Source: Clostridiales bacterium Firm_14
GTDB lineage: Bacteria; Bacillota; Clostridia; Saccharofermentanales; Saccharofermentanaceae
Assembly: GCA_001604135.1 (NCBI GenBank)
Contig: LVAT01000005.1
Location: forward strand, 124,001-188,000
Reading direction: 5' to 3'
Length of the DNA stretch: 64,000 nucleotides
Shown: positions 1 through 64,000 of the stretch, one piece after another
Position numbering within the stretch: position 1 is the stretch's first letter
Layout: every line of letters starts with the position of its first letter
Made by a program: the position numbers and the translations under genes
The notes under the pieces: model-generated
What the model was told of the DNA's origin: nothing
Seen by the model: the letters and a program-made list of their open reading frames with translations, nothing else
Databases searched by the model: none

Positions 1-2
1 AG

Positions 3-746
3 GAATTATTCCTCAGATCAGTCCAGGAGACAGTTGCAGGCAACGCAGCTTGGGTTCCTCCGTATGGTTCCGGCGCATCACTCTACCTGAGACCTTATAT
101 CTTCGGTATTAACCCCGTTATCGGTGTTAAGCCTGCTGATGACTATCAGTACAGAATCTTCGCTACACCTGTAGGCCCTTACTTCAAGGGCGGCGCTAAG
201 CCGATCGCAGTTAAGATCTCTGACTTTGACCGTGCTGCTCCGAGAGGAACAGGCAACATCAAGGCAGGTCTCAACTATGCTATGTCTCTCCACGCAATCG
301 TTACAGCACACAAGGAAGGATTTGCTGAGAACATCTATCTCGATCCTGCTACACGTACAAAGATCGAGGAGACAGGCGGAGCTAACATCATCCTCACAGA
401 CGGTCAGGGCACACTCGTTGTACCTAAGTCCGATTCCATCCTGCCTTCAATCACAAGAAGATCGCTTGTTTACGTTGCTGAGCATTACTGCGGCATGAAG
501 ATCGAGGAGAGGGAAGTATACCTCGACGAGATCATGAGCGGTAAGTTCACAGAGGGCGGTCTCTGCGGTACAGCTGCAGTTATCTCACCTCTCGGCTCCA
601 TCAATGATCACGGCAAGGAGTTCAAGTTCGCTTCCGGCATGGAGGAGATGGGTCCTGTCATGACAAAGCTCAGAGAAACACTCACAGGCATCCAGATGGG
701 TACTGTTGAAGCACCTGAGGGCTGGATCATGGAGATCAAAGTCTGA
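3..746 (+). CDS. ilvE: Branched-chain-amino-acid aminotransferase (3' part)
   Basis: The gene enters from the left edge with its 5' end missing; about 247 codons remain in a frame open from base 3. The PLP enzyme transfers amino groups between Leu/Ile/Val and 2-oxoglutarate. The stretch YLRPYIFG, then TPVGPYFKGG, then NIKAGLNYA is typical of fold-type IV aminotransferases of the eukaryote-like BCAT branch. The Lys of NIKAG (codon at 261-263) matches the Schiff-base lysine by analogy with E. coli IlvE. The C-terminal half has GTAAVISPLGSI, the usual cofactor-phosphate region. A strong terminator follows the stop codon. The family call is firm; the substrate range is inferred from family. Confidence 0.93.
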   Translation, partial: ELFLRSVQETVAGNAAWVPPYGSGASLYLRPYIFGINPVIGVKPADDYQYRIFATPVGPYFKGGAKPIAVKISDFDRAAPRGTGNIKAGLNYAMSLHAIVTAHKEGFAENIYLDPATRTKIEETGGANIILTDGQGTLVVPKSDSILPSITRRSLVYVAEHYCGMKIEEREVYLDEIMSGKFTEGGLCGTAAVISPLGSINDHGKEFKFASGMEEMGPVMTKLRETLTGIQMGTVEAPEGWIMEIKV

Positions 747-770
747 TCCTTAGCTAATTGATTTTTAGAA

Positions 771-798
771 GGGCTGTCTCGCATGAGGCAGCTCTTTT
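771..798 (+). terminator. Intrinsic terminator after ilvE
   Basis: A 10-bp stem (771-780 with 785-794, including G-U pairs), a GCAT loop and a TTTT run follow. The same GGCTGTCTC/GAGGCAGCC stem recurs at three other terminators in the window. Confidence 0.85.
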
Positions 799-818
799 GT
801 TTGCTCCCGGGCTGTTTG

Positions 819-858
819 GACGGTAATTTGGGCGGCTATAGCCGTTCATTTAGCCGTC
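819..858. repeat. Inverted repeat between convergent genes
   Basis: GACGG (819-823) can pair with CCGTC (854-858), enclosing the perfect palindrome CGGCTATAGCCG. It lies between the convergent ilvE and SGNH hydrolase genes and could help end the minus-strand transcript. It has no clear U-tract. Confidence 0.4.
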
Positions 859-886
859 ATTTTCGATATTCCGGAAAAAGGAATAA

Positions 887-1651
887 CTATTTAACCGCTG
901 CCTTTAAAACCGCATAGCTGTATAACCCTACACCTTCTGAAGCATTCGGGTGGAAGTCGTTATACATGTATTTGTCATAGCCTTCCGCGTAGATTACTGA
1001 AGTAATGACCGGGTCGGGGTTTATGTATTGGTAGCCGGAGCCGGCACACATATCCTTAAGCGCATCGCGGAAGCTGTTGCCCAGATCGTTTATGTCTTCA
1101 CTCTGACCGATAAAGGTCCAGGGCGCAATAAAATAAAGCTTCGCATCGGGTGAGATGCCCTTTATGGTATCTGCCAGCAGGGAGCATCTCTGTGCAAATT
1201 CTTCTGGTGTCTGAGCGGATTTGACGGCATTCCTGAAGATTACGTCATTGATTCCTATGGCGATAACGTAAATGTCAGCGTTGGGAATTGCAGTCGCCTG
1301 TTCTATGAGGTATTGGACCATCCAGCCACCTGTCGAAAGGTTAGAGATGCTGCCTTTTATATATGGGGTCAGCGGGTCATACCAATGGATCCCGTTTATC
1401 TCCGTTCCGGCTGTGATGCTGTCTCCCAGAAAGCAAACGGAACGCCCGCTTTGGAGATCTTCAAAAAGCTCACTGTTCTTGAGTTCATCGGTCATGCCGC
1501 CGTAGATCTCATATTTAGTCTGAACTTGAGGAGCATCAGGTGAATTAGGATATAGGAAAACGAACACAAAAAAGCCGAGAACGAGCAGCAAAAAGACTAT
1601 CGACAAGACGATAGCAGGAGTTTTAACAGTTGCAGAGCCTTCTTTTTCCAT
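887..1651 (-). CDS. Membrane-anchored SGNH/GDSL-family hydrolase
   Basis: Protein of 254 residues. Residues 1-10 are polar, about 11-34 form one hydrophobic helix, and the rest is a predicted extracytoplasmic SGNH hydrolase (esterase/acyl hydrolase superfamily). The family blocks are visible: GDSIT with the nucleophile Ser, STGGW giving the block II Gly, GIND giving the block III Asn, and DFHPN near the C-terminus giving the Asp-x-x-His pair. The natural substrate cannot be read from sequence; deacetylation or de-esterification of a surface glycan is a family-based guess. The gene is separated from upstream ddh by a terminator, so it probably has its own promoter. Confidence 0.85.
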   Translation of the reverse strand: MEKEGSATVKTPAIVLSIVFLLLVLGFFVFVFLYPNSPDAPQVQTKYEIYGGMTDELKNSELFEDLQSGRSVCFLGDSITAGTEINGIHWYDPLTPYIKGSISNLSTGGWMVQYLIEQATAIPNADIYVIAIGINDVIFRNAVKSAQTPEEFAQRCSLLADTIKGISPDAKLYFIAPWTFIGQSEDINDLGNSFRDALKDMCAGSGYQYINPDPVITSVIYAEGYDKYMYNDFHPNASEGVGLYSYAVLKAAVK

Positions 1652-1677
1652 AAATTGATTTTAGCAAATCAGCAAAT

Positions 1678-1709
1678 AAAAAACCTGCACACCTTAAAAA
1701 GTGTGCAGG
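1678..1709 (-). terminator. Intrinsic terminator of ddh
   Basis: On the minus strand a perfect 9-bp stem (CCTGCACAC with GTGTGCAGG) is followed by a run of T (A-run at 1678-1683 on the plus strand). It lies just past the ddh stop codon and insulates the SGNH hydrolase gene. Confidence 0.85.
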
Positions 1710-1732
1710 CAATGATCGAAGTTTAAATGATA

Positions 1733-2719
1733 TCAGAGAAGGTGAGCTCTTAAATCCTCGCCGGAAAGAGGTGAGAGGAGAGCAGGTGCGATATCGAAGA
1801 CTGTCTTGCAGCCGAAATCGCCCTTCTGCGAAAGACGGTAGATGGCTCTTGCGTATGCTGTGAGGACAGAGCCCGTGAACTCAGGGTTGGAGTCGAGCTT
1901 TAATGAATACTCGATAACGTGCTTGTTCTCGCCGTTTACACCTGTCTTGCCTGTGCGGAATACGAAGCCGCCGTGGTTGATCCTGGAGTGGTCTCTTACG
2001 AATTCTTCTTCGGAGATGAAGTGTACTGTTGTGTCGTAGTCTGCGAAATAGTTAGGCATTTCCTTGATCGTCTTCTCGATGAGAGCGAGGTCTGCACCTT
2101 CTTCAGCTACTACAAAGCACTCTCTTAAGTGCTTCTGGCGTGTTGTGAGCTCAGGCTCGGAGCCGGATCTTACTGCCTCAAGTGCAGCTTCTACAGGAAT
2201 CGTGTACTGCTTGCCGTTCTTTACGCCCGGAACTCTTCTGATCGCATCGGAGTGGCCCTGTGAAACGCCCTTGCCCCAGAATGTGTAATCCTTACCTTCA
2301 GGAAGGATGCAGCTGCCGTAAAGACGGTTGATGGAGAACATGCCGGGATCCCAGCCGCCGGAGATGAGGGCTGTGTGATTGCTTGCCAAAGCAGCCTTAT
2401 CAACGTTTGCGAAGTGCTCAGGGATCTTAGCGTGCGTGTCGAAGCTGTCGATTACGTTGAACATTGAAGCGAATGCGGGTGTCTGTGTGGGCAGGTCTGT
2501 AGCGGAACCGCCGCAGATAACGAGAACGTCGATCTTGTCCTTCCAGTCAGCTGCATCGTTTGTGGAAGCAACTGCAACACCTTCTGTAAGTGTCTTTACG
2601 GAAGAAGGGTCTCTTCTTGTGAAAACTACTTTAAGCTCCATGTCGGGATTCTGACGGATAGCGAGCTCAACGCCCTTTGCGAGGTTGCCGTAGCCTAAAA
2701 TACCAATTCTGATAGCCAT
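1733..2719 (-). CDS. ddh: meso-Diaminopimelate D-dehydrogenase
   Basis: A 328-residue NADPH-dependent enzyme for reductive amination of L-2-amino-6-oxopimelate to meso-diaminopimelate (EC 1.4.1.16), a one-step branch of lysine and peptidoglycan precursor synthesis. The N-terminal Rossmann motif GILGYGNLAKG and the downstream VICGGSATDLP, SFDTHAKIP and SGGWDPGMFS blocks are characteristic of Ddh. Length matches the family (about 320-330). The start has a good GGAGGAT ribosome binding site. An extended -10 lies upstream, divergent from the ATP-grasp gene, and a terminator follows. It is transcribed alone. Confidence 0.95.
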   Translation of the reverse strand: MAIRIGILGYGNLAKGVELAIRQNPDMELKVVFTRRDPSSVKTLTEGVAVASTNDAADWKDKIDVLVICGGSATDLPTQTPAFASMFNVIDSFDTHAKIPEHFANVDKAALASNHTALISGGWDPGMFSINRLYGSCILPEGKDYTFWGKGVSQGHSDAIRRVPGVKNGKQYTIPVEAALEAVRSGSEPELTTRQKHLRECFVVAEEGADLALIEKTIKEMPNYFADYDTTVHFISEEEFVRDHSRINHGGFVFRTGKTGVNGENKHVIEYSLKLDSNPEFTGSVLTAYARAIYRLSQKGDFGCKTVFDIAPALLSPLSGEDLRAHLL

Positions 2720-2778
2720 TATTTGATCCTCCTCAAGGATGATGTAACATCCGGTTACTTATTTTATATTCGTCCGAA

Positions 2779-2787
2779 ATTATAACA
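2779..2787 (-). promoter_or_regulatory. Extended -10 promoter of ddh
   Basis: The minus strand reads TGTTATAAT, a perfect extended -10, about 60 bases before the ddh start. No convincing -35 is seen, as expected for extended -10 promoters. Confidence 0.55.
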
Positions 2788-2856
2788 AACTTGATAGGAA
2801 TTTGGGTATATTTTGCGAGTATAACAAAAATACAGTTATTGTATTATAATTGCCCT

Positions 2857-3852
2857 ATGCCAAACATAAAGTATCTGATAAGGCGCGTTACGCGCATGGA
2901 CTATAAGGCGATGAACGCCAAGATCAAGGATATCCACGAGAAGTCGGGTAAGTCCCGCGTGTGGATATTTTTCGACATGATCCACTGCGGCAGGAAGTTT
3001 GGAGCAGGATATATGGATTACTGGCTCTATGAGATGTACAACCTTAACGATAAAGAGCGCGACACATATATCACCAGAGGCCGCAACTACGATCTCGTAA
3101 AGAGATATAACGATCCGGCTTATACGGATCTGATCGACAACAAGATCGAATTTAACAAGCGTTTCGGCGAATTCCTGGGCCGCAAATGGCTTGAGATCAG
3201 GAAAGACAACAAGCAGGAGTGCCTGGATTTCATAAACAGCCACGATATCCTTTTTGCCAAGGCTGATCTTGGTTCTTGCGGTAAAACTGTCGAGAAGATC
3301 GACTGCAAAGCTGAAAAGGCCGAAGATATCTATGAGCGGCTTGTAAATCTGGAACGTCCGCATTTCTTTGAAGAGGCGATCGTACAGCATCCGGCCGTAA
3401 GCGCAATCTATCCTTATGCGATCAATACGATAAGGATCGTAACGATCCAGAGGGAAGGCAAGGTCCATGTGGCAAGTGCCTGCTGCAGGTTCGGCAATTA
3501 CGGCCACAGCGTGGATAACTTCAATAACGGCGGCATGACTGCGCCGGTTGATGAGAAGACCGGTGAGATCACCGATTTTCCTATAGATAAGACCAAGGTC
3601 CTTTATGAGAAACACCCCATGACCGGTGCCGTATTTAAGGGCTTTGTTTTCCCCATGTGGGACGAGGTCATTGCTATGTGCACAAAGGCTGCAATGGTAG
3701 TTCCCCAGGTCGGTTTTATCGGCTGGGATGTATGCCTTACGCCTGACGGACCTGTGATCGTTGAGGGCAATGACTATCCCGGCCACGACCTCTATCAGCT
3801 TCCTGAGCATACCCACGATAAGATGGGTATCTGGCCAAAATATCAGTTTTAA
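2857..3852 (+). CDS. Sugar-transfer-associated ATP-grasp protein
   Basis: About 331 residues from the ATG at 2857 (an in-frame start at 2791 is further upstream). The pattern MDYKAMNAKI near the N-terminus, then FDMIHCGRKFGAGYMDY, and the C-terminal GWDVCLTPDGPVIVEGND fits the ATP-grasp family often found near glycan-synthesis genes (ATPgrasp_ST in Pfam, from memory). The C-terminal segment supplies the Glu/Asn Mg-ATP ligands. Such enzymes ligate a carboxylate to an amine or thiol; the substrate is unknown. The 2857 start is preferred because IKYLIRRVTRMDYK resembles the family N-terminus. No ribosome binding site precedes it, and a TATAAT sits only 6 bases upstream. Confidence 0.78.
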   Translation: MPNIKYLIRRVTRMDYKAMNAKIKDIHEKSGKSRVWIFFDMIHCGRKFGAGYMDYWLYEMYNLNDKERDTYITRGRNYDLVKRYNDPAYTDLIDNKIEFNKRFGEFLGRKWLEIRKDNKQECLDFINSHDILFAKADLGSCGKTVEKIDCKAEKAEDIYERLVNLERPHFFEEAIVQHPAVSAIYPYAINTIRIVTIQREGKVHVASACCRFGNYGHSVDNFNNGGMTAPVDEKTGEITDFPIDKTKVLYEKHPMTGAVFKGFVFPMWDEVIAMCTKAAMVVPQVGFIGWDVCLTPDGPVIVEGNDYPGHDLYQLPEHTHDKMGIWPKYQF

Positions 3853-3872
3853 TCAGTCTGTTTTGGTGATTA

Positions 3873-5357
3873 TTATTTCTTCCTAAAGAGATAGACATTT
3901 TCAGATTCGTAGATAAGCTCAAAATCTTCATCGTGCATAAGTGGCAGATAAACATTCTGGCTTTTCTCTTTGTTGAAAACGAAATAATTGAATCCGTATT
4001 TATCTATAAAATCTCTGTAGTAGATCTTTCCTTTTATAAAATCATAGTACTCTTCAAAATAGTCACATTCCCCATTATTCTTTTTAAGGAATAATTCGGA
4101 TCTCCCGTCCACAAAAGCCGGGTACCCATGGAACTCGAAATACTGTGAGTCGTCAAAATCGGTGAAAAGAGTTATTTCCTCATTGTTTTGGTTCAATATC
4201 CCGATAACATTATCCAATTGTTCGTAACGGTCGATTTTCGGTTGATTTGATAATTTTGAAAAATCACATAGTTGAATACCTATGCAGACTAAAGCGATAG
4301 CTAATAATCCTACTGTCAAAATCGTGTTGCGCCTCGTTTTTTTGAAAGGAAACGATATTGAGAACTTGACATCACTAAGCATATAACCAAATGACGGTAT
4401 TCCCAAAATCAAGAAATATGGAATGCCTTTGTAATGCTTTAGCGCTATGAAAAGTGTTCCGGCGAAAAGAAGAAAATAGCGAAGTTCGAACCGTTTCTCT
4501 TTTTTGGCGAAAGAAATAATGCCCATGGCAAGCAATAATGCAAAAAAGACTAATCCGTATATTGATTCGGTACTTGTTGATTTCATTTCACCAATCAGAT
4601 TGATATGTTCGTGACCTGCCGTAGACGTCATATATAACATGTTTGTTAACCCGTAAGGGTTTATGAACCCGGCTAAAATTCCGGAAATCATAGCGATCAG
4701 CAGAGGTAGCAGACTGCCGCAGGCATATTTTTTTAATTGTTTTGAAAAAGATAGTGCTGCCGAAACAATAAACGGTACCATAAAAACAAAGATCATTGGC
4801 CACATGGAGGCATGCAGATTGATCTGCAACACTGAGAGGATCGGGATTCCGATAAGAAAAGCCCGTTTTTTTGTCTGAATGTATTTTTCAAGCAGATAAA
4901 CTTCGAGAAGAATTACAATGTATGTAAAGATGTGCGGTCTGGATACCATAAAATGGAAAAACAAAAAGAAACCGCTTAACCATGTAATCAGGACTGCAAG
5001 TAATTCGTTACGGGATATCAATAATGCAAGGCGATAGAGTAAATAGTTTATTACCGCGTAGCAAATATATATAAGAGTAATGACACCATATTTACCAAAC
5101 AGGGAGTATGCATAATAAAAAAATACAGAACTGAGCCATTGCTGAACAGTGATTTCCATGTTTGTATGCATAGATAGGAAATCAGTGTGCGGGAATCCGT
5201 TTTTTACGATATATTCGCCTGTGGGATACAAAAAATAGAAGTCATTATCCAAAATGCGGATCTGAAAGCAAGCAATAAAAACGGGGATGAGGAGTAAGAT
5301 GACCAAAAGCCATCTGGGCATTTTATTAGAAATGACTTGTGTCCGGCTGTTTTCCAT
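3873..5357 (-). CDS. Polytopic membrane protein, possible GT-C-fold glycosyltransferase
   Basis: 494 residues with roughly ten hydrophobic helices. The first extracytoplasmic loop reads DNDFYFLYPTGEYIV, then FPHTDFLSMHTN, then TVQQWLSS. This acidic-plus-aromatic loop after helix 1 resembles the catalytic loop of GT-C enzymes that use lipid-linked sugars. The C-terminal 100 residues are soluble. I do not recognise an exact family, so the function is inference. Base composition is visibly AT-richer than the flanking genes. It is convergent with the ATP-grasp gene and divergent from bioY, and has an AGGAGGGG ribosome binding site. Confidence 0.6.
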   Translation of the reverse strand: MENSRTQVISNKMPRWLLVILLLIPVFIACFQIRILDNDFYFLYPTGEYIVKNGFPHTDFLSMHTNMEITVQQWLSSVFFYYAYSLFGKYGVITLIYICYAVINYLLYRLALLISRNELLAVLITWLSGFFLFFHFMVSRPHIFTYIVILLEVYLLEKYIQTKKRAFLIGIPILSVLQINLHASMWPMIFVFMVPFIVSAALSFSKQLKKYACGSLLPLLIAMISGILAGFINPYGLTNMLYMTSTAGHEHINLIGEMKSTSTESIYGLVFFALLLAMGIISFAKKEKRFELRYFLLFAGTLFIALKHYKGIPYFLILGIPSFGYMLSDVKFSISFPFKKTRRNTILTVGLLAIALVCIGIQLCDFSKLSNQPKIDRYEQLDNVIGILNQNNEEITLFTDFDDSQYFEFHGYPAFVDGRSELFLKKNNGECDYFEEYYDFIKGKIYYRDFIDKYGFNYFVFNKEKSQNVYLPLMHDEDFELIYESENVYLFRKK

Positions 5358-5378
5358 ATTATTCCCCTCCTGAATAGA

Positions 5379-5387
5379 ATTATAACA
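5379..5387 (-). promoter_or_regulatory. Extended -10 promoter of the membrane protein gene
   Basis: The minus strand reads TGTTATAAT 22 bases upstream of the start codon, before an AGGAGGGG ribosome binding site. Confidence 0.5.
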
Positions 5388-5415
5388 TCAGATCGGCAAC
5401 TTAATTTATTAGGTA

Positions 5416-5443
5416 TTGATTTTCAGAAATAAAGTAGTAAACT
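5416..5443 (+). promoter_or_regulatory. Probable bioY promoter
   Basis: TTGATT (5416-5421), a 16-base spacer and TAAACT (5438-5443) form a moderate sigma-A-type promoter. It ends just before the BirA-type operator, so a bound repressor would cover the start site. Confidence 0.5.
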
Positions 5444-5447
5444 TCCG

Positions 5448-5480
5448 ATTGTCAACTAAAAATGCAAAGAGGTTTACAAT
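5448..5480. promoter_or_regulatory. BirA-type biotin operator
   Basis: ATTGTCAAC (5448-5456) and GTTTACAAT (5472-5480) form an inverted repeat with one mismatch and a 15-base spacer. This agrees with the known BirA operator of Firmicutes (TTGTTAAC-type half-sites spaced 14-16). The right half-site runs through the end of the ribosome binding site into the ATG of bioY, so repression would hide both the transcription start region and the start codon. Confidence 0.85.
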
Positions 5481-6093
5481 GTCTGAGACAAGCGTAAAAT
5501 CAAGCAATTCAAAGTCTAAAACAACTAAAAACAGGGCGTTCATTTATGATATGGTCCTTATCTCGATATCCGCAGCTTTAATTGCGGTATGTTCATGGAT
5601 AAGCATCCCGTTAGGCCCTGTGCCGTTTACTTTGCAGACGCTGGGGATCCTTGCCGTAATGCTCACAACAGGCGGCAGAAGAGGAACTATCTCTGTTCTT
5701 GTATATCTTGCGCTTGGCGCAGTCGGAGTGCCTGTTTTCGCCGGCTTTAAAGGCGGGATCGCATCTTTTGCGGGTCCTACGGGCGGATTTCTTGTAGGAT
5801 TTATCGTTTCGGCACTTGTTTATTGGCTCCTCGAAAAGCTGATCCTAAAAAAGCTCATGACCACACCTCTTAAGACCTGGATCTTCGGAATGCTGGGATT
5901 TATTGTTTTCGAGATCGTAATGTATATTGTCGGCGTTATCTGGTTCATGACCGTATATGCTGCGCAGACAGGACCGGTAGGCCTTGCAACCGTCATGACA
6001 TGGTGCGTGATCCCGTTCATTATCCCTGATATCGTGAAGATGGCAGTCGCCGTGTTCATCGGCGAGCGTGCCTCAAAACTCATCCGAAATTAA
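5479..6093 (+). CDS. bioY: Biotin transporter substrate-binding subunit BioY
   Basis: About 204 residues from ATG 5479, which has the ribosome binding site AAAGAGG six bases upstream; a longer reading from 5416 would run through the promoter and operator. BioY is the S-component of the ECF biotin transporter, a six-helix membrane protein. The motifs ISIPLGPVPFTLQTL, YLALGAVGVPVFAGFKGG and GPTGGFLVGF are hallmarks of the family. The N-terminal 25 residues are a polar Ser/Lys-rich extension. No ECF ATPase or EcfT gene is adjacent, so it must share a module encoded elsewhere or work alone. A biotin operator overlaps the start. Confidence 0.93.
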   Translation: MSETSVKSSNSKSKTTKNRAFIYDMVLISISAALIAVCSWISIPLGPVPFTLQTLGILAVMLTTGGRRGTISVLVYLALGAVGVPVFAGFKGGIASFAGPTGGFLVGFIVSALVYWLLEKLILKKLMTTPLKTWIFGMLGFIVFEIVMYIVGVIWFMTVYAAQTGPVGLATVMTWCVIPFIIPDIVKMAVAVFIGERASKLIRN

Positions 6094-6123
6094 GGTTGAA
6101 TTAATATTAGCGTCTGCGGTATT

Positions 6124-6132
6124 TGTTATAAT
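6124..6132 (+). promoter_or_regulatory. Extended -10 promoter of the ABC transporter operon
   Basis: TGTTATAAT, a perfect extended -10, lies about 50 bases before the GTG start of the ATP-binding subunit. It begins about 30 bases after the bioY stop codon. Confidence 0.55.
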
Positions 6133-6185
6133 GTCTGGGTCAGGAAGGAACTTCCGGCTAATCAGGTATCATAAGGAGAATACAC

Positions 6186-7094
6186 GTGGCGGAAACTAAA
6201 GATTTCGTTCTAAAGATAAATGGTGTTTCCAAAGACTACGGCAGTGCACATGTTCTTGATAACATGAGCTTTACTGTCCCCAAGGGTTCGATCTTCGGCC
6301 TTGTCGGAAGAAACGGTGCAGGCAAGACCACGATCATGAGGATCATATCAGGTCTTCAAAAGCCTACAAGCGGCACGATCGAATACGGATTTGATAATAA
6401 GAAATTAGGCAACGTAGGAGCTCTTGTCGAGGTTCCTTCGATCTATTCCTCTTCGTCAGCAAGAGACAATCTCATCTATCAGTATATTAATCTGGGCCTT
6501 AAGATCGACGATTCAGTCGATAAGCTCTTGGAGTTTGTCGGACTGGGCGATACAGGCAAGAAGAAGGCTGGCAAGTTCTCTCTGGGTATGCGTCAGCGCC
6601 TTGGTATCGCAATGGCCATGGCAGGAAATCCCGAAGTGCTTATCTTAGATGAGCCCATCAACGGACTTGATCCGCAGGGAATCATCCAGATCAGGGACCT
6701 TCTGATCAACATCAATAAGGAAAAGGGCGTTACGGTAATCATATCCAGCCATATCCTTTCAGAGCTCTCCAAGCTTGCGACTGACTTTGCCTTTGTCGAG
6801 AACGGCAGGGTGGTAAAGGAGATCACCGCTGAGAGATTGGAAGATGCGGGCGGTCTTCATACCGAATTCTATACGGGAACGCCTGATAAGCTTATCCCGA
6901 TCCTTCTTGCGAACGGCCTTACTGCCAGATATGAGCAGGAGACGGGTGTTGTTCATGCAAAGGGCTATTACAATCTGACAAAGATCGTTGTGGCTGCTGA
7001 TCAGGCCGGTGTCAATATAGCGCGCGTCGTAACGAAAGAGACGGACCTTGAGACTTACTTCGTAAATCTTGTAGGAGGTGAGTCCAATGCCTGA
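6186..7094 (+). CDS. ABC transporter ATP-binding protein
   Basis: 302 residues, GTG start with AAGGAG eight bases upstream. A full set of ABC ATPase motifs is present: Walker A GRNGAGKTT, signature LGMRQR (Ser/Gly part in SLGMRQRLG), Walker B VLILDEPINGLDP and switch His in ISSHIL. The last 90 residues form the extra C-terminal domain common in ABC-2 and antibiotic-resistance-type exporters. The gene overlaps the next permease gene by 8 bases, so the pair is co-translated. The substrate is unknown; a role in export of or immunity to a peptide or lipid is the usual role of this class. Confidence 0.9.
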   Translation: MAETKDFVLKINGVSKDYGSAHVLDNMSFTVPKGSIFGLVGRNGAGKTTIMRIISGLQKPTSGTIEYGFDNKKLGNVGALVEVPSIYSSSSARDNLIYQYINLGLKIDDSVDKLLEFVGLGDTGKKKAGKFSLGMRQRLGIAMAMAGNPEVLILDEPINGLDPQGIIQIRDLLININKEKGVTVIISSHILSELSKLATDFAFVENGRVVKEITAERLEDAGGLHTEFYTGTPDKLIPILLANGLTARYEQETGVVHAKGYYNLTKIVVAADQAGVNIARVVTKETDLETYFVNLVGGESNA

Positions 7095-8154
7095 GTTATT
7101 GAAATTTGAATTCAGACGCCTGTCAAAGAGTATTTTCTTCAAGATAGTTGGCGGTTACTGCATAGTCTGGCCTCTTATCGTCACGATCTTCTATAGGATC
7201 TTATTCGGCCTGACCATGAAAGAAGCCGGAACTTCTTTTGCCGCAGAAACAATGAAAGAAAGCGAGATCATGTATCTTACGTGGATGATAGGTGTTGCTT
7301 TCGTTAATGAACTTCCGAAGTTCATCGCGCTCTTTGCCTGCCTCCATGTCGGAAGGGATTTCACTGACGGCATCGTCAGGAACAAGATAATTGCAGGTCA
7401 CTCCAGGACGGCGATCTTCTTCTCTTACATGATCACTCAGCTCTCGGCTGTTGTAATCTGGTGCCTTCTCTACATGTCATTCAGCTGGTTAGGCCTCCTT
7501 GTCACAGGCTTCGGCGTTAACCTCAACGGCGGTGAGATGCTCTTAAGATATGGCGTTGCTATCCTTTTAACATTGATGCTTGCGGTAACCTTCGTGGTTC
7601 TCTCTGTCATCTTCAGAAGGCGCGCTCTCCCGATCATTTTATCGATCATCATCGTCATGGTAATGTCCACGCTGACTTCTTTCGCAGGCATGTTCAACAC
7701 ACCTTCCAAGGCGGTTGACGACTACCTGAAGAAGAGAGACGAGAAATATGAGGAACTGATCGAATCCGAGATTTTGACCGCAGATGATGTGAAGGAACTC
7801 AAGAAATACTATAATAAGGACCATTATCTCTCATTGCCTTGGAAGATATGTCATCCTGCTTATCTCATAACAACAGCGGGTTTTAACGGAGATTACTCCA
7901 CTGACGTCGTGTCTGCATTGCTCGGAAGTGCCGAATACGAGGAGGAGATCGATTATTCTGTTTCTCTCTGTGGTGACGAGTTCTTCGGAAATCCGGATTA
8001 TTCAGGCCTCACACCGGCCGATTTCAAGAACACGAAGTCAATGCACATGAGTTATTCCACACTCAATCTGATATACTCGGGCAAGGCTTTAGCGTATATA
8101 CTGTGTATCGGCGGCTCAGGCTACTTTATCTTTAGAAAGAAGAATCTGTTCTGA
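7087..8154 (+). CDS. ABC-2-type transporter permease
   Basis: 355 residues from ATG 7087, chosen because AGGAGG lies eight bases upstream; a GTG at 7078 would overlap that site. There is one N-terminal helix, about four further helices between residues 90 and 210, a long soluble loop (about 215-330) and a final helix ending in FRKKNLF. This layout, with a large extracytoplasmic loop before the last helix, is common in ABC-2 permeases paired with one ATPase subunit. The substrate is unknown. Its stop codon overlaps the next start (TGATG), tying the P-loop ATPase gene into the operon. Confidence 0.82.
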   Translation: MPELLKFEFRRLSKSIFFKIVGGYCIVWPLIVTIFYRILFGLTMKEAGTSFAAETMKESEIMYLTWMIGVAFVNELPKFIALFACLHVGRDFTDGIVRNKIIAGHSRTAIFFSYMITQLSAVVIWCLLYMSFSWLGLLVTGFGVNLNGGEMLLRYGVAILLTLMLAVTFVVLSVIFRRRALPIILSIIIVMVMSTLTSFAGMFNTPSKAVDDYLKKRDEKYEELIESEILTADDVKELKKYYNKDHYLSLPWKICHPAYLITTAGFNGDYSTDVVSALLGSAEYEEEIDYSVSLCGDEFFGNPDYSGLTPADFKNTKSMHMSYSTLNLIYSGKALAYILCIGGSGYFIFRKKNLF

Positions 8155-8831
8155 TGTTTTATCTTGATCATCGTTTAACAATCATCATCGGCGCTTACGG
8201 CAGCGGTAAATCCGAGATTGCCGTAAACATGTCTCTTGCACAGCGGAAAGCACTGCCGGACAAGAAGCTCCTTATCGCTGACCTTGATATCGTAAATCCG
8301 TTCTACCGTTCATCCGATTGCGCGGCAGTGCTCAAGAAAGAGGGGATAAGACTGGTTACGCCCATGTATGCGGGCTCTAACGTTGATGCTCCGGTGTTAC
8401 CGCCCGATATGTACGTAATCTTCGATGATGAGTCTTATCAGGGCATCTTCGATATCGGAGGAGAGGACATGGGCGCCCTGGTATTAGGCTCGATCAGAAA
8501 GCGTATTGAGAGTACCGACGCCGTTATCTACATGGCCGTAAACAGTTTAAGACCGTTTACTTCAGATCCTGAGCAGATCGCCGTCATGACTAGCGAGCTG
8601 TCCGCTGCGGCAGGCTTTAAGATCGACGGATACATAAACAATACAAATCTCCTGGAAGAGACTACCGCTGAAATGATAAAAGACGGCGAATCGAAGATAT
8701 TGGAAGCATCGAAGATCACGGGTGTTCCGCTTATCGCAAACTGTGCCATGGAAGGTGTCGAAATACCTGACGGAATGCTCGAAAACCATGAGCTTTTCAG
8801 AATGACCAGACAGATTTATTACGCGTACTGA
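8154..8831 (+). CDS. P-loop ATPase of the MinD/ParA/CobQ-like superfamily
   Basis: 225 residues. A Walker A GAYGSGKSE at the N-terminus, DLDIVNPFYRSSD (a signature like that of ATPases that handle Asp-rich switch regions) and DIGGEDMGA form a SIMIBI-class NTPase core. There are no membrane segments. I do not know the biological target. In Clostridia, similar small ATPases are found next to unrelated operons. The start overlaps the ABC permease stop by one base, which suggests co-expression with the transporter. Confidence 0.7.
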   Translation: MFYLDHRLTIIIGAYGSGKSEIAVNMSLAQRKALPDKKLLIADLDIVNPFYRSSDCAAVLKKEGIRLVTPMYAGSNVDAPVLPPDMYVIFDDESYQGIFDIGGEDMGALVLGSIRKRIESTDAVIYMAVNSLRPFTSDPEQIAVMTSELSAAAGFKIDGYINNTNLLEETTAEMIKDGESKILEASKITGVPLIANCAMEGVEIPDGMLENHELFRMTRQIYYAY

Positions 8832-8847
8832 TTCGTGTTAAATATTA

Positions 8848-8876
8848 TTGTTGTTTTGTTAAATAAATGATATTAT
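8848..8876 (+). promoter_or_regulatory. Promoter of the SPFH gene
   Basis: TTGTTG (8848-8853), 17 bases, then TATTAT (8871-8876), with TG one base before the -10. A small stem (CTTGG at 8881 with CCAAG at 8900) lies in the leader before the AGGAGG site. Confidence 0.6.
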
Positions 8877-8924
8877 TTTTCTTGGCGGAGATAATTCGAC
8901 CAAGTACCTAGGAGGAATATTAAT

Positions 8925-10301
8925 ATGGGATTGATTAGCTTAATCAAGAATGTTGCAGGAGCAACTTTCGATTCTATCAACAGCCAGATCTCAGATCAGT
9001 ACCTTGAGTTCTTCACACAGGACTCTTTAGGACAGGAGATCCTTGTAAAGAAGGGTGCTAACAAGATGGAGAGGGGCAGAAACAAGGGTAATTCCGAAGT
9101 TATCTCCAACGGATCCATCATCAACGTACCTGAGGGCTGTTTCTGTCTCCTCGTTAACAACGGAGAGATCGTAGACGTAGTATCTGACGCAGGCGCTTAT
9201 AAGTGGGATACATCCACAGCACCTTCAATTCTCGCTAACAAGAACTTCGGTGAGAATGTAAAGCAGTCCATCGGTGACATCTGGAACCGTATGAAGATGG
9301 GCGGAGAGATTCAGCAGCAGCAGAGAGTTTACTTTGTAAACAAGCTCGAGATGATGAATCAGAACTTCGGTACACCTTCACCGGTACCTTATGCAGACCC
9401 TGAATATCGTAACATCTATATCCGTTTGAACGGTACATTCTCCTTCAGAGTTGAGAATCCTGTTACTTTCTTCAGAAACATCGTTGGTAACGTAAAGGAT
9501 GAGTACACAGTTGCTGACTTCATGGGTACACCCGCTAAGCCTCAGCAGCCCCGTCTCGAGTTCCTTGACAACATCACAGAAACACTCAACAAGTGCGGCG
9601 GCCCTTACCCGAACGGCATTATGTTCTCAACATTGCCTTCCAAGCAGGGCGAGTTCCGCAGATACATGCAGGATTGCCTTGATGACGAATGGCTCCAGAA
9701 GAGAGGTATCGTTGTAGAGAAGGTTGCTATCGCTTCCGTTACACCTGACGACAAGTCCCGTGAGAGAATCGAGAAGGTCGACGAGGCAAAGCTCTATGGT
9801 TCCGATCAGGCAGCTCTCGGTGCAGCTGTTGCTTTGGGCCAGACAGAGGCTATGAAGGCTGCCGGTGGAAACGCAAACGGCGCAGTAACCGGCTTCATGG
9901 GTCTCGGTATGATGGGCCAAGTTGGCGGAAACAACGCTACAGCAGCAGCTCTCAATACTGTTCAGGCTAGCCAGGGTCAGCCTCAGACAGGTTTCTTCGC
10001 TGGTCAGACAGCAGCACCTGTTGGCGCTCCCGCTGCAGCAGGCTGGACATGCTCCTGCGGCCAGACAGGCAACACAGGTAAGTTCTGCGGCAACTGCGGT
10101 CAGCCTCAGCCCGCTCCCGTATCACCTGCAGCAGGCTGGACATGCTCTTGCGGCCAGACAGGCAACACAGGTAAGTTCTGCGGCAACTGCGGCGCACCTG
10201 CACCTGCAGCAGCTCCTACAGCTTGCCCTAAGTGCGGCTACAAGCCTGCTGACGGCGTTATGCCTAAGTTCTGCCCTGAGTGCGGCACAAAGATCGAATA
10301 A
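8925..10301 (+). CDS. SPFH-domain protein with C-terminal zinc ribbons
   Basis: 458 residues. Residues about 60-290 match the bacterial SPFH/virion-core-like family (YdjI-type): FVNKLEMMNQNFGTP, PYADPEYRN and YIRLNGTFSFRVENP. Then comes a Gly/Ala/Met/Gln-rich stretch and three short zinc ribbons, two near identical (CSCGQTGNTGKFCGNCG) and one CPKCG...CPECG. There is no signal peptide. Family members are membrane-associated scaffolds, in B. subtilis linked to envelope stress proteins; that role here is inference. The ribosome binding site is TAGGAGG. The gene has its own promoter and terminator, so it is monocistronic. Confidence 0.85.
   Translation: MGLISLIKNVAGATFDSINSQISDQYLEFFTQDSLGQEILVKKGANKMERGRNKGNSEVISNGSIINVPEGCFCLLVNNGEIVDVVSDAGAYKWDTSTAPSILANKNFGENVKQSIGDIWNRMKMGGEIQQQQRVYFVNKLEMMNQNFGTPSPVPYADPEYRNIYIRLNGTFSFRVENPVTFFRNIVGNVKDEYTVADFMGTPAKPQQPRLEFLDNITETLNKCGGPYPNGIMFSTLPSKQGEFRRYMQDCLDDEWLQKRGIVVEKVAIASVTPDDKSRERIEKVDEAKLYGSDQAALGAAVALGQTEAMKAAGGNANGAVTGFMGLGMMGQVGGNNATAAALNTVQASQGQPQTGFFAGQTAAPVGAPAAAGWTCSCGQTGNTGKFCGNCGQPQPAPVSPAAGWTCSCGQTGNTGKFCGNCGAPAPAAAPTACPKCGYKPADGVMPKFCPECGTKIE
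10035..10192 (+). repeat. Internal 65-bp direct repeat (zinc-ribbon duplication)
   Basis: Bases 10035-10099 and 10128-10192 match at all but one position, offset by 93 bases (31 codons). Each copy encodes one Cys4 zinc ribbon of the SPFH protein. The near identity at the DNA level points to a recent duplication or gene conversion. Confidence 0.9.
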
Positions 10302-10329
10302 GATTCGGATCTTAACTGAAACACTTAAG

Positions 10330-10361
10330 GAGGCTGTCTCTTCGGAGGCAGCCTCTTTTTC
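10330..10361 (+). terminator. Intrinsic terminator after the SPFH gene
   Basis: An 11-bp stem (10330-10340 with 10345-10355), a TTCG tetraloop and a T-run. It shares its core sequence with the ilvE, nagB and AICAR transformylase terminators. Confidence 0.9.
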
Positions 10362-10384
10362 GTTTTGTTATTTCAAATAACATA

Positions 10385-10411
10385 TTGCATAAGTAGTTTT
10401 TGTGATAAAAT
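10385..10411 (+). promoter_or_regulatory. Possible glmM promoter
   Basis: TTGCAT (10385-10390) and TAAAAT (10406-10411) with a short 15-base spacer, 32 bases before the glmM start. The weak spacing keeps this tentative. Confidence 0.35.
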
Positions 10412-10442
10412 TTGTAATTAACTTTAAAAGGCGGGTTTATCT

Positions 10443-11798
10443 ATGGGTAAATACTTCGGTACTGATGGTTTCAGAGGCGAAGCCAACAAAGCACTCACCG
10501 CGCAGAAAGCTTTCCAGGTTGGAAGATATATTGGTTGGTATTACGGCCAGATGCACGATGACAAGAGAGCAAGGATCATCATCGGAAAAGACACTAGAAG
10601 AAGTTCATACATGCTCGAGGCAGCACTTACTGCCGGCATTACATCTTCCGGTTCCGATGCATATCTCCTTCACGTAACAACAACACCCTCGGTTTCATAT
10701 TGCTGCAGAACAGACGGTTTTGACTGCGGAATCATGATCTCCGCATCTCACAACCCTTTCTATGACAACGGCATTAAGATCATGCGTGCCAACGGTCAGA
10801 AGATCGAGGCAGAGATCGAAGAGAAGATCGAGGCTTACATCGATGGCGAGATCGAAGAAATCCCGCTGGCAGAGCGTGAGGCGATCGGTAATGTTGTCGA
10901 CTACGCTGCCGGACGTAACCGCTACATCGGCTACCTCATGACAGTTCCTACAAGAGCATTCAACGGCATGAAGGTCGGTCTTGACTGCGCTAACGGTGCT
11001 TCATGGAACATCGCAAGATCGGTTTTCGAGGCTCTTGGCGCTAAGGTTTACATCATAAACAACACACCTGACGGTCTTAACATCAATACAAACTGCGGTT
11101 CAACACATATCGAGAACTTGAAGAAGTACGTTCTTGATAACGGACTTAACGTAGGCTTCGCTTACGACGGCGATGCTGACAGATGCCTTTGTGTTGACGA
11201 ACTCGGCAATGAAGTAAACGGCGACCAGATCATGTATCTGTGCGGCAAGTATCTGAAGGAGAGCGGCAAGCTCGACGGCAATACGATCGTTACCACCATC
11301 ATGAGCAACATGGGACTTTACAAGGCATGCGAGGCTATCGGCATCCGTACGGAGAAGACGGCTGTAGGCGATAAGTATGTTGCAGAGAACATGATGCAGA
11401 ACGGCTTCGTCTTAGGCGGCGAACAGTCCGGTCATATCATTTTCGCGAAATATGCAACAACAGGAGACGGAATCCTTACTTCCCTCATGGTCCTCATGAC
11501 CATGCTTGAGAAGAAGCTTCCTCTCTCAATGCTCGCAGGTGAGATGAAGATGTTCCCTCAGTGCCTTAAGAACGTTGTCGTTAAGGATAAGGAAGAAGCT
11601 CAGAAGAATCCTGCAGTCCTTAAGGGCGTTGAAGAAGTCAATAAGGCTTTGGGCGGCGACGGCAGAATGCTTCTGCGTGCATCCGGCACAGAACCTAAGA
11701 TCCGTGTCATGGTAGAGGCTAAGACGGATGAACTCTGTGAGAAGTATGTAGATCAGCTCATCGCAGTCATTAAAGAACAGGGCCTTGCAGCAGACTAA
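10443..11798 (+). CDS. glmM: Phosphoglucosamine mutase
   Basis: 451 residues, full length for GlmM, which interconverts glucosamine-6-phosphate and glucosamine-1-phosphate on the way to UDP-GlcNAc and peptidoglycan. The N-terminus GKYFGTDGFRGEAN, the phosphoserine loop ISASHNPF (Ser near residue 102), the metal loop DGDADR and the C-terminal phosphate-binding RASGTEPKIRVM are all present. nagB follows after a terminator, so amino-sugar synthesis and breakdown genes sit side by side but are separately terminated. Confidence 0.96.
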   Translation: MGKYFGTDGFRGEANKALTAQKAFQVGRYIGWYYGQMHDDKRARIIIGKDTRRSSYMLEAALTAGITSSGSDAYLLHVTTTPSVSYCCRTDGFDCGIMISASHNPFYDNGIKIMRANGQKIEAEIEEKIEAYIDGEIEEIPLAEREAIGNVVDYAAGRNRYIGYLMTVPTRAFNGMKVGLDCANGASWNIARSVFEALGAKVYIINNTPDGLNINTNCGSTHIENLKKYVLDNGLNVGFAYDGDADRCLCVDELGNEVNGDQIMYLCGKYLKESGKLDGNTIVTTIMSNMGLYKACEAIGIRTEKTAVGDKYVAENMMQNGFVLGGEQSGHIIFAKYATTGDGILTSLMVLMTMLEKKLPLSMLAGEMKMFPQCLKNVVVKDKEEAQKNPAVLKGVEEVNKALGGDGRMLLRASGTEPKIRVMVEAKTDELCEKYVDQLIAVIKEQGLAAD

Positions 11799-11806
11799 AG
11801 AGTATT

Positions 11807-11839
11807 ACGGCTTCGTATGGTTTCATGCGAAGCCGTTTT
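11807..11839 (+). terminator. Intrinsic terminator after glmM
   Basis: A 13-bp stem (11807-11819 with 11824-11836, one G-U pair) followed by TTTT, between glmM and nagB. Confidence 0.85.
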
Positions 11840-11872
11840 ATATACACACAATAAAGTTGGGAGAATTGAATT

Positions 11873-12622
11873 ATGAGAGTCATCAGAAAGAGTAACTACG
11901 AAGAAGCTTCAATGGCATGTGCTGAGCTTATCGCTTCACAGATCAGGCTTAAGCCTGACTGCAAGATCGGTCTTGCAACAGGTTCCACACCTATCGGAAC
12001 TTACAAGGATCTTGTAGACATGTATAAGGCAGGAAGCCTTGATTTCTCCAAGGTCACATCAGCTAACCTTGACGAGTACAGGGGCTTGGGCGGTGATCAC
12101 GACCAATCCTACAGATATTTCATGAACACAAATCTTTTCGATCACGTAAACATCGATAAGAGCAAGACATATGTACCTGACGGCCTTGAGCAGGATGCTG
12201 TTAAGGCTTGCACAGATTACGATAAGATCCTTGAGTCCCTCGGACACCTCGACATCCAGCTCCTCGGTATCGGCGGCGACGGACACATCGGCTTCAATGA
12301 GCCTGCTGACGCTTTCTGCGTAAACACACAGTGTATCGATCTCGAGAACCAGACGATCCAGGACAACGCAAGACTCTTCTTCAACGGAGACCTCGAAGCA
12401 GTTCCTACACAGGCTTACACAATGGGTATCGGCTACATCATGAAGTCCACAACAGTTATCCTCATGGCTACAGGCGCAGGCAAGAAGGATATCGTTGAGA
12501 AGGCATTCTGCGGTCCTGTTACGCCCAGAGTACCTGCTTCTATCCTCCAGCTCCACCCGAACGTAGTAGTTATCGGTGACGAGGCTGCTATCTCTGATGC
12601 AGTAGTAGCAAAGGCTCAGTAA
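11873..12622 (+). CDS. nagB: Glucosamine-6-phosphate deaminase
   Basis: 249 residues. The enzyme converts glucosamine-6-phosphate to fructose-6-phosphate and ammonia, feeding amino sugars into glycolysis. The motifs GLATGSTPIGTYKDL (sugar-phosphate loop), NLDEYRGL (catalytic Asp), IGGDGHIGFNEP (catalytic His) and TMGIGYIMKS are diagnostic. Length is that of the short NagB form, without the C-terminal allosteric extension of E. coli. GGGAG lies seven to eight bases before the ATG. No nagA lies nearby. Confidence 0.95.
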   Translation: MRVIRKSNYEEASMACAELIASQIRLKPDCKIGLATGSTPIGTYKDLVDMYKAGSLDFSKVTSANLDEYRGLGGDHDQSYRYFMNTNLFDHVNIDKSKTYVPDGLEQDAVKACTDYDKILESLGHLDIQLLGIGGDGHIGFNEPADAFCVNTQCIDLENQTIQDNARLFFNGDLEAVPTQAYTMGIGYIMKSTTVILMATGAGKKDIVEKAFCGPVTPRVPASILQLHPNVVVIGDEAAISDAVVAKAQ

Positions 12623-12645
12623 TCCTTATAAACATTGCTTTTCAA

Positions 12646-12675
12646 GGGCTGTCCCGTGGGCGGGGCAGCCCTTTT
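12646..12675 (+). terminator. Intrinsic terminator after nagB
   Basis: GGGCTGTCCC (12646-12655) pairs with GGGGCAGCCC (12662-12671), followed by TTTT. It is a diverged copy of the terminator seen after ilvE. Confidence 0.88.
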
Positions 12676-12702
12676 GTTGTGTCACAGTTATATTAAGGTT
12701 AC

Positions 12703-12730
12703 TTGACTTTGAAATGCGAGAATATATAAT
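12703..12730 (+). promoter_or_regulatory. Promoter of the TetR-CPBP pair
   Basis: TTGACT (12703-12708), a 16-base spacer and TATAAT (12725-12730), directly followed by palindromic operator-like sequence. Confidence 0.7.
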
Positions 12731-12734
12731 TGGT

Positions 12735-12754
12735 GTTATATAACTAATGTTATA
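12735..12754. promoter_or_regulatory. Candidate TetR-family operator
   Basis: TATAAC (12739-12744), four bases, GTTATA (12749-12754) is a perfect inverted repeat, and it overlaps the palindrome GTTATATAAC (12735-12744). Its position just downstream of the -10 and before the regulator's own gene suits autorepression. Which protein binds is inferred. Confidence 0.55.
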
Positions 12755-12768
12755 CAAAGGAGCCGGAA

Positions 12769-13326
12769 ATGCCGCCTAAGGTTAAGATCACACGGAACAT
12801 GATTGAAGATGCTTCTTTCGAGATCATAAGAAAAGAAGGGCATGAGAACCTGAACGCCCGGACGATAGCCAAATATCTGAATTGTTCGACACAGCCGGTT
12901 CTGTATAGTTTCAAGACTGTAGACGAGATAAGAGAATCCGCTTACGAACTGGCTGACAGATACCATGTCGGATACATTATGCCGGACGGGACAGATGATG
13001 ATCCGCTTCTGACACTTGGGCTTAACTATGTGAGATTCGGACATGAGGAGAAGAACCTTTTCCGCTTTCTGTATCAGACGGATAAGTTCGGGGGAATGGA
13101 TATCGATTCACTTATGGGAAATCCCGGCCTTTTAGACATATTGAATGTGGTTGCCCGGGAAGTGAATTGTGATATTGGGAAAGCGCGGAAAATGTTTTTA
13201 ATATTTTTCAGTGTCGCTCATGGTCTTGCAAGCCTGCTTGCGAATAACTCAATGAAATACGATGAAGAGCAGATAACAGATATGCTGAAGAAGGTTTTCT
13301 ACGGAATGCTCTCATCAGGGGAATAA
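12769..13326 (+). CDS. TetR/AcrR-family transcriptional regulator
   Basis: 185 residues. Residues about 8-55 form the TetR-type HTH: MIEDASFEIIRKEGHENLNA, then RTIAKYLNCSTQPVLYSF as the recognition region. The rest is an all-helical ligand-binding domain of no recognisable class. RBS AAAGGAG. It is followed 14 bases later by a CPBP-family protease gene, so the two probably form an operon controlled by the palindrome upstream. The ligand is unknown. Confidence 0.85.
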   Translation: MPPKVKITRNMIEDASFEIIRKEGHENLNARTIAKYLNCSTQPVLYSFKTVDEIRESAYELADRYHVGYIMPDGTDDDPLLTLGLNYVRFGHEEKNLFRFLYQTDKFGGMDIDSLMGNPGLLDILNVVAREVNCDIGKARKMFLIFFSVAHGLASLLANNSMKYDEEQITDMLKKVFYGMLSSGE

Positions 13327-13339
13327 GGGGGAGATCATT

Positions 13340-14188
13340 ATGTCAAAAGAAAAGAAGTCTTTGCTTGTTTTTTATGGAATAACGCTGACGGTAAGCCTGA
13401 TATTTGAGCTGTTATACATTTTTACCCAATCCGACCTTTTCGTTTCGATCCTTATGTGGATTCCGGGAATAACAGGAATAGTTTGTTCCAAAGTGTTCTT
13501 TAAGAATCAGGGCATACTTGGTTTTAAGTTTAAGATCAAGCCGTTATATATCATCCTGAGTATTGTTATACCCGTTATATATCTGGTGCTGACATACACT
13601 TTAGCCTGGGTGGTCTTAAAAGATCCGACAACAGGTACAGGAACTCTTCCCAAAACTGTTCTGGGTGAACTGGGAGAGGGGATTCCCGGCGGTATTTATA
13701 TTGCGGTATCCTTTATTCCGTTTTTGATCTTCAGTGCGCTGTCTGCTGCCGGAGAAGAGTTAGGATGGAGAGGTTTTGCTTATCCCGTGCTCGAAAAAGT
13801 ATTCGGCCCGGTTAAAGCGGTGCTCATTAATGGATTTATATGGGCATTGTGGCATCTGCCGTTGATCCTTGGCAAGGTGTATCAGTCAAATGTAAATATC
13901 GTATATGGTATCGTTTCTTTCATTGTTTTGGTGATGCTTGTGACAGTGATCTATTGCTGGTTACGTAGTGTAAGTGGCAGCGTGATAACTGCAATCCTTC
14001 TTCATGCGGTACATAACGAATTGGATCAATTATACTTACAGCCTCTTTCAAGCAATGAGAAGGTGCCGTACTTCGCAGGCGAGCAAGGGATATTCACGAT
14101 AGCTGTTGTGGCAATAATAGCCGTTTTGGCAATTATTGTTTGGAAAAAGAATAAACATTCACGGAATACTTCTGTTCTTCCGGACTAA
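13340..14188 (+). CDS. CPBP-family intramembrane glutamic protease
   Basis: 282 residues, about eight membrane helices. The three conserved motifs of the CPBP (Abi/CAAX-like) family are intact: AAGEELGWRGFAYP, then FIWALWHLPLI, then HAVHNELDQ. Together they give the catalytic Glu-Glu, Arg and two His/Asn positions. Family members include type II CAAX-prenyl-protease homologues and bacteriocin-immunity proteins. The substrate here is unknown. It is co-transcribed with the preceding TetR gene. Confidence 0.87.
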   Translation: MSKEKKSLLVFYGITLTVSLIFELLYIFTQSDLFVSILMWIPGITGIVCSKVFFKNQGILGFKFKIKPLYIILSIVIPVIYLVLTYTLAWVVLKDPTTGTGTLPKTVLGELGEGIPGGIYIAVSFIPFLIFSALSAAGEELGWRGFAYPVLEKVFGPVKAVLINGFIWALWHLPLILGKVYQSNVNIVYGIVSFIVLVMLVTVIYCWLRSVSGSVITAILLHAVHNELDQLYLQPLSSNEKVPYFAGEQGIFTIAVVAIIAVLAIIVWKKNKHSRNTSVLPD

Positions 14189-14329
14189 AGAATGATCCGC
14201 ATGTTCTTTAAGGAGACAAGCATTCTACGGAAGCTGCATTTTCGATCTTACAAGATGATACCAAGGTTTCCCAAGAAATCCTTAAGGGAATATTCCGAAA
14301 TTCGGCTAAGTGACAAGAAAATAATACTG

Positions 14330-14358
14330 TTGCAACACACCTTTTTAATGTTTATAAT
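14330..14358 (+). promoter_or_regulatory. Promoter of the korDABC operon
   Basis: TTGCAA (14330-14335), 17 bases and TATAAT (14353-14358), 50 bases before the ferredoxin gene. Nothing else clear was seen in the 220-base gap from 14189. Confidence 0.75.
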
Positions 14359-14408
14359 ACTTTGAATATTTTCTGCGTATTTCTACGCGTGTACAGAGGA
14401 GGTTCATC

Positions 14409-14624
14409 GTGGCAAAAGGTAAAGTGACTTTTAACGAGAATCTGTGCAAGGGCTGCGGACTCTGTGTTGCAGCATGCCCTAAGAAAATCCTCGAGCTTGA
14501 CAAGACAAGGCTTAACGCAAAGGGTTACCACCCGGCAACAAGTGTAAATCCGGAAGAGTGCATCGGTTGTGCTTTCTGCGCTACACAGTGCCCGGATGTC
14601 GTAATCACTGTTGAGCGTTTCTGA
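14409..14624 (+). CDS. korD: 2-oxoacid:ferredoxin oxidoreductase, 2[4Fe-4S] delta subunit
   Basis: 71 residues, GTG start with AGAGGAGG upstream. Two CxxCxxCxxxCP clusters (CKGCGLCVAACP and CIGCAFCATQCP) bind two [4Fe-4S] centres and pass electrons from the TPP-bearing subunit to ferredoxin. It is the first gene of a four-gene operon and lies 16 bases before the alpha subunit. The order delta-alpha-beta-gamma is that of KorDABC/Vor enzymes in anaerobes. Confidence 0.92.
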   Translation: MAKGKVTFNENLCKGCGLCVAACPKKILELDKTRLNAKGYHPATSVNPEECIGCAFCATQCPDVVITVERF

Positions 14625-14640
14625 TCGGGAGGGAGTTTTT

Positions 14641-15732
14641 ATGGCACAGAAAAGAGTATTAATGAAAGGCAATGAAGTAATTGCCGAGGCAGCTATCAGA
14701 GCTGGCTGCCGCAACTATTTCGGTTACCCGATCACACCTCAGACTGAAGTCATGCATTATATGGCTAAGAAGATGGTCCAGGTTGGTGGTAACTTCGTAC
14801 AGGCAGAGTCTGAAGTTGCAGCCATTAACATGGTTTACGGTGCTGCAGCAGCAGGTTTCAGAGTTATGACATCTTCTTCCTCTCCGGGAATTTCCCTCAA
14901 GCAGGAAGGTATCTCCTACATCGCAGGCGCTGAGCTTCCTGCAGTTGTAGTTAATATCGTAAGAGCCGGCCCGGGTCTTGGCGGCATTCAGCCTGCACAG
15001 GGCGACTATTTCCAGGCTACAAAGGGCGGCGGACACGGTGACTACAGAAATATCGTCATCGCACCTGCTTCCGTTCAGGAGCTCTATGAACTCGTAGTTG
15101 AAGCTTTCAACCTTGCTGACAAGTACAGAATGACCTGCATGATCGTAGGTGACGGTACTTTGGGTCAGATGATGGAGCCTGTTGCTTTCCGCGACGAGGA
15201 ACCCATCGTAAATGTCGAGAAGCCTTGGGCTGCATGCGGCAGAAAGGGTGACAGCTTCCACCACACAGTTACTTCGATCTACATCGATCCGGATGTCCTC
15301 GAGAAGAAGAATCTCGAGCTTCAGGACAAGTACAAGATCGTTGAAGCTAACGAAGTACGCTATGAAGCAATCAACATGGAGGATGCTGAGATTGTTATTA
15401 CAGCTTTCGCTACATGTTCCAGAATCTGCAGAAACGTTATCCGTCAGGCAGCTGAGCTTGGTATCAAGGTCGGCATGATCAGACCTATCACACTCTGGCC
15501 TTTCCCTTACAAGGCAATCTCTGAAGCAGCAGATATGTCCAGCGTAAAGGCATTCCTCGACGTTGAGCTCAATGCTGGCCAGATGATCGAAGATGTAAGA
15601 CTTGGCGCTAACGGCAAGAAGCCCGTATATTTCCACGGCAGACTCGGAGGAAATCTCCCGATGCAGAAGGAAATCCTCGACAAGATCGTTGCGATCCACG
15701 AGGGAAAGATCACCGAAGGAGGTAATTTCTGA
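14641..15732 (+). CDS. korA: 2-oxoacid:ferredoxin oxidoreductase alpha subunit (KorA/VorB type)
   Basis: 363 residues from ATG 14641, which has a GGGAGGG site; an upstream in-frame GTG at 14611 would overlap korD. The sequence MKGNEVIAEAAIRAGC, FGYPITPQTEV, ESEVAAINMVYGAAAAG and SSSSPGISLKQEG is that of the alpha subunit, closest in my memory to proteins labelled VorB (branched-chain 2-oxoacid oxidoreductase). The complex oxidises a 2-oxoacid to acyl-CoA and CO2 with ferredoxin reduction, or runs in reverse. The exact substrate, 2-oxoglutarate or 2-oxoisovalerate, cannot be told from sequence. Confidence 0.92.
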   Translation: MAQKRVLMKGNEVIAEAAIRAGCRNYFGYPITPQTEVMHYMAKKMVQVGGNFVQAESEVAAINMVYGAAAAGFRVMTSSSSPGISLKQEGISYIAGAELPAVVVNIVRAGPGLGGIQPAQGDYFQATKGGGHGDYRNIVIAPASVQELYELVVEAFNLADKYRMTCMIVGDGTLGQMMEPVAFRDEEPIVNVEKPWAACGRKGDSFHHTVTSIYIDPDVLEKKNLELQDKYKIVEANEVRYEAINMEDAEIVITAFATCSRICRNVIRQAAELGIKVGMIRPITLWPFPYKAISEAADMSSVKAFLDVELNAGQMIEDVRLGANGKKPVYFHGRLGGNLPMQKEILDKIVAIHEGKITEGGNF

Positions 15733-16556
15733 TGGCTGTAGTTTTCGAACCCACAAAAGGCCTTACAGATAAGCCTTTCCATTATTGCCCCGGCTGCTGC
15801 CACGGCATCATCCACAGACTCGTAGCTGAGACCCTTGTTGCAAATGATGCTCTCGAGACAGCTGTAGGTGTTGCATCCGTTGGATGTACATACAATTCTT
15901 ATGAATACATTGCATGCGACATGGTCCAGGCAGCTCACGGAAGAGCACCTGCTGTTGCTACAGGTATCAAGAGAAACTTAAAGGACAGCTTCGTCTTCAC
16001 ATATCAGGGTGACGGCGACCTCGCTTCCATCGGTACGGCTGAGATCGTTCACGCTGCTGCAAGAAGCGAGAATATCACTGTAATCTTCGTAAACAATGCA
16101 GTTTACGGAATGACATCAGGTCAGATGGCTCCTACAACACTCGTAGGCCAGGTTACGACAACATCTCCCTGGGGTCGTGATCCTTCATATCAGGGCTATC
16201 CTATCAACGTTTCCGAGTTCTTGTCCAACCTCGCAGGTGCTGCTTACATCGAGCGTGTTTGCGTAACAGACTTCAAGAACATCCAGAACGCTAAGAGAGC
16301 CATACAGAAGGCTTTCAACGTTCAGAAGAACAAGCTTGGTTTCTCTCTCGTAGAAGTTCTCTCCACATGCCCTACAAACTGGGGTAAGGATCCTCTCGTA
16401 GCCATGGAATGGCTTAAGGAGAACATGGAAAAGCAGTATCCTCTCGGATGCTACAAGGGCGCTGACATCACATTCGATGCTGACGGCAAGTATGTTTCCG
16501 GTGCGATCCCTGCTACTGCAAACAACTGCGTTAATGTTGGGGAGGTGAAGAAATGA
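15732..16556 (+). CDS. korB: 2-oxoacid:ferredoxin oxidoreductase, TPP-binding beta subunit
   Basis: 274 residues, start overlapping the alpha stop (TGATG). It carries the thiamine-diphosphate site: YCPGCCHGI near the N-terminus, then YQGDGDLASIGTAE with the GDGD metal-binding motif and VNNAVYGMTSGQMAP. This subunit performs decarboxylation of the 2-oxoacid. The end overlaps the gamma gene by four bases (ATGA), a sign of coupled translation. Confidence 0.93.
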   Translation: MAVVFEPTKGLTDKPFHYCPGCCHGIIHRLVAETLVANDALETAVGVASVGCTYNSYEYIACDMVQAAHGRAPAVATGIKRNLKDSFVFTYQGDGDLASIGTAEIVHAAARSENITVIFVNNAVYGMTSGQMAPTTLVGQVTTTSPWGRDPSYQGYPINVSEFLSNLAGAAYIERVCVTDFKNIQNAKRAIQKAFNVQKNKLGFSLVEVLSTCPTNWGKDPLVAMEWLKENMEKQYPLGCYKGADITFDADGKYVSGAIPATANNCVNVGEVKK

Positions 16557-17092
16557 TTGATTTCTCTGTAATTTTTGCCGGTTTCGGCGGTCAGGGAATC
16601 CTCTCCGCAGGCAAGATGGCAGCAGAAGCTGCTCTTTATGAAGGCAAGGAAGTATCCTGGTTCCCGTCTTACGGACCTGAGATGCGTGGCGGCACAGCTA
16701 ACTGCTCAGTAGTTTTCTCTGATGAGCCTATCGGATCACCTGTAGTTAACGATGCTGACGTTGTTATCTGCCTCAATCAGCCTTCAATGGAGAAGTTCGA
16801 GAAGCAGTTAAAGCCCGGTGCTTTGATGATCCTCGATTCTTCACTCATCAAGACAAGACCTACAAGAACAGACATCAAGGTCATCGCTATGGAAGCTTCC
16901 GATATCGCTTCCGAGCTCGGCAAGATGATGTTCGCTCCTATCACAATGCTCGGCTGCATGGCTACGGCAACAGGCTGCTTTACAAGAGATTCTTTCGAGA
17001 AGTCTCTTTATGAGATCCTTCCTGAGAGAAAGCACAACCTGATCCCGATCAACATGGAAGCATTTGACAGGGGAGCAGCGTTCGCTAAGTAA
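16553..17092 (+). CDS. korC: 2-oxoacid:ferredoxin oxidoreductase gamma subunit
   Basis: 179 residues. The N-terminal GFGGQGILSAGKMAAEA and WFPSYGPEMRGGTANCSV are the marks of the gamma (POR/KOR domain) subunit that contributes to CoA and interface binding. It is the last gene of the operon and is followed by a strong terminator. Confidence 0.93.
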   Translation: MIDFSVIFAGFGGQGILSAGKMAAEAALYEGKEVSWFPSYGPEMRGGTANCSVVFSDEPIGSPVVNDADVVICLNQPSMEKFEKQLKPGALMILDSSLIKTRPTRTDIKVIAMEASDIASELGKMMFAPITMLGCMATATGCFTRDSFEKSLYEILPERKHNLIPINMEAFDRGAAFAK

Positions 17093-17121
17093 GCCCAATA
17101 AACAACTGAAAAGTAATTAAA

Positions 17122-17146
17122 GCCGGCAGATTCTGCCGGCTTTTTT
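17122..17146 (+). terminator. Intrinsic terminator of the kor operon
   Basis: GCCGGCA (17122) pairs with TGCCGGC (17134-17140), followed by TTTTTT. It closes the kor operon; the remaining bases to 17321 are very AT-rich and show no clear promoter. Confidence 0.9.
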
Positions 17147-17321
17147 ATTCCTATTTATAAAGTAAATCAATTATTTATTATCCAATCAAGCAAAATATCG
17201 GTAATTTACATAATCAAAAATATTTTATTGATATTTAATCGAAATCGTTGCTTTTTGTTATTTTTATGTTAGTATTCTTAAAAGAAATTAAAATTTGTAA
17301 AAGTGTATTATAGGGGGAGTT

Positions 17322-18383
17322 ATGAAAATACGTGTTGCCGTATTGGATAACGATGGTGTCTATTTAGACCGTTTTGTATCAGCATTCAGTGCAAGATATG
17401 CTGATAAGGTTGAGCTTTATTCTTTTACTGATCCCGAGATCGCATTAAACACTCTGGCTTCAAACAGGATCGATGTCTTTGTCGCGAGCGAGAATTTTAC
17501 GATCGATCAGAACGCCATCCCTTCCAAGTGCGTTTTCGCTTATTTTGTCGATAGTACAGGAATTGATTCATTTAATAACTGCAGTGCTATCTGCAAGTTC
17601 CAGAAGGCAGATTTGATATATAAGCAGTTCCTGAGTCTTTATTCTGAGAAGGCCGGGGGAATTTCGAGCCTGAAACTCGATGATGACAGCACCAAGGTTA
17701 TTGTTTTTTCTTCTCCTTGTGGAGGCGTCGGAACTTCTACAGTTGCGGCTGCCTGTGCTAAGCATTTCAGTGATAACGGCAATAACGTTTTGTATCTTAA
17801 TCTCGAGACGTTTGGCTCTTCTGAGAGCTTCTTTGAAGGAGACGGTCAGTTTGATATGGGTGAGGTTATCTATGCCCTTAAGAGCAAGAAGACTAACCTC
17901 AGTATGAAGCTCGAGAGCTGTGTCAGAAGAGATGCATCAGGAGTTATGTTCTATTCACCCACGGCTATTCCGCTCAATATGCTCGAGTTGACTAATGATG
18001 ACATTATCAGACTTATCGAAGAACTGAAACTGACAGGTTCATATAATTACATTATCGTCGATTCCGGTTTCGGCCTCGATTCTAATCACCAGAAGATATA
18101 TAAGCTGGCTCACGCGGTTGTCTGGGTCACTAATGGTGAGGATATTGCTAACAATAAGATCATCCGCGCTTATAATGCTGCTGCATTACTTGATCAGACA
18201 AAGAACACTGACATCACCGACAATCTCAGACTCATTTATAACAATTTCTCGAGTAAGACCGGTAAATATGTTGATGGCGCTGAGATCAAAGTCATCGGTG
18301 GAACACAGGTATTTGTACATACAAGTGCCAGACAGGTAGTGGATCAGATTTCAAGTCTGGGAATGTTCGACAATATCGTTTGA
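17322..18383 (+). CDS. tadZ: TadZ/CpaE-like pilus assembly ATPase
   Basis: 353 residues. The first 110 residues look like a receiver-like (pseudo-response-regulator) domain, and the rest is a MinD/ParA-like domain beginning FSSPCGGVGTSTVAAA. TadZ/CpaE proteins mark the cell position of Tad pilus assembly. The P-loop is atypical: the ParA signature Lys is Cys and the usual GK(T/S) is GTS, so ATP hydrolysis may be weak or absent. It is the first gene of the Tad locus, 14 bases before cpaF. Confidence 0.82.
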   Translation: MKIRVAVLDNDGVYLDRFVSAFSARYADKVELYSFTDPEIALNTLASNRIDVFVASENFTIDQNAIPSKCVFAYFVDSTGIDSFNNCSAICKFQKADLIYKQFLSLYSEKAGGISSLKLDDDSTKVIVFSSPCGGVGTSTVAAACAKHFSDNGNNVLYLNLETFGSSESFFEGDGQFDMGEVIYALKSKKTNLSMKLESCVRRDASGVMFYSPTAIPLNMLELTNDDIIRLIEELKLTGSYNYIIVDSGFGLDSNHQKIYKLAHAVVWVTNGEDIANNKIIRAYNAAALLDQTKNTDITDNLRLIYNNFSSKTGKYVDGAEIKVIGGTQVFVHTSARQVVDQISSLGMFDNIV

Positions 18384-18396
18384 GGGAGATTAGAAA

Positions 18397-19635
18397 GTGG
18401 ATTTTGAGAAGGAACAACAACTGGTTGCTGAATTAAAGCGTATAGTAACCGAGACAATGTCTCTCAAGAACGTCACTGATGAGGAGCTTGAAGACAAAGT
18501 AGAAGATCTGGTTAACCAGCATTTGGGAGACCAGTATTGTTCCATTGAACAGAGAGTTTCTATTGTCGAGCAGGTTTACAGTTCGATCCGCGGCTTCGGA
18601 TTGCTTGATTCGATAATCAAGGATGAGACTATTACCGAGGTAATGATCAACGGACCCGAGAACATCTTCATTGAGCAGAATGGCCGTTTGTTTAAGCTTG
18701 ACAGGCAGTTCGAAAGCCAGAGAAAGCTTGAGGATGTTATTCAGAGAATCGTTGGCCTTGCCGGCCGTGAAGTTAACCAGGCAAATCCTATCTGCGATAC
18801 GAGACTTCCTGACGGTTCCCGTGTTAACGTGGTTTTGCCGCCTGTAGCCCTTTGCGGACCTACGGTAACTATCCGTAAGTTCTCCAAAGACCCTATGACG
18901 ATCGAGAAATTGATAGCTTATGGATCTCTTACCCAGGAGATCGCTGATAAATTAGAGATCCTGGTCAAGGCAAAATACAACATCTTCATCTGTGGCGGTA
19001 CAGGTTCAGGTAAAACAACATTCCTTAATGCATTATCTAACTACATCCCCAAGGATGAACGTGTTATTACGATCGAGGACTCTGCCGAGCTTCAGATCAA
19101 GGGTATAGAGAACCTTGTAAGCCTTGAAACCCGTAATGCAAATACTGCCGGTGCCGGTGCGATCACCATCAGAGATCTTATCAAGTCTTCTCTCCGTATG
19201 AGACCTGAGCGAATCGTTGTAGGTGAGGTCCGTGGAGGCGAGGCGCTCGATATGCTTCAGGCCATGAATACCGGCCACGACGGTTCTCTTTCCACAGGCC
19301 ACGCAAACTCGGTTCACGATATGCTCAGCCGTCTTGAGACCATGGTACTTCAGGGTGCTGCCGGTCTCCCTTTGGAGGCTATAAGACAGCAGATAGCTTC
19401 AGCAGTTGATATCATTATCCACTTATCGAGACTTAGAGATAAGTCACGTAAGACTATGGAGATATGTGAAGTAGTCGGATATGAGAACGGTCAGATCCTT
19501 CTTAATACCTTGTATAAGTTTGAAGAAGATGAGAATTCTACTCTTGATAAAGTTTCAGGAAGCCTTAAGAGAACTGAGAACAAGATGCAGAATGACTTTA
19601 AATTGATCCTTGCCGGATACAGGGGGGTATTCTGA
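18397..19635 (+). CDS. cpaF: Tad pilus secretion ATPase CpaF/TadA
   Basis: 412 residues, GTG start with GGGAG upstream. This is the hexameric type II/IV secretion ATPase that powers Tad pilus extension and retraction. Visible are the N-terminal helical domain, RLPDGSRVNVVLPP, Walker A CGGTGSGKTT (residues about 199-208), the Asp-box region ITIEDSAEL, Walker B ERIVVGEVRGGE (271-282) and the His box STGHANSVHD. All motifs are intact. It starts just after tadZ and is followed by the two TadB/TadC-like platform genes. Confidence 0.95.
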   Translation: MDFEKEQQLVAELKRIVTETMSLKNVTDEELEDKVEDLVNQHLGDQYCSIEQRVSIVEQVYSSIRGFGLLDSIIKDETITEVMINGPENIFIEQNGRLFKLDRQFESQRKLEDVIQRIVGLAGREVNQANPICDTRLPDGSRVNVVLPPVALCGPTVTIRKFSKDPMTIEKLIAYGSLTQEIADKLEILVKAKYNIFICGGTGSGKTTFLNALSNYIPKDERVITIEDSAELQIKGIENLVSLETRNANTAGAGAITIRDLIKSSLRMRPERIVVGEVRGGEALDMLQAMNTGHDGSLSTGHANSVHDMLSRLETMVLQGAAGLPLEAIRQQIASAVDIIIHLSRLRDKSRKTMEICEVVGYENGQILLNTLYKFEEDENSTLDKVSGSLKRTENKMQNDFKLILAGYRGVF

Positions 19636-19636
19636 T

Positions 19637-20482
19637 ATGGCAAAAAAGGAAAGAGGACCTCAGTTTATTCCTTCGGCGCTTAATACACCGATGATCAACT
19701 ACAATGAGTACTACATGAATATTCAGGAAAAGATCCTTACTTTTCTCATTGGTTTTGTTGGTGGTGGTATATTAGGATTGATTTTTTATGGTAATCAGTT
19801 TTTGGATGAAGAGGGACATGCCACCAGAGCTACTGCAATTGGCAATGTAGTTATCTTCATCGTCATAGGACTGATTGCATGCAAGTTCCTGTTTCCTATG
19901 AGAACTAATTCCTTGCGAGAAAAACGCAGAAAGGATCTGCGCAAGCAGTTTAGAAGTTTCTTAGAGGCATTGGCTGTTTCGCTCTCAAGCGGTATGAATA
20001 TGTCTGACTCATTATTAAGCGCTCATAACGATTTGATAACTGAGTTTTCTGACGATGCTTATATTGTTGCAGAGATAAAAGAAATGATAGACGGAATGCA
20101 AAACAATATTCCTATTGAAGATATGATGGCAGCTCTTGGTGAAAGAAGCAGTATAGATGACATCAAAAATTTCGGCGTGGTATTTGAGTTGTGTTACCGT
20201 GCCGGCGGTAATATGAAGGATATTGTAAGAAGAACCAGCGATATCATCAGCGAGAAGATAGAGATTGAATCTGAGATCGAGACCGCGCTTACATCTAATA
20301 AATCTCAGTTTACTATTATGATGATCATTCCTGTCGGCCTTGTTTTTATGATGCGTTTTATGATGACAGGTTTTGCCGAAAGCTTTGCAACTGTTCCTGG
20401 TGTAATTGCGATAACGATTGCTGTTGGCATTTTTATCGGTGCTTATAAACTCGGAAATAAGATCATGGATATTAAGGGGTGA
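19637..20482 (+). CDS. tadB: TadB-like pilus platform protein (type II secretion F family)
   Basis: 281 residues from ATG 19637, which has AGGGGGG upstream. There are two N-terminal helices (about 30-50 and 70-90), a cytoplasmic four-helix domain (FRSFLEALAVSLSSGMNMSDSL, then FGVVFELCYRAGGNM), and two C-terminal helices. This is the T2SS-F fold of the inner-membrane platform that docks on CpaF. The order after cpaF supports TadB. Its stop overlaps the next gene. Confidence 0.87.
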   Translation: MAKKERGPQFIPSALNTPMINYNEYYMNIQEKILTFLIGFVGGGILGLIFYGNQFLDEEGHATRATAIGNVVIFIVIGLIACKFLFPMRTNSLREKRRKDLRKQFRSFLEALAVSLSSGMNMSDSLLSAHNDLITEFSDDAYIVAEIKEMIDGMQNNIPIEDMMAALGERSSIDDIKNFGVVFELCYRAGGNMKDIVRRTSDIISEKIEIESEIETALTSNKSQFTIMMIIPVGLVFMMRFMMTGFAESFATVPGVIAITIAVGIFIGAYKLGNKIMDIKG

Positions 20483-20487
20483 TAGCA

Positions 20488-21351
20488 TTGAGATTTGTAT
20501 TATTGTTTGTTGGAACTGTATTAGCGATCCTTTTTATAATCCAGCTTAATCGAGGAAAAGAATCTGCTTACTTATTTGAGAATTTGGATAGTAATAAATA
20601 TCCGCTTTCCGGTTTATATCCGGTTGGATATGCGTGGGCATCTAAAGGCATATTGCGTTTCAAAGGTGATTTTGCTACCGAACTGAAAATGCAGGCAGCA
20701 ATGCTTTATGAGCCTCAATACTGTGAATATTATGCATCAACAACTTGGTATCAGACGATTACATTGGTTCACTTTTTCTTGACTTTGACTTTTTTGATAG
20801 CGGGATGGATGTATGGTTCTGCAACTTTTATCATAATTGTGGGGTTAGCTATCTCAGCAGTAGCAGGATTTTTCTTTATGACACAGATGAAGAATAATCT
20901 CTCTGAGAGAACTGAAAAATGTGAGGCACAGTTACCTGAGGTTGTATCAACGATGGCTATTCTCGTAAACTCGGGAATGGTATTAAAGGATGCATGGGCT
21001 CTCGTTGCAGAAAAGAGCGAGGGTGAATTCAGCGATCTGATGAAGATAGCTGTTGAGAACATGAAGAACGGATATTCAGATGCAGATGCCATTTTCTTAT
21101 TTGGTAAAGCATCAAATTCCGGCGAGATAAAAAAGTTTGTAAGTGCGCTTCTTCAGAGCATGGAGAAGGGCGGAGCGGAACTTTCTTTATTCTTGGCTAA
21201 TCAATCTTCTGAATTATGGAAATTGAAAAGACAAAATATGTTGCAAGCCGGAGAGAAAGCCGCAACAAAATTGTTAGCTCCGATAGTCCTTATTTTTGTC
21301 GGAGTAATAATCGTGGTCATTACAGCAGCCTTTGCAGGAATGCTGTTTTGA
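20488..21351 (+). CDS. tadC: TadC-like pilus platform protein (type II secretion F family)
   Basis: About 287 residues from TTG 20488, preferred because AAGGGG lies eight bases upstream; a GTG at 20479 is the alternative. An N-terminal helix, two mid helices, the cytoplasmic domain with EAQLPEVVSTMAILVNSGM and the C-terminal helix LIFVGVIIVVITAAFAGM fit the second T2SS-F platform protein. TadB and TadC normally form a heteromeric platform with CpaF. Confidence 0.83.
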   Translation: MRFVLLFVGTVLAILFIIQLNRGKESAYLFENLDSNKYPLSGLYPVGYAWASKGILRFKGDFATELKMQAAMLYEPQYCEYYASTTWYQTITLVHFFLTLTFLIAGWMYGSATFIIIVGLAISAVAGFFFMTQMKNNLSERTEKCEAQLPEVVSTMAILVNSGMVLKDAWALVAEKSEGEFSDLMKIAVENMKNGYSDADAIFLFGKASNSGEIKKFVSALLQSMEKGGAELSLFLANQSSELWKLKRQNMLQAGEKAATKLLAPIVLIFVGVIIVVITAAFAGMLF

Positions 21352-21381
21352 TAAATATAAATTTTATTAGGAGGAAGTAGT

Positions 21382-21582
21382 ATGAGAAAAGTTTCCAAAA
21401 AGAAGTTCCTTAGTGAGTTATTAACCTCAGAGAGAGGTGACACTAACTTCATCTCAATCATCATCATTTTGGCTATTGTTGCATTTGTTGGTGCTATGTT
21501 TTTTGGCGTTGTAAAGACATTTATGCCTCAGTTCTTTTCGAACATAACAAATTTCTTTAGTAATGTCTTATCTGGTACTTAA
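21382..21582 (+). CDS. Small Flp-pilin candidate
   Basis: 66 residues with RBS AGGAGG. A basic N-terminus, then SERGDTNFISIIIILAIVAF, one hydrophobic helix and a short tail. Size, layout and position between tadC and the prepilin peptidase gene fit the major pilin subunit (Flp). The usual Glu at +5 after the processing Gly is absent (the residues after Gly are DTNFI), so processing as a classical type IVb pilin is uncertain. Confidence 0.6.
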   Translation: MRKVSKKKFLSELLTSERGDTNFISIIIILAIVAFVGAMFFGVVKTFMPQFFSNITNFFSNVLSGT

Positions 21583-21585
21583 TGA

Positions 21586-22287
21586 ATGATTAAACTTTGT
21601 TTTGGTTTTTTATGGGGGATTATAACTTTGTCAGTTTTTATTCTGACGAAGAAGTTTTATATTCCTTATTTAGTAGCTAAAAACGAAGGCAATAAGGTTA
21701 ATAGTGAAAAAACAGAGAGTAATCTTCAAGGGATTTCTAAAGCAGCGTTTATTATCATCGCCGTTATCTGTTCATTGTTATCTGCCGTATCCGGTTATAG
21801 GTTTGCAGGCGGGATCAGTGTAGCTGTTGTTTCAGGCTTGATTATATTCACGTTTGCTAATGGAATATTGAGCTGCATATTCGTTACGGATATGCAGCTG
21901 AAGATTATTCCGAATGCATGTGTTATTGTTGCTCTAGCTGCAAAGGTGATCTCTTTTGTTACGGATTTCATTCTTTATAGAGACCGTTTCCGCGACTCAA
22001 TTGTTTTCAGCTTCATAGTTGGAGCAGTCGGTTTTATATTTCTGTTTGTAATGTCAAAGATTACTCATGATGGAATTGGCATGGGAGATATAAAACTATT
22101 AAGTGCAATTGGTTTCTTATGTGGCCTTAAAACACTGTTTTTTACAATTATATTAGCTTTTATATTTGCTTCATTATTTTCACTTGTGTTGATAATTATG
22201 AAGAAAAAGTCTATCAAAGACAGCATTCCTTTTGGCCCTATGTTTTGGGTCGGTTTTCAGATTGCCGTTTTATTGTTGTTTGTTTAG
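21586..22287 (+). CDS. tadV: Prepilin peptidase (A24 family, TadV/CpaA-like)
   Basis: 233 residues, all membrane helices. The two catalytic Asp motifs of the aspartyl prepilin peptidases are seen: FVTDMQLKIIPN and GIGMGDIKLL (GxGD). It has no N-terminal methylase domain, as in CpaA/TadV. It would process the pilin candidate and the two TadE-like proteins encoded in the same locus. It starts three bases after the pilin candidate. Confidence 0.88.
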   Translation: MIKLCFGFLWGIITLSVFILTKKFYIPYLVAKNEGNKVNSEKTESNLQGISKAAFIIIAVICSLLSAVSGYRFAGGISVAVVSGLIIFTFANGILSCIFVTDMQLKIIPNACVIVALAAKVISFVTDFILYRDRFRDSIVFSFIVGAVGFIFLFVMSKITHDGIGMGDIKLLSAIGFLCGLKTLFFTIILAFIFASLFSLVLIIMKKKSIKDSIPFGPMFWVGFQIAVLLLFV

Positions 22288-22296
22288 GAAATATTT

Positions 22297-23754
22297 ATGA
22301 AGAATTCTACACTGATTACAGTTATGCTTATAGTTTTGATGGCGTTGGGTTGGACGTCTGCTTTGCTTGCTCCTCGTAATAAGGAACAGGAAGAGATCAA
22401 CTCACACATTATACAAGCAGAAGATTATATTGACAGACAGTTATATCAGAAGGCAATTGAAGAATATGATGCTGCTCTTGCAGTGAGAAATGATGAGCAT
22501 ATATGGGGATTAAAACTGGATGCTTATAAGAGTTTATATGAGTGGAATGATATTGATTTCTATAAGGGTTATTTGCAAGCTGCTACTACAGGTGCAAAGT
22601 TATTCCCGTTGAATGTTGATTTTCAGATCCGGTTGGCGGATTTATATATAAAAAAAGAGGATTATACATCTGCTTTTAAGAGTTTATCTGATGCTGTAGC
22701 AGCCGGAAATAAAGATGAGCATGTAGCTAAATATTTATTTGATGTAACTTATGCTTTTAAAGTGCAAAAGGCTCTTTATAATGATTATAGATCTTATTGT
22801 AATGAGTTTTATACAGTTTCCAGGAAAAAAGATAACATCTATTACCTTAAAGCTTCTGATTATACCTATGATTACAATAAGCTGTATTCGTTTGCAGGTC
22901 CTATTGGGGAAGATGGAATAAGACTTATTAAGAATGAGTTAGGTACTTACATTATCGATGCTAAGAATGTTATTCAGGGAATTATAAAATTTGAACCTGA
23001 GGATTGTGGTGTTTATGCTGATGGATTGATTCCGATCAAACAAGATGGTAAGTATTCATATTACGATATTTTAGGTGATATTCAGTTTGACGGTGCTACT
23101 TTCGATTATGCCGGAACATTTACGAATGGTACAGCTGCTGTCTGTGTGGATAAAAAATGGAAGATTATAAATAAAGATGGCAACCCGATCGATGATAAGG
23201 TATTTGATGATATTGTCTTATTCTCAGATGGAACTTACACCAGGAAGGATGTTAAGTTATTCAAATACGATGGAAAATATCACTTAACCGTAAAAGGTGA
23301 AGATCGTGGTTCATTTGACGGAGCCGATATTCTTACCGATGATGGTTTGATAGCTGTTTGTGTAAATGGAAAATGGGGATATGTTGATTTTGAAGGTGAG
23401 ATGAAGATTGAACCTCAGTTTATGCTTGCCAGGAGTTTTTCTAATGGGTTAGCTGCAGTATTCAATGGCGAGAGTTGGGGATTTATTAATAAGGACGGTC
23501 AATTAGCCATAGCTTATCAATTCCTGGATGTTGATTACTTTGATAAGAACCGTAATTGTATGGTTGCCCTCTATGTCGAAGAAGAAAAGACTGTGGATAT
23601 TAATGAGGAGATCACAGATGGCGAAGTTCTTAAAGAAACAAGACATGAATATGCGCAAGCAAAAGATGATGGTACGACTGAGATTACAGGCACTAAGCGT
23701 GTAGTCGTAAAGTATAAAAGATACCAGTTAATTACTTTATATAATGAGATTTAA
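22297..23754 (+). CDS. WG-repeat protein with N-terminal TPR-like region
   Basis: 485 residues with an N-terminal membrane helix (about 6-26), TPR-like helices (ALAVRNDEHIWGLKLDAYKS, ADLYIKKEDYTSAFKSL) at about 35-140 and then a run of WG-type beta repeats (ITQDGKYSYYDILG-like, NGKWGYVDFEG, NGESWGFINKDG). WG repeats form beta-propeller-like surfaces of unknown ligand. It lies in the Tad locus where a TadD-like TPR pilotin is often found, but the WG part is not a known Tad component. Function unknown. Confidence 0.72.
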   Translation: MKNSTLITVMLIVLMALGWTSALLAPRNKEQEEINSHIIQAEDYIDRQLYQKAIEEYDAALAVRNDEHIWGLKLDAYKSLYEWNDIDFYKGYLQAATTGAKLFPLNVDFQIRLADLYIKKEDYTSAFKSLSDAVAAGNKDEHVAKYLFDVTYAFKVQKALYNDYRSYCNEFYTVSRKKDNIYYLKASDYTYDYNKLYSFAGPIGEDGIRLIKNELGTYIIDAKNVIQGIIKFEPEDCGVYADGLIPIKQDGKYSYYDILGDIQFDGATFDYAGTFTNGTAAVCVDKKWKIINKDGNPIDDKVFDDIVLFSDGTYTRKDVKLFKYDGKYHLTVKGEDRGSFDGADILTDDGLIAVCVNGKWGYVDFEGEMKIEPQFMLARSFSNGLAAVFNGESWGFINKDGQLAIAYQFLDVDYFDKNRNCMVALYVEEEKTVDINEEITDGEVLKETRHEYAQAKDDGTTEITGTKRVVVKYKRYQLITLYNEI

Positions 23755-23779
23755 CTGAATAATAGGAGGAATTTTGAAA

Positions 23780-24682
23780 ATGAAAAAAACTAAGATCTTA
23801 ATTGGCTCGATTATCATGGCAGCTGCTTTACTTGTAACAAGCTGCGGTGGCTCCGGTTCCGGTTCCGGTTCCGGCTCCGGTGCTCAGGGTAAATCAGGCG
23901 GCGGAAAGAAAGAGGTTTTTGAGATCGAAGACGGAGTGATTTACGGACTTACCGACAGCGGCAAAAAAGAGAAGGAAATTGTAATTCCTGCAGGTTGTAC
24001 GGAATTTGTCGGCGCAATAATTGACGGTGCTTCTTTTACTACCGTGTCGTTTGAATCAGACGATGATATAGCTATTAAGCTAGCATTTTCCGGTTCAGAA
24101 ACATTAGAGAATATCACATTACCAAAGAATCTTAAGTCTTTTAACCCTATGGTCTTCCAAAATTGTACCGCGTTAAAAGGCATTACTATTCCTGATGGAA
24201 TAACCGAACTGCCAATAGCATCATTTAACGGCTGCACAAACCTTAAGACAGTTACACTTAGCAATTCATTAACCAAGATCGGATCGGACTGTTTTGCTGA
24301 TTGCTCCAGTCTTGAAGGTATTAGTTTTCCTTCTACTCTTAAGTCGATCGGCAGAGAGGCATTTGACGGTTGTTCTTCGATTAAAAGCATAGAGCTTCCG
24401 GAAGGATTGACTACATTAGATGACAGCGTTTTTAGTTATTGTGAATCTTTAACAACCGTTAAACTCCCGGCTTCTCTTAAAGAAGTAGGAATAAACATGC
24501 TTTATAAATCTGGAGTAACAGATATTTATGTTCCAGCAGACATGGAGCTTACAAGTTATGATTCGACTTCTTTTTTAAATCCCGGTTCTCAAGTTGCGAT
24601 CAAGGTTCATATTGCTCAAGGTTCATGGGCAGATCAGAATTTTGATGAAGTATTCCCAGGAGCAGAGAAAGTGTATGATTAA
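23780..24682 (+). CDS. BspA-type leucine-rich-repeat lipoprotein
   Basis: About 300 residues from ATG 23780 (AGGAGGA nine bases upstream). Signal peptide with lipobox LVTSC, then a Gly-Ser tandem linker, then LRR_5 (BspA-like) repeats such as LKTVTLSNSLTKIGSDCFAD and LEGISFPSTLKSIGREAFDG. BspA-type repeats are found in surface proteins that bind host or matrix molecules, but many have unknown ligands. The position inside the Tad locus suggests an extracytoplasmic partner of the pilus. Its end overlaps the next TadE-like gene by eight bases. Confidence 0.82.
   Translation: MKKTKILIGSIIMAAALLVTSCGGSGSGSGSGSGAQGKSGGGKKEVFEIEDGVIYGLTDSGKKEKEIVIPAGCTEFVGAIIDGASFTTVSFESDDDIAIKLAFSGSETLENITLPKNLKSFNPMVFQNCTALKGITIPDGITELPIASFNGCTNLKTVTLSNSLTKIGSDCFADCSSLEGISFPSTLKSIGREAFDGCSSIKSIELPEGLTTLDDSVFSYCESLTTVKLPASLKEVGINMLYKSGVTDIYVPADMELTSYDSTSFLNPGSQVAIKVHIAQGSWADQNFDEVFPGAEKVYD
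23846..23881 (+). repeat. Gly-Ser hexanucleotide tandem repeat
   Basis: About six units of GGTTCC/GGCTCC encode the Gly-Ser linker after the lipobox Cys. Such a tract can change length by slippage in frame, so linker length may vary between strains. Confidence 0.8.
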
Positions 24683-25334
24683 ACGTTTCATTAATCAAAT
24701 TAGAGATGAGAATGGAACAATAATGATCGAATCCACATATTGTATGTTGGCGGCAATGATCGTGATGATTTTCATTGTCGGTTTGGGATTCATTTATTAT
24801 CAACATGTTATGTTTGTTGTTGCTTGTGATCAGGTTGCTGAAGAAGTGGTGCAAACATATAAACTTAAGAATGTAACTCATAATGTTGAAGTAACTCAGG
24901 CAGATGTCGAGCACGACAGTCTTGGGTTTTATAGATATTTATGGGGAACCATTCAAAGTTCAAGTCAGGATCACCTGGAAGTATTAGTTAATGAAAGATT
25001 ATCGCAGACTTCTTTTGCACTTGATGGTGGTAATGCTACAGTTGAGATTGTCCCGCATATTGATGATATCGGCAGAAGACATTATGCTGTAACGATCACT
25101 AAACCTTATAAAACCTTATTCTCTAATTTTTTTAATGGCTCTGTCTTCAAAGCACTTAAAATAGATAATAATATGACTACAACTGTTTATGTTGAAGGTA
25201 CGGATATTTCCCATATTACAAACACAGTCGATTTTACTTTATATGGTATGCGCTTTCTTGAAAAGTGGGAAGTTACAGGTATTATCTCTAGTTTTTGTTC
25301 TTTGTTTAATACAATTTGGAAATTTTTCACGTAA
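24675..25334 (+). CDS. TadE-like pseudopilin
   Basis: 219 residues from ATG 24675. The N-terminus IRDENGTIMIESTYCMLAAM gives a type IVb-type prepilin signal (Gly, then Glu at +5), one long hydrophobic helix and an extracytoplasmic domain of about 170 residues. This matches TadE/TadF minor pseudopilins, which TadV-type peptidases process. The gene overlaps the LRR lipoprotein gene and precedes an 843-residue protein gene by 27 bases. Confidence 0.78.
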   Translation: MIKRFINQIRDENGTIMIESTYCMLAAMIVMIFIVGLGFIYYQHVMFVVACDQVAEEVVQTYKLKNVTHNVEVTQADVEHDSLGFYRYLWGTIQSSSQDHLEVLVNERLSQTSFALDGGNATVEIVPHIDDIGRRHYAVTITKPYKTLFSNFFNGSVFKALKIDNNMTTTVYVEGTDISHITNTVDFTLYGMRFLEKWEVTGIISSFCSLFNTIWKFFT

Positions 25335-25361
25335 TCATTTTATCTGTGTTGGAGGGTCTGT

Positions 25362-27893
25362 ATGAATAAGCAACGTAAAATCGGTTTGAGAAAGCATCTA
25401 TGGCACAGTTTTTTGGGCGTGTCTAAAGGCGCAGTTTCTATCCTTCTAATGATTGTAACTACACCATTTCTTTCGCTTACTTTATTCCTGGTTGAGTCAG
25501 TTCGATATCAGGATGCTTTAGAGTTGCTTTTTGAGCTTGAAGATTTGGTTGCTTCATCAACATTAGCTAATAACGATTCGTTTTTGAACGAACGATTTGG
25601 CTTGTTAGCTGTTGATCAAACCGTAGACCTTGATGAACGGTATAACATGTATATGGATGCCAACATGGGTTCTTTTAAAAATGAATTACAGATGAACAGC
25701 ATGACAGCTACCGGTATGTTCCCTCTTTCAGAGACAGATGTATATGAGCAGCAGATCATAGATACTTGTGAGATCAGCGGAATTGCCGAGGTTATTTTTG
25801 ACGGCTTAGATTTAGATAAATTATTTGAAAAATTGAATGGTGTTACGAATCTTGATAAGATCCAGAAGATTGCTGACACCGGTGATCAGGTAATGACTGT
25901 CCTTAAAGCCGTTAAGACTGTATATTTTGATATAGCCGGCAATCCTAAGCCTGATACAAAAGACGGCGAAAAGAAAATGGATTCGCTGAAAACTTTGCAT
26001 GATAATTATAATTCAGCAAAAAAAGAGGTTGGTACGTATTATCCTAATTTCAAAGAAAAATTTAAGGCATATTGTGATGCTTTAGCAACGGCAAAAGCAA
26101 ATTGTAAAGAGGGGGAAGATCCTTATAAAAACGCTGATGTTGTTAAAGCTTATAATGCTCTTACTAAGCCATACAACTATTCTCCCAAAGATCAATATGT
26201 AAAAGCATTAAAAAAATATCAAGATAGTTACAAAGCTCTATCTGGCAGAATTAAAGATATATTTAAAGACGTTGCTACTCTTCAAGCTGAAATAGCAAAA
26301 GTAAAGGATAAGGATAGCGAGGGTGAATTTGCTGAATTAATTAAAAAAATCGCAGGCTTTATTGAAGCTGTAGAGACTGTAACGATTACTAGCGATACAT
26401 ACAGAGCCACTATGTCGGGGGAGGAGGCTACAATTGAATCGCTTATTCGTGATTTCGATAAAATCAATAATACCAGTTTTGCGGAGACTGATTGGAAGAA
26501 TATTGAAAGTCCGTTTGATCTGGGCAAAAAAGTAACCGGTACTATTGATGATCTATATACTGTTTTTAATAACGCTGTGACAAGTCTTGAGAAAATTTTC
26601 GATGAAAAAGCTCAGGAGGATGCTGCAGGAATATCTGATTATTTGCAGCTCTTTGATAAGATCAGGAATATTACTGTTTTTTATAATTCTAAATTAAACA
26701 GTAATATCAATAAAAGTGATTGGGCTGTTGCTGTTGGAGCAGATAAAAGCTCTGAGAGTTTTATGAATGCTGTTGGCAATTTTACCAGTGCTTGTAAGGA
26801 TATTGTCGATGGCCTGGCGAAATTAGATTTTATAAAGCTGATTTCAGCTGCTTATAAAATCGCAAAAGCTATTTGGGAATTGTCAAAAGCTATAGTTTTC
26901 TCTGTTACAAAGTATATTGATAAAATCGGTGAGATTATTGATGCTACCAATAGTAATAGTAATAAAGTAGCTGGATTTTTTTCCTACGTGGCCAGTGATT
27001 TTTTGGTAACTTCATATGCTTGTTACAATTTTTCAAGCAGAGTTAATTATCTGGGCAAATCTTCGATTATGGGATCTGTAGATGAACCTGGTAAAACGGG
27101 TTACAGTTACAAATATGAAGGTAATGAGAGTTTAACTAATTCTTTTGCCGGAGACTTTTCTGCTTTTGCTTCAGTTATGTCAGGTACAGATCAGCCCAGT
27201 AATGACAAAAGATTCAAGGGCGCAGAACTTGAATATATCCTTATTGGACTTGATAATGAATGCCAGAATCAGCTTTGTTCATTTATAAATATGTATTTAT
27301 TAAGATTGGCATTTAATATTCCTTCTGTTGTTAACGATAGCGTTATTAAATCATTGGCTTCGGCATATCCCCCTTTTACATATGCTATTTATTTACTTGC
27401 TGTTTTAATTGAACCCTTCCTTGATATGTTGCTTCTTGTTAACGGCGGAAAAGTCAATTTAATTAAGAGCGATATCTATTTATCAGCTAAGGGTATTCTT
27501 ATTTTCACTAAGGATTTTATTAATGCTGTTGATGCTATGAGTTCTATAGCTAAGGTTGAGGGAATGAAACCTGATGAATTGAAGAAAGGGTTAGAAGAAT
27601 GCATAAAATCTGAAGCTTCCACCGGTGGAGATTTTAAAGTAGAACTTAATGTAACCTATACTGAGAACATGTTATTACTAATGTTACTATCAGCTAAAAA
27701 AGAAGATAAATTGAAACGAATGCAGAATTTAGTTCAAATGGAAGCAAGGGTCAAGAATCCGGACTTTCAACTAAGTAAAGCTTATACCTATATTAAAGCG
27801 GATGCTAAATGTAAGTTGAAACCTATGCTTAATGTGGGCTTTGCGAATAACGGGTATATTGATGTGTCAAATACACGCTATCTTGGTTACTGA
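25362..27893 (+). CDS. Large N-terminally anchored Tad-locus protein (DUF5702-like)
   Basis: 843 residues. A basic N-terminus and one helix (KGAVSILLMIVTTPFLSL) anchor a very large extracytoplasmic part, with helical, Lys/Asp-rich middle segments and a hydrophobic stretch near residues 640-690. Similar large proteins with this anchor occur in clostridial Tad loci between TadE-like genes; I recall them as DUF5702, but I cannot verify it. They may act as TadG-like linkers of pilus base and envelope; that is inference. Base composition is AT-rich like its neighbours. Confidence 0.62.
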   Translation: MNKQRKIGLRKHLWHSFLGVSKGAVSILLMIVTTPFLSLTLFLVESVRYQDALELLFELEDLVASSTLANNDSFLNERFGLLAVDQTVDLDERYNMYMDANMGSFKNELQMNSMTATGMFPLSETDVYEQQIIDTCEISGIAEVIFDGLDLDKLFEKLNGVTNLDKIQKIADTGDQVMTVLKAVKTVYFDIAGNPKPDTKDGEKKMDSLKTLHDNYNSAKKEVGTYYPNFKEKFKAYCDALATAKANCKEGEDPYKNADVVKAYNALTKPYNYSPKDQYVKALKKYQDSYKALSGRIKDIFKDVATLQAEIAKVKDKDSEGEFAELIKKIAGFIEAVETVTITSDTYRATMSGEEATIESLIRDFDKINNTSFAETDWKNIESPFDLGKKVTGTIDDLYTVFNNAVTSLEKIFDEKAQEDAAGISDYLQLFDKIRNITVFYNSKLNSNINKSDWAVAVGADKSSESFMNAVGNFTSACKDIVDGLAKLDFIKLISAAYKIAKAIWELSKAIVFSVTKYIDKIGEIIDATNSNSNKVAGFFSYVASDFLVTSYACYNFSSRVNYLGKSSIMGSVDEPGKTGYSYKYEGNESLTNSFAGDFSAFASVMSGTDQPSNDKRFKGAELEYILIGLDNECQNQLCSFINMYLLRLAFNIPSVVNDSVIKSLASAYPPFTYAIYLLAVLIEPFLDMLLLVNGGKVNLIKSDIYLSAKGILIFTKDFINAVDAMSSIAKVEGMKPDELKKGLEECIKSEASTGGDFKVELNVTYTENMLLLMLLSAKKEDKLKRMQNLVQMEARVKNPDFQLSKAYTYIKADAKCKLKPMLNVGFANNGYIDVSNTRYLGY

Positions 27894-27919
27894 TTTTATC
27901 GGGTTTGAGGTTGTTCAGT

Positions 27920-28534
27920 ATGAATAAAATATTAAAGACTCGCAAAAACAGAAAAGGAACGGTTACTATTGAAACCGCTATTTTCTTACCGATCTTCTTT
28001 TTTGTATTCATGGCTATATTTGGCGTGTTTGGTATCATTTTGGCCAGACATCAGGTAAGACATGCTTTTTTCCAGGCAACCAAAAGCTTAGCCAAGGATT
28101 CACTTATTACAGAAAGAGTTGATAAGCGAAGCGACGACGGAAATCTTTTCTTAAATAATTTTGGAGAAATCGCTACTTTATTCATTAGATGGGTGATAGA
28201 TGGCGACAACTTTTCTTCCAGTGAAAAATGGTATGCGAACAGCAATTCTACAGATGGGAAAGAAATAATCAAGGCCAGATTTGTTGGCTTCCTTACCGGT
28301 GGAGATGAAACCAAGGCAGATACCTATTTGAAAAATCTGCGTGTTAAGAATGGCCTAAGCGGTGTTACTTTTGATTACTATGTTGAGAATGGAGAAATGA
28401 CGATAACTATTAATTATACTGTCGAGTATTGGGTAAAATTATTTGGTGCCGAACAGATCCCGATGTCTCATACCCTTAAAACAAAGATGTGGCGTTACGA
28501 CGGCGGCAGTGGCGGTCCGCCTTCAACGACATAG
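27920..28534 (+). CDS. TadE-like pseudopilin (second)
   Basis: 204 residues from ATG 27920, with GAGG nine bases upstream; a longer reading from TTG 27905 is possible. The sequence NRKGTVTIETAIFLPIFFFV gives a prepilin signal (Gly, then Glu at +5) and a hydrophobic helix, followed by a soluble domain of about 160 residues. It closes the pilus part of the locus; the FHA protein gene starts 46 bases later on the same strand. Confidence 0.78.
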   Translation: MNKILKTRKNRKGTVTIETAIFLPIFFFVFMAIFGVFGIILARHQVRHAFFQATKSLAKDSLITERVDKRSDDGNLFLNNFGEIATLFIRWVIDGDNFSSSEKWYANSNSTDGKEIIKARFVGFLTGGDETKADTYLKNLRVKNGLSGVTFDYYVENGEMTITINYTVEYWVKLFGAEQIPMSHTLKTKMWRYDGGSGGPPSTT

Positions 28535-28580
28535 TCTTAACAGAAAAATCGGAGATTTATAGAAGAAAGAAGCAAACAAT

Positions 28581-30191
28581 ATGAACAAGTTTACTTACGA
28601 AAACAACGGAATAAACACTTATCTTGTTTATGAGATCGGAATCGGTGATATCGTAGACAGCATGGGCCTTGGTATGATAACAAACAATAAAATACAGGGG
28701 CTGGCTCAGACTTTTTTCACTCAGAAAGATAATGGAAAATTTATAAAATACAATGTCTCTTCCCGAATTACTCTTCAGTCTTTTTTTACAGGCCAGGTAA
28801 ACAAGAAGAGATTATTAAGTGTTTTCAAGGGAATCCTTGATGCATATTTTGCTGCCGAAGAATATATGCTTGACACCAGTTCCATTGTTCTGGATGCCGA
28901 GTATATTTTCGTTGATGTCTCAACTTGTGATGTCAGCATGATCTTCCTGCCGTTGATTGCAGAATCCAAAGATGTTTCTGATGTATGTTTCTTCTTCAGA
29001 AATCTTATGTATACGATCCAGTCTGATGTATCAGAGGACTGCAGCCATGTTGCTAAGATAATTAATTACCTGAATTCTTCAGCTAATTATTCTTTGGTCG
29101 ATTTTAGAAACTTATTAAACGAATTGGATAATCGTGGAGCTTCTTCAGCACAGAGTGCTGTTAAGCCGATAGCTCAGATTCCTTCTGCAACACAGGTTCA
29201 GGCTCCACAGGTTGCTCAGCCTGTAACGCCGGGATTTGCACCCGCTCCGGCGCCCGCACCTGCTCCTGTACAGGCACCAGTTGCTGCCCCGGCACCTGCA
29301 CCGGCTCCCGCGCCTGCTCCTGTGCCTCCTAAGGCTGCCGTAAAAGCACCTCCGATGCCTGTTCCCCCTAAGGGTGCACCTGCAAATGTACCTCCCAAGG
29401 GGCCTAATGGAATGGTTGTTCCGCCGAAGGCAGCTCCGCAAGCGGCAGCTCCTGTCACCACGCCTGATGGCAAAGAAATCTCACTTTTCTATCTGCTTCA
29501 GCATTACAATTCTGATAATGCAGCAGCATATAAAGCACAGAAAGAAGCGAAGAAGGCTGCAAAGGCAGCTGCACAGCCGCCCAAGAATCAGCAGGCTCCA
29601 GCAAAGGCTGCTAAGAATAAAAAGGCTCCCAAGGCACCTGCTCCTGCGCCGGTTATGCCTCCGGTTCCGGGTGCTCCCGTTCCGCCTGTTGCGCCTGTTG
29701 CAGTTCCTGTAGCAGCGCCTGTTACACCGGTTGCCCAGGCTGTTCCTGTAGCTCCTGTAGCTCCGGCAGCTCCTGTTGCTCCCGCTCCAATGGCTCCTTC
29801 CGGTGCGAATTTTGGCGAGACTACCGTGCTTGGCGGTGGTGCTGCAGGCGAGACTACAGTCTTAAGTCAGAATTCTACAGCAGTTCAGCAGACTGTTAAT
29901 CCCATGCTCGTAAGGCAGAAGAACAATGAGACTGTCAGACTCAATAAGTTCCCTTTCAGAGTAGGTAAGGAAAGAAGCTTTGTTGACTATTTCATTGGTG
30001 ACAATACCGCAGTAAGCAGAAGCCATGCTGAGATAACAATGAAGGATGGAGCATATTTCATAAAAGATATGAATTCTACCAATCATACCTATGTTAATGG
30101 AAACATGATCCAGAGCGGTATTGATGTAGCGATAAGCAGCGGTGACCGCTTGAGATTCGCTAACGAAGAATTCGAGTTCAGAATAGGTTAA
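28581..30191 (+). CDS. FHA-domain protein with Pro/Ala-rich linker
   Basis: 536 residues. The N-terminal 180 residues form a globular domain that I recall as the DUF6382 type found with FHA domains. The middle (about 190-410) is Pro/Ala-rich with a short Lys/Ala segment. The C-terminal 84 residues (453-536) are an FHA domain with FRVGKE, SRSHAEI and NSTNHTYVNG, the phosphothreonine-binding set. Two GETTVL motifs (E413-L428) lie just before it. FHA domains bind phospho-Thr peptides; similar motifs are phosphorylated in actinobacterial GarA/OdhI. The following PP2C and kinase genes are the likely partners. Confidence 0.85.
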   Translation: MNKFTYENNGINTYLVYEIGIGDIVDSMGLGMITNNKIQGLAQTFFTQKDNGKFIKYNVSSRITLQSFFTGQVNKKRLLSVFKGILDAYFAAEEYMLDTSSIVLDAEYIFVDVSTCDVSMIFLPLIAESKDVSDVCFFFRNLMYTIQSDVSEDCSHVAKIINYLNSSANYSLVDFRNLLNELDNRGASSAQSAVKPIAQIPSATQVQAPQVAQPVTPGFAPAPAPAPAPVQAPVAAPAPAPAPAPAPVPPKAAVKAPPMPVPPKGAPANVPPKGPNGMVVPPKAAPQAAAPVTTPDGKEISLFYLLQHYNSDNAAAYKAQKEAKKAAKAAAQPPKNQQAPAKAAKNKKAPKAPAPAPVMPPVPGAPVPPVAPVAVPVAAPVTPVAQAVPVAPVAPAAPVAPAPMAPSGANFGETTVLGGGAAGETTVLSQNSTAVQQTVNPMLVRQKNNETVRLNKFPFRVGKERSFVDYFIGDNTAVSRSHAEITMKDGAYFIKDMNSTNHTYVNGNMIQSGIDVAISSGDRLRFANEEFEFRIG

Positions 30192-30203
30192 AGAGGATAA
30201 GTG

Positions 30204-30977
30204 ATGAATTTCCTTATATCGGCAATTACGGATATAGGGCTCACAAAGAGCACGAATCAGGACAGTTACTATGTAACTCATTTGAAGACAAAACAGGGTA
30301 ATGTTGTTTTGGCTGTTCTTTGTGATGGTATGGGCGGACTTTCGAAAGGGGAAGTTGCCAGTTCATCGGTTGTTAATGCATTCAAAAATTGGGCTGATAC
30401 GAGGCTACCGCAGCTTTTTGCTACAGGGTTTAATGAGAATAACATACAATCTGAATGGAATGAGATCGCTCTTTCATTCAATAAAAAGATAAAGGATTAC
30501 GCCAGCCAGTACAGCACCAATATGGGAACTACATTAGTTGCCATGCTTATAACTGAGAGTTTCTTTTACATTATTAATGTCGGCGATTCCAGAGCATATG
30601 AGATATCCAATCAACTGCGTGTTCTTACAAAAGATCAGACGGTAGTCGCAAGGGAAGTGGAGCTTGGAAAGCTTACACCCGAACAGGCTGAGAAGGATCC
30701 CAGAAGAAGTGTCCTTTTGCAGTGCATTGGAGCATCAGTTGAACTTGTACCTGATTTCTTTGTCGGAAGCGTAGTTCCTGATGCGGTATATATGCTCTGC
30801 AGTGACGGCTTCAGGCATGAGATCACGCCTGAAGAGATCTTCAATTACATGAACGCGTCTGTTATGACGAGTGAGCCTCAGATGCAGGCCCAGATGCAGG
30901 CTTTGGTCGACGCTAATAAGCAGCGCCAGGAACGCGATAACATTACCGTTGTCGGAATCAGAACCTATGTTGAGTGA
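30204..30977 (+). CDS. PP2C-family Ser/Thr protein phosphatase
   Basis: 257 residues from ATG 30204 (AGAGGA upstream). A complete PPM fold: TNQDSYYV, LCDGMGGLSKGE, NMGTTLVAM, VGDSRAYEI, LCSDGFRHE and RDNITVVGI give the metal-binding Asp residues. It is cytoplasmic, with no membrane helix. It lies between the FHA and kinase genes at 10-12 base spacing, so it should dephosphorylate the kinase and its targets. Confidence 0.93.
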   Translation: MNFLISAITDIGLTKSTNQDSYYVTHLKTKQGNVVLAVLCDGMGGLSKGEVASSSVVNAFKNWADTRLPQLFATGFNENNIQSEWNEIALSFNKKIKDYASQYSTNMGTTLVAMLITESFFYIINVGDSRAYEISNQLRVLTKDQTVVAREVELGKLTPEQAEKDPRRSVLLQCIGASVELVPDFFVGSVVPDAVYMLCSDGFRHEITPEEIFNYMNASVMTSEPQMQAQMQALVDANKQRQERDNITVVGIRTYVE

Positions 30978-30986
30978 GGAAAATAG

Positions 30987-32693
30987 ATGCTTCAGGTAGG
31001 TTCATTAGTAGACGGCAGATATAAGATCCTGAGTGAAATTGGCCATGGCGGAATGAGCGTCGTATACATGGCTATTAACGAGAAGGCCAATAAGACATGG
31101 GCTGTTAAGGAAGTCCGTAAAGACGGCAAAATGGATTTCAACACAGTCCGAGCAGGCCTTATGGCTGAGATCGAGACTCTTAAGAAACTGAATCATCCCA
31201 ATCTTCCCAGTATCGTTGATGTTATTGAAGATCAGGACAGCTTCATTATCGTAATGGACTACATAGAAGGCCGGTCACTGGATGTAATTCTGGAAGAGAC
31301 CGGAGCTCAGTCAGAAGATAATGTTGTTGAATGGGCATTGCAGTTGTGTGATGTTTTCGGATATCTTCATTCCAGAACACCGCCGATCATCTATCGTGAT
31401 ATGAAGCCTGCAAATGTAATGCTTAAGCCGGACGGCAATATCATGGTTATCGATTTCGGTACTGCCAAGACTTATGATGTCGATTACGGAGAAACTACGG
31501 GAATCGGCACAAGAGGATATGCCGCTCCGGAGCAGTATGGCGGTCTTGGCAGAACTGATGCCAGAACGGATATCTATTGCCTCGGTTTATCGATGTATCA
31601 TATGCTTACTAACGTTAATCCCTGTGTTACGCTGGTTACCGATAAGTCGATCAGAGCTGTAAATCCGGCTTTGTCACGCGGCTTGGATCAGATCATTATC
31701 AAGTGCACACAGGACAATCCCGATGACAGGTACCAGTCTTGTGCCGAGTTGATGTATGACCTCGAGAACTATCAGAATCTGGAACCTATCTACAAGCGCA
31801 AGCAGAAGAGTAAATTGGTTTGGTTCGTACTATTTTTAGCGCTGTCGATAGCAATGGTCATTACAGGTTTCGTGTTAAAGAATATGGCTTCTAATACTGC
31901 TTCTTATACATATGCGAGCAAGATGGATGAAGCTTCCAAGACATCTGACTATTCCGAAAAGATGAAGATATATGAGGAATGCATCTCTATTCCGCAAATG
32001 GCCGGAAATCCTGAAGCGTATTTAAGACTTATCCAGACTTATAAGGAGAATGATGCTGTCTTTACTCAGAACGAGGCAAATCAGATCGAATATCTGGTAA
32101 GCAATAACAAAGAAGAACTTATGCGTGATAAAGACGCATATGTGAATATCTGTTTCGAGATAGGAAAACTATATTGGTATTACTACGATTACGGTGACGG
32201 TTCTGATAATCAGATCACCAGAGGAAAGAGCTCTTTGCCCTGGTTCAATGATGTTATTAATAATGCCGAACCGGATTATGAGAATCTCGGCATGACGAAG
32301 GCTTATTACAATATCGGTGTTTTCTATCGTGATATAACCACAAATGTTACAGAAGCAAATGACAAGGGCAAATACAAGCCTTTGTTCGATAATCTGTCTG
32401 AGCTGACCGATACCTTGGCAAGCAACGAGAATGAGAGTGAGATCGTTCGTTTGGAACTTATTGAATTGTCCAGATCTGCTCTTCAGCAGTATTCGACCAA
32501 GTTTAAACAGGATGGTGTCAGTAAAGATCAATTATTGAAGCTTTACAAGAAACTCGATTCTACAGTTAAGAGCGTTGAGACTTCGACTGATAAGACCAGC
32601 CAGAAGAAAGATTCAACGATTAAAATGCTGCCGGAAACGTTAACTGCTGTTGAGGCAGCTTACGGCACGATACAGGAAGGAGATGGCGTTTAA
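30987..32693 (+). CDS. Membrane Ser/Thr protein kinase (PknB-like) with TPR-like external domain
   Basis: 568 residues. Kinase domain 12-265: GHGGMSVVY, catalytic Lys in WAVKEV (Lys41), YRDMKPANVM as catalytic loop (His of HRD is Tyr, as in many bacterial kinases), DFGTAK and GTRGYAAPEQYG. The activation loop carries GETTG, similar to the ETT motifs of the FHA protein. One helix (about 276-296) leads to a helical TPR-like extracytoplasmic part of 270 residues, not PASTA, so the signal sensed is probably not a muropeptide. It lies 10 bases after the phosphatase gene. Confidence 0.92.
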   Translation: MLQVGSLVDGRYKILSEIGHGGMSVVYMAINEKANKTWAVKEVRKDGKMDFNTVRAGLMAEIETLKKLNHPNLPSIVDVIEDQDSFIIVMDYIEGRSLDVILEETGAQSEDNVVEWALQLCDVFGYLHSRTPPIIYRDMKPANVMLKPDGNIMVIDFGTAKTYDVDYGETTGIGTRGYAAPEQYGGLGRTDARTDIYCLGLSMYHMLTNVNPCVTLVTDKSIRAVNPALSRGLDQIIIKCTQDNPDDRYQSCAELMYDLENYQNLEPIYKRKQKSKLVWFVLFLALSIAMVITGFVLKNMASNTASYTYASKMDEASKTSDYSEKMKIYEECISIPQMAGNPEAYLRLIQTYKENDAVFTQNEANQIEYLVSNNKEELMRDKDAYVNICFEIGKLYWYYYDYGDGSDNQITRGKSSLPWFNDVINNAEPDYENLGMTKAYYNIGVFYRDITTNVTEANDKGKYKPLFDNLSELTDTLASNENESEIVRLELIELSRSALQQYSTKFKQDGVSKDQLLKLYKKLDSTVKSVETSTDKTSQKKDSTIKMLPETLTAVEAAYGTIQEGDGV

Positions 32694-33164
32694 ATGACAG
32701 TTGAAATGCTGAACACGTTATCTTTTGCTTCCTTCATCGCATCAGGCGTTATGTTCCTGACTGCTGTTGCGCTGTTTTTCCTGCTTGATATTCCCAAGGT
32801 TGTTGGCGAAGTATCGGGAAAGACCGCGAAGAAATCGATTCAGCAGATACAAAAGCATAATGAGGGAGACTCTGAAAGGATCCTTCATTCATCTCAGAAT
32901 TCCAATGTTACCAGACCCGGTAAGAGCGGAAGAATGGGTGTCGGTACAGAAAAGATCAAAGCCGGTTCTTCGAATGAGACCACGCTCCTTGCTTCAAATC
33001 AGGCAGATCCGCCTGCAGCAAACGAGACTACTGTACTGATCAGCAATGAGACTACTTTACTTACTGATAATTCTTACGTTGCCGAACCTGCTAAGACTGT
33101 ATCAGCTGAATGTGAAGTAGTGGAAACTTTATCGTCTTATCTAAAAGACGAATTGATCGAATGA
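32694..33164 (+). CDS. Small membrane protein with three NETT(L/V)L motifs
   Basis: 156 residues, start directly after the kinase stop codon. One hydrophobic helix (about 8-32), then a hydrophilic cytoplasmic tail. The tail holds NETTLL, NETTVL and NETTLL at residues 94-123, the same core as the ETTVL motifs next to the FHA domain. I do not recognise a family. Position and motifs suggest a membrane-anchored substrate of the adjacent kinase that recruits the FHA protein when phosphorylated; this is inference. Confidence 0.72.
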   Translation: MTVEMLNTLSFASFIASGVMFLTAVALFFLLDIPKVVGEVSGKTAKKSIQQIQKHNEGDSERILHSSQNSNVTRPGKSGRMGVGTEKIKAGSSNETTLLASNQADPPAANETTVLISNETTLLTDNSYVAEPAKTVSAECEVVETLSSYLKDELIE

Positions 33165-33170
33165 GGCTAT

Positions 33171-33187
33171 AACAGTTCATAACTGTT
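33171..33187. promoter_or_regulatory. Operator-like palindrome before the giant surface protein
   Basis: AACAGTT-CAT-AACTGTT is a perfect 7-bp inverted repeat, 39 bases before the start codon. It could be an operator or small hairpin; there is no T-run. Low confidence in function. Confidence 0.4.
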
Positions 33188-33225
33188 CAGAATATAAAGC
33201 AAAACCGATAGGGGGGCTGTAGTAT

Positions 33226-36200
33226 ATGGGAAGCATAAAAAAGATAGAATTAATGAAATTCTTAGCTGCATTTCTTGCAGCAATACTGCTTGTAACATTC
33301 ATTCCGTTTGATGTTATTAGCGTTTTTGCTGTGCAAGGAAATGGCCGTTATGAGATTATAGTTACGGATAGCAAAACCGGTGAAGTCATTAAAGGCGTTA
33401 AGGTTGTTTTAGAAAGCAACGATAGTTCTTTTGGCTTGGTTGGTGATTTTAAGCGCGAAGAAACTACTAACGGTGAAGGCGTTGCAACATTTGATTTAGA
33501 GGAATATTTAATGAGTCATGGATGGCCTAACATGCTTTTTTCTCTCAAAATATCCTATTCCGGTACTGGGTATCAGGAAAAAACAGAGAATATTAGACCT
33601 AATTGGCGAGATAAAGAGTGGGGCAATGATTATAGCATTCAAATGAATCCCACAGATTTCAAAAAAGCCGAATTATTTGAGCTGAAAGACATCACATATG
33701 ATGCAAATCCACATGATGCATCAGATTTTATAACAAAAAAATACGATGATACGGTTATCAAATACGAAGAAGGAGCAACAACTTCATTCACTGATGCCGG
33801 CAGCTATAATGTTAATGCCACTATCACTTCTAAGGGCTTTTATAACTATGAAAAGAACTCGGACTCTGTTCAGGCTACTTTTACTCTGTGCATCCTTAAA
33901 GCTGATAGACCGGATTTCAAGTTTTTGGTATCTGATCCTGATGTGCTGAAATTCCCGAACGAGACTTTTTACCGCAATTCTGCCAACAGCTCTTATGAAC
34001 GTGCGAAAGTTACGTATGCGTCTTCTAATCCTGCAATTGCTACAGTCGATGAGGATACCGGTGATGTTGAGTTTTCGGATGCAGGAACAGTTAAAGTTAC
34101 TGCCAAAATGGAAGAAAGTGCAAACTATAATCCCAGCACTGCCGAGTATACGATTTCAGCAAAGCGGACTATGCAAGCGCACTTTGATCTTAAAGATGTA
34201 GATGTAAGATACGGAGAGCAGGTGCCTGCTAACCGCTTGAGTGTAAATTCTGCTTCTGAAACTGACGCTCCCAAGTATAGTGTGAAATATAGTCTTTCCG
34301 GCGAAAAAGACAGTGATATTGCAAGCATTAATTCTAAGACTGGTGCTGTAACATCCAAGAAAGCGGGAACGGTACATGTAAAGGCTGAGGTTACTGCTGA
34401 TAATTATTTTGATGCCAGTGATGAATATACGCTTAATATTTCTAAGGGAATCCGCTCGCTCACTCATGCTATTAGGAATGAAGATCTTGAATATGGCAAA
34501 TCCTATCCGATCTTTGAAGAATCGCTTGATACTTCTATTGAATGCAAGATTCTTGAAGGTGATAAGTATATAAAGGTAGACGAATCTACTGGAGAGATTT
34601 ATGTAAAAAAAGGCGGTGGACATTTCATATTAGAAGTGCATGTCCAGGAAACAGAGAAATATAATGAATTTTCCAGAACTCTCATCACAGGACATACTGG
34701 AAGGACAAACCAGAAAGTTAATTTCTCCACAAACGTGTATACATTCCCTGCTGGCGATTATGATACAGTTAAGCTTGACTTGAATGGTGAACCTCATTTT
34801 GGTGCTTTCTCAGCTTCTTGGAGTAATAAGGATGTAATAAAGAGTATTTATTTGGAGGATTCTTCTTCTAATACAGTTGTTGTCGAATTTCAACCTGGAA
34901 AGGCTAGAGAAAACCAAGACGAAATAGATATATCTGTAACTTTCTCGGGTGATGATGATTATAAAAAAATAACAATTGATTCAAAGCTGAATGTAAATTG
35001 GGATAATTCAATTCCTAACGTTGTAAGTTACTATTGTGAAAAGGGTGATAAGACCGATTCAGGTTATTATTTAGGGCCTGTTAAAGTTTATATAAAAGAT
35101 ACGAATGTTGAATTCCTAAATCCCAAGGGTGAGAAATGCACATCTTATTGGCTTACAAATAATGGCGTATATGATTTGTGGACTACATACTTCTACAAAA
35201 AGAATAAGGATGGTGTTACGATAAACACAGGCACTGTTGATAGAATATTGATTGATCAGTCCGCTCCGACCGGATTCTCTGTTAACATTTCAAATCAGAG
35301 TAATAAAGATATTATTAGTTTTGTCAAAAGTATCTTTTATGCAAAGAAAGAATTTGAGGTAACAGTTAGAGTTAAGGATGTTGACTCCGGTTTTTCCAAG
35401 ATCGTCTATGATCTTGGAGACGGAAAAATAAAACAAGTAACTGATTTTACGGTTACCACAGAAGTTGTCGGTTCAAAAGAACAGGTAGTCGGTAAGTTTA
35501 AGGTTACTTCTGCTAACAGCAAGTTTAAATTGAGAGTATGGGCATATGACGTTGCCGGAAACTTTGTTTCGACTCATGATGATAAAGGCAAATTAATTCC
35601 GGGATATCTCTATTTTGAAGGTAAACCTGTAGATAGTAGTGTATCGGATTTTGAAGTCATAGTTGATGATAAGGCTCCGGAACTTAATGTATCTTTTGAT
35701 AAAAATAATGTTGCTAATGAGCTTTACTTTAAGAACAGCAGAAATGTAACTATTAAGGTAACAGAAGCAAACTATTATCAAGAGGACGTTAAGATCAAAG
35801 TCACAAAAGACAATGTTGTTATCTCTCAAGAAGATTTAGTAAAAGATTACAATCTTAAGTACAATAAAAACGATAAGACGATCACGCTTTCGTTTACTAA
35901 GGATGGTAAGTATACATTTGATGTTGAGTATACTGACCGTTCCGGTAATGTAGGTAAGGTCTTTTATGGCAGCAGTGCTGCTCCAAATACTTTTGTAATC
36001 GATAAGACAGCGCCCGTAGTTACTGTCGATTTTGATAAATCCGATGCTCAAAACCAGTATTACTTCTCTTTGGCAAAGTCGGCAAAGATTAACATAAAAG
36101 AGAAGAATTACAGTTCGGATGGCCTGGCCCTTGATGTCCAAATGACAAAAGGCCAGACGACTACAACTGTCCCTAAGTCGGATCTGACTCTTAAAGAGAC

Positions 36201-39153
36201 CGGAACCGGATCGGATCATACTGTTGAAGTCAGCTTTACAGTTGATGCTGCATATAATTTTAAGCTCAGCTTCACTGATCTTGCAGGAAATGAAGCCGCA
36301 ATAGATTATGGCGGAGGTGACAAGTTCCACTTCGTTATCGATACGACTCTTCCTGTGGTAAACGTAAAGTACTCAAATAATAAAGTATATAACGAGAAGT
36401 ACTTTAATGAAAGCAGAACGGCAACAATATCAGTTACCGAGCGCAACTTTGACAAAAATACCACGTTCATTGTTGTCAACGGAGAGTACATTGTTGTAGA
36501 TAATTGGGTTCAATCAGGTGACACTTACTCTACAACTTATAATTTCCCAGGAGACAAAAAATACACATTTGACGTAAGTTGTAAGGACAAAGCCGGAAAT
36601 AACTGCCCGGGTGTAGTTTTCGAGACATCCACGGTTGCTGCCAATGAATTTGTAGTTGATACAACAGCGCCGGATAATCTGGAAATCAAGATCAACGGTG
36701 ATTCTGTATTGGGCGGCGATTCGGTAGTCTTTGATAAATTCTACAAGGATACTATCCATATTGAGTTAAGCGCCGACTGCAATATCAGCGGAGAATATGC
36801 ACTGCAGTATCAAATGGTTGATAAGGTTTCTGCTTATTCTGTTGATAACGGTAAATGGGTTGACTATCCCGCTTCCGGTATTACCGTTTCACAGAGCAAG
36901 AAGTTCATTTTGTACTTCAGGGCTATTGACTATGCATCCAATGTAACTTATGCCAATTCTACGGGTGTTATCGTTGATAACAAACAACCTGAAGGTGAGA
37001 AGCATGCTCCTGATATCGATATCACGCTTCCGCAGGCAAATGCCAAGGGTTACTACAATGGAAATGTTACCGCAAAAGTAACCATTGTAGATCCTGCCTA
37101 TATCGGTGATGAACGTGATCCTGACGGATATTACTCCGGTCTTAAGGAGGTTACATATAGGATCTATGCTACGGATACTGAAATTGATGAGAAAGGCACT
37201 CTGCTTGATATCTCAAAGGATATAGGCAAGTCTCTGGCTACTTTCGATGATGATAACCTTGCGAAAAAATGGACTCAAAACATTGAAGTCAATGCTGAGA
37301 CATTCAACAGCAACAATGTAATCATTCAGGTAGAGGCTGTCGATAATGCCGGCAACGTAAGAGTTACGCAAACTAAGCTGGGTGATATTAAGATCGACAT
37401 CACGAAGCCCCGCATTAATGTAAGCTACAACAATAACAATGCTGATCTTAACGAGTATTTCAAAGCTGACCGAGTAGCTACGATCTCTGTTACAGAGCGT
37501 AATTTCGATCCTGAAGCTACAATTATTTCATTGACCAGTTCTACAGGCAAGAAGCCTGCTGTCTCGGAATGGGTCAAGAAACCGGGGAGCCAGCGTAATG
37601 GCGATGATACAGTATGGACAGCTACGGTAACTTTCAATTCTGATGGTGATTACACATTTGATATCACCGGCACAGATCTGGCCGGTAATGTAGCAAATCC
37701 TGCAGATTACGGAAACAGCGCGGCTCCGAAGAAGTTCACTATTGATAAGACCGCTCCTAAGATCAATGTCAGCTACAATAATAATTCTGCTGTAAATGGC
37801 AATTATTATAAGGATTACAGAACGGCAACCATTACCATAGTTGAACACAATTTCAGTGCTGACAGAGTTAAGATCTCGGTTAAGGCAACTGATGACGGTT
37901 CAGATATCGCAGCTCCTGCTGTTACAAAATGGACGTCAAATGGTGATACACATACTGCCACGATCAAGTACAACAAGGACGGTAAGTATACATTCCGTAT
38001 CTCGGCCAAGGACAAGGCCGGCAATGATGCTGCCGCATTTGCTGATCAGACATTCTATATCGATACTACGGCACCTGTGCTCAGCATTACCGGAGTAAAG
38101 GATAATTCTGCTAACAGAGGCGATCTGAATCTTCAGATCTTGTACTCTGATACGAACTATTCACCTGACTTGGTAGATGTCTCATTTACTGGTGCAAACA
38201 GAGGAGATCTTAATCCGGATGGAACCAACACTGCTGTTCATAACGGAAATAAGTTTGTCTTTAATGAATTTGCCAAGAAGAAGGAAATCGATGACATATA
38301 TACGCTTTCAGTAACCGTTACTGACCTTGCCGGCAATGTGTCAACTCAGAAGATAACGTTCTCAGTTAACAGATTCGGTTCCACATACGGTATGAGTGAT
38401 GCTACTAAGGCTGTCATCGGAAAATATATTAAAGATCCTGTTGATATAGAAGTTTCTGAAGTCAACCCTAATGAACTGACCGAGTCCAAGGTCACGCTTT
38501 ATAAGAATAATAATCCTATTATCCTTAAAGAAGGTGTTGACTATGACGTTAAGAAGACCGGCGGAAACGGAGCGTGGAATGAATATACTTATGTGATCCA
38601 CTCTGACAATTTCAAGGAGGATGGCGTTTACTCCGTTATTATCTATTCCGTAGATAAGGCAGGAAACACGTCAGAGAATTCTCTTGATACCAAGAAAGCC
38701 GCTATCCAGTTTGGTGTAGATAATTCTGTTCCGAACATTGTCGTATCGAACCTTCAGGACAGCAAGACATATGCTACAGAGCTCTATACTGTAAAGTTAT
38801 TGATCTCTGATAACTTGGTCCTTGATGGCGTTGATGTCTACCTTGATGACTACAATACGCCTTATAAGTCCTGGACAGGTGAAGAAGTAGCTGCTGTTGT
38901 CTCAGGTACAGGCGATTTCTCGTTTGATATCGATGATGCATCGAACGGTTCACACAAAGTTAAGATCGTTGCTACAGATGCTGCAGGCAACAAACACGAG
39001 ATCGAAGTCAGCAACTTCTACGTAACAACAAACCTCTTCGTCAGATACTATACGAACACTCCGTTGTTCATCGGATCGATAATTGGTTTGCTGGTAATAA
39101 TCGCACTTGCTGTCTTTATCGTTGTCATTAAGAGAAAATACGCAAAAAGATAA
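33226..39153 (+). CDS. Giant Ig-like-repeat surface protein, membrane-anchored
   Basis: 1975 residues. N-terminal signal (about 1-38, hydrophobic run ending at SVFAVQG), a domain with TGEVIKGVKVVL-type prealbumin-like sequence, Big_2-type Ig domains (ASSNPAIATVDEDTGDVEF) around 265-480, then seven related Ig-like units of about 105-115 residues beginning D-x-T-x-P (about 814, 925, 1038, 1144, 1390, 1506, 1612). Most share YF-x-R-TATI-V-E-NF and YTF-AGN features. C-terminus: one helix and the basic KRKYAKR. No LPXTG motif is seen, so anchoring is by membrane helix. It could be an adhesin or pilus-linked protein. RBS is weak GGGGGG. Confidence 0.85.
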   Translation: MGSIKKIELMKFLAAFLAAILLVTFIPFDVISVFAVQGNGRYEIIVTDSKTGEVIKGVKVVLESNDSSFGLVGDFKREETTNGEGVATFDLEEYLMSHGWPNMLFSLKISYSGTGYQEKTENIRPNWRDKEWGNDYSIQMNPTDFKKAELFELKDITYDANPHDASDFITKKYDDTVIKYEEGATTSFTDAGSYNVNATITSKGFYNYEKNSDSVQATFTLCILKADRPDFKFLVSDPDVLKFPNETFYRNSANSSYERAKVTYASSNPAIATVDEDTGDVEFSDAGTVKVTAKMEESANYNPSTAEYTISAKRTMQAHFDLKDVDVRYGEQVPANRLSVNSASETDAPKYSVKYSLSGEKDSDIASINSKTGAVTSKKAGTVHVKAEVTADNYFDASDEYTLNISKGIRSLTHAIRNEDLEYGKSYPIFEESLDTSIECKILEGDKYIKVDESTGEIYVKKGGGHFILEVHVQETEKYNEFSRTLITGHTGRTNQKVNFSTNVYTFPAGDYDTVKLDLNGEPHFGAFSASWSNKDVIKSIYLEDSSSNTVVVEFQPGKARENQDEIDISVTFSGDDDYKKITIDSKLNVNWDNSIPNVVSYYCEKGDKTDSGYYLGPVKVYIKDTNVEFLNPKGEKCTSYWLTNNGVYDLWTTYFYKKNKDGVTINTGTVDRILIDQSAPTGFSVNISNQSNKDIISFVKSIFYAKKEFEVTVRVKDVDSGFSKIVYDLGDGKIKQVTDFTVTTEVVGSKEQVVGKFKVTSANSKFKLRVWAYDVAGNFVSTHDDKGKLIPGYLYFEGKPVDSSVSDFEVIVDDKAPELNVSFDKNNVANELYFKNSRNVTIKVTEANYYQEDVKIKVTKDNVVISQEDLVKDYNLKYNKNDKTITLSFTKDGKYTFDVEYTDRSGNVGKVFYGSSAAPNTFVIDKTAPVVTVDFDKSDAQNQYYFSLAKSAKINIKEKNYSSDGLALDVQMTKGQTTTTVPKSDLTLKETGTGSDHTVEVSFTVDAAYNFKLSFTDLAGNEAAIDYGGGDKFHFVIDTTLPVVNVKYSNNKVYNEKYFNESRTATISVTERNFDKNTTFIVVNGEYIVVDNWVQSGDTYSTTYNFPGDKKYTFDVSCKDKAGNNCPGVVFETSTVAANEFVVDTTAPDNLEIKINGDSVLGGDSVVFDKFYKDTIHIELSADCNISGEYALQYQMVDKVSAYSVDNGKWVDYPASGITVSQSKKFILYFRAIDYASNVTYANSTGVIVDNKQPEGEKHAPDIDITLPQANAKGYYNGNVTAKVTIVDPAYIGDERDPDGYYSGLKEVTYRIYATDTEIDEKGTLLDISKDIGKSLATFDDDNLAKKWTQNIEVNAETFNSNNVIIQVEAVDNAGNVRVTQTKLGDIKIDITKPRINVSYNNNNADLNEYFKADRVATISVTERNFDPEATIISLTSSTGKKPAVSEWVKKPGSQRNGDDTVWTATVTFNSDGDYTFDITGTDLAGNVANPADYGNSAAPKKFTIDKTAPKINVSYNNNSAVNGNYYKDYRTATITIVEHNFSADRVKISVKATDDGSDIAAPAVTKWTSNGDTHTATIKYNKDGKYTFRISAKDKAGNDAAAFADQTFYIDTTAPVLSITGVKDNSANRGDLNLQILYSDTNYSPDLVDVSFTGANRGDLNPDGTNTAVHNGNKFVFNEFAKKKEIDDIYTLSVTVTDLAGNVSTQKITFSVNRFGSTYGMSDATKAVIGKYIKDPVDIEVSEVNPNELTESKVTLYKNNNPIILKEGVDYDVKKTGGNGAWNEYTYVIHSDNFKEDGVYSVIIYSVDKAGNTSENSLDTKKAAIQFGVDNSVPNIVVSNLQDSKTYATELYTVKLLISDNLVLDGVDVYLDDYNTPYKSWTGEEVAAVVSGTGDFSFDIDDASNGSHKVKIVATDAAGNKHEIEVSNFYVTTNLFVRYYTNTPLFIGSIIGLLVIIALAVFIVVIKRKYAKR
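35660..38140 (+). repeat. Ig-like domain repeats in the surface protein
   Basis: Seven units start at about 35668, 36001, 36340, 36658, 37396, 37744 and 38062. Five of them (first, second, third, fifth and sixth) are clearly alike (P-x-V-x-V, YF-x-x-R-x-ATI-x-V-x-E-x-NF, TFD/R-I-AGN). The fourth and seventh are more divergent. Spacing is 320-350 bases except for the insertion between the fourth and fifth. Confidence 0.75.
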
Positions 39154-39164
39154 TCCTGTTAAAA

Positions 39165-39190
39165 CTCCCCCCGTGATGATCCGGGGGGAG
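39165..39190 (+). repeat. GC-rich hairpin after the surface protein gene
   Basis: CTCCCCCCG (39165-39173) pairs with CGGGGGGAG (39182-39190), a 9-bp stem. It lacks a T-run, so it may be a mRNA stabiliser or pausing site between the surface protein and the 91-residue protein gene rather than a strong terminator. Confidence 0.65.
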
Positions 39191-39220
39191 CTTCAATGGA
39201 AATGACTTTAGGAGCAGGAA

Positions 39221-39496
39221 ATGTTTTGGGATACCGATCTGGCTTCAATGATCTTTAAGTTAATAGCTTTTTTGCTCATTAATGCTTTCCTTCTGATGCT
39301 TATAAAGTTCTTTTACGGCAAAAAGCCTTCAGAACAAAGCGGTGAGAATATAAAGCCCCGCAGAAGGAGTGTGGTCCTTTCTATGGTCTTCATCCTTTTG
39401 CTTATTGTATTGGATGCAGTTTTTATCATTTACATGATTCCTGCCTTAAGAGGTCTTATTGAAGATGAGTTCGATTTCGTAGCCAGATTGATCTGA
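39221..39496 (+). CDS. Small two-helix membrane protein, unknown function
   Basis: 91 residues with two hydrophobic helices (about 8-28 and 48-72) joined by a basic loop, KKPSEQSGENIKPRRRS. RBS AGGAG. I do not recognise a family. It follows the giant surface protein gene after a GC hairpin and ends the plus-strand run; the next gene is convergent. A role near the surface-protein locus is only positional. Confidence 0.65.
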   Translation: MFWDTDLASMIFKLIAFLLINAFLLMLIKFFYGKKPSEQSGENIKPRRRSVVLSMVFILLLIVLDAVFIIYMIPALRGLIEDEFDFVARLI

Positions 39497-39511
39497 CCTA
39501 TTGCAGAATCA

Positions 39512-40045
39512 TTAATCAAAACTGACTAATTCGGCCCTGCCATTTTCTATCAGTATGTAGGAAGGCAGGGTTGATTCTTTGGGAATAGAAGGGGAGCCCG
39601 GATTCATATAGCGGAATGTCTTGCCGTCTTCAGCATTGAACATAATGTCTTTAGCTACGTGAGTGTGGCCCATGACAATGGTGCCGCCGTCAGGCATGGC
39701 TTCCGGCTTGTCGTAAGGATTATAGATGTGACCATGTGTTAAGAAGAAGACATGACCTTCATCAACCAGGTAGACGTAATCGGCCATGATCGGGAATTTC
39801 AAGACCATCTGGTCGACTTCGGTGTCGCAGTTGCCTCTGACGGCAATGATCTTATCAGCGTAATTATTCAGGATCTCTATGACCTTCTTGGGTGCATGGT
39901 GAGCAGGCAGGTCATTTCTGGGTCCGTGATAAAGCGTGTCTCCCAAAAGGATGAGCTTGTCGGCACCGCTTTCAACGAATGCGTCAACGATGCGCTGTGC
40001 CCAGTATGAATCTCCGTGAATGTCTGATGCAACAAAATACTTCAT
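39512..40045 (-). CDS. yfcE: YfcE-type metallophosphodiesterase
   Basis: 177 residues from ATG (plus-strand 40045-40043), preferred because GAAAGAGG lies upstream; a TTG at 40075 would add 10 residues. The motifs VASDIHGD, LLGDTLYHGPR, VRGNCD, LTHGHIY and VMGHTH are the calcineurin-like metallophosphoesterase set of YfcE/MJ0936 phosphodiesterases (Mn2+-dependent). The physiological substrate is not known. Confidence 0.9.
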   Translation of the reverse strand: MKYFVASDIHGDSYWAQRIVDAFVESGADKLILLGDTLYHGPRNDLPAHHAPKKVIEILNNYADKIIAVRGNCDTEVDQMVLKFPIMADYVYLVDEGHVFFLTHGHIYNPYDKPEAMPDGGTIVMGHTHVAKDIMFNAEDGKTFRYMNPGSPSIPKESTLPSYILIENGRAELVSFD

Positions 40046-40096
40046 AAATAAAGCCTCTTTCTGATTATCTCCCAATAGGATAGCACTTTCTTCTTG

Positions 40097-40138
40097 ACTG
40101 AATGGGAATAAAAATATAAAACTAAATTTACATTCAGT
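40097..40138. promoter_or_regulatory. Inverted repeat in the divergent yfcE/GGDEF intergenic region
   Basis: ACTGAATG (40097-40104) and CATTCAGT (40131-40138) are perfect inverted copies 26 bases apart. A TATAAT at 40165-40170 follows. They could be paired regulator sites; which gene they serve is unclear. Confidence 0.35.
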
Positions 40139-40213
40139 TAATCGCTATGTCAGAATGGCATTTTTATAATAAAAGAGAAAACCTGCGGTCCACACGAAGT
40201 TTTACTGTGTTTT

Positions 40214-42172
40214 ATGAAGAAAATTGCTGTTTTTACATCTCATGTTTATGAACAGATGTCCGGACTGATGCAGAAGGGGCTTCTTGACGCTGCAAAACAA
40301 TACGGCGTTAAGCTTATCTTCTTTGCGAGCTTCGGCGATTCCTACAGCAGCAAAAACTATGGCGAGTTCTCGAAATACGATGAGGGCGACTGCGTTTCCT
40401 TTGATATACCGGATCTTAATGATTTCGACGGCGTTATCAAGATAAGCACCTATTTCAGCGAAGTCATCAAACAGCATCTTAAGAAGATCCTCACAGATCA
40501 CGATATCCCCGTGATCAACATCGGAAGCCTTGAGGATGATCACATCAGCATTTCCTGCGATGAGGCTAAAACCTATGCCAAGACCGTGCGTCACGTTATC
40601 GAAGAGCACGGCTGCAGGGACATTTTCCATGTTGCAGGCGATAAGATCCATAATTTTACATTTGACCGTATAGCGGCATACAGGAAAGAACTGGAAGATC
40701 ACGGTATTCCTTTTGATGAGAGCAAGATCTTCTACAGCAATCTCTGGTATGACTGCGGCGACAGCGCTCTCGATTTTATCCTAGAGACCTGCAAAAAGAA
40801 CGGTAAAAGGCTCCCTGATGCTGTCTGCTGTGCCAACGATTATTCGGCGATAGGACTTATTAATGCCTGCAAAGCCAGGGGAATCAATATACCTGAAGAT
40901 ATGATCATAACGGGTTTTGACGCTGTGGTTGAATCTACCAGCGGCTTCCCGACGCTTACCACGGCAACACAGCCTTTCTACAGATACGGTTACATGGCGA
41001 TCGAGACAATGCTCAGGATCATCGGAGGAGAAGAGATCAAGGATAATATCTTTGTAGAAGGAGATCTTATCTGCAACCAGTCCTGCAGATGCAAGCCCAA
41101 GAGTGTAGACGGAATCGATGATTACAGAGTCATTTATACCAGGAGACTGGATTATGCCACGGGCATAGCACAGTCTACGACTAACCTCATGCTCACCGTA
41201 TCTGATGCAGGCACGCTTGAAGACTGCTTCCGCGCCATAAGTGACAACGCAAAGACTGATACCGGCTTTAAGGAGATGCTTTTGTGTCTTGCGCCGGGAT
41301 GGGACAAGCAGAGGATAGTCGGTGAAGATTTCCGCACCACAGATGAGGAGATGACGGTAGTCTCAGGTTACAGAGGCGATGTTGATGTTCCTGTACAGAC
41401 ATTCAGGAAAAAGAACATTCTTCCGCAGGATATGCTCGAAGACCCCAATCCTTACTATATCTTCGCGTTGCATCATCTCCAGTATTACATGGGCTATCTT
41501 ATCGTTGTTCCGGAGATAGGTTACCGTGAGCAGAAGGCCATTCAGTCCTGGTTTGTTGATCTTGGCGTTATCCTTGAGACCAGACGCATCCAAAGAGATC
41601 TGGAGTTATCTGTCGCAAGACTGAAATTCCTCTATAACAGGGATACCCTTACCGACCTCTATAACAGAAGAGGATTGGAGGATTTCTTTAAGGAATATCT
41701 TGATGAGTGCATCAGGAACAGATCCGGCCTTGCGGTCATCACGATCGACATGGATGATCTTAAGTACATCAATGATAATTTCGGCCATAATGAAGGTGAC
41801 TATGGCCTTAAGACCATAGCTTACGGCCTTGCCAGAGCCGTAAACGGCAATGAAGTGTGCGCGAGAGCAGGCGGAGATGAGTTCACTGTCCTTGCTAAAA
41901 ACTATACGGAAGAAAAGGCCGAAGAGTTTATCGCGAACGCAAGGTCGATAATAGAACAGAAAGTAACGCTGGACGGCAAGGATTTCAATGTTTCCATCAG
42001 CTGCGGCGCTTATATCGAGTATCCGGATGAGTCTATCGAAGAAGATGCTCACTCGATATTCGAGAAATGTCTTAAGGAAGCCGATAAGACGATGTACAAG
42101 GAAAAGAAGCTGCATAAAGTCGGCAGGGGAAGGATCGTCTCACCGACCGCCAGGGAAGACTCTATTATGTAA
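40214..42172 (+). CDS. Sugar-binding-like (LacI/PBP fold) diguanylate cyclase
   Basis: 652 residues. Residues 1-290 match the periplasmic-binding-like sensor domain of LacI-family regulators (SGLMQKGLLDAAKQYGVKL, AVCCANDYSAIGLINACK, ITGFDAVVESTSGFPTLTT) without the DNA-binding HTH and without a signal peptide, so it is a cytoplasmic sensor. Residues 300-470 form a connecting domain. The rest is GGDEF, with intact ARAGGDEFTVL. The Arg-x-x-Asp inhibitory site upstream is replaced (NGNE), so product inhibition may be lost. It precedes the glycogen operon, so sugar binding may set c-di-GMP. The RBS is weak. Confidence 0.88.
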   Translation: MKKIAVFTSHVYEQMSGLMQKGLLDAAKQYGVKLIFFASFGDSYSSKNYGEFSKYDEGDCVSFDIPDLNDFDGVIKISTYFSEVIKQHLKKILTDHDIPVINIGSLEDDHISISCDEAKTYAKTVRHVIEEHGCRDIFHVAGDKIHNFTFDRIAAYRKELEDHGIPFDESKIFYSNLWYDCGDSALDFILETCKKNGKRLPDAVCCANDYSAIGLINACKARGINIPEDMIITGFDAVVESTSGFPTLTTATQPFYRYGYMAIETMLRIIGGEEIKDNIFVEGDLICNQSCRCKPKSVDGIDDYRVIYTRRLDYATGIAQSTTNLMLTVSDAGTLEDCFRAISDNAKTDTGFKEMLLCLAPGWDKQRIVGEDFRTTDEEMTVVSGYRGDVDVPVQTFRKKNILPQDMLEDPNPYYIFALHHLQYYMGYLIVVPEIGYREQKAIQSWFVDLGVILETRRIQRDLELSVARLKFLYNRDTLTDLYNRRGLEDFFKEYLDECIRNRSGLAVITIDMDDLKYINDNFGHNEGDYGLKTIAYGLARAVNGNEVCARAGGDEFTVLAKNYTEEKAEEFIANARSIIEQKVTLDGKDFNVSISCGAYIEYPDESIEEDAHSIFEKCLKEADKTMYKEKKLHKVGRGRIVSPTAREDSIM

Positions 42173-42219
42173 TTTTGCACAAAACCGACGGCAAATTTCA
42201 TCGAATTTTTGTATTTTCG

Positions 42220-42248
42220 GTTGGATAATTCTCTAATTTAGTTTATAA
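42220..42248 (+). promoter_or_regulatory. Promoter of the glycogen operon
   Basis: TTGGAT (42220-42225), 17 bases, TATAAT (42243-42248). Transcription would start near 42254 and give an 85-base leader before glgB. Confidence 0.72.
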
Positions 42249-42258
42249 TATCTGATAT

Positions 42259-42280
42259 TAAGGGCCAGGGCCCTTTGATT
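42259..42280 (+). promoter_or_regulatory. Leader hairpin in the glycogen operon 5' UTR
   Basis: AAGGGC-CAGG-GCCCTT is a 6-bp hairpin followed by TGATTTT, near the predicted start of transcription. It could act as an attenuator or mRNA-stability hairpin. Confidence 0.4.
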
Positions 42281-42339
42281 TTGACGTGCTTATTTATTGA
42301 GCCGCCAGTACTACATAACAGGGAGGCAAAGCTACATCA

Positions 42340-44463
42340 ATGGATGCCGCTTATTTATTCAACAAGGGCGAGAACTATATGAGCTATAAGTTCCTCGGAG
42401 CTCATCCCTATGAGGATGAGAACGGGAAGGGCTTCATATTCCGCGTTTGGGCTCCTAATGCAAGAATGGTCAGCGTAATGGGTGATTTCAATGACTGGGA
42501 TCCCAACGACTGCCAGATGTTTATGCTCGGTAAGACCGGCATTTGGGAACAGAAGGTTCCTGATGCTCAGCAGTGGGACAGGTACAAGTACAGAGTCATC
42601 GGTGCTGACAACAGGATCTACGAGAAGGGAGACCCCTTCGCAAGACATTTCGAGACTAGACCTAATAATGCGTCCATCATCTACGACCCTGACGATTATA
42701 TCTGGAACGATGATGAATTCTGCAAGAACCGTACGGATGCATTGGCACCTAAGCCGATCAACATCTATGAGATCCACTTAGGCTCATGGAGAAGACATCC
42801 TGACGGCAATTTCTTTACTTACAGGGAACTTGCGATAGACCTTGCAGATTACTGCAAGAAGATGCACTACACACATGTAGAGCTCATGCCCATCTTGGAG
42901 CATCCTCTGGATGATTCATGGGGCTATCAGGTAACAGGCTACTATGCCGTTACATCAAGATTCGGAACACCTGCTGATTTCAAGTTCATGGTAGATGTCC
43001 TTCACCAGAACGGCATCTCCGTTATCCTTGACTGGGTTCCGGCTCACTTCCCGAAGAACATGGAAGGCCTTGTCAGATTTGACGGCACTCCCTGTTATGA
43101 ATACGCAGATCCCAGGATTGGCGAGCACAGGGAATGGGGCACCTATGTTTTCGATTATTCCAAGAACGAAGTCATCTCGTTCCTGGTTTCCAATGCGGTT
43201 TACTGGATCGATGAATATCATTTGGACGGTATCCGCGTTGACGCTGTATCTTCAATGCTCTACAGAGACTACGGAAGACAGCAGTATATTCCCAACAGGT
43301 TCGGCGGCAATGAGAATCTCGAAGCGATCGATTTCTTCAAGAGACTTAACTCAACGATCCGCAAGAACTATCCTCATGCAATGCTCATCGCAGAAGAGTC
43401 CACGGCATGGCCCAAGGTATCGCACCCCGTCGAGTTCGGCGGTCTGGGATTCACCCATAAGTGGAACATGGGCTGGATGCATGATACTTTGGATTATTTC
43501 TCCACAGATTCTTATGCCAGAGCTTGGCATCACGATGAGTTCTGCTTCTCGATGATGTATGCATTCTCCGAGAACTACATCCTGAGCTTATCTCACGATG
43601 AGGTAGTTCACGGCAAGCATTCACTGATCGACAAGATGCCGGGCGATATCTGGAGAAAGTTCGCGTCACTCCGTACGATGATGATGTACCAGATCAGCCA
43701 TCCGGGCGGAAAGCTCAACTTCATGGGCGCTGAGTTCGGCCAGTTCATCGAGTGGCGTTTCTATGAGCAGCTCGAGTGGTTCTTGCTCGACTACGAGTCA
43801 CACCGCCTGCTCCAGAACTTCAACAGCGAACTTAACAAGTTCTACATCGAGAATCCCCAGATGTGGGAAGACGACCACACATGGGCAGGCTTCGAATGGA
43901 TCGCTGCTGACGACACGAAGAACAACGTGTTTGTTTACAAGAGATCCTGTCCGGATCCCAAGAAAAATGATATTTACGTAGCGCTCAACATGGTGCCCCA
44001 GCCTCTTGAAGGCTATGAGATGCCTGTATATGAGCTCGGCACATATAAGATCGTCTTTAATACTGACGACATGTGCCACGGCGGTTCCGGATATCCTACG
44101 GCTACTGATATGAACGGCTGCTTCGAAGCTATCGACGAGCCGCTAAATGGCAAGCCCTATAAGGTTAAGATCAACCTTCCTCCTTTGGCAGGTATCTTCT
44201 TCATGAAGGTTAAAGATCCTGTTAAGAAGAGGACTAAGAAGGCTGAAAAGGCGGAGAAGGCTCCTGCTAAAAAGCCTGCCGCAAAGAAGTCTTCTGCAAC
44301 GCCCGCTGCCAAGAAAACAGCTAAGACTGCTGCAGTGAAGGCAGCTAAGCCCGCTGTAAAGAAGGCAGTAAAGACAGAAGAAGCAAAGCCTGCGAAGAAG
44401 ACGGCGGCAGCAAAGCCCGCAGCTCCCAAGAAGGCTCCCGCTAAAACGAAGAAAACAAAATAA
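42340..44463 (+). CDS. glgB: 1,4-alpha-glucan branching enzyme with H1-like C-terminal tail
   Basis: 707 residues; the conserved part (about 1-625) covers the CBM48 domain (FLGAHPYEDENGKGFIFRVWAPNA), the GH13 barrel (HLDGIRVDAVSSML nucleophile region, MLIAEESTAW with the acid/base Glu, LSHDEVVHGKHS) and the C-domain. It makes alpha-1,6 branches in glycogen. The last 79 residues (629-707) form a Lys/Ala/Pro tail with about 28 Lys, strongly basic and unlike typical GlgB. First gene of glgBCDA plus GH13. The GGGAGG site is 14 bases from ATG. Confidence 0.95.
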   Translation: MDAAYLFNKGENYMSYKFLGAHPYEDENGKGFIFRVWAPNARMVSVMGDFNDWDPNDCQMFMLGKTGIWEQKVPDAQQWDRYKYRVIGADNRIYEKGDPFARHFETRPNNASIIYDPDDYIWNDDEFCKNRTDALAPKPINIYEIHLGSWRRHPDGNFFTYRELAIDLADYCKKMHYTHVELMPILEHPLDDSWGYQVTGYYAVTSRFGTPADFKFMVDVLHQNGISVILDWVPAHFPKNMEGLVRFDGTPCYEYADPRIGEHREWGTYVFDYSKNEVISFLVSNAVYWIDEYHLDGIRVDAVSSMLYRDYGRQQYIPNRFGGNENLEAIDFFKRLNSTIRKNYPHAMLIAEESTAWPKVSHPVEFGGLGFTHKWNMGWMHDTLDYFSTDSYARAWHHDEFCFSMMYAFSENYILSLSHDEVVHGKHSLIDKMPGDIWRKFASLRTMMMYQISHPGGKLNFMGAEFGQFIEWRFYEQLEWFLLDYESHRLLQNFNSELNKFYIENPQMWEDDHTWAGFEWIAADDTKNNVFVYKRSCPDPKKNDIYVALNMVPQPLEGYEMPVYELGTYKIVFNTDDMCHGGSGYPTATDMNGCFEAIDEPLNGKPYKVKINLPPLAGIFFMKVKDPVKKRTKKAEKAEKAPAKKPAAKKSSATPAAKKTAKTAAVKAAKPAVKKAVKTEEAKPAKKTAAAKPAAPKKAPAKTKKTK
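44224..44460 (+). repeat. Histone-H1-like AK/P tail coding region of glgB
   Basis: Low-complexity Lys/Ala/Pro/Thr codons of residues 629-707. Contains APAKKPAAKK, which also occurs in the GlgA tail. Confidence 0.85.
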
Positions 44464-44487
44464 GCTCATATACGGAGGTAGTTCATT

Positions 44488-45747
44488 ATGGCAAGAACTG
44501 AAGTCGTTGCGATGATACTCGCAGGAGGACAGGGAAGCAGACTCGGTGTCCTGACCAAGACGGTAGCAAAACCGGCAGTTCCCTTTGGAAGCCGTTACAG
44601 GATAATCGATTTCCCGCTCTCTAACTGTGTAAACTCAGGCATAGAGATCGTTGGTGTTCTTACGCAGTATCAGCCGCTGGCTCTTAATACTTACGTCGGT
44701 AACGGTCACCCTTGGGACCTCGACAGAAACAATGCAGGCGCTTACATCCTTCCGCCTTTCCAGAGTAATTCGGGCTCTGACTGGTATAAGGGTACGGCAA
44801 ATGCCATCTATCAGAATATGAGCTTTATCGATGACAACGATCCTGAATACGTTGTCATCCTTTCAGGCGACCACATCTATAAGATGGACTACGCAGCCAT
44901 GCTGAAGGCTCATATCGAGAAGAACGCAGACGCTACGATCGCCGTATATGAAGTACCGTGGGATGAAGCTCCCAGATTCGGTATCCTCAACACAAAGGAT
45001 GACGATGTTATCGAAGAGTTCGAAGAAAAGCCCGCCAATCCTAAGAGCAATCTCGCTTCAATGGGCGTTTACATCTTCACATGGAGCGTATTAAGACAGG
45101 CTCTTATCGAAGATGAAGCGAATCCGAACTCCAACAACGACTTCGGTAAGAACATCGTTCCGAATCTCCTGGCCCAGGGAAAGAAGCTCTGCGCATACAG
45201 ATTCGCAGGTTACTGGAAGGACGTTGGAACGATCTCATCCCTCTGGGAAACAAACATGGATATCCTTGATAAGCCTGAAGAGATCAACCTGGTCGACAGA
45301 TCATGGAAGATCTTCTCCAGAAACCCTGTTAAGCCTTCACACTTCATCGGCTCAGGCGCTAAGGTCAAGAATTCGGCTCTTACGGACGGCTGCCGTATCT
45401 TCGGCGACGTAGAGCATTCGGTTCTCTCTGAATCCGTAATCGTAGAGAAGGGCGCTATCGTTAAGGACTGCGTTCTCATGCCGGGTGTTGTCGTCAAGGA
45501 AGGCGCACACATCGAGCGCTGCGTAATCGATCAGGGAACAGTTATCGGCAAGGACGTTCAGGCAGGAAGCTTCGTCGAGGGCGAAGGACCTTACACCAAC
45601 CATAAGATCTGTTCAGAAGGTATCTGTGTTTTCGAGCGCGGCCTGACGATCAAGGAAGGTGCGGTCATCCCTAAAAACAGCATGATCGATTCTGATCTGG
45701 AAGTACCCGAAGATTGCAAGATCATCGAGTCAAAATTCAGAGCATGA
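44488..45747 (+). CDS. glgC: Glucose-1-phosphate adenylyltransferase
   Basis: 419 residues. The N-terminal [19 protein letters not shown] and [19 protein letters not shown], then [13 protein letters not shown], and the C-terminal left-handed beta-helix repeats ([16 protein letters not shown]) mark ADP-glucose pyrophosphorylase, which supplies ADP-glucose for glycogen. CGGAGG precedes the start. Paired with glgD just downstream, as in Firmicutes with a two-subunit enzyme. Confidence 0.96.
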
Positions 45748-45767
45748 GGTAAAGGAGATTAAGACAT

Positions 45768-46877
45768 ATGTTTAATAATGCGATGGGCCTTATCCTGGCC
45801 GACAACAAAAAGATATCTCTGGGCGAGCTCTCCAATCCTCGCGCGCTTTCCGCCATGCCTTTCGGCGGAAGATACAGGATCATCGACTTCATGTTATCCA
45901 ACATGGTCAATTCAGGCGTAAAGAACGTCGGACTTCTTACGTACAACAAGTATAAGTCCCTGATGGACCACACCGGCACAGGCGGTGCCTGGTCACTGGA
46001 CAGAAAGAATGATGGTCTTCACATCCTGCCGCCTTACGTTAACTCTGAGGCAACGAACATCAGCTCTGACGAAGAGCTCACGGGCGTTATCGACTTCTTA
46101 AGACAGTCCAGGACACCTTATGTTATCGTTGCAGGCGCTAACGTTATCCTCAACACGACATTCGATTCTTTCATCAAGTCACATGAGGAGTCAGGCGCTG
46201 ACATTTCAGTTATGTATAACCGTGACGGCACTAAGTACGGCAATCCTTCTTACATACTCGATATCGACGATGACGGCTTTGTTAGAGACATGCTCTACAA
46301 TCCCGCAAAGGCTACTTCACCTAAGTGCTCGCTTGGTATCCTGTGCCTCAGAAGAGACCTCCTGATCGATATCCTCGCACGTCAGATGGCACACGGCCAG
46401 AGCCACTTCGGTATCCACTCCATCGTTAAGATGTTTGACGAGTTCAAGGTGCACGGATTCGAGTATTCCGGCGTAGTCTTGAGGATCAACAGCGTTCAGA
46501 GCTACTTCAACGCTTCAATGTCACTTCTTACAGATTCGGTCCGAAATGACCTGTTCTGGAGCGGAAAGCCTATCTATACTAAGGTCAAGGACGAGGCCCC
46601 GACACTTTACTTCGACAACGCCGAGATGAGCGATTCGATCGTATCCGACGGCTGCCGCATCTATGGTAAGGTAGAGAGCTCAGTCATATTCAGAAGTGTT
46701 ACGATCGCAAAGAACACAACTATCAAGAATTGCGTTATCATGCAGGACGTTCACATTTCTGAGAACTGCCATCTCGAAAACGTTATCTTGGACAAGAACG
46801 CTTTCGTTAGACCCGGCGTAAGACTTGTCGGACATCCCGACTATCCTATTGTCATAGGAAAAGGAGCAGGTATCTGA
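45768..46877 (+). CDS. glgD: Glucose-1-phosphate adenylyltransferase regulatory subunit
   Basis: 369 residues, the shorter GlgC paralogue of Gram-positive glg operons. The nucleotidyl-transferase loop is altered: the N-terminus has NAMGLILADNKKISLGELS in place of the GGxGxRL loop, so it is regulatory rather than catalytic. It forms a heterotetramer with GlgC. It starts 20 bases after glgC with AAAGGAG upstream. Confidence 0.94.
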   Translation: MFNNAMGLILADNKKISLGELSNPRALSAMPFGGRYRIIDFMLSNMVNSGVKNVGLLTYNKYKSLMDHTGTGGAWSLDRKNDGLHILPPYVNSEATNISSDEELTGVIDFLRQSRTPYVIVAGANVILNTTFDSFIKSHEESGADISVMYNRDGTKYGNPSYILDIDDDGFVRDMLYNPAKATSPKCSLGILCLRRDLLIDILARQMAHGQSHFGIHSIVKMFDEFKVHGFEYSGVVLRINSVQSYFNASMSLLTDSVRNDLFWSGKPIYTKVKDEAPTLYFDNAEMSDSIVSDGCRIYGKVESSVIFRSVTIAKNTTIKNCVIMQDVHISENCHLENVILDKNAFVRPGVRLVGHPDYPIVIGKGAGI

Positions 46878-46879
46878 TT

Positions 46880-48577
46880 ATGGAAAAAAACATCAAAGTA
46901 TTGTTCGCATCGTCCGAGTGCAGTCCGTTCGTTAAAGTCGGGGGCCTCGCTGACGTTGTAGGCAGCCTGCCTGTAGAGCTTAATAAGCAGGGCGTTGATG
47001 CACGTGTTATTATCCCGCTCTACAAGAAGATCAAGGTTAAGTACAGCGACAAACTCCAGTTCCTCGGTTGGAAGATGGTTCATATGGGATGGAGGTCTCT
47101 TTATGCAGGCCTGTTCTCGTTGGAAGTAAACGGCGTTGTTTTCTACTTCATCGATAACGAATACTATTTCAACTTCGACCAGATCTATGTTGATTATGTT
47201 TTCGACATCGAGCGTTATTGCTTCTATCAGAGAGCAGTTCTGGACTTCATGGGCGACTTCATGAACTTCGAACCTAATGTCCTCCACTGCAACGACTGGC
47301 AGACGGGCATGATGCCTATGCTCCTTGACTGTCACTTCAAGAAGAACGGCTATCACACCAACGTTCAGACTGTTTACACGATCCATAACCTCAAGTATCA
47401 GGGCGTTCATTCAATCGACGTCGTAAGAGAGATGTTAGATCTCCCTGACGATTACTTAAGAGAGGATTTCTGCATCAAGGATAAGGCCATCAACTTCATG
47501 AAGGCCGGCATCGTATTCTCCAACTCGGTTACTACGGTATCTCCGACATATGCATATGAGATCATGACAGACTACTACGGCGAGGGCCTGAACTATACTT
47601 TGCAGAAGTATGCTTACAAGGTATCGGGCATCATCAACGGCATGAACGATCTCGAGTACGATCCTTCGAAGGATGACAAGATCCCGATGAAGTATTCGGT
47701 CAAGAACTACAAGGAAGGCAAGGCTGCGTGCAAGAAGTCACTGCAGGAGCAGCTTAAGCTCGAAGTCAATCCCGGTGCTCCTCTTTGCGCAATGATCTCA
47801 CGTCTCGTAGACCAGAAGGGATTAGATCTCCTGCTCTATGTTCTTGAGGAAATGCTCTACGACGGAATGCAGGTAGTAATCCTCGGTACGGGCGATCCTT
47901 ACTATGAGAGAGCTCTCGTAGACATCGCCAACCGCAATCCGGGCAAGATGTGCGCATGCATCGATTTTGACAGCGGCCTCGCTCATACGATCTATGCAGC
48001 ATCGGATATCTTCCTCATGCCGAGTATCTTCGAGCCCTGCGGCCTCTCACAGCTCTGCTCCATGGCATATGGTTCAGTTCCTGTAGTAAGAGAGACGGGC
48101 GGTCTTAAGGATACTGTAACGCCTTATAATGAGTACACAGGCGAAGGAAACGGATTCTCATTTGCCAACATCAATGCCCATGAGTTCTTGTTCGTTACCA
48201 AGTATGCTGCAGATATCTACCGTCATCATCCTGATGTATGGAACAAGCTCATCGAAGTCGGCATGAAGGGTGACTACTCATGGAAGAAGAGCGCTGGCGA
48301 GTATGCAGGCCTCTATTCATTGATCACAGGCATCCCGAGGGTCGAAGTCAAGCCTGAAGCTCCTGCCAAGGAAGCGAAAAAGGAAGCTCCGGCAAAGGCT
48401 GAGAAACCCGTAGAGAAGAAGGCTGAGAAGAAGCCTGCGGCAAAGAAGGAAACAGAAAAGAAGGCTCCTGCCAAAAAGCCTGCTGCAAAGAAGGCACCGG
48501 CCAAGAAGCCCGCAGCTAAGAAAGCTCCGGAAAAGGCCGTAGAGAAGAAGCCTGAAGAGAAGGAGAAGAAAGACTGA
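46880..48577 (+). CDS. glgA: Glycogen synthase with H1-like C-terminal tail
   Basis: 565 residues. Residues about 1-488 are a GT5 glycogen synthase (ADP-glucose dependent): KVGGLADVVGSLPVE, HCNDWQTG, LVDQKGLDL and MPSIFEPCGLSQL. The last 77 residues (489-565) are a Lys/Ala/Pro/Glu tail with about 28 Lys and 14 Glu. The APAKKPAAKK motif occurs twice in tandem here and once in the GlgB tail. The rest of the family ends near residue 480. It starts three bases after glgD. Confidence 0.95.
   Translation: MEKNIKVLFASSECSPFVKVGGLADVVGSLPVELNKQGVDARVIIPLYKKIKVKYSDKLQFLGWKMVHMGWRSLYAGLFSLEVNGVVFYFIDNEYYFNFDQIYVDYVFDIERYCFYQRAVLDFMGDFMNFEPNVLHCNDWQTGMMPMLLDCHFKKNGYHTNVQTVYTIHNLKYQGVHSIDVVREMLDLPDDYLREDFCIKDKAINFMKAGIVFSNSVTTVSPTYAYEIMTDYYGEGLNYTLQKYAYKVSGIINGMNDLEYDPSKDDKIPMKYSVKNYKEGKAACKKSLQEQLKLEVNPGAPLCAMISRLVDQKGLDLLLYVLEEMLYDGMQVVILGTGDPYYERALVDIANRNPGKMCACIDFDSGLAHTIYAASDIFLMPSIFEPCGLSQLCSMAYGSVPVVRETGGLKDTVTPYNEYTGEGNGFSFANINAHEFLFVTKYAADIYRHHPDVWNKLIEVGMKGDYSWKKSAGEYAGLYSLITGIPRVEVKPEAPAKEAKKEAPAKAEKPVEKKAEKKPAAKKETEKKAPAKKPAAKKAPAKKPAAKKAPEKAVEKKPEEKEKKD
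48344..48574 (+). repeat. Histone-H1-like tail coding region of glgA
   Basis: Low-complexity Lys/Ala/Pro/Glu codons for residues 489-565. A 30-base stretch encoding APAKKPAAKK differs from the GlgB copy at only two bases. Confidence 0.85.
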
Positions 48578-50691
48578 TGTCTGATAAGACACAGACTGAT
48601 TCAAGAGAGTTTACAAAGGCGCGGTGCATTCATGCATCGCGCCTTCCTGAGTACAGGCAGCCTTTTGGAGCAAGGCCCTGTGCTTCATATGTCGATATCT
48701 TTTTCGACACATATAAGGAAGCTTCAAACGTAACGTTCTGCTATACGTACGGACTTTATAATTTCACGTATCATGAAGAACCGATGTATTCGGTATCAGG
48801 CCTCGGAAGATATCATGTCAATCTCATGCTTCCATCTGAGCCGTCGATACTGTTCTACTGGTTCAGGTTCAATTGCCCGGGTGATCTTTCCGATCTTCCC
48901 GAAGGCCTTGGTGATAAGAATAATCCGTGCCAGACGCTGTATTATGGCGCAGGATCAGATACGAAGGACGGCGAAGGCACGCTCTATAACGATCCTCCGA
49001 GAGTAGGCGCTGAAGAGGATAAGTATCCTTACGCATTCCAGATAACCGTTTACAACAAAGATTTCAAGACGCCCGGATTCTTAAAGGGTGCCATGATGTA
49101 TCAGATATTCCCGGACAGATTTGCGAGGGATACCTCCTTTAACTATCAGAAGATGACATCGACCGATGACAGGTCTGAGCGAATATACCACGAAGACTGG
49201 TATGAGGACGTTGATACGAAGGGCAAGCCTGAGACAGGTTATCTTGCCTGCGATTTCTACGGCGGAAGCCTCAAGGGTATTGAGGAGAAGCTCGATTACC
49301 TGAAAGAACTCGGCATTACGGTCCTCTACCTGAATCCGATATTTGAGGCAAGGTCCTCTCACAGATACGATACGGCTGATTATCTTAATGTCGATCCCAT
49401 CCTTGGCGGTACGACGGCTTTCATGAGCCTTCAGAACGCCTGCAGGGAGAAAGGCATAAAGATCATATTGGACGGTGTATTCAGCCACACGGGCGCCGAT
49501 TCCAGGTATTTCAACAAGTTTGACAGATATGAGGGCGTGGGCGCTTACAAAGCCTTCGAAAAGGGCGAGGAGAGCCGTTTCCGCTCCTGGTATAACTTCT
49601 TCAGGAACAGCGACGGCTCAGTCGGCTACGATTCATGGTGGGGGTTCCCCGATCTCCCGAACATCAATGAGGATGACCTGGCGTACAGGAACTTCATCTT
49701 CGGCAAGGACGGAGTAGTTGATACATGGATCTCCAGAGGCGCATCAGGCTTCAGGCTCGACGTATCAGACGAGCTTCCGGACAGCTTCATCAGACAGATG
49801 AGGACCACGGTCAAGGAGAAGACGGGCGGAGAAGGTGCCGTCATCGGCGAAGTCTGGGAAGATGCTTCAAATAAGTGCAGCTACGGCAATTACCGTGACT
49901 TCATGCTCGGCAATACCCACGATTCAGTAATGGGCTATACATTCAGGCACATACTTCTGGATTTCCTCGCAGGTTATATCGACGCTGATATCGCAAACAC
50001 CAGATTCGAGGGGTTCCGTGAGCGCTATCCTAAGGAAGCTTACTATTCCATGATGAACCTCGTGTCCTCGCATGACGTTCCCAGGATAATGACGATGCTC
50101 TCGAGGCCTGAAGATACCGACGACCGTGACATCCAGAGAGGCTTTAAGGTCGATCCGATGTATTACGATACGGTATCGGCTTTGTCGAAGATGGCCTTTG
50201 CTTTCCAGACATGCTACATTGGCGCTTCCTGCATCTATTATGGCGACGAGATCCTGATGGAAGGATATAAGGATCCTTTCAACAGAAGGACTTATCCCTG
50301 GAACAGGGTAGATCAGAAGCAGCAGGATGCCCTTGCCTTCTTCAAGCGCGTGGCGAGGATCAGGACCGAGAACCAGTGCCTTAAGACCGGTTACTATAAG
50401 ACCCTTATGGCTGAAGGCGGCACATTTGCCTTTGTAAGATACCTTAAGGAGGGCAGGGATGCCTTCGGTAATGAGGCTTCGGGCAGCAGGGCCATAGTAT
50501 TCGTGATGAACAGGTCAGATAAGCCTGTATTTGTCGACGTAACGGAGCATTACGGGACCTATGAGTGCAGGAATGCCCATGACATATCTGACATCCACCC
50601 GGTATCTGAGCAGTTCGTTCTGGGAGGCATCACGGGCGGCACGAGGAGGACAGGGATCAGGCCGTTCGGTACCGCATTTTTGCTTTACTAA
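48577..50691 (+). CDS. Glycoside hydrolase family 13 alpha-glucanase (neopullulanase-like)
   Basis: 704 residues, start overlapping the glgA stop (TGATG). An N-terminal beta domain (about 1-150) precedes a GH13 barrel beginning YQIFPDRFAR. Catalytic residues are in GFRLDVSDEL (Asp nucleophile), VIGEVWEDA (Glu acid/base) and SSHDVPRIM (third Asp). YCDFYGGSLKG-type insertion (here LACDFYGGSLKGIEEKLDYL) is typical of the neopullulanase/maltogenic group. No signal peptide is seen, so it is cytoplasmic and likely trims glycogen or maltodextrins. The exact bond specificity is not deduced. Confidence 0.9.
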   Translation: MSDKTQTDSREFTKARCIHASRLPEYRQPFGARPCASYVDIFFDTYKEASNVTFCYTYGLYNFTYHEEPMYSVSGLGRYHVNLMLPSEPSILFYWFRFNCPGDLSDLPEGLGDKNNPCQTLYYGAGSDTKDGEGTLYNDPPRVGAEEDKYPYAFQITVYNKDFKTPGFLKGAMMYQIFPDRFARDTSFNYQKMTSTDDRSERIYHEDWYEDVDTKGKPETGYLACDFYGGSLKGIEEKLDYLKELGITVLYLNPIFEARSSHRYDTADYLNVDPILGGTTAFMSLQNACREKGIKIILDGVFSHTGADSRYFNKFDRYEGVGAYKAFEKGEESRFRSWYNFFRNSDGSVGYDSWWGFPDLPNINEDDLAYRNFIFGKDGVVDTWISRGASGFRLDVSDELPDSFIRQMRTTVKEKTGGEGAVIGEVWEDASNKCSYGNYRDFMLGNTHDSVMGYTFRHILLDFLAGYIDADIANTRFEGFRERYPKEAYYSMMNLVSSHDVPRIMTMLSRPEDTDDRDIQRGFKVDPMYYDTVSALSKMAFAFQTCYIGASCIYYGDEILMEGYKDPFNRRTYPWNRVDQKQQDALAFFKRVARIRTENQCLKTGYYKTLMAEGGTFAFVRYLKEGRDAFGNEASGSRAIVFVMNRSDKPVFVDVTEHYGTYECRNAHDISDIHPVSEQFVLGGITGGTRRTGIRPFGTAFLLY

Positions 50692-50726
50692 ATCCTCAAG
50701 ATTCTTGTATTGATTTTTTAATTTAT

Positions 50727-50763
50727 TGCTATAATCTAAATGCCGACCTTAAAGTCGGCATTT
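50727..50763 (+). promoter_or_regulatory. Extended -10 promoter with leader hairpin before the CapA-type gene
   Basis: TGCTATAAT (50727-50735) is an extended -10. Immediately after it AAATGCCGAC (50738-50747) pairs perfectly with GTCGGCATTT (50754-50763), placing a 10-bp hairpin at the transcript's 5' end. The same hairpin, with a weak T-rich tail, may terminate the glg operon. Confidence 0.55.
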
Positions 50764-50790
50764 CTAATTTCTTGAAAGGTAGCGCCGCCA

Positions 50791-51942
50791 GTGAAGAATA
50801 CCCGTTTTAGCCAGACTCTGAAGCTGCTCCTGACCACGGTTCTGGTAACCGCAATGTCAGCAAACATAGCAGCTTGCAACAGCGCAGGCACGGGAGAGAC
50901 TCTCGATACTCTGGGCACTTTAGATACAGACGTAGCTCAGTCAGCTGCTACCACGGTGGTGCTTGAGACAGTTTCAACTGATCCGACACCTTCTTCCACA
51001 CCGACAAACACTCCGACACCTTCGCCGACTCTGGCTCCTGAAGACCGTGTTGTTACAGTGTCTTTTGCAGGCGACTGCACGCTGACTCAGGATTACAGGT
51101 CGGGAAACAAGTCTTTTGACAAGAAGGTCAACGGCGACATGGAATACTGCTTCCAGAACGCTGCCGAGATGTTCAAGAATGATGACATGACCCTCGTAAA
51201 TCTCGAAAATCCCGTCACTGACAAGACTTCACACAAGAATAACCAGTATGTTTTCCGCATGAATCCCACTGACCTGGAGATGCTTACAAAGGCAGGCATC
51301 GAGGCCGTCAACATCGCAAATAACCACATGATGGACTTCTGGGAGGACGGCGTTAAGGACACCAGAAAGAACCTGGATGACAAGGGAATATTGTGGAGTG
51401 ACGATAAATACACTTCAATGTTTACAACAAGCAAGGGCATCAAGATCGGCATGGTAGGTCTGGGAAATGATACCAACGTATCAGCCGTAACCGGGCTGAT
51501 CGACAAATTAAAAGAAGACGGCGCGTCAATAATCATTGCTTCCTGCCATTTCGGTGCTGAGGGCGTTTACGAGCCTACCGCAAGGCAGAAGAAAGTAGCC
51601 CACGAGCTCATAGATTACGGCGTTGACATCGTTGTCGGAACGCACCCTCACAGGCTCCAGCCGATAGAGAAGTATAAGGACCATTACATCTTTTATTCAC
51701 TCTCGAACTTTTGTTTTGGTGGAAATTACTCATTAAAAGACCCCGATTCTGTAATAATTCAATGCGATTTTGTTATGGACGAGGGTGGCTCAAAATGCGT
51801 AGACTATAGACTGAGGGTTTTTCCTTATTCTCAAACATCAACAAGACCCGGAAATGACTTTTGCCCTAAGCCCTATGCTTGGGAATCGGAGGACTATTTC
51901 AGGGTCATGAAGCGTCTGGAATGGGCGCAGGGCGACGAATAG
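50791..51942 (+). CDS. CapA-type (poly-gamma-glutamate synthesis-like) metallophosphatase lipoprotein
   Basis: 383 residues from GTG 50791 with GAAAGG 11 bases upstream. Signal peptide with lipobox NIAAC, then a Thr/Pro/Ser spacer and a PGA_cap/CapA-type domain beginning VSFAGDCTLTQDY, with NLENPV, ANNHMMDFWEDG, SCHFGAEG and VGTHPHRLQP as the metal/phosphatase motifs. CapA proteins are surface enzymes of capsule metabolism, but many homologues lie outside capsule loci. No capBC genes are adjacent, so a role in poly-gamma-glutamate is uncertain. Confidence 0.85.
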   Translation: MKNTRFSQTLKLLLTTVLVTAMSANIAACNSAGTGETLDTLGTLDTDVAQSAATTVVLETVSTDPTPSSTPTNTPTPSPTLAPEDRVVTVSFAGDCTLTQDYRSGNKSFDKKVNGDMEYCFQNAAEMFKNDDMTLVNLENPVTDKTSHKNNQYVFRMNPTDLEMLTKAGIEAVNIANNHMMDFWEDGVKDTRKNLDDKGILWSDDKYTSMFTTSKGIKIGMVGLGNDTNVSAVTGLIDKLKEDGASIIIASCHFGAEGVYEPTARQKKVAHELIDYGVDIVVGTHPHRLQPIEKYKDHYIFYSLSNFCFGGNYSLKDPDSVIIQCDFVMDEGGSKCVDYRLRVFPYSQTSTRPGNDFCPKPYAWESEDYFRVMKRLEWAQGDE

Positions 51943-51972
51943 TCCAATAATTTTATAGGCAGGTAACAGATC

Positions 51973-52479
51973 ATGGCTGATGGCAAAGTTTTGGTAGTAA
52001 TGGGTTCCGATTCAGATTTCCCTGTAATGGAAGGTTGTTTTAAGATGCTGAACAAGTTCGGCGTAGAGTTTAAGGCAACGGTTGCCTCAGCACACAGAAC
52101 ACCTGACAAAGCAATGGCACTTGCCAGAGGCGCAGAGGCAGAGGGCTTTAAGGTCATCATCGCTGCTGCAGGCCTTGCAGCTCACTTGGGCGGCGTTCTG
52201 GCTGCCAACACAGCACTCCCCGTAATCGGTGTACCTTGCAAAGGCGGCGCTCTCGCAGGTGTTGATGCTCTTTATGCAACTGTTCAGATGCCTACGGGCA
52301 TTCCGGTAGCTACGGTTGCGATAGACGGCGGCTCCAATGCGGCTATCCTCGCATGCCAGATGCTCGCCATCTCTGATCCTGAACTTATGCAGAAGATCAA
52401 GGATTACAAGGCAGGCCTCGCTTCATCGGTTGAGGAGAGAGATGCCAGACTTCAGCAGAAGATCGCCGAGATGAATTAA
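51973..52479 (+). CDS. purE: N5-carboxyaminoimidazole ribonucleotide mutase
   Basis: 168 residues. GSDSDFPVMEGCFKML, SAHRTPDKAM, IAAAGLAAHLGGVLAA and PTGIPVATVAIDGGSNAA are the class I PurE sequence, with active-site Ser and the His of SAHR. It starts the purine cluster purE-purF-purN-PurO-AICAR transformylase. The RBS is GGCAGG, moderate. Confidence 0.95.
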   Translation: MADGKVLVVMGSDSDFPVMEGCFKMLNKFGVEFKATVASAHRTPDKAMALARGAEAEGFKVIIAAAGLAAHLGGVLAANTALPVIGVPCKGGALAGVDALYATVQMPTGIPVATVAIDGGSNAAILACQMLAISDPELMQKIKDYKAGLASSVEERDARLQQKIAEMN

Positions 52480-52537
52480 TCGATACTGAGAAATCATTAT
52501 CTATAGAACAATTTGAGAAAAGGACGGCTATAAGCAG

Positions 52538-53944
52538 ATGAGTGGAGTTTTCGGATGTTATGACATCAAAGGAAGCAAACAGGACGTAACGAGAGATACT
52601 TACTATGGTATTTTCTCTCTTCAGCACAGGGGACAGGAGTCATGCGGTATCGCAGTAAATGACGACGGTTCGTTCCTCGTACACAAGGCAGCAGGCCTTG
52701 TTACCGATGTTTTCGATGAGGTTACACTATCCGCACTCGCAGGAACATGCGCGATCGGACATGCAAGAGGCGGCTCTCCCAGAGAGAACGGCACAGATGC
52801 CATCCAGCCTATCTCCATTAAGTCTAGAGTTGGCAATATCGCCCTTACTTCTGATTCTGTAATCATGAACGCTAACAAGATCAGAGATGAACTCAAGGAT
52901 CAGGGCGCTATCTTCCAGACAAATACAGATTCTGAGATCATCCTCTCACTCTTCTCAAGAAACAGGATCAGAACAGAGGACTGCGAGCACGCAATCCTTG
53001 AGACAATGAAGGAGATCCACGGCGTTTATTCCATGATCTTCATGACTGAGGACAAGCTCATCGGCGTAAGAGATCCTTACGGAATCAGACCTTTGATCCT
53101 AGGAAAGCTCGGTGACAAGTATTATATCTCTTCTGAATCCTGCGCTCTTGACGCTATCGGATGCGAGACAATAAGAGACTTCCTGCCCGGCGAGATCATC
53201 ACTATCTCCAAGGACGGCATGAGCTCCATGCTTTATAACGAAGCAACCGAGAAGAAGGATGCTAAGGTCTGCGTTTTCGAATACGTATATGTCGCAAGAC
53301 CTGACTCCGTCATAGACAAGATGTCCATCTTCGATTCAAGATACAGAGTAGGCATGGCCCTCGCGAAAGAAAGCCCTGCAGACGTTGATCTCGTAATCGG
53401 CGCTCCTGACTCCGGTAATGCTGCAGCAGAAGGCTTCGCAGCAGGCATGGGAATCCAGTACGGTGCAGGCCTTTTGAAGAACAGATACGTAGGCAGAACA
53501 TTCATCAAGAGCACACAGCAGCAGAGAGAACTCGCCGTAAGAATGAAGTTCGCAGCTCTTAAGACAGCTATCAAGGGCAAGAAGATTGCAATCGTTGACG
53601 ACTCACTCGTAAGAGGTACCACAACAAAGCACATCATCTCTTTCCTCCGCGAGAACGGAGCTTCCGAAGTACACGTAAGACTCGCTTCTCCTCCGGTTAA
53701 GTTCGGCTGCTGCTATGGCGTTAACGCTTCTTCAGAGACAGAGCTTCCCGCTAGCACAAAGACGGTAGAAGAGATCCGCGACATGATCGGTGCTGATTCA
53801 CTTGCATACATCAGCCTTGAGTCCTTGAGAGCATCTCTTAACACCATTGACTGCGATGTATGCTCTGCTTGCTTCGACGGCAACTTCATCGCAGGCAAGC
53901 CTGAGGATGATGAAGAGACAATCCATAAAATTAAATATAATTAA
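52538..53944 (+). CDS. purF: Amidophosphoribosyltransferase with altered glutaminase site
   Basis: 468 residues. The C-terminal half is a complete PRTase: IAIVDDSLVRGTTTKHI is the PRPP loop, and GAPDSGNAAAEGFA and KNRYVGRTFI match PurF. The N-terminal half has the class II amidotransferase layout (YGIFSLQHRGQESCGIAV) but the catalytic Cys is replaced: the protein begins MSGVFG where active PurF reads CGVFG after processing. The oxyanion-hole NG is Asp-Ser (TSDSVI), and RYxTAG is RGGSPREN. So the glutaminase may be inactive, or an N-terminal Ser may serve. The AAAAGGA site is 13 bases upstream. Confidence 0.9.
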   Translation: MSGVFGCYDIKGSKQDVTRDTYYGIFSLQHRGQESCGIAVNDDGSFLVHKAAGLVTDVFDEVTLSALAGTCAIGHARGGSPRENGTDAIQPISIKSRVGNIALTSDSVIMNANKIRDELKDQGAIFQTNTDSEIILSLFSRNRIRTEDCEHAILETMKEIHGVYSMIFMTEDKLIGVRDPYGIRPLILGKLGDKYYISSESCALDAIGCETIRDFLPGEIITISKDGMSSMLYNEATEKKDAKVCVFEYVYVARPDSVIDKMSIFDSRYRVGMALAKESPADVDLVIGAPDSGNAAAEGFAAGMGIQYGAGLLKNRYVGRTFIKSTQQQRELAVRMKFAALKTAIKGKKIAIVDDSLVRGTTTKHIISFLRENGASEVHVRLASPPVKFGCCYGVNASSETELPASTKTVEEIRDMIGADSLAYISLESLRASLNTIDCDVCSACFDGNFIAGKPEDDEETIHKIKYN

Positions 53945-53950
53945 TGTCTC

Positions 53951-54003
53951 GCCCGCTTAAGGCTTCCGCGCGGACTAAAGTCCGCTTGTGCAGAAAAGCG
54001 GGC
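53951..54003 (+). ncRNA. Structured purF-purN intergenic element (candidate)
   Basis: GCCCGCTT (53951-53958) pairs perfectly with AAGCGGGC (53996-54003). Inside it GCGGAC (53970-53975) pairs with GTCCGC (53980-53985) around a TAAA loop. No T-run follows, so it is not a plain terminator. It is not recognised as a purine riboswitch. Whether it is a functional RNA is unproven. Confidence 0.4.
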
Positions 54004-54053
54004 TCTACATAATTATATTTCCGAAAAACATAGAACTACAGGAGACGGGTTTA

Positions 54054-54674
54054 ATGAAGATTGCAGTGTTCGTTTCAGGTGGCGGAACAAACCTCCAGGC
54101 GATTATCGACAATACAAAAGACGGTATCTTAAAGGATATTGAGATCGTACTTGTACTGTCATCTTCAAAGGGTGCTTATGCGCTCGAGAGAGCTGCAAAT
54201 AACGGCATTAAGTCTGTCGTAGTTTCCAAAAAAGACTTTGATTCCATAGAAAGCTGGGACGAGGCTGTCGTTAAGGCAGTTGACGAGTCCGGTGCAGAGC
54301 TTATCGTTCTTGCCGGATACCTGTCTCTTATGGGACCTAAGGTCGTAGCCAAGTATTCCAACCGCATAATCAATATCCATCCGGCTCTCATTCCTTCGTT
54401 CTGCGGCGCAGGCATGTACGGAATAAGACCGCACCAGGCTGCTCTTGCAAAGGGCGTTAAGGTGTCCGGTGCGACGGTCCACTTCGTAAATGAGAATTAC
54501 GATGAGGGTCCGATCCTTCTGCAGAAGGCGGTAGACGTCCTTCCGGACGATACTCCCGAGACTTTGCAGAGAAGGATCATGGAACAGTGCGAGTGGAAGA
54601 TCCTTCCCCAGGCAATAAGACTTATCGCTGACGGCAAGGTCGAGATAAAGAACAACATCTGTTATATCAAATGA
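54054..54674 (+). CDS. purN: Phosphoribosylglycinamide formyltransferase
   Basis: 206 residues from ATG 54054 with AGGAGA upstream; a longer reading from 53988 lacks a ribosome site. PurN uses 10-formyl-THF to formylate GAR. FVSGGGTNLQAIID (phosphate loop), VLAGYLSLMGPKVV, IINIHPALIPSFCGAGMYG (catalytic His/Asn region) and GATVHFVNENYDEGPIL are characteristic. Confidence 0.95.
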   Translation: MKIAVFVSGGGTNLQAIIDNTKDGILKDIEIVLVLSSSKGAYALERAANNGIKSVVVSKKDFDSIESWDEAVVKAVDESGAELIVLAGYLSLMGPKVVAKYSNRIINIHPALIPSFCGAGMYGIRPHQAALAKGVKVSGATVHFVNENYDEGPILLQKAVDVLPDDTPETLQRRIMEQCEWKILPQAIRLIADGKVEIKNNICYIK

Positions 54675-54702
54675 ATCAGTTATTAAATTTTGGAGGTGCT
54701 AT

Positions 54703-55416
54703 ATGATCACACAGAACTTGGGCAAGATCTTAAAAGAAAATGCTTATCCCGGAAGAGGAATCGTAATCGGTAAGTCCGACGACGGTAAGTATGCGGTTAC
54801 TGCTTACTTCATCATGGGCAGAAGCGTTAACTCTAGAAACAGAGTATTTACTGCCACTGAAGACGGAATCAAGACAGAGGCTTTTGATCCTTCGCTTCTT
54901 ACAGATCCGCACCTCATCATCTATTCACCCGTAAGAGTTCTTGGCAACAAGACGATCGTTACTAACGGTGACCAGACTGATACTATCTATGAGCTCATGG
55001 ACAAGCAGATGACTTTCGAGCAGTCCTTGAGAGGCAGAGAGTTCGAAGACGACGCTCCGAACTATACTCCCAGAATTTCCGGAATCATGCACGTAGAGAA
55101 CGGCACATATAACTTCGCAATGTCCATCCTTAAGAGCGATGACGGTGATCCGGCTTCCTGCGAGCGCCACACATTCACATACACAAATCCCAAGGCAGGC
55201 ATCGGCAGATTCATCCACACATATATGGGTGACGGCAGCCCGCTCCCGTCTTTCGAAGGCGAGCCTGAGAAGGTAGAGCTCTCAGGTGATATCGATACTT
55301 TCACAAACGAAGTATGGACAAGCCTCAACGAGGACAACAAGGTATCTCTTTTCGTACGCTACATCGACATCGAGACAGGCGCAGCAGAGACCCGAATCGT
55401 AAACAAGAACGTTTAA
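54703..55416 (+). CDS. purO: IMP cyclohydrolase, PurO-like (archaeal type)
   Basis: 237 residues. YPGRGIVIGKSDDGKYAV, YFIMGRSVNSRNRVF and FIHTYMGDGSPLPSF match the PurO-type IMP cyclohydrolase (PF07826 from memory), the archaeal alternative to the PurH cyclohydrolase domain. It closes the ring of FAICAR to IMP. The next gene encodes the transformylase step as a separate protein, so the two steps of bifunctional PurH are split. RBS GGAGG. Annotation is by memory of the family, moderately firm. Confidence 0.8.
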   Translation: MITQNLGKILKENAYPGRGIVIGKSDDGKYAVTAYFIMGRSVNSRNRVFTATEDGIKTEAFDPSLLTDPHLIIYSPVRVLGNKTIVTNGDQTDTIYELMDKQMTFEQSLRGREFEDDAPNYTPRISGIMHVENGTYNFAMSILKSDDGDPASCERHTFTYTNPKAGIGRFIHTYMGDGSPLPSFEGEPEKVELSGDIDTFTNEVWTSLNEDNKVSLFVRYIDIETGAAETRIVNKNV

Positions 55417-55444
55417 TCAATGAATCAGTAAAAGGAGAATGACA

Positions 55445-56626
55445 ATGTCTAACGAGATGCAACTCAAGTACGGATGCAATCCTAACCAGAAGCCTTCCAG
55501 GATCTTCATGAAAGACGGTTCTGAGCTTCCCATCACAGTATTGAACGGCAAGCCGGGTTATATCAACCTTCTGGACGCTTTCAACGGCTGGCAGCTTGTT
55601 AAGGAACTTAAGGAAGCAACAGGTCTTCCCGCAGCTACATCTTTCAAGCATGTTTCACCTGCAGGCGCTGCAGTAGGCAAGCCCCTCTCTGAGACAGAAG
55701 CAAAGATCTACTTCGTAGACGACCTTGGTGAGCTTTCTCCCATCGCTTGCGCTTACGCAAGAGCAAGAGGCGCTGACAGAATGTCTTCTTACGGTGACTT
55801 CACGGCTCTTTCCGATACATGCGACGCCATTACGGCTACAATGCTCGCAAGAGAAGTTTCTGACGGCATCATCGCTCCCGATTACACAGAAGAAGCTCTT
55901 GAGATCCTTAAGACAAAGAGAAAGGGAACATATAACGTAATCAAGATCGACGCTTCCTATAAGCCCGCTCCGATCGAGACAAAGGATGTCTTCGGCGTTA
56001 CTTTCGAGCAGGGAAGAAACGAGTTCGAGATCAACCATGCTCTCTTGGACAACATCGTTACTGACAACAAGGACATCCCTGAGGACAAGAAGATCGACCT
56101 CTTGATCTCTCTTATCACTCTTAAGTACACACAGTCCAACTCCGTCTGCTACGTTAAGGACGGCCAGGCTATCGGTATCGGTGCAGGCCAGCAGTCCAGA
56201 ATCCACTGCACAAGACTCGCAGGTCAGAAGGCTGATAACTGGTGGCTCAGACAGAGCCCTCAGGTATTAGGTCTCCAGTTCGTTGACGACATCAGAAGAC
56301 CTGACAGAGACAACGCCATCGACGTTTACATCTCTGACGAGTATGAGGATGTTCTCGCAGAAGGCACATGGCAGAACATCTTCAAGGTTAAGCCTGCTGT
56401 ATTCACAAGAGAAGAGAAGAAGGCTTGGCTCGCAAAGAACGACAATGTAGCTCTTGGTTCAGACGCATTCTTCCCCTTCGGCGACAATATCGAGCGTGCT
56501 CACAAGAGCGGCGTTAAGTACATCGCTGAACCCGGCGGATCCATCCGTGACGACCATGTCATCATGACATGCAATAAATACGGCATTGCAATGGCATTCA
56601 CGGGCATGAGATTGTTCCATCATTAA
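55445..56626 (+). CDS. Stand-alone AICAR formyltransferase
   Basis: 393 residues from ATG 55445 (AAAGGAG seven bases upstream). Resembles the C-terminal AICAR transformylase part of PurH: MQLKYGCNPNQKPSR, ATSFKHVSPAGAAVG, YTQSNSVCYVKDGQAIGIGAGQQSR and ALGSDAFFPFGDN are the conserved segments, including the Lys-His pair. There is no IMP cyclohydrolase domain; that activity is supplied by the PurO-like protein upstream. A terminator follows. Confidence 0.92.
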   Translation: MSNEMQLKYGCNPNQKPSRIFMKDGSELPITVLNGKPGYINLLDAFNGWQLVKELKEATGLPAATSFKHVSPAGAAVGKPLSETEAKIYFVDDLGELSPIACAYARARGADRMSSYGDFTALSDTCDAITATMLAREVSDGIIAPDYTEEALEILKTKRKGTYNVIKIDASYKPAPIETKDVFGVTFEQGRNEFEINHALLDNIVTDNKDIPEDKKIDLLISLITLKYTQSNSVCYVKDGQAIGIGAGQQSRIHCTRLAGQKADNWWLRQSPQVLGLQFVDDIRRPDRDNAIDVYISDEYEDVLAEGTWQNIFKVKPAVFTREEKKAWLAKNDNVALGSDAFFPFGDNIERAHKSGVKYIAEPGGSIRDDHVIMTCNKYGIAMAFTGMRLFHH

Positions 56627-56641
56627 TATTGATTTACACTA

Positions 56642-56673
56642 GGGCTGTCTCTTATGAGGCAGCCCTTTTTTTA
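56642..56673 (+). terminator. Intrinsic terminator of the purine cluster
   Basis: GGGCTGTCTC (56642-56651), loop TTAT, GAGGCAGCCC (56656-56665), then a T-run. Nearly the same stem as the terminators after ilvE and the SPFH gene. Confidence 0.92.
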
Positions 56674-56688
56674 TTTTGGGAGGTAAAC

Positions 56689-57246
56689 ATGGAAGACGAT
56701 AAGAAGATCACTGAAGAGAACAAGGCTCTTGAGCCCATAAACGCGAAAACAGAACCTGCCCCTGTGCAGGAAAAGCCGGCAGAGCCTGCACCCGGACCTG
56801 TAAACGACACTCCTGATAAGACGGTCAAAGCCGGAAAGACCGGCGGCCCCACAGAGACGGAGCTCCTTTCAGAACTCGTCAAGCTTCAGAAGAAAACAGC
56901 AAAGAGAACAGGTGTAGTAGCATTCTCAATGATCGTCATTGCCGCTGTTGTCCTCGCTTCAGCCGTCTTGATCGTACCTAAGGTCATGACGACCCTCTCA
57001 GCCGCTGAGACGACTCTAGAGCAGGCTACCACGCTTATGGGTGACGTTAAGAACTCGCTTGACGGCATGAACAAGATGATCTCCAATGTTGATACTGTCC
57101 TGACCGACAACACAGAAGCAATGTCTGACGCCATCAAGAAGATAGGCGATATCGACATCGACGGACTTAATGACTCGATCAAGAAGCTCAACAGCGCCGT
57201 CGACAGCCTGAAAAAGATCGTTTCGCCTTATTCCAGAGGGCAGTAA
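56689..57246 (+). CDS. Single-pass membrane protein with coiled-coil-like C-terminus
   Basis: 185 residues from ATG 56689 (GGGAGG upstream); a longer reading would run through the terminator. Polar Pro/Glu/Lys N-terminus (1-75), one helix (about 84-106), then about 80 residues of Leu/Met/Thr heptad-like sequence such as LEQATTLMGDVKNSLDGMNKM. It resembles generic DUF-type proteins near cell-envelope genes but I recognise no family. Function unknown. It begins close after the purine terminator. Confidence 0.65.
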   Translation: MEDDKKITEENKALEPINAKTEPAPVQEKPAEPAPGPVNDTPDKTVKAGKTGGPTETELLSELVKLQKKTAKRTGVVAFSMIVIAAVVLASAVLIVPKVMTTLSAAETTLEQATTLMGDVKNSLDGMNKMISNVDTVLTDNTEAMSDAIKKIGDIDIDGLNDSIKKLNSAVDSLKKIVSPYSRGQ

Positions 57247-57320
57247 GAAAGCCGTACGGGTTAACCTGACTGTACAAAAAATAAAACACCCCACCGTTCG
57301 AGGTAATTCCTCTATCGGAA

Positions 57321-57398
57321 CAGAAATAAAATAAACCGTGTACGAGTTAATTGCGGTAGCAATTACTGTTAGAAGTACACGGTTTACTTTTATTTCTG
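57321..57398. repeat. 78-bp interrupted palindrome abutting tRNA-Thr
   Basis: Arms at 57321-57343 and 57375-57398 are inverted copies with a one-base indel (CAGAAATAAAA-TAAACCGTGTAC against its complement). Inside lies a 7-bp stem TAATTGC-GGTA-GCAATTA (57348-57365). The right arm ends at the CCA end of the tRNA. On the minus strand it can act as the tRNA terminator; its length exceeds a normal one. Confidence 0.85.
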
Positions 57399-57471
57399 GA
57401 GCCAAAGGCGGGAATCGAACCCGCGACCTATTCATTACGAGTGAATTGCTCTACCCCTGAGCCACTTTGGC
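57397..57471 (-). tRNA. trnT: tRNA-Thr (anticodon CGT)
   Basis: 75 bases with encoded CCA. Acceptor GCCAAAG/CTTTGGC, a D-arm GCTC...GAGC, an anticodon stem ATTCA/TGAAT with loop CTCGTAA (anticodon CGT, reading ACG), and a T-arm GCGGGTTCGATTCCCGC. All four stems pair. The flanking hairpin (57321-57398) lies at the 3' side. Confidence 0.95.
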
Positions 57472-57541
57472 GTGCCATAAAAATATACCTATTTGGGAGT
57501 TAAGTGTCAAGTGAAAGAAAGGCAAGTAAACGGCATAAGAA

Positions 57542-57550
57542 TGATATAAT
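57542..57550 (+). promoter_or_regulatory. Extended -10 promoter of the lipoprotein gene
   Basis: TGATATAAT lies 23 bases before the GTG start at 57573, with the GGAGG site between. Confidence 0.5.
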
Positions 57551-57572
57551 TGATTTATCGGAGGAAAAACAG

Positions 57573-58958
57573 GTGAAAACGCTTAAGTTCTTTAGTAAAG
57601 CAGTCAGTATGGTTTTGTGTCTGTCATTGGCGGGCGCGCTGTTTACGGGCTGCAAAAAGAATGATGATTCTTTCCCTTCGATCTTTTCCGAGCGTGAAGA
57701 AACCGTTCCTTCCGAAGAAACTGATCAGACTACTGATGTTAATACCGGCGGCGAGATCCGCCAGCTTGAAGTGGCGCTTCCTTATTCGGATCTTACGATC
57801 CAATATCTTGCGGCAATGCTCTATTGCAAGAATAACGGCCTTTGGGACAGCCAGGAGACCGGACTTACGGTCAGCACGGAATCGTTGTCTTCAGTGGCTT
57901 CCAATTATGTCGTCACCAATATCGGATGCGGCAGTACGGGCGTTAACCTTGATACGGTAAAGGCATGGAAGAGTTCAGGAAAGTCACCGGATCTGTACCT
58001 CGCTCAGGACAGTTCCAGCATCTACAAAGCAGGATACGCTGAGACTCTCAACGATTATCTGGCTGACAGCAAGTATCTTAATGCGCAGCAGGTTTATTCC
58101 GGCGCTCTTACGGCTGATTCCGAAGACGGTATATTCTTTGCCGTTCCTCATTTCTGTTCTGCCAAGATCGTAATGGGAAATACCGAGTATATTCCGGCAG
58201 GCACAGGAAAGCTTCAGACTAAGAATACGACGGAAAACCTTCAGACTTATCTCGAAGCGATCAGAAAAGAACACAGAAACGTTGCAGGCTTTGCTTCTGC
58301 ATATGAGCTTATTCCTTATCTGGGTTCTGCATTCAATAACGATATTCCGACCTCTTATATGGTCTGCGATGAATATTACAATGACAAGATAGCTGCCAGG
58401 GAAGTTATCAATGAGGCGGCATCTTATGTCAGAGGCCTCTATCAGGCTTCACTGGCCCAGGACCAGATAGGCGGAGCAGATCCTATCTATTCCAGAAAGG
58501 CTGCTTTGTGGGTCGATTCATCGGCGAATATAAGGGCTTGGGCAGACTATTATCCGGGAAGCTTATATCTTTTGCATTTGCCTTGCAATGATGCAACTAA
58601 TGTCGGCGTTCCTTATATCAGCACTTATTCTTTGTGTGTGGCAAAAGATTCGGAAAGCAAGGATTTTGCTTCTGAGTTTGCGGCATTCATTTCTTTCGAT
58701 CCTGATGCGCAGCTCCTTATCTACAGGCTTGAAGACATGACGGGCCTTATGCCTCTCACGAGAAATGATGCGGTATGGGAACTTATTTCAGCAAATGAGA
58801 TATTCGGACATCTGGCTGCAGATTTCCATCAGACGATGGATAATGCGGTTTACTGTCCGGATTCTTTTGACAGCAAGGTCTTCTCTAAGACCAATGAGTA
58901 CACGGCAGAATATGTAAAGCAGAATGATGAGTTTGATCCGGAGAAATGCTATGGCTGA
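57573..58958 (+). CDS. Solute-binding-like lipoprotein
   Basis: About 461 residues from GTG 57573 (GGAGG eight bases upstream); a longer reading from 57504 would include the promoter. Signal peptide MKTLKFFSKAVSMVLCLSL ending in lipobox LFTGC, a short acidic spacer and a domain of about 400 residues. DLYLAQDSSSIYKAGYAETL, AVPHFCSAKIVMG and RKAALWVDSSANIRAWADY resemble family 1 extracellular solute-binding proteins for sugars. No transporter genes are adjacent, and its end overlaps the alkyltransferase gene by eight bases. The binding target is unknown. Confidence 0.7.
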   Translation: MKTLKFFSKAVSMVLCLSLAGALFTGCKKNDDSFPSIFSEREETVPSEETDQTTDVNTGGEIRQLEVALPYSDLTIQYLAAMLYCKNNGLWDSQETGLTVSTESLSSVASNYVVTNIGCGSTGVNLDTVKAWKSSGKSPDLYLAQDSSSIYKAGYAETLNDYLADSKYLNAQQVYSGALTADSEDGIFFAVPHFCSAKIVMGNTEYIPAGTGKLQTKNTTENLQTYLEAIRKEHRNVAGFASAYELIPYLGSAFNNDIPTSYMVCDEYYNDKIAAREVINEAASYVRGLYQASLAQDQIGGADPIYSRKAALWVDSSANIRAWADYYPGSLYLLHLPCNDATNVGVPYISTYSLCVAKDSESKDFASEFAAFISFDPDAQLLIYRLEDMTGLMPLTRNDAVWELISANEIFGHLAADFHQTMDNAVYCPDSFDSKVFSKTNEYTAEYVKQNDEFDPEKCYG

Positions 58959-60033
58959 CAGAATTGTTCTTCGTAAGATCCTTATTTCAGACAGCTCCGA
59001 GCTTCGCAAGCGCGGCCTCATGGAGGGTACATTAAAGCTCATTGAGGATGACATCAGAGCCCTGGGAACAGGAAGCCAGGGCGAAGCGATGCTCGCGTTA
59101 AAAGATGAGGTCATCTATGCGCTGATAAAGCTTTTCAGGCCCGACCGCAGGAAGTGCAGGGCACATATAGATTTCGTTTTCACCAATGATGCCAATGCTG
59201 ATACGCAGAGCGGTGTCGTTGATGAGGTCTTGAGATATTGTTTTCTTGAAGAGTACTATCACAAGGTAACTGTAATCTGCAATCACGGAAATGAGGGCCT
59301 TGAGCGCATTCTGGTGGGCGCAGGCTTTAACCAGGAAGCCGTCTTAAGGGATGAGGTAAGGCTTAAGAACGGATTTGAGGACGCCGGCCTCTATGCGATG
59401 CTCTCTTACGAGTATCCCAGATATAATGTCTGCTTTGTGCCTTTCGAAAGGGGCGTAGCGGTCGTAACGGGCGGCATGGATTACATCGATACCGTAAAGC
59501 TCTTCCATTACGGCCAGCAGATCGAAGATCCGTTCATCATTAATGTCGCATCCAGTCTCGGCCTTCTTGATTCAAACGGCGGTCTGGTCAGGAATGACGA
59601 CGGCATATACAATCTTGATCCGGATCAGCTTAAGTATCTGCCGGGTGAGCTTGCTAAGGCATATGTCGAGCTTAAGGAATATTTCGACAGCAACAGGGCA
59701 GGCTTTGACATCAACGTTGTATTCAATACGGGAACGCCTTTCCAGAAAAAGGTATGGAATGCGCTTAATTCCATTCCTTACGGCGGCACCGCAAGCTATG
59801 AGGATATCGCGCTGAAGCTAACTGACGGAAAGCTTTCCGAGGCGCGTAAGATCACGAGAGCTGTCGGAAGCGCCTGCTCAGATAACCCTGTTGCGGTAAT
59901 AGTTCCGTGCCACAGAGTAATCGGCAAGGACGGAAGCATCGTTGGTTATTCTGCCGGTATCGATATAAAAGACTATCTGCTCTTGCATGAGAGTTTTACG
60001 GCGGTAACACCGCTCATATCCAAGGAGGTATAG
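58951..60033 (+). CDS. GNAT acetyltransferase-MGMT fusion (O6-alkylguanine methyltransferase)
   Basis: 360 residues from ATG 58951, with GGAG seven bases upstream. Residues about 1-155 look like a GNAT acetyltransferase (NHGNEGLERILVGAGFNQEAV near the acetyl-CoA site). Residues about 255-345 are an MGMT: GTPFQKKVWNALNSIPYGGT, then ITRAVGSA, then IVPCHRVIG with the methyl-acceptor Cys320. The middle (160-250) is an MGMT N-terminal-like segment. A fusion of GNAT and MGMT is unusual. The gene overlaps the lipoprotein gene by eight bases and precedes a flavin reductase. Confidence 0.85.
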   Translation: MADRIVLRKILISDSSELRKRGLMEGTLKLIEDDIRALGTGSQGEAMLALKDEVIYALIKLFRPDRRKCRAHIDFVFTNDANADTQSGVVDEVLRYCFLEEYYHKVTVICNHGNEGLERILVGAGFNQEAVLRDEVRLKNGFEDAGLYAMLSYEYPRYNVCFVPFERGVAVVTGGMDYIDTVKLFHYGQQIEDPFIINVASSLGLLDSNGGLVRNDDGIYNLDPDQLKYLPGELAKAYVELKEYFDSNRAGFDINVVFNTGTPFQKKVWNALNSIPYGGTASYEDIALKLTDGKLSEARKITRAVGSACSDNPVAVIVPCHRVIGKDGSIVGYSAGIDIKDYLLLHESFTAVTPLISKEV

Positions 60034-60037
60034 ACAA

Positions 60038-60661
60038 TTGGCTAAACACGATAAAGTAGATGTCGGGATTTCAACGATCCTTAATCCCGTTCCTGTTGTT
60101 ATGGTCTCATCAGGAAGCAGGGACGGCAAGGCAAACATAATGACGGCTGCATGGGCAGGAACAGTTAATTCAGAGCCTCCGATGCTCTCCGTCAGCATAA
60201 GGAAATCAAGATATTCACATAAGCTCATTTCTGAGACAGGCGAGTTTGTAGTAAATCTCGTCTCAAAGTCCCTCTGTAAAGCCTGTGATTATTGCGGCGT
60301 AAGAAGCGGAGAGAATGAGGATAAGTTCAAGACATGCGGCCTTACACCTGTTAAGGCCGAAGGTTTGGAATATGCCTACGCCATCAAGGAAGCTCCGGTA
60401 TCGATATCCTGCATCGTTAAGAGCGTGACGGAATTAGGCTCTCACGACATGTTCATAGGCGAGATAAAGAGCGTTACGGCAGATTCTTATCTTCTGGATC
60501 AGAACGGCAAGCTCTGCTTAGAGAACGCCAGGCTTGTGGCATATAATCACGGAGAGTATTATCTCTTAGGCGAGAAACTCGGCTTCTTCGGCTATTCCGT
60601 AGCTAAGGAAGACGTTATAAAGAGAAGAATGGGAACAGATACAAAGAAGGGAAAGAAATGA
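60038..60661 (+). CDS. Flavin reductase-like protein
   Basis: 207 residues from TTG 60038, with AAGGAGG nine bases upstream. Members bind FMN in a split beta-barrel: NPVPVVMVSSGSRDGKANIMTAAW, SEPPMLSVSIRKSRYSHKLI and GEFVVNLVS are family sequence. Cys residues at CKACDYCG recall the diflavin-type Cys-rich insert of ferric/nitroreductase-like relatives. Reduces free or bound flavin; the partner is unknown. It overlaps the Nudix gene by four bases. Confidence 0.87.
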   Translation: MAKHDKVDVGISTILNPVPVVMVSSGSRDGKANIMTAAWAGTVNSEPPMLSVSIRKSRYSHKLISETGEFVVNLVSKSLCKACDYCGVRSGENEDKFKTCGLTPVKAEGLEYAYAIKEAPVSISCIVKSVTELGSHDMFIGEIKSVTADSYLLDQNGKLCLENARLVAYNHGEYYLLGEKLGFFGYSVAKEDVIKRRMGTDTKKGKK

Positions 60662-61218
60662 AGTTCATTGGGATAAAGAAAGTCCACGAAGGACGTTTTA
60701 TAACATCTTATAACGCTGAATACGAGACCAATCTGGGCAATAAGAAGGTCTATGAGATGGTCTCAAGAGATAAGAATATTACCGGTATTGAAGATATCGC
60801 GCGCGAAAAGTGTGATGCGGTCGTGCTCATAATCACGAGCACAGACGGCGAGCGTCTCCTTCTCAATAAAGAGTACAGAATGGCAGTCGGAGGCTTTGCC
60901 ATTAACTTCCCGGCAGGCCTCATAGATGAAGGAGAGACGCCTGATGTTGCAGCCGCAAGAGAGCTTTGGGAAGAGACAGGCTTAAAGCTCGTATCAATAG
61001 ATGAAGTCCTGCCGATGAGCTTTTCCGGCGTCGGCATTACAAACGAGAAGAGCTGCTGCGTTATCGGCAAGGCTGAGGGAGATTTCGCGCCCAGCACATC
61101 CGATGAGGAAGAGATCGAAGCTCGCTGGTATACAAAGGAAGAGGTAAGAGAGCTGCTTAAGCAGACCAACCTCGCGGCAAGGACCCAGGCGTTCTGCTAT
61201 TGGTGGTCAAAGAGCTAA
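60658..61218 (+). CDS. Nudix hydrolase (ADP-ribose pyrophosphatase-like)
   Basis: 186 residues. The Nudix box GLIDEGETPDVAAARELWEE, completed by TGLK, is intact. FPAGLIDEGE and the N-terminal VYEMVSRDK resemble ADP-ribose/nucleoside diphosphate-sugar hydrolases. Start overlaps the flavin reductase stop (ATGA). It cleaves nucleotide diphosphate derivatives and may serve housekeeping. Confidence 0.88.
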   Translation: MKFIGIKKVHEGRFITSYNAEYETNLGNKKVYEMVSRDKNITGIEDIAREKCDAVVLIITSTDGERLLLNKEYRMAVGGFAINFPAGLIDEGETPDVAAARELWEETGLKLVSIDEVLPMSFSGVGITNEKSCCVIGKAEGDFAPSTSDEEEIEARWYTKEEVRELLKQTNLAARTQAFCYWWSKS

Positions 61219-61242
61219 ATCACATCTGACAAGTAAAAATAC

Positions 61243-61271
61243 TTGACACGCCTATAAAGCTTTGTTATTAT
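61243..61271 (+). promoter_or_regulatory. Promoter of the ylxM-ffh operon
   Basis: TTGACA (61243-61248), 17 bases, TATTAT (61266-61271), with TG one base upstream of the -10. It is the best-matching promoter in the window. Confidence 0.85.
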
Positions 61272-61305
61272 GTGCAGGCTTGGAATATAGGAGGCGTGCC
61301 TTTAA

Positions 61306-61632
61306 ATGCGTGAAAAGTCAGTAAGAACAGACCTTTTGCTCGATTTCTACGGCAATCTCCTGACGCCCAAAATGAGGCGCACCTGCGAGAGCTATTATAA
61401 CGATGACCTGACTTTGGCAGAGATCGCCGAAGCAGAGGGAATCTCAAGGCAGGGCGTTCACGACACGGTCAAGAGGGCAGAAAAGCAGCTTGAGGAATAT
61501 GAGGAGAAGTTAGGGCTTCTCGCACTTTTCGAAAAGCAGCAGGCAAAAGCAAAAAAGGCTCTGGCGCACATCAACAGCGGTGATACCGGCAAGGCTGCAA
61601 AAGAGCTTGAAGAATTGATTGAGGAAATGTAA
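61306..61632 (+). CDS. ylxM: YlxM-family HTH protein
   Basis: 108 residues. N-terminal LDFYGNLLTPKMRRTCESYY and LAEIAEAEGISRQGVHDTVKR form the sigma-region-4-like HTH of YlxM (p13), commonly found immediately before ffh and thought to influence SRP activity or expression. It starts 5' of ffh by a few bases. Own promoter upstream. Confidence 0.92.
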   Translation: MREKSVRTDLLLDFYGNLLTPKMRRTCESYYNDDLTLAEIAEAEGISRQGVHDTVKRAEKQLEEYEEKLGLLALFEKQQAKAKKALAHINSGDTGKAAKELEELIEEM

Positions 61633-61636
61633 CAAA

Positions 61637-63175
61637 GTGTTTGAGAGCTTATCTGAAAAGCTTCAGAATATAACCGCAAAGATGCGCGGCAAGGCCCGCG
61701 TAAGCGAGAGCGACATCAAGGAGATGATGCGTGAGATCCGCATGGCTCTCCTTGAAGCAGACGTAAACTACGGCGTTGTTAAAGAATTCGTAGCCGACAT
61801 GACCGAGAAGTGCAAGGGCGCTGATGTTCAGGAGTCCTTTACGCCCGGTCAGCAGATCGTAAAGATCGTAAGAGATTCACTTACTGAGCTCTTAGGCGGA
61901 GAAGAGGGCGAAGAGAAGCTTAAGGTTTCCGATACGGGATTTAACATCATTATCCTTTACGGTCTCCAGGGTGCAGGTAAGACAACGACTGCAGCTAAGC
62001 TCGCAAAGCTCTTAAAAGAAAACGGCAAGAAGCCCATGGTCGTATCCGTAGACGTTCACAGACCCGCTGCTGCCCAGCAGCTCAAGGTCTTAAGTGACGC
62101 CGTAGGAGTTGACTGCTATATCGATCCTGATGAAAAGGATGCCGTTAAGATCGCAAAAGATGGTGAAGGCAAAGCAAGATACATGCTCTGCAATTACCTG
62201 ATCATAGATACTGCAGGACGTACGGTAGCTGACGAAGAGCTCATGGAAGAGCTTAGAGACATTGCTGCAGCCGTTAACCCTACCGAGAAGCTCCTCGTCG
62301 TAGACGCAATGATCGGTCAGGAAGCCGTAAACGTTGCTCAGCTCTTTGAGCAGAACATCGGCATGGACGGCTTCATCATGACAAAGCTCGACGGTGACGC
62401 CAGAGGCGGTGCCGCATTATCCATCCGTAAGCTTACGAGCAAGCCTATCAAGTACATCTGTACAGGCGAGAAGGTAGACGCTATCGAGAAGTTCTATCCT
62501 CAGCGTATGGCTGACAGGATCCTCGGCATGGGTGACGTTGTAAGCCTCATCGAGAAGGCTCAGGCAAACATCGACGAGGAAGAAGCCCGTAAGGCAATGG
62601 AACGCATGATGGGCAACAACTTCAATCTCGACGACCTGTATTCGCAGTTCGAACAGATGAAGAAGATGGGCTCACTTAAGGATCTTGTCGGCATGATGCC
62701 CGGCACGGCAGGCAAGATAAGCGATGAGGAACTTGATGACAAGATCGTCGACAGACAGATGGCCATCATCTCTTCAATGACCAAGAAGGAGAGAAGAGCA
62801 CCTTCGATCCTCAATGCGAGCAGAAGAAAGAGAATTGCAGCAGGCGCAGGCGTTCAGGTATCTGATGTAAACAAGCTCATCACACAGTATGAGCAGACCG
62901 CAAAGCTCATGAAGCAGTTCAGTAACGGCAAGGGCGGCTTCAAGATGCCTAAGGGCTTAGCGAAGCAGGCAGCAAAGATGGGCCTTAAGGGCGGCAGCAT
63001 GGGTAACATGGGCGGCATGGGAGGCCTCGGAAATATGGGCGGTATGTCAGGCTTAGGTTCAGGTATGCCGCAGGGCCTTGGAAGCTTCAGGGCGCCGAGG
63101 GAAGATTCTGATGATTCGCCTTTCGTTCCTACAGGCAGACGCGACCGCAAGAAGAAGCGCAAGGGCAGAAGATAA
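61637..63175 (+). CDS. ffh: Signal recognition particle protein Ffh (SRP54)
   Basis: 512 residues from GTG 61637, GAGGA 11 bases upstream; an earlier in-frame ATG at 61619 would overlap ylxM. NG domain: YGLQGAGKTTTAAKLA (P-loop), DVHRPAAAQQL, DTAGRTVADEELM, TKLDGDARGG. M domain after residue 300: LGMGDVVSLIEKAQ and SRRKRIAAGAGVQVSDVN. Tail is Gly/Met-rich (GNMGGMGGLGNMGGM) and a basic end. It targets membrane proteins co-translationally with 4.5S/7S RNA. Confidence 0.97.
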   Translation: MFESLSEKLQNITAKMRGKARVSESDIKEMMREIRMALLEADVNYGVVKEFVADMTEKCKGADVQESFTPGQQIVKIVRDSLTELLGGEEGEEKLKVSDTGFNIIILYGLQGAGKTTTAAKLAKLLKENGKKPMVVSVDVHRPAAAQQLKVLSDAVGVDCYIDPDEKDAVKIAKDGEGKARYMLCNYLIIDTAGRTVADEELMEELRDIAAAVNPTEKLLVVDAMIGQEAVNVAQLFEQNIGMDGFIMTKLDGDARGGAALSIRKLTSKPIKYICTGEKVDAIEKFYPQRMADRILGMGDVVSLIEKAQANIDEEEARKAMERMMGNNFNLDDLYSQFEQMKKMGSLKDLVGMMPGTAGKISDEELDDKIVDRQMAIISSMTKKERRAPSILNASRRKRIAAGAGVQVSDVNKLITQYEQTAKLMKQFSNGKGGFKMPKGLAKQAAKMGLKGGSMGNMGGMGGLGNMGGMSGLGSGMPQGLGSFRAPREDSDDSPFVPTGRRDRKKKRKGRR

Positions 63176-63244
63176 AGTAGATCCCGTCATTAACTTGGCG
63201 TAGATTATAAATAACAAAAACATTTTTTTTTGGAGGAAAACAAA

Positions 63245-63487
63245 ATGGCAGTTAAGATTCGTTTAAGAAGAATGGGTAAGAAGAAGGCACCTTTCTATCG
63301 TGTAGTTGTTGCTGATTCCAGATACCCCAGAGACGGACGTTTCATCGAGGAGATCGGTTTCTATGATCCCATGAAGGAAACAGACAGCGTTAAGATCGAT
63401 GCAGAGGCAGCAAAGAAGTGGATCTCCAACGGGGCTCAGCCCACAGATACAGTAAAGTCTCTTCTTAAGAAGCAGGGCATCATCTGA
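63245..63487 (+). CDS. rpsP: 30S ribosomal protein S16
   Basis: 80 residues from ATG 63245, with TGGAGGA seven bases upstream. [20 protein letters not shown] and [18 protein letters not shown] are S16 hallmarks; length is normal. It precedes khpA and rimM, the standard arrangement. Confidence 0.97.
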
Positions 63488-63532
63488 TAATCTTTCAGTT
63501 GATACTTAAAATAATAGGAAGGAGAGCTTTAT

Positions 63533-63763
63533 ATGGACGATTTATTGGTTTATATCGCCAGGGAACTTGTCAGCAATCCCGATGAGGTAAACGTAAAGAA
63601 GACAGAGCGCGGAAACACTGTTGTTTTCGAGCTGTCCGTTGCTCCCGAAGATACAGGAAAGATTATCGGCAAGAACGGTAAGAGAGCTCAGGCTATCCGT
63701 TCCATCATGAAGGCTAAGTACCTCAAAGAAGGTAAGCGTGTAATAGTCGATATAGTAGGCTGA
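63533..63763 (+). CDS. khpA: KH-domain RNA-binding protein KhpA
   Basis: 76 residues. A single KH domain with the GxxG loop in IIGKNGKRAQAIRSIMKA and KRVIVDIVG at the end. KhpA, with KhpB/EloR, regulates cell elongation mRNAs in some Firmicutes. Position between rpsP and rimM is conserved. Confidence 0.94.
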   Translation: MDDLLVYIARELVSNPDEVNVKKTERGNTVVFELSVAPEDTGKIIGKNGKRAQAIRSIMKAKYLKEGKRVIVDIVG

Positions 63764-63768
63764 TTCTT

Positions 63769-64000
63769 TTGGATAAACTCATCATTATTGGAAAGATAAC
63801 CGGCGCGCACGGCGTCCGTGGGGAACTTAAGGTTTTCCCCTTAACGGACGACCCGCGCCGTTTCCTTAAACTAAAGGAATGTTTCACCTGCGGGCAGAAT
63901 TTCGAGAAGCCCGAAGCTTCAACATGCACGTCCGCAAGACTCGACAGAGGAAACGTCCTGTTAAAACTCGATGGTGTCCTTGACCGCGATAAGGCTGAAC
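63769..64000 (+). CDS. rimM: Ribosome maturation factor RimM (5' part)
   Basis: 77 codons to the right edge, starting at TTG 63769 five bases after the khpA stop. IIIGKITGAHGVRGELKVFPLTDDPRRF is the conserved RimM N-terminus (given as IGKITGAHGVRGELKVF and PLTDDPRRF). It assists 30S maturation. Only the N-terminal RimM domain is in the window; trmD is expected next but not seen. Confidence 0.9.
   Translation, partial: MDKLIIIGKITGAHGVRGELKVFPLTDDPRRFLKLKECFTCGQNFEKPEASTCTSARLDRGNVLLKLDGVLDRDKAE

Follow-up and report, generated by a model that had tools for sequence, protein, structure and literature searches.

Two enzymes of glycogen synthesis encoded in one clostridial operon, the branching enzyme GlgB and the glycogen synthase GlgA, each end in a Lys/Ala/Pro-rich tail with 28 lysines, and both tails are retained in close relatives. 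We propose, and give about even chances to, the reading that these tails tether synthesis of a storage polymer to the nucleoid, by analogy with PhaF and AlgP at polyhydroxyalkanoate (PHA) and polyphosphate granules.

Lysine-Rich Tails on GlgB and GlgA

The features are listed below; "the window" is the whole stretch of DNA analyzed (64,000 nucleotides).

42340..44463, + strand: GlgB, 1,4-alpha-glucan branching enzyme with C-terminal Lys/Ala/Pro tail (ORF; CBM_48, Alpha-amylase, Alpha-amylase_C, NF008967 and TIGR01515 all over cut-off)
44224..44460, + strand: GlgB tail, residues 629–707 (28 Lys, basic over its whole length)
44488..45747, + strand: GlgC, no tail, internal control (ORF and family models)
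45768..46877, + strand: GlgD, no tail, internal control (ORF and family models)
46880..48577, + strand: GlgA, ADP-glucose-type glycogen synthase with C-terminal Lys/Ala/Glu/Pro tail (PF08323 and TIGR02095 over cut-off)
48344..48574, + strand: GlgA tail, residues 489–565 (mixed-charge first half, basic second half; predicted disordered)
48577..50691, + strand: GH13 protein encoded in the same operon, internal control without a tail (ORF and family models)
Same contig, beyond the window: PPK1 (polyphosphate kinase) with Lys-rich N terminus

An earlier note on this DNA had described tails with about 28 lysines each after normal catalytic domains, and both points were borne out. The GlgB tail (79 aa) consists of 28 Lys, 25 Ala, 8 Pro, 8 Thr, and 4 Glu among others, and that of GlgA (77 aa) of 28 Lys, 19 Ala, 14 Glu, and 11 Pro; GlgB residue numbers count from the ATG at 42340, and initiation at Met 14 (42379) is plausible too. 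GlgB is identified as a branching enzyme by Pfam (CBM_48, Alpha-amylase) and NCBIfam (NF008967, TIGR01515) models, and GlgA as a glycogen synthase by PF08323 (255 bits versus a cut-off of 22.7) and TIGR02095 (528 versus 328), with the equivalog NF001898 just below its cut-off (597 versus 603). The predicted structure of GlgA shows a confident fold to about residue 490; pLDDT is below 50 over residues 492–565, and the tail (pLDDT 25–34) has no secondary structure. The number of lysines per 20-residue window peaks at 9 in the GlgA tail and 8 in the GlgB tail, at 7 and 4 in the respective catalytic parts, and does not exceed 3 in GlgC, GlgD, and the GH13 protein, which the earlier note had rightly called tail-less.

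The two tails share the decapeptide APAKKPAAKK. GlgB has one copy, starting at residue 641, and GlgA has two, starting at residues 529 and 539. The coding of the GlgB copy differs from that of the first GlgA copy at 2 of 30 bases, as had been noted. Under the tails' own codon usage, so close a match has a probability of P = 0.035 for one pair and P = 0.068 when the closer of the two GlgA copies is taken. The 28/30-base match is therefore weak evidence for recent copying between the tails, and recent gene conversion is not needed to explain it, since shared codon usage could produce such a match. At the peptide level, the longest sequence common to both tails is 11 residues, a length that none of 500 shuffles of the two tails reproduced; the shared peptide goes beyond what composition gives.

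The charge design of the tails differs. In GlgB both halves of the tail are basic, with mean net charges of +10.6 and +9.5 in 68 relatives, whereas GlgA tails are mixed-charge and then basic (+1.9 and +8.5 in 75 relatives), the mixed or acidic half adjoining the catalytic domain. The second half of the GlgA tail has a net charge above +3 in 75/75 relatives, including those in which the tail as a whole is close to neutral; whole-tail net charges of 0, +1, +3, and +5 were found in L156, L153, L123, and L143.

Retention of the Tails in Relatives

To see how widely the tails occur, complete genes were counted in named close relatives (Saccharofermentans-like rumen Clostridia), with 20% Lys as the criterion for a tail. 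GlgA was tailed in 75/75 genes and GlgB in 67/68, while none of the GlgC (0/71), GlgD (0/72), or GH13 (0/62) proteins carried a tail. The earlier note had asked whether both tails co-occur; they do, in 67 of the 68 relatives with both genes complete. It had also named close relatives without tails as the observation that would speak against a role, and the only such case among the named relatives is the GlgB of L117, the sole one below 20% Lys. The GlgB of L098 passes this threshold, yet appears frame-shifted. Excluded from these counts were the GlgA of L159 and L160 (43–46% identity, no Lys tail), the GlgC of L102, and 12 GH13 proteins whose alignment ended early or whose gene was cut (their final 0–53 residues hold 0–6 Lys); in 7 further loci GlgB was missing from the stretch. 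With GlgA tailed in all 75 relatives counted, an origin of the tail in misassembly, or its confinement to one genome, is ruled out.

Across the family, long GlgA frames were present in 45/45 genomes, and all 25 of those read were tailed; this set overlaps the named loci, so the two are not independent samples. Frame length alone overcounts tails: when 10 long GlgA frames from other families of the order were read, 7 proved untailed. In sister genera, GlgB had a tail in 3 of 10 genomes, the other 7 combining a tailed GlgA with an untailed GlgB, and the GlgA tails of two of these genera were poorer in lysine (14–18 Lys in 70–96 residues). Within the tails lysine is the best conserved residue: in gap-free pairs, which are few and non-independent, conservation was 0.98 for Lys, 0.92 for Glu, 0.88 for Ala, and 0.87 for Pro in GlgA, and 0.93 for Lys, 0.77 for Ala, 0.75 for Thr, and 0.70 for Pro in GlgB.

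Other Proteins with Lysine-Rich Extensions

Two motif scans of the genome gave 22 and 29 sites, which after reading of the frames came down to eight plausible tailed proteins: GlgA, GlgB, PPK1, ParB, IF-2, two small H1-like proteins, and a sirtuin. The remaining sites were lone motifs in unrelated frames and were judged to be chance matches; the reversed motif pattern gave 5 and 2 sites, and such scans can miss tails of other spacing. Within the spacings scanned, so short a list speaks against a general habit of tailing many proteins. The tailed sirtuin does not suit a storage role. Among the matches listed from a genus-wide scan, 20 chosen regions from six genomes were read, an incomplete list that includes a tailed trigger factor in two relatives.

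PPK1 has four PP_kinase Pfam domains and scores 861 bits against TIGR03705 (cut-off 466), and a Ppx/GppA-type gene lies directly upstream of ppk1. Its N terminus, peaking at 8 Lys per 20 residues, is Lys-rich in 21/21 genus loci read, although the extension is short in 7 of them (23–40 residues, 7–11 Lys); the PPK1 of L169 is without its N terminus. Matches to the Chlamydia Hc2 family (PF07382, cut-off 40) were weak and below threshold for PPK1 (19.6 bits) and for both small tailed proteins (23.5 bits for one), and the GlgA tail reached 24.1 bits against the histone-H1-like family NF038053 (cut-off 80). The composition is like that of the Hc2 and H1-like families, which are whole DNA-binding proteins, whereas here the tails sit on enzymes.

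A Helix-Hairpin-Helix Domain on GlgA in Other Lineages

In some other lineages of the phylum, a ComEA-type helix-hairpin-helix (HhH) occupies the position of the tail at the GlgA C terminus. HHH_3 was over its cut-off in 7/7 GlgA proteins scanned (58–79 bits versus 27). The one protein scanned against TIGR00426, the L254 GlgA, was also over (54.6 versus 53.1) and did not reach the whole-protein comE model TIGR01259 (60.6 versus 152). Within one order, the domain was present on GlgA in 5 of 13 genomes and was not found in the other 8. HhH folds are not always DNA binders (PsbU).

Comparison with Known Granule Tethers

Nucleoid tethering has already been described for PHA and polyphosphate granules. 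PhaF, a Pseudomonas PHA phasin, has a Lys/Ala/Pro-rich C terminus thought to bind DNA, and thus resembles GlgA and GlgB in having an H1-like disordered C-terminal tail on a storage-polymer protein; but PhaF has a structural role, as a phasin on a polyester granule, whereas the proteins described here are the polymerizing enzymes of a polysaccharide. AlgP, involved in polyphosphate granule spacing in P. aeruginosa, shares with them KPAA-type repeats and the link to a storage polymer, which in the case of PPK1 is the same one, polyphosphate. However, the repeat region of AlgP is longer (154 aa) and forms part of a protein of its own, while the tails here are fused to GlgA, GlgB, and PPK1. By composition and KKPAAKK motifs the tails of GlgA and GlgB, and by predicted disorder that of GlgA, resemble those of the PhaF/AlgP type. 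No phasin family in Pfam or NCBIfam matched GlgA or GlgB at E = 0.001 or better. The tails would work like the PhaF and AlgP tethers, but GlgA and GlgB are not members of those groups, and the family models do not point to common descent.

According to a review of bacterial organelle positioning (PMC13052382), PhaM and PhaF contact DNA through a histone-like domain, and PhaH does so through a helix-hairpin-helix. The modules that link granule to nucleoid in PhaM (Ralstonia) and PhaH (Caulobacter) parallel the tailed and the HhH versions of GlgA, the same pair of solutions, although PhaM and PhaH, likened here by description, are proteins of the PHB granule and not enzymes of glycogen synthesis. 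The word glycogen has no match in that review, and 300,000 of the 445,374 characters of a review of prokaryotic glucan enzymes contain none of the terms lysine-rich, disordered, or helix-hairpin-helix. Searches on glycogen and the nucleoid, lysine-rich glycogen enzymes, and Saccharofermentans glycogen gave nothing on point beyond PMC4836754 and PMC11046441; in searches that mostly left subscription literature outside, no paper joined GlgA and GlgB with lysine-rich, or glycogen synthase and GlgA with helix-hairpin-helix. In E. coli, GlgA-GFP collects at the old poles in a csrA mutant, and less so in the wild type, and this is tied to a shorter replicative lifespan of the mutant (PMC4836754). 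There is therefore a problem for a tether to solve.

A Possible Nucleoid Tether and Its Alternatives

We infer DNA binding, nucleoid localization, and an effect on partition from the composition of the tails and from the HhH-bearing GlgA of other lineages. The tails would be disordered and would bind non-specifically to an anionic polymer, of which DNA is the likeliest candidate. The catalytic and carbohydrate-binding parts of GlgA and GlgB would grip glycogen while the tails grip DNA, so that the glycogen-building enzymes, and via them the growing glycogen, would be held on the nucleoid. Glycogen particles might then be kept spread along the chromosome and split between daughters rather than pushed to the old pole, and the PPK1 N terminus could do likewise for polyphosphate. 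The comparison suggests that the cell may anchor glycogen to its chromosome; if GlgA bears its own DNA anchor, glycogen placement is a built-in property of the enzyme.

The earlier note had offered the glycogen granule, the nucleoid, polyphosphate, or the other tail as the partner of the tails. We favor the nucleoid and place polyphosphate second, because four of the other six tailed proteins are linked to nucleic acids (ParB, IF-2, and the two small proteins), PPK1 is tailed, and some GlgA carry an HhH. The retention of the GlgA and GlgB tails beside untailed GlgC, GlgD, and GH13 proteins, the better conservation of lysine, the positive second half of every GlgA tail counted, and the gathering of E. 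coli GlgA-GFP at old poles also speak for this reading. Direct binding of tails to glycogen is without sequence support, since aromatic residues are almost absent (0 in 68 GlgB tails and 8 in total across 75 GlgA tails). Several observations count against a nucleoid tether: GlgA tails are polyampholytes, four of 75 at a net charge of +5 or less; sister-genus GlgA tails are poorer in lysine; the PPK1 extension is short in 7 of 21 loci; the HhH was found in 5 of the 13 genomes counted in one order, and such folds need not bind DNA; and a sirtuin is tailed. Moreover, IF-2 often carries a Lys/Ala/Pro tail in bacteria, and two relatives have a tailed trigger factor, so the presence of a tail does not by itself imply DNA.

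More tentatively, and leaning slightly against it, we extend the nucleoid tether to a wider proposal: several Bacillota lineages may anchor glycogen synthesis to the chromosome, GlgA having gained a C-terminal DNA-binding module more than once (an H1-like tail in the Saccharofermentans-like family, a ComEA-type HhH elsewhere), with GlgB and PPK1 tagged alike in the genus and carbon and phosphate stores placed and inherited with the nucleoid. If true, the use of two unrelated DNA-binding designs at one and the same terminus of GlgA would make a strong case of convergence.

The tails could instead bind polyphosphate, with GlgA and GlgB recruited to or regulated by the product of PPK1 and phosphate and glucose stored at one mixed granule. 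We regard this as unlikely but deserving of weight, given the Lys-rich extension of PPK1 in the same genome and genus and the neighboring Ppx/GppA-type gene. Lys-rich sequences of P. aeruginosa EngA and SrmB bind polyphosphate strongly (PMC12077175), and in E. coli the binding of YihI and Rnr maps to their Lys-rich parts (PMC12345225). The lysine peaks of GlgA (9), GlgB, and PPK1 (8 each) are near the 9 per 20 residues of EngA and SrmB; however, those two proteins have four consecutive lysines, which GlgA, GlgB, and PPK1 all lack, and in PMC12077175 proteins having 5 and 7 Lys tested negative, so 8–9 is borderline. Nor does an HhH on GlgA elsewhere have an obvious link to polyphosphate.

Improbable, in our view, is a bond between the mixed-charge GlgA tail and the basic GlgB tail that would join the enzymes in a synthesis condensate and couple elongation to branching. 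The charge designs fit, the GlgA tail being more acidic beside the catalytic domain, and the tails co-occur in close relatives; but a tail-to-tail bond is unlikely as the original role, because GlgA is tailed and GlgB untailed in 7/10 sister-genus genomes. Moreover, PPK1 is tailed too, and the lengths of the GlgA (51–139 residues) and GlgB (26–107 residues) tails in named close relatives are weakly correlated (Spearman 0.27, p = 0.03, n = 68, relatedness ignored).

We give equally little credence to binding of RNA or ribosomes, by which storage synthesis would be coupled to translation as the tails of IF-2 and trigger factor might do. Similar tails occur on IF-2 in this genome and on trigger factor in two relatives; yet both ParB and the GlgA proteins that carry an HhH elsewhere suggest DNA, and we are aware of nothing that would call for storage enzymes on ribosomes.

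Least probable of all are near-neutral low-complexity extensions arising by repeat slippage and kept as harmless or for solubility: the fast turnover of tail length and sequence, the repetitive codons, and the absence of the GlgB tail from most sister-genus genomes agree with this, but lysine is kept better than other residues in the few, non-independent gap-free pairs, few proteins are tailed, and no GlgC, GlgD, or GH13 protein counted in the same operons has a tail.

The glg operon and its two tails

The genes for GlgB, GlgC, GlgD, GlgA and a GH13 protein all run in one direction within the window. Both Lys/Ala/Pro-rich ends described in the earlier note were found, with 28 Lys each:

42340–44463, + strand: GlgB, tail at residues 629–707
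46880–48577, + strand: GlgA, tail at residues 489–565

The catalytic domains are otherwise normal, as claimed, GlgA and GlgB matching TIGR02095 and TIGR01515; GlgA narrowly missed the equivalog NF001898 (597 vs 603 bits). AlphaFold2 predicted a confident fold for the catalytic part of GlgA, and residues 492–565 had pLDDT < 50 and no secondary structure. The two tails do share APAKKPAAKK, the coding stretch of the nearer GlgA copy differing at 2 of 30 bases. Given the codon usage of the tails, this 28/30-base closeness has a probability of 0.035–0.068 and is therefore poor evidence of recent copying. The longest peptide common to both tails has 11 residues, a length that none of 500 shuffles attained.

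Tails are retained among close relatives

We scored a tail as at least 25 residues with at least 20% Lys, counting complete C-termini. Named relatives, mostly rumen or gut Clostridia (listed under the names Saccharofermentans sp., Ruminococcaceae bacterium AB4001, YAD3003, YRB3002 and KHP2, and similar), share 83–99% GlgA identity; from 77 loci, the distant L159 and L160, which lack a Lys tail, were set aside, leaving 75. GlgA was tailed in 75/75 and GlgB in 67/68 complete genes; the tails co-occur in 67 of 68. Within the operon they are confined to these two enzymes, in agreement with the earlier note: tails were present in 0/71 GlgC, 0/72 GlgD and 0/62 GH13 proteins. In a second, overlapping set of 21 loci from genomes of the genus, the window's own included, both GlgA and GlgB were tailed in 21/21.

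Residue conservation was measured in gap-free tail pairs of equal length (6 GlgA and 8 GlgB pairs, not independent of one another). Lysine was conserved at 0.98 in GlgA and 0.93 in GlgB tails, against 0.92 and 0.59 for glutamate, 0.88 and 0.77 for alanine, and 0.87 and 0.70 for proline. Larger aligned sets, again of non-independent pairs and with an aligner that itself favours K-K matches, agreed: K 0.95, A 0.72 and P 0.74 for GlgA (138 pairs) and K 0.93, A 0.75 and P 0.74 for GlgB (61 pairs). GlgB tails are basic along their whole length. The first half of the GlgA tail is mixed or acidic (net negative in 12/75) and the second half basic, with a net charge above +3 in 75/75. The GlgB tail of one relative (L098) is Lys/Arg/Gln/Leu-rich, resembling Lys/Ala/Pro repeats read out of frame, and is still basic (+18); either a sequencing error or a real frameshift would account for it.

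Tails across the family and order

An order-wide sample gave a GlgA match in 113/118 genomes. Frames were 547–632 residues long in the 45 that belong to the window's family and ~480–526 in most of the 68 outside it, the exceptions being cut genes and 10 long frames. When these 10 were read for tails, 7 had none, so a long frame does not by itself mean a tail. Two (G035, G051) have K/R/S-rich extensions, and GlgA of G062, also outside the family, has an acidic extension that turns basic at its end. The tails of G051 (L236) and G035 (L245), Lys/Arg/Ser/Ala-rich and from another family of the order, possibly represent an independent gain.

Within the family, 25 of 45 GlgA were read (15 from the genus, 10 from sister genera) and all 25 were tailed, sister-genus tails holding 14–30 Lys. 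Since GlgA is tailed in 10/10 sister-genus genomes but GlgB in 3/10, the GlgA tail is probably the older, and the GlgB tail probably reflects later gain or repeated loss. A search of one genus member, G022 (90% complete), gave no GlgA or PPK1 match, and for GlgB nothing beyond a weak amylase-type hit; perhaps both storage systems were lost together, or the assembly has a gap.

Other tailed proteins

Scans of the 3.12-Mb genome containing the window for KKxAxKK and KKxxAKK gave 22 and 29 sites. After the frames were read, eight tailed proteins remained: GlgA, GlgB, IF-2 (identified by Pfam; N-terminal tail) and the five proteins in the first four entries below, which are followed by further Lys-rich proteins from relatives.

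L161:11692–14133 (contig C5), ending ~6 kb before the window: PPK1, N-terminal Lys/Ala/Pro tail
L198 (C7, near 51919): Sir2-type deacetylase, Lys-rich tail at the C-terminus; found in G007 as well (L206)
L204 (C16, near 82461): ParB, N-terminal Lys/Ala/Pro tail of ~75 residues; G005 (L218) and G007 (L208) have it too
L161:4614–5120 and L201: two small proteins, rich in Lys/Ala/Pro and each ending in a short domain
L211, L212 (relatives G018 and G002): trigger factor (Pfam), C-terminal Lys/Ala/Pro tail
L209, L213, L221 (G018 and G002): very Lys-rich proteins (up to 26% Lys), predicted by eye to be lipoproteins

The two small proteins have sub-threshold Pfam matches to Hc2, one also to DUF6465, and are candidate nucleoid proteins of the genus. 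The lysines of the other tails could serve to recruit the deacetylase or be its substrates.

A Ppx/GppA-type gene lies directly upstream of that for PPK1. The PPK1 N-terminus is Lys-rich in all 21 genus loci whose start is complete. Measured from the frame's first Met, the extension is at least 50 residues with 13–30 Lys in 14 and 23–40 residues with 7–11 Lys in 7. It has 5–19 Lys and is more acidic in sister genera (10 loci), and has 0–4 Lys in other families (8 loci).

Possible roles of the tails

Most likely the tails work like a PhaF/AlgP-type tether, although GlgA and GlgB are not members of the PhaF or AlgP families. The strongest rival is that they bind polyphosphate instead, because PPK1 is tailed too and Lys-rich sequences bind polyphosphate, according to the accessible portions of PMC12077175 and PMC12345225. 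The two need not exclude each other, since AlgP has been described as both granule-associated and DNA-binding. Binding of RNA, GlgA-GlgB condensation through the tails and neutral drift are less likely.

The accessible part of PMC4836754 describes E. coli GlgA-GFP gathering at old poles, an effect strongest when csrA is mutated, and links the shorter replicative lifespan of the csrA mutant to polar glycogen. A nucleoid tether on GlgA would counter such gathering.

An HhH domain on GlgA in other lineages

At the cut-off applied to a phylum sample, GlgA was matched in 220/398 genomes. Among the matches listed, 19 places besides the window had frames of at least 532 residues; of the 17 read (G226 and G214 left out), 8 carry a ComEA-like HhH immediately following either the catalytic domain or a linker, and 9 have short ends.

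L249, L251–L256, L276, L277, L279 (lineages of the same phylum): GlgA with C-terminal ComEA-type HhH

HHH_3 scored over cut-off in 7/7 scanned (L247, the eighth, lay outside the scan), as did TIGR00426 in the one HhH-bearing GlgA tested. AlphaFold2 modelled the HhH part as helices at pLDDT ~60–92, from a shallow alignment and within a poor overall model (mean 65). Histone-like tail and HhH on glycogen synthase are the same two designs as PhaM/PhaF and PhaH, as far as the accessible text of PMC13052382 describes them.

Within the order to which one of the HhH genomes belongs, 5/13 genomes have the HhH-bearing GlgA; a search of the loci in the other 8 found no HhH on GlgA. GlgB was found in 7/10 HhH genomes, its ends carrying neither HhH nor Lys tail (0/7). 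GlgA of L276 (G425) runs ~200 residues beyond the HhH, an end that may be DUF4912-like.
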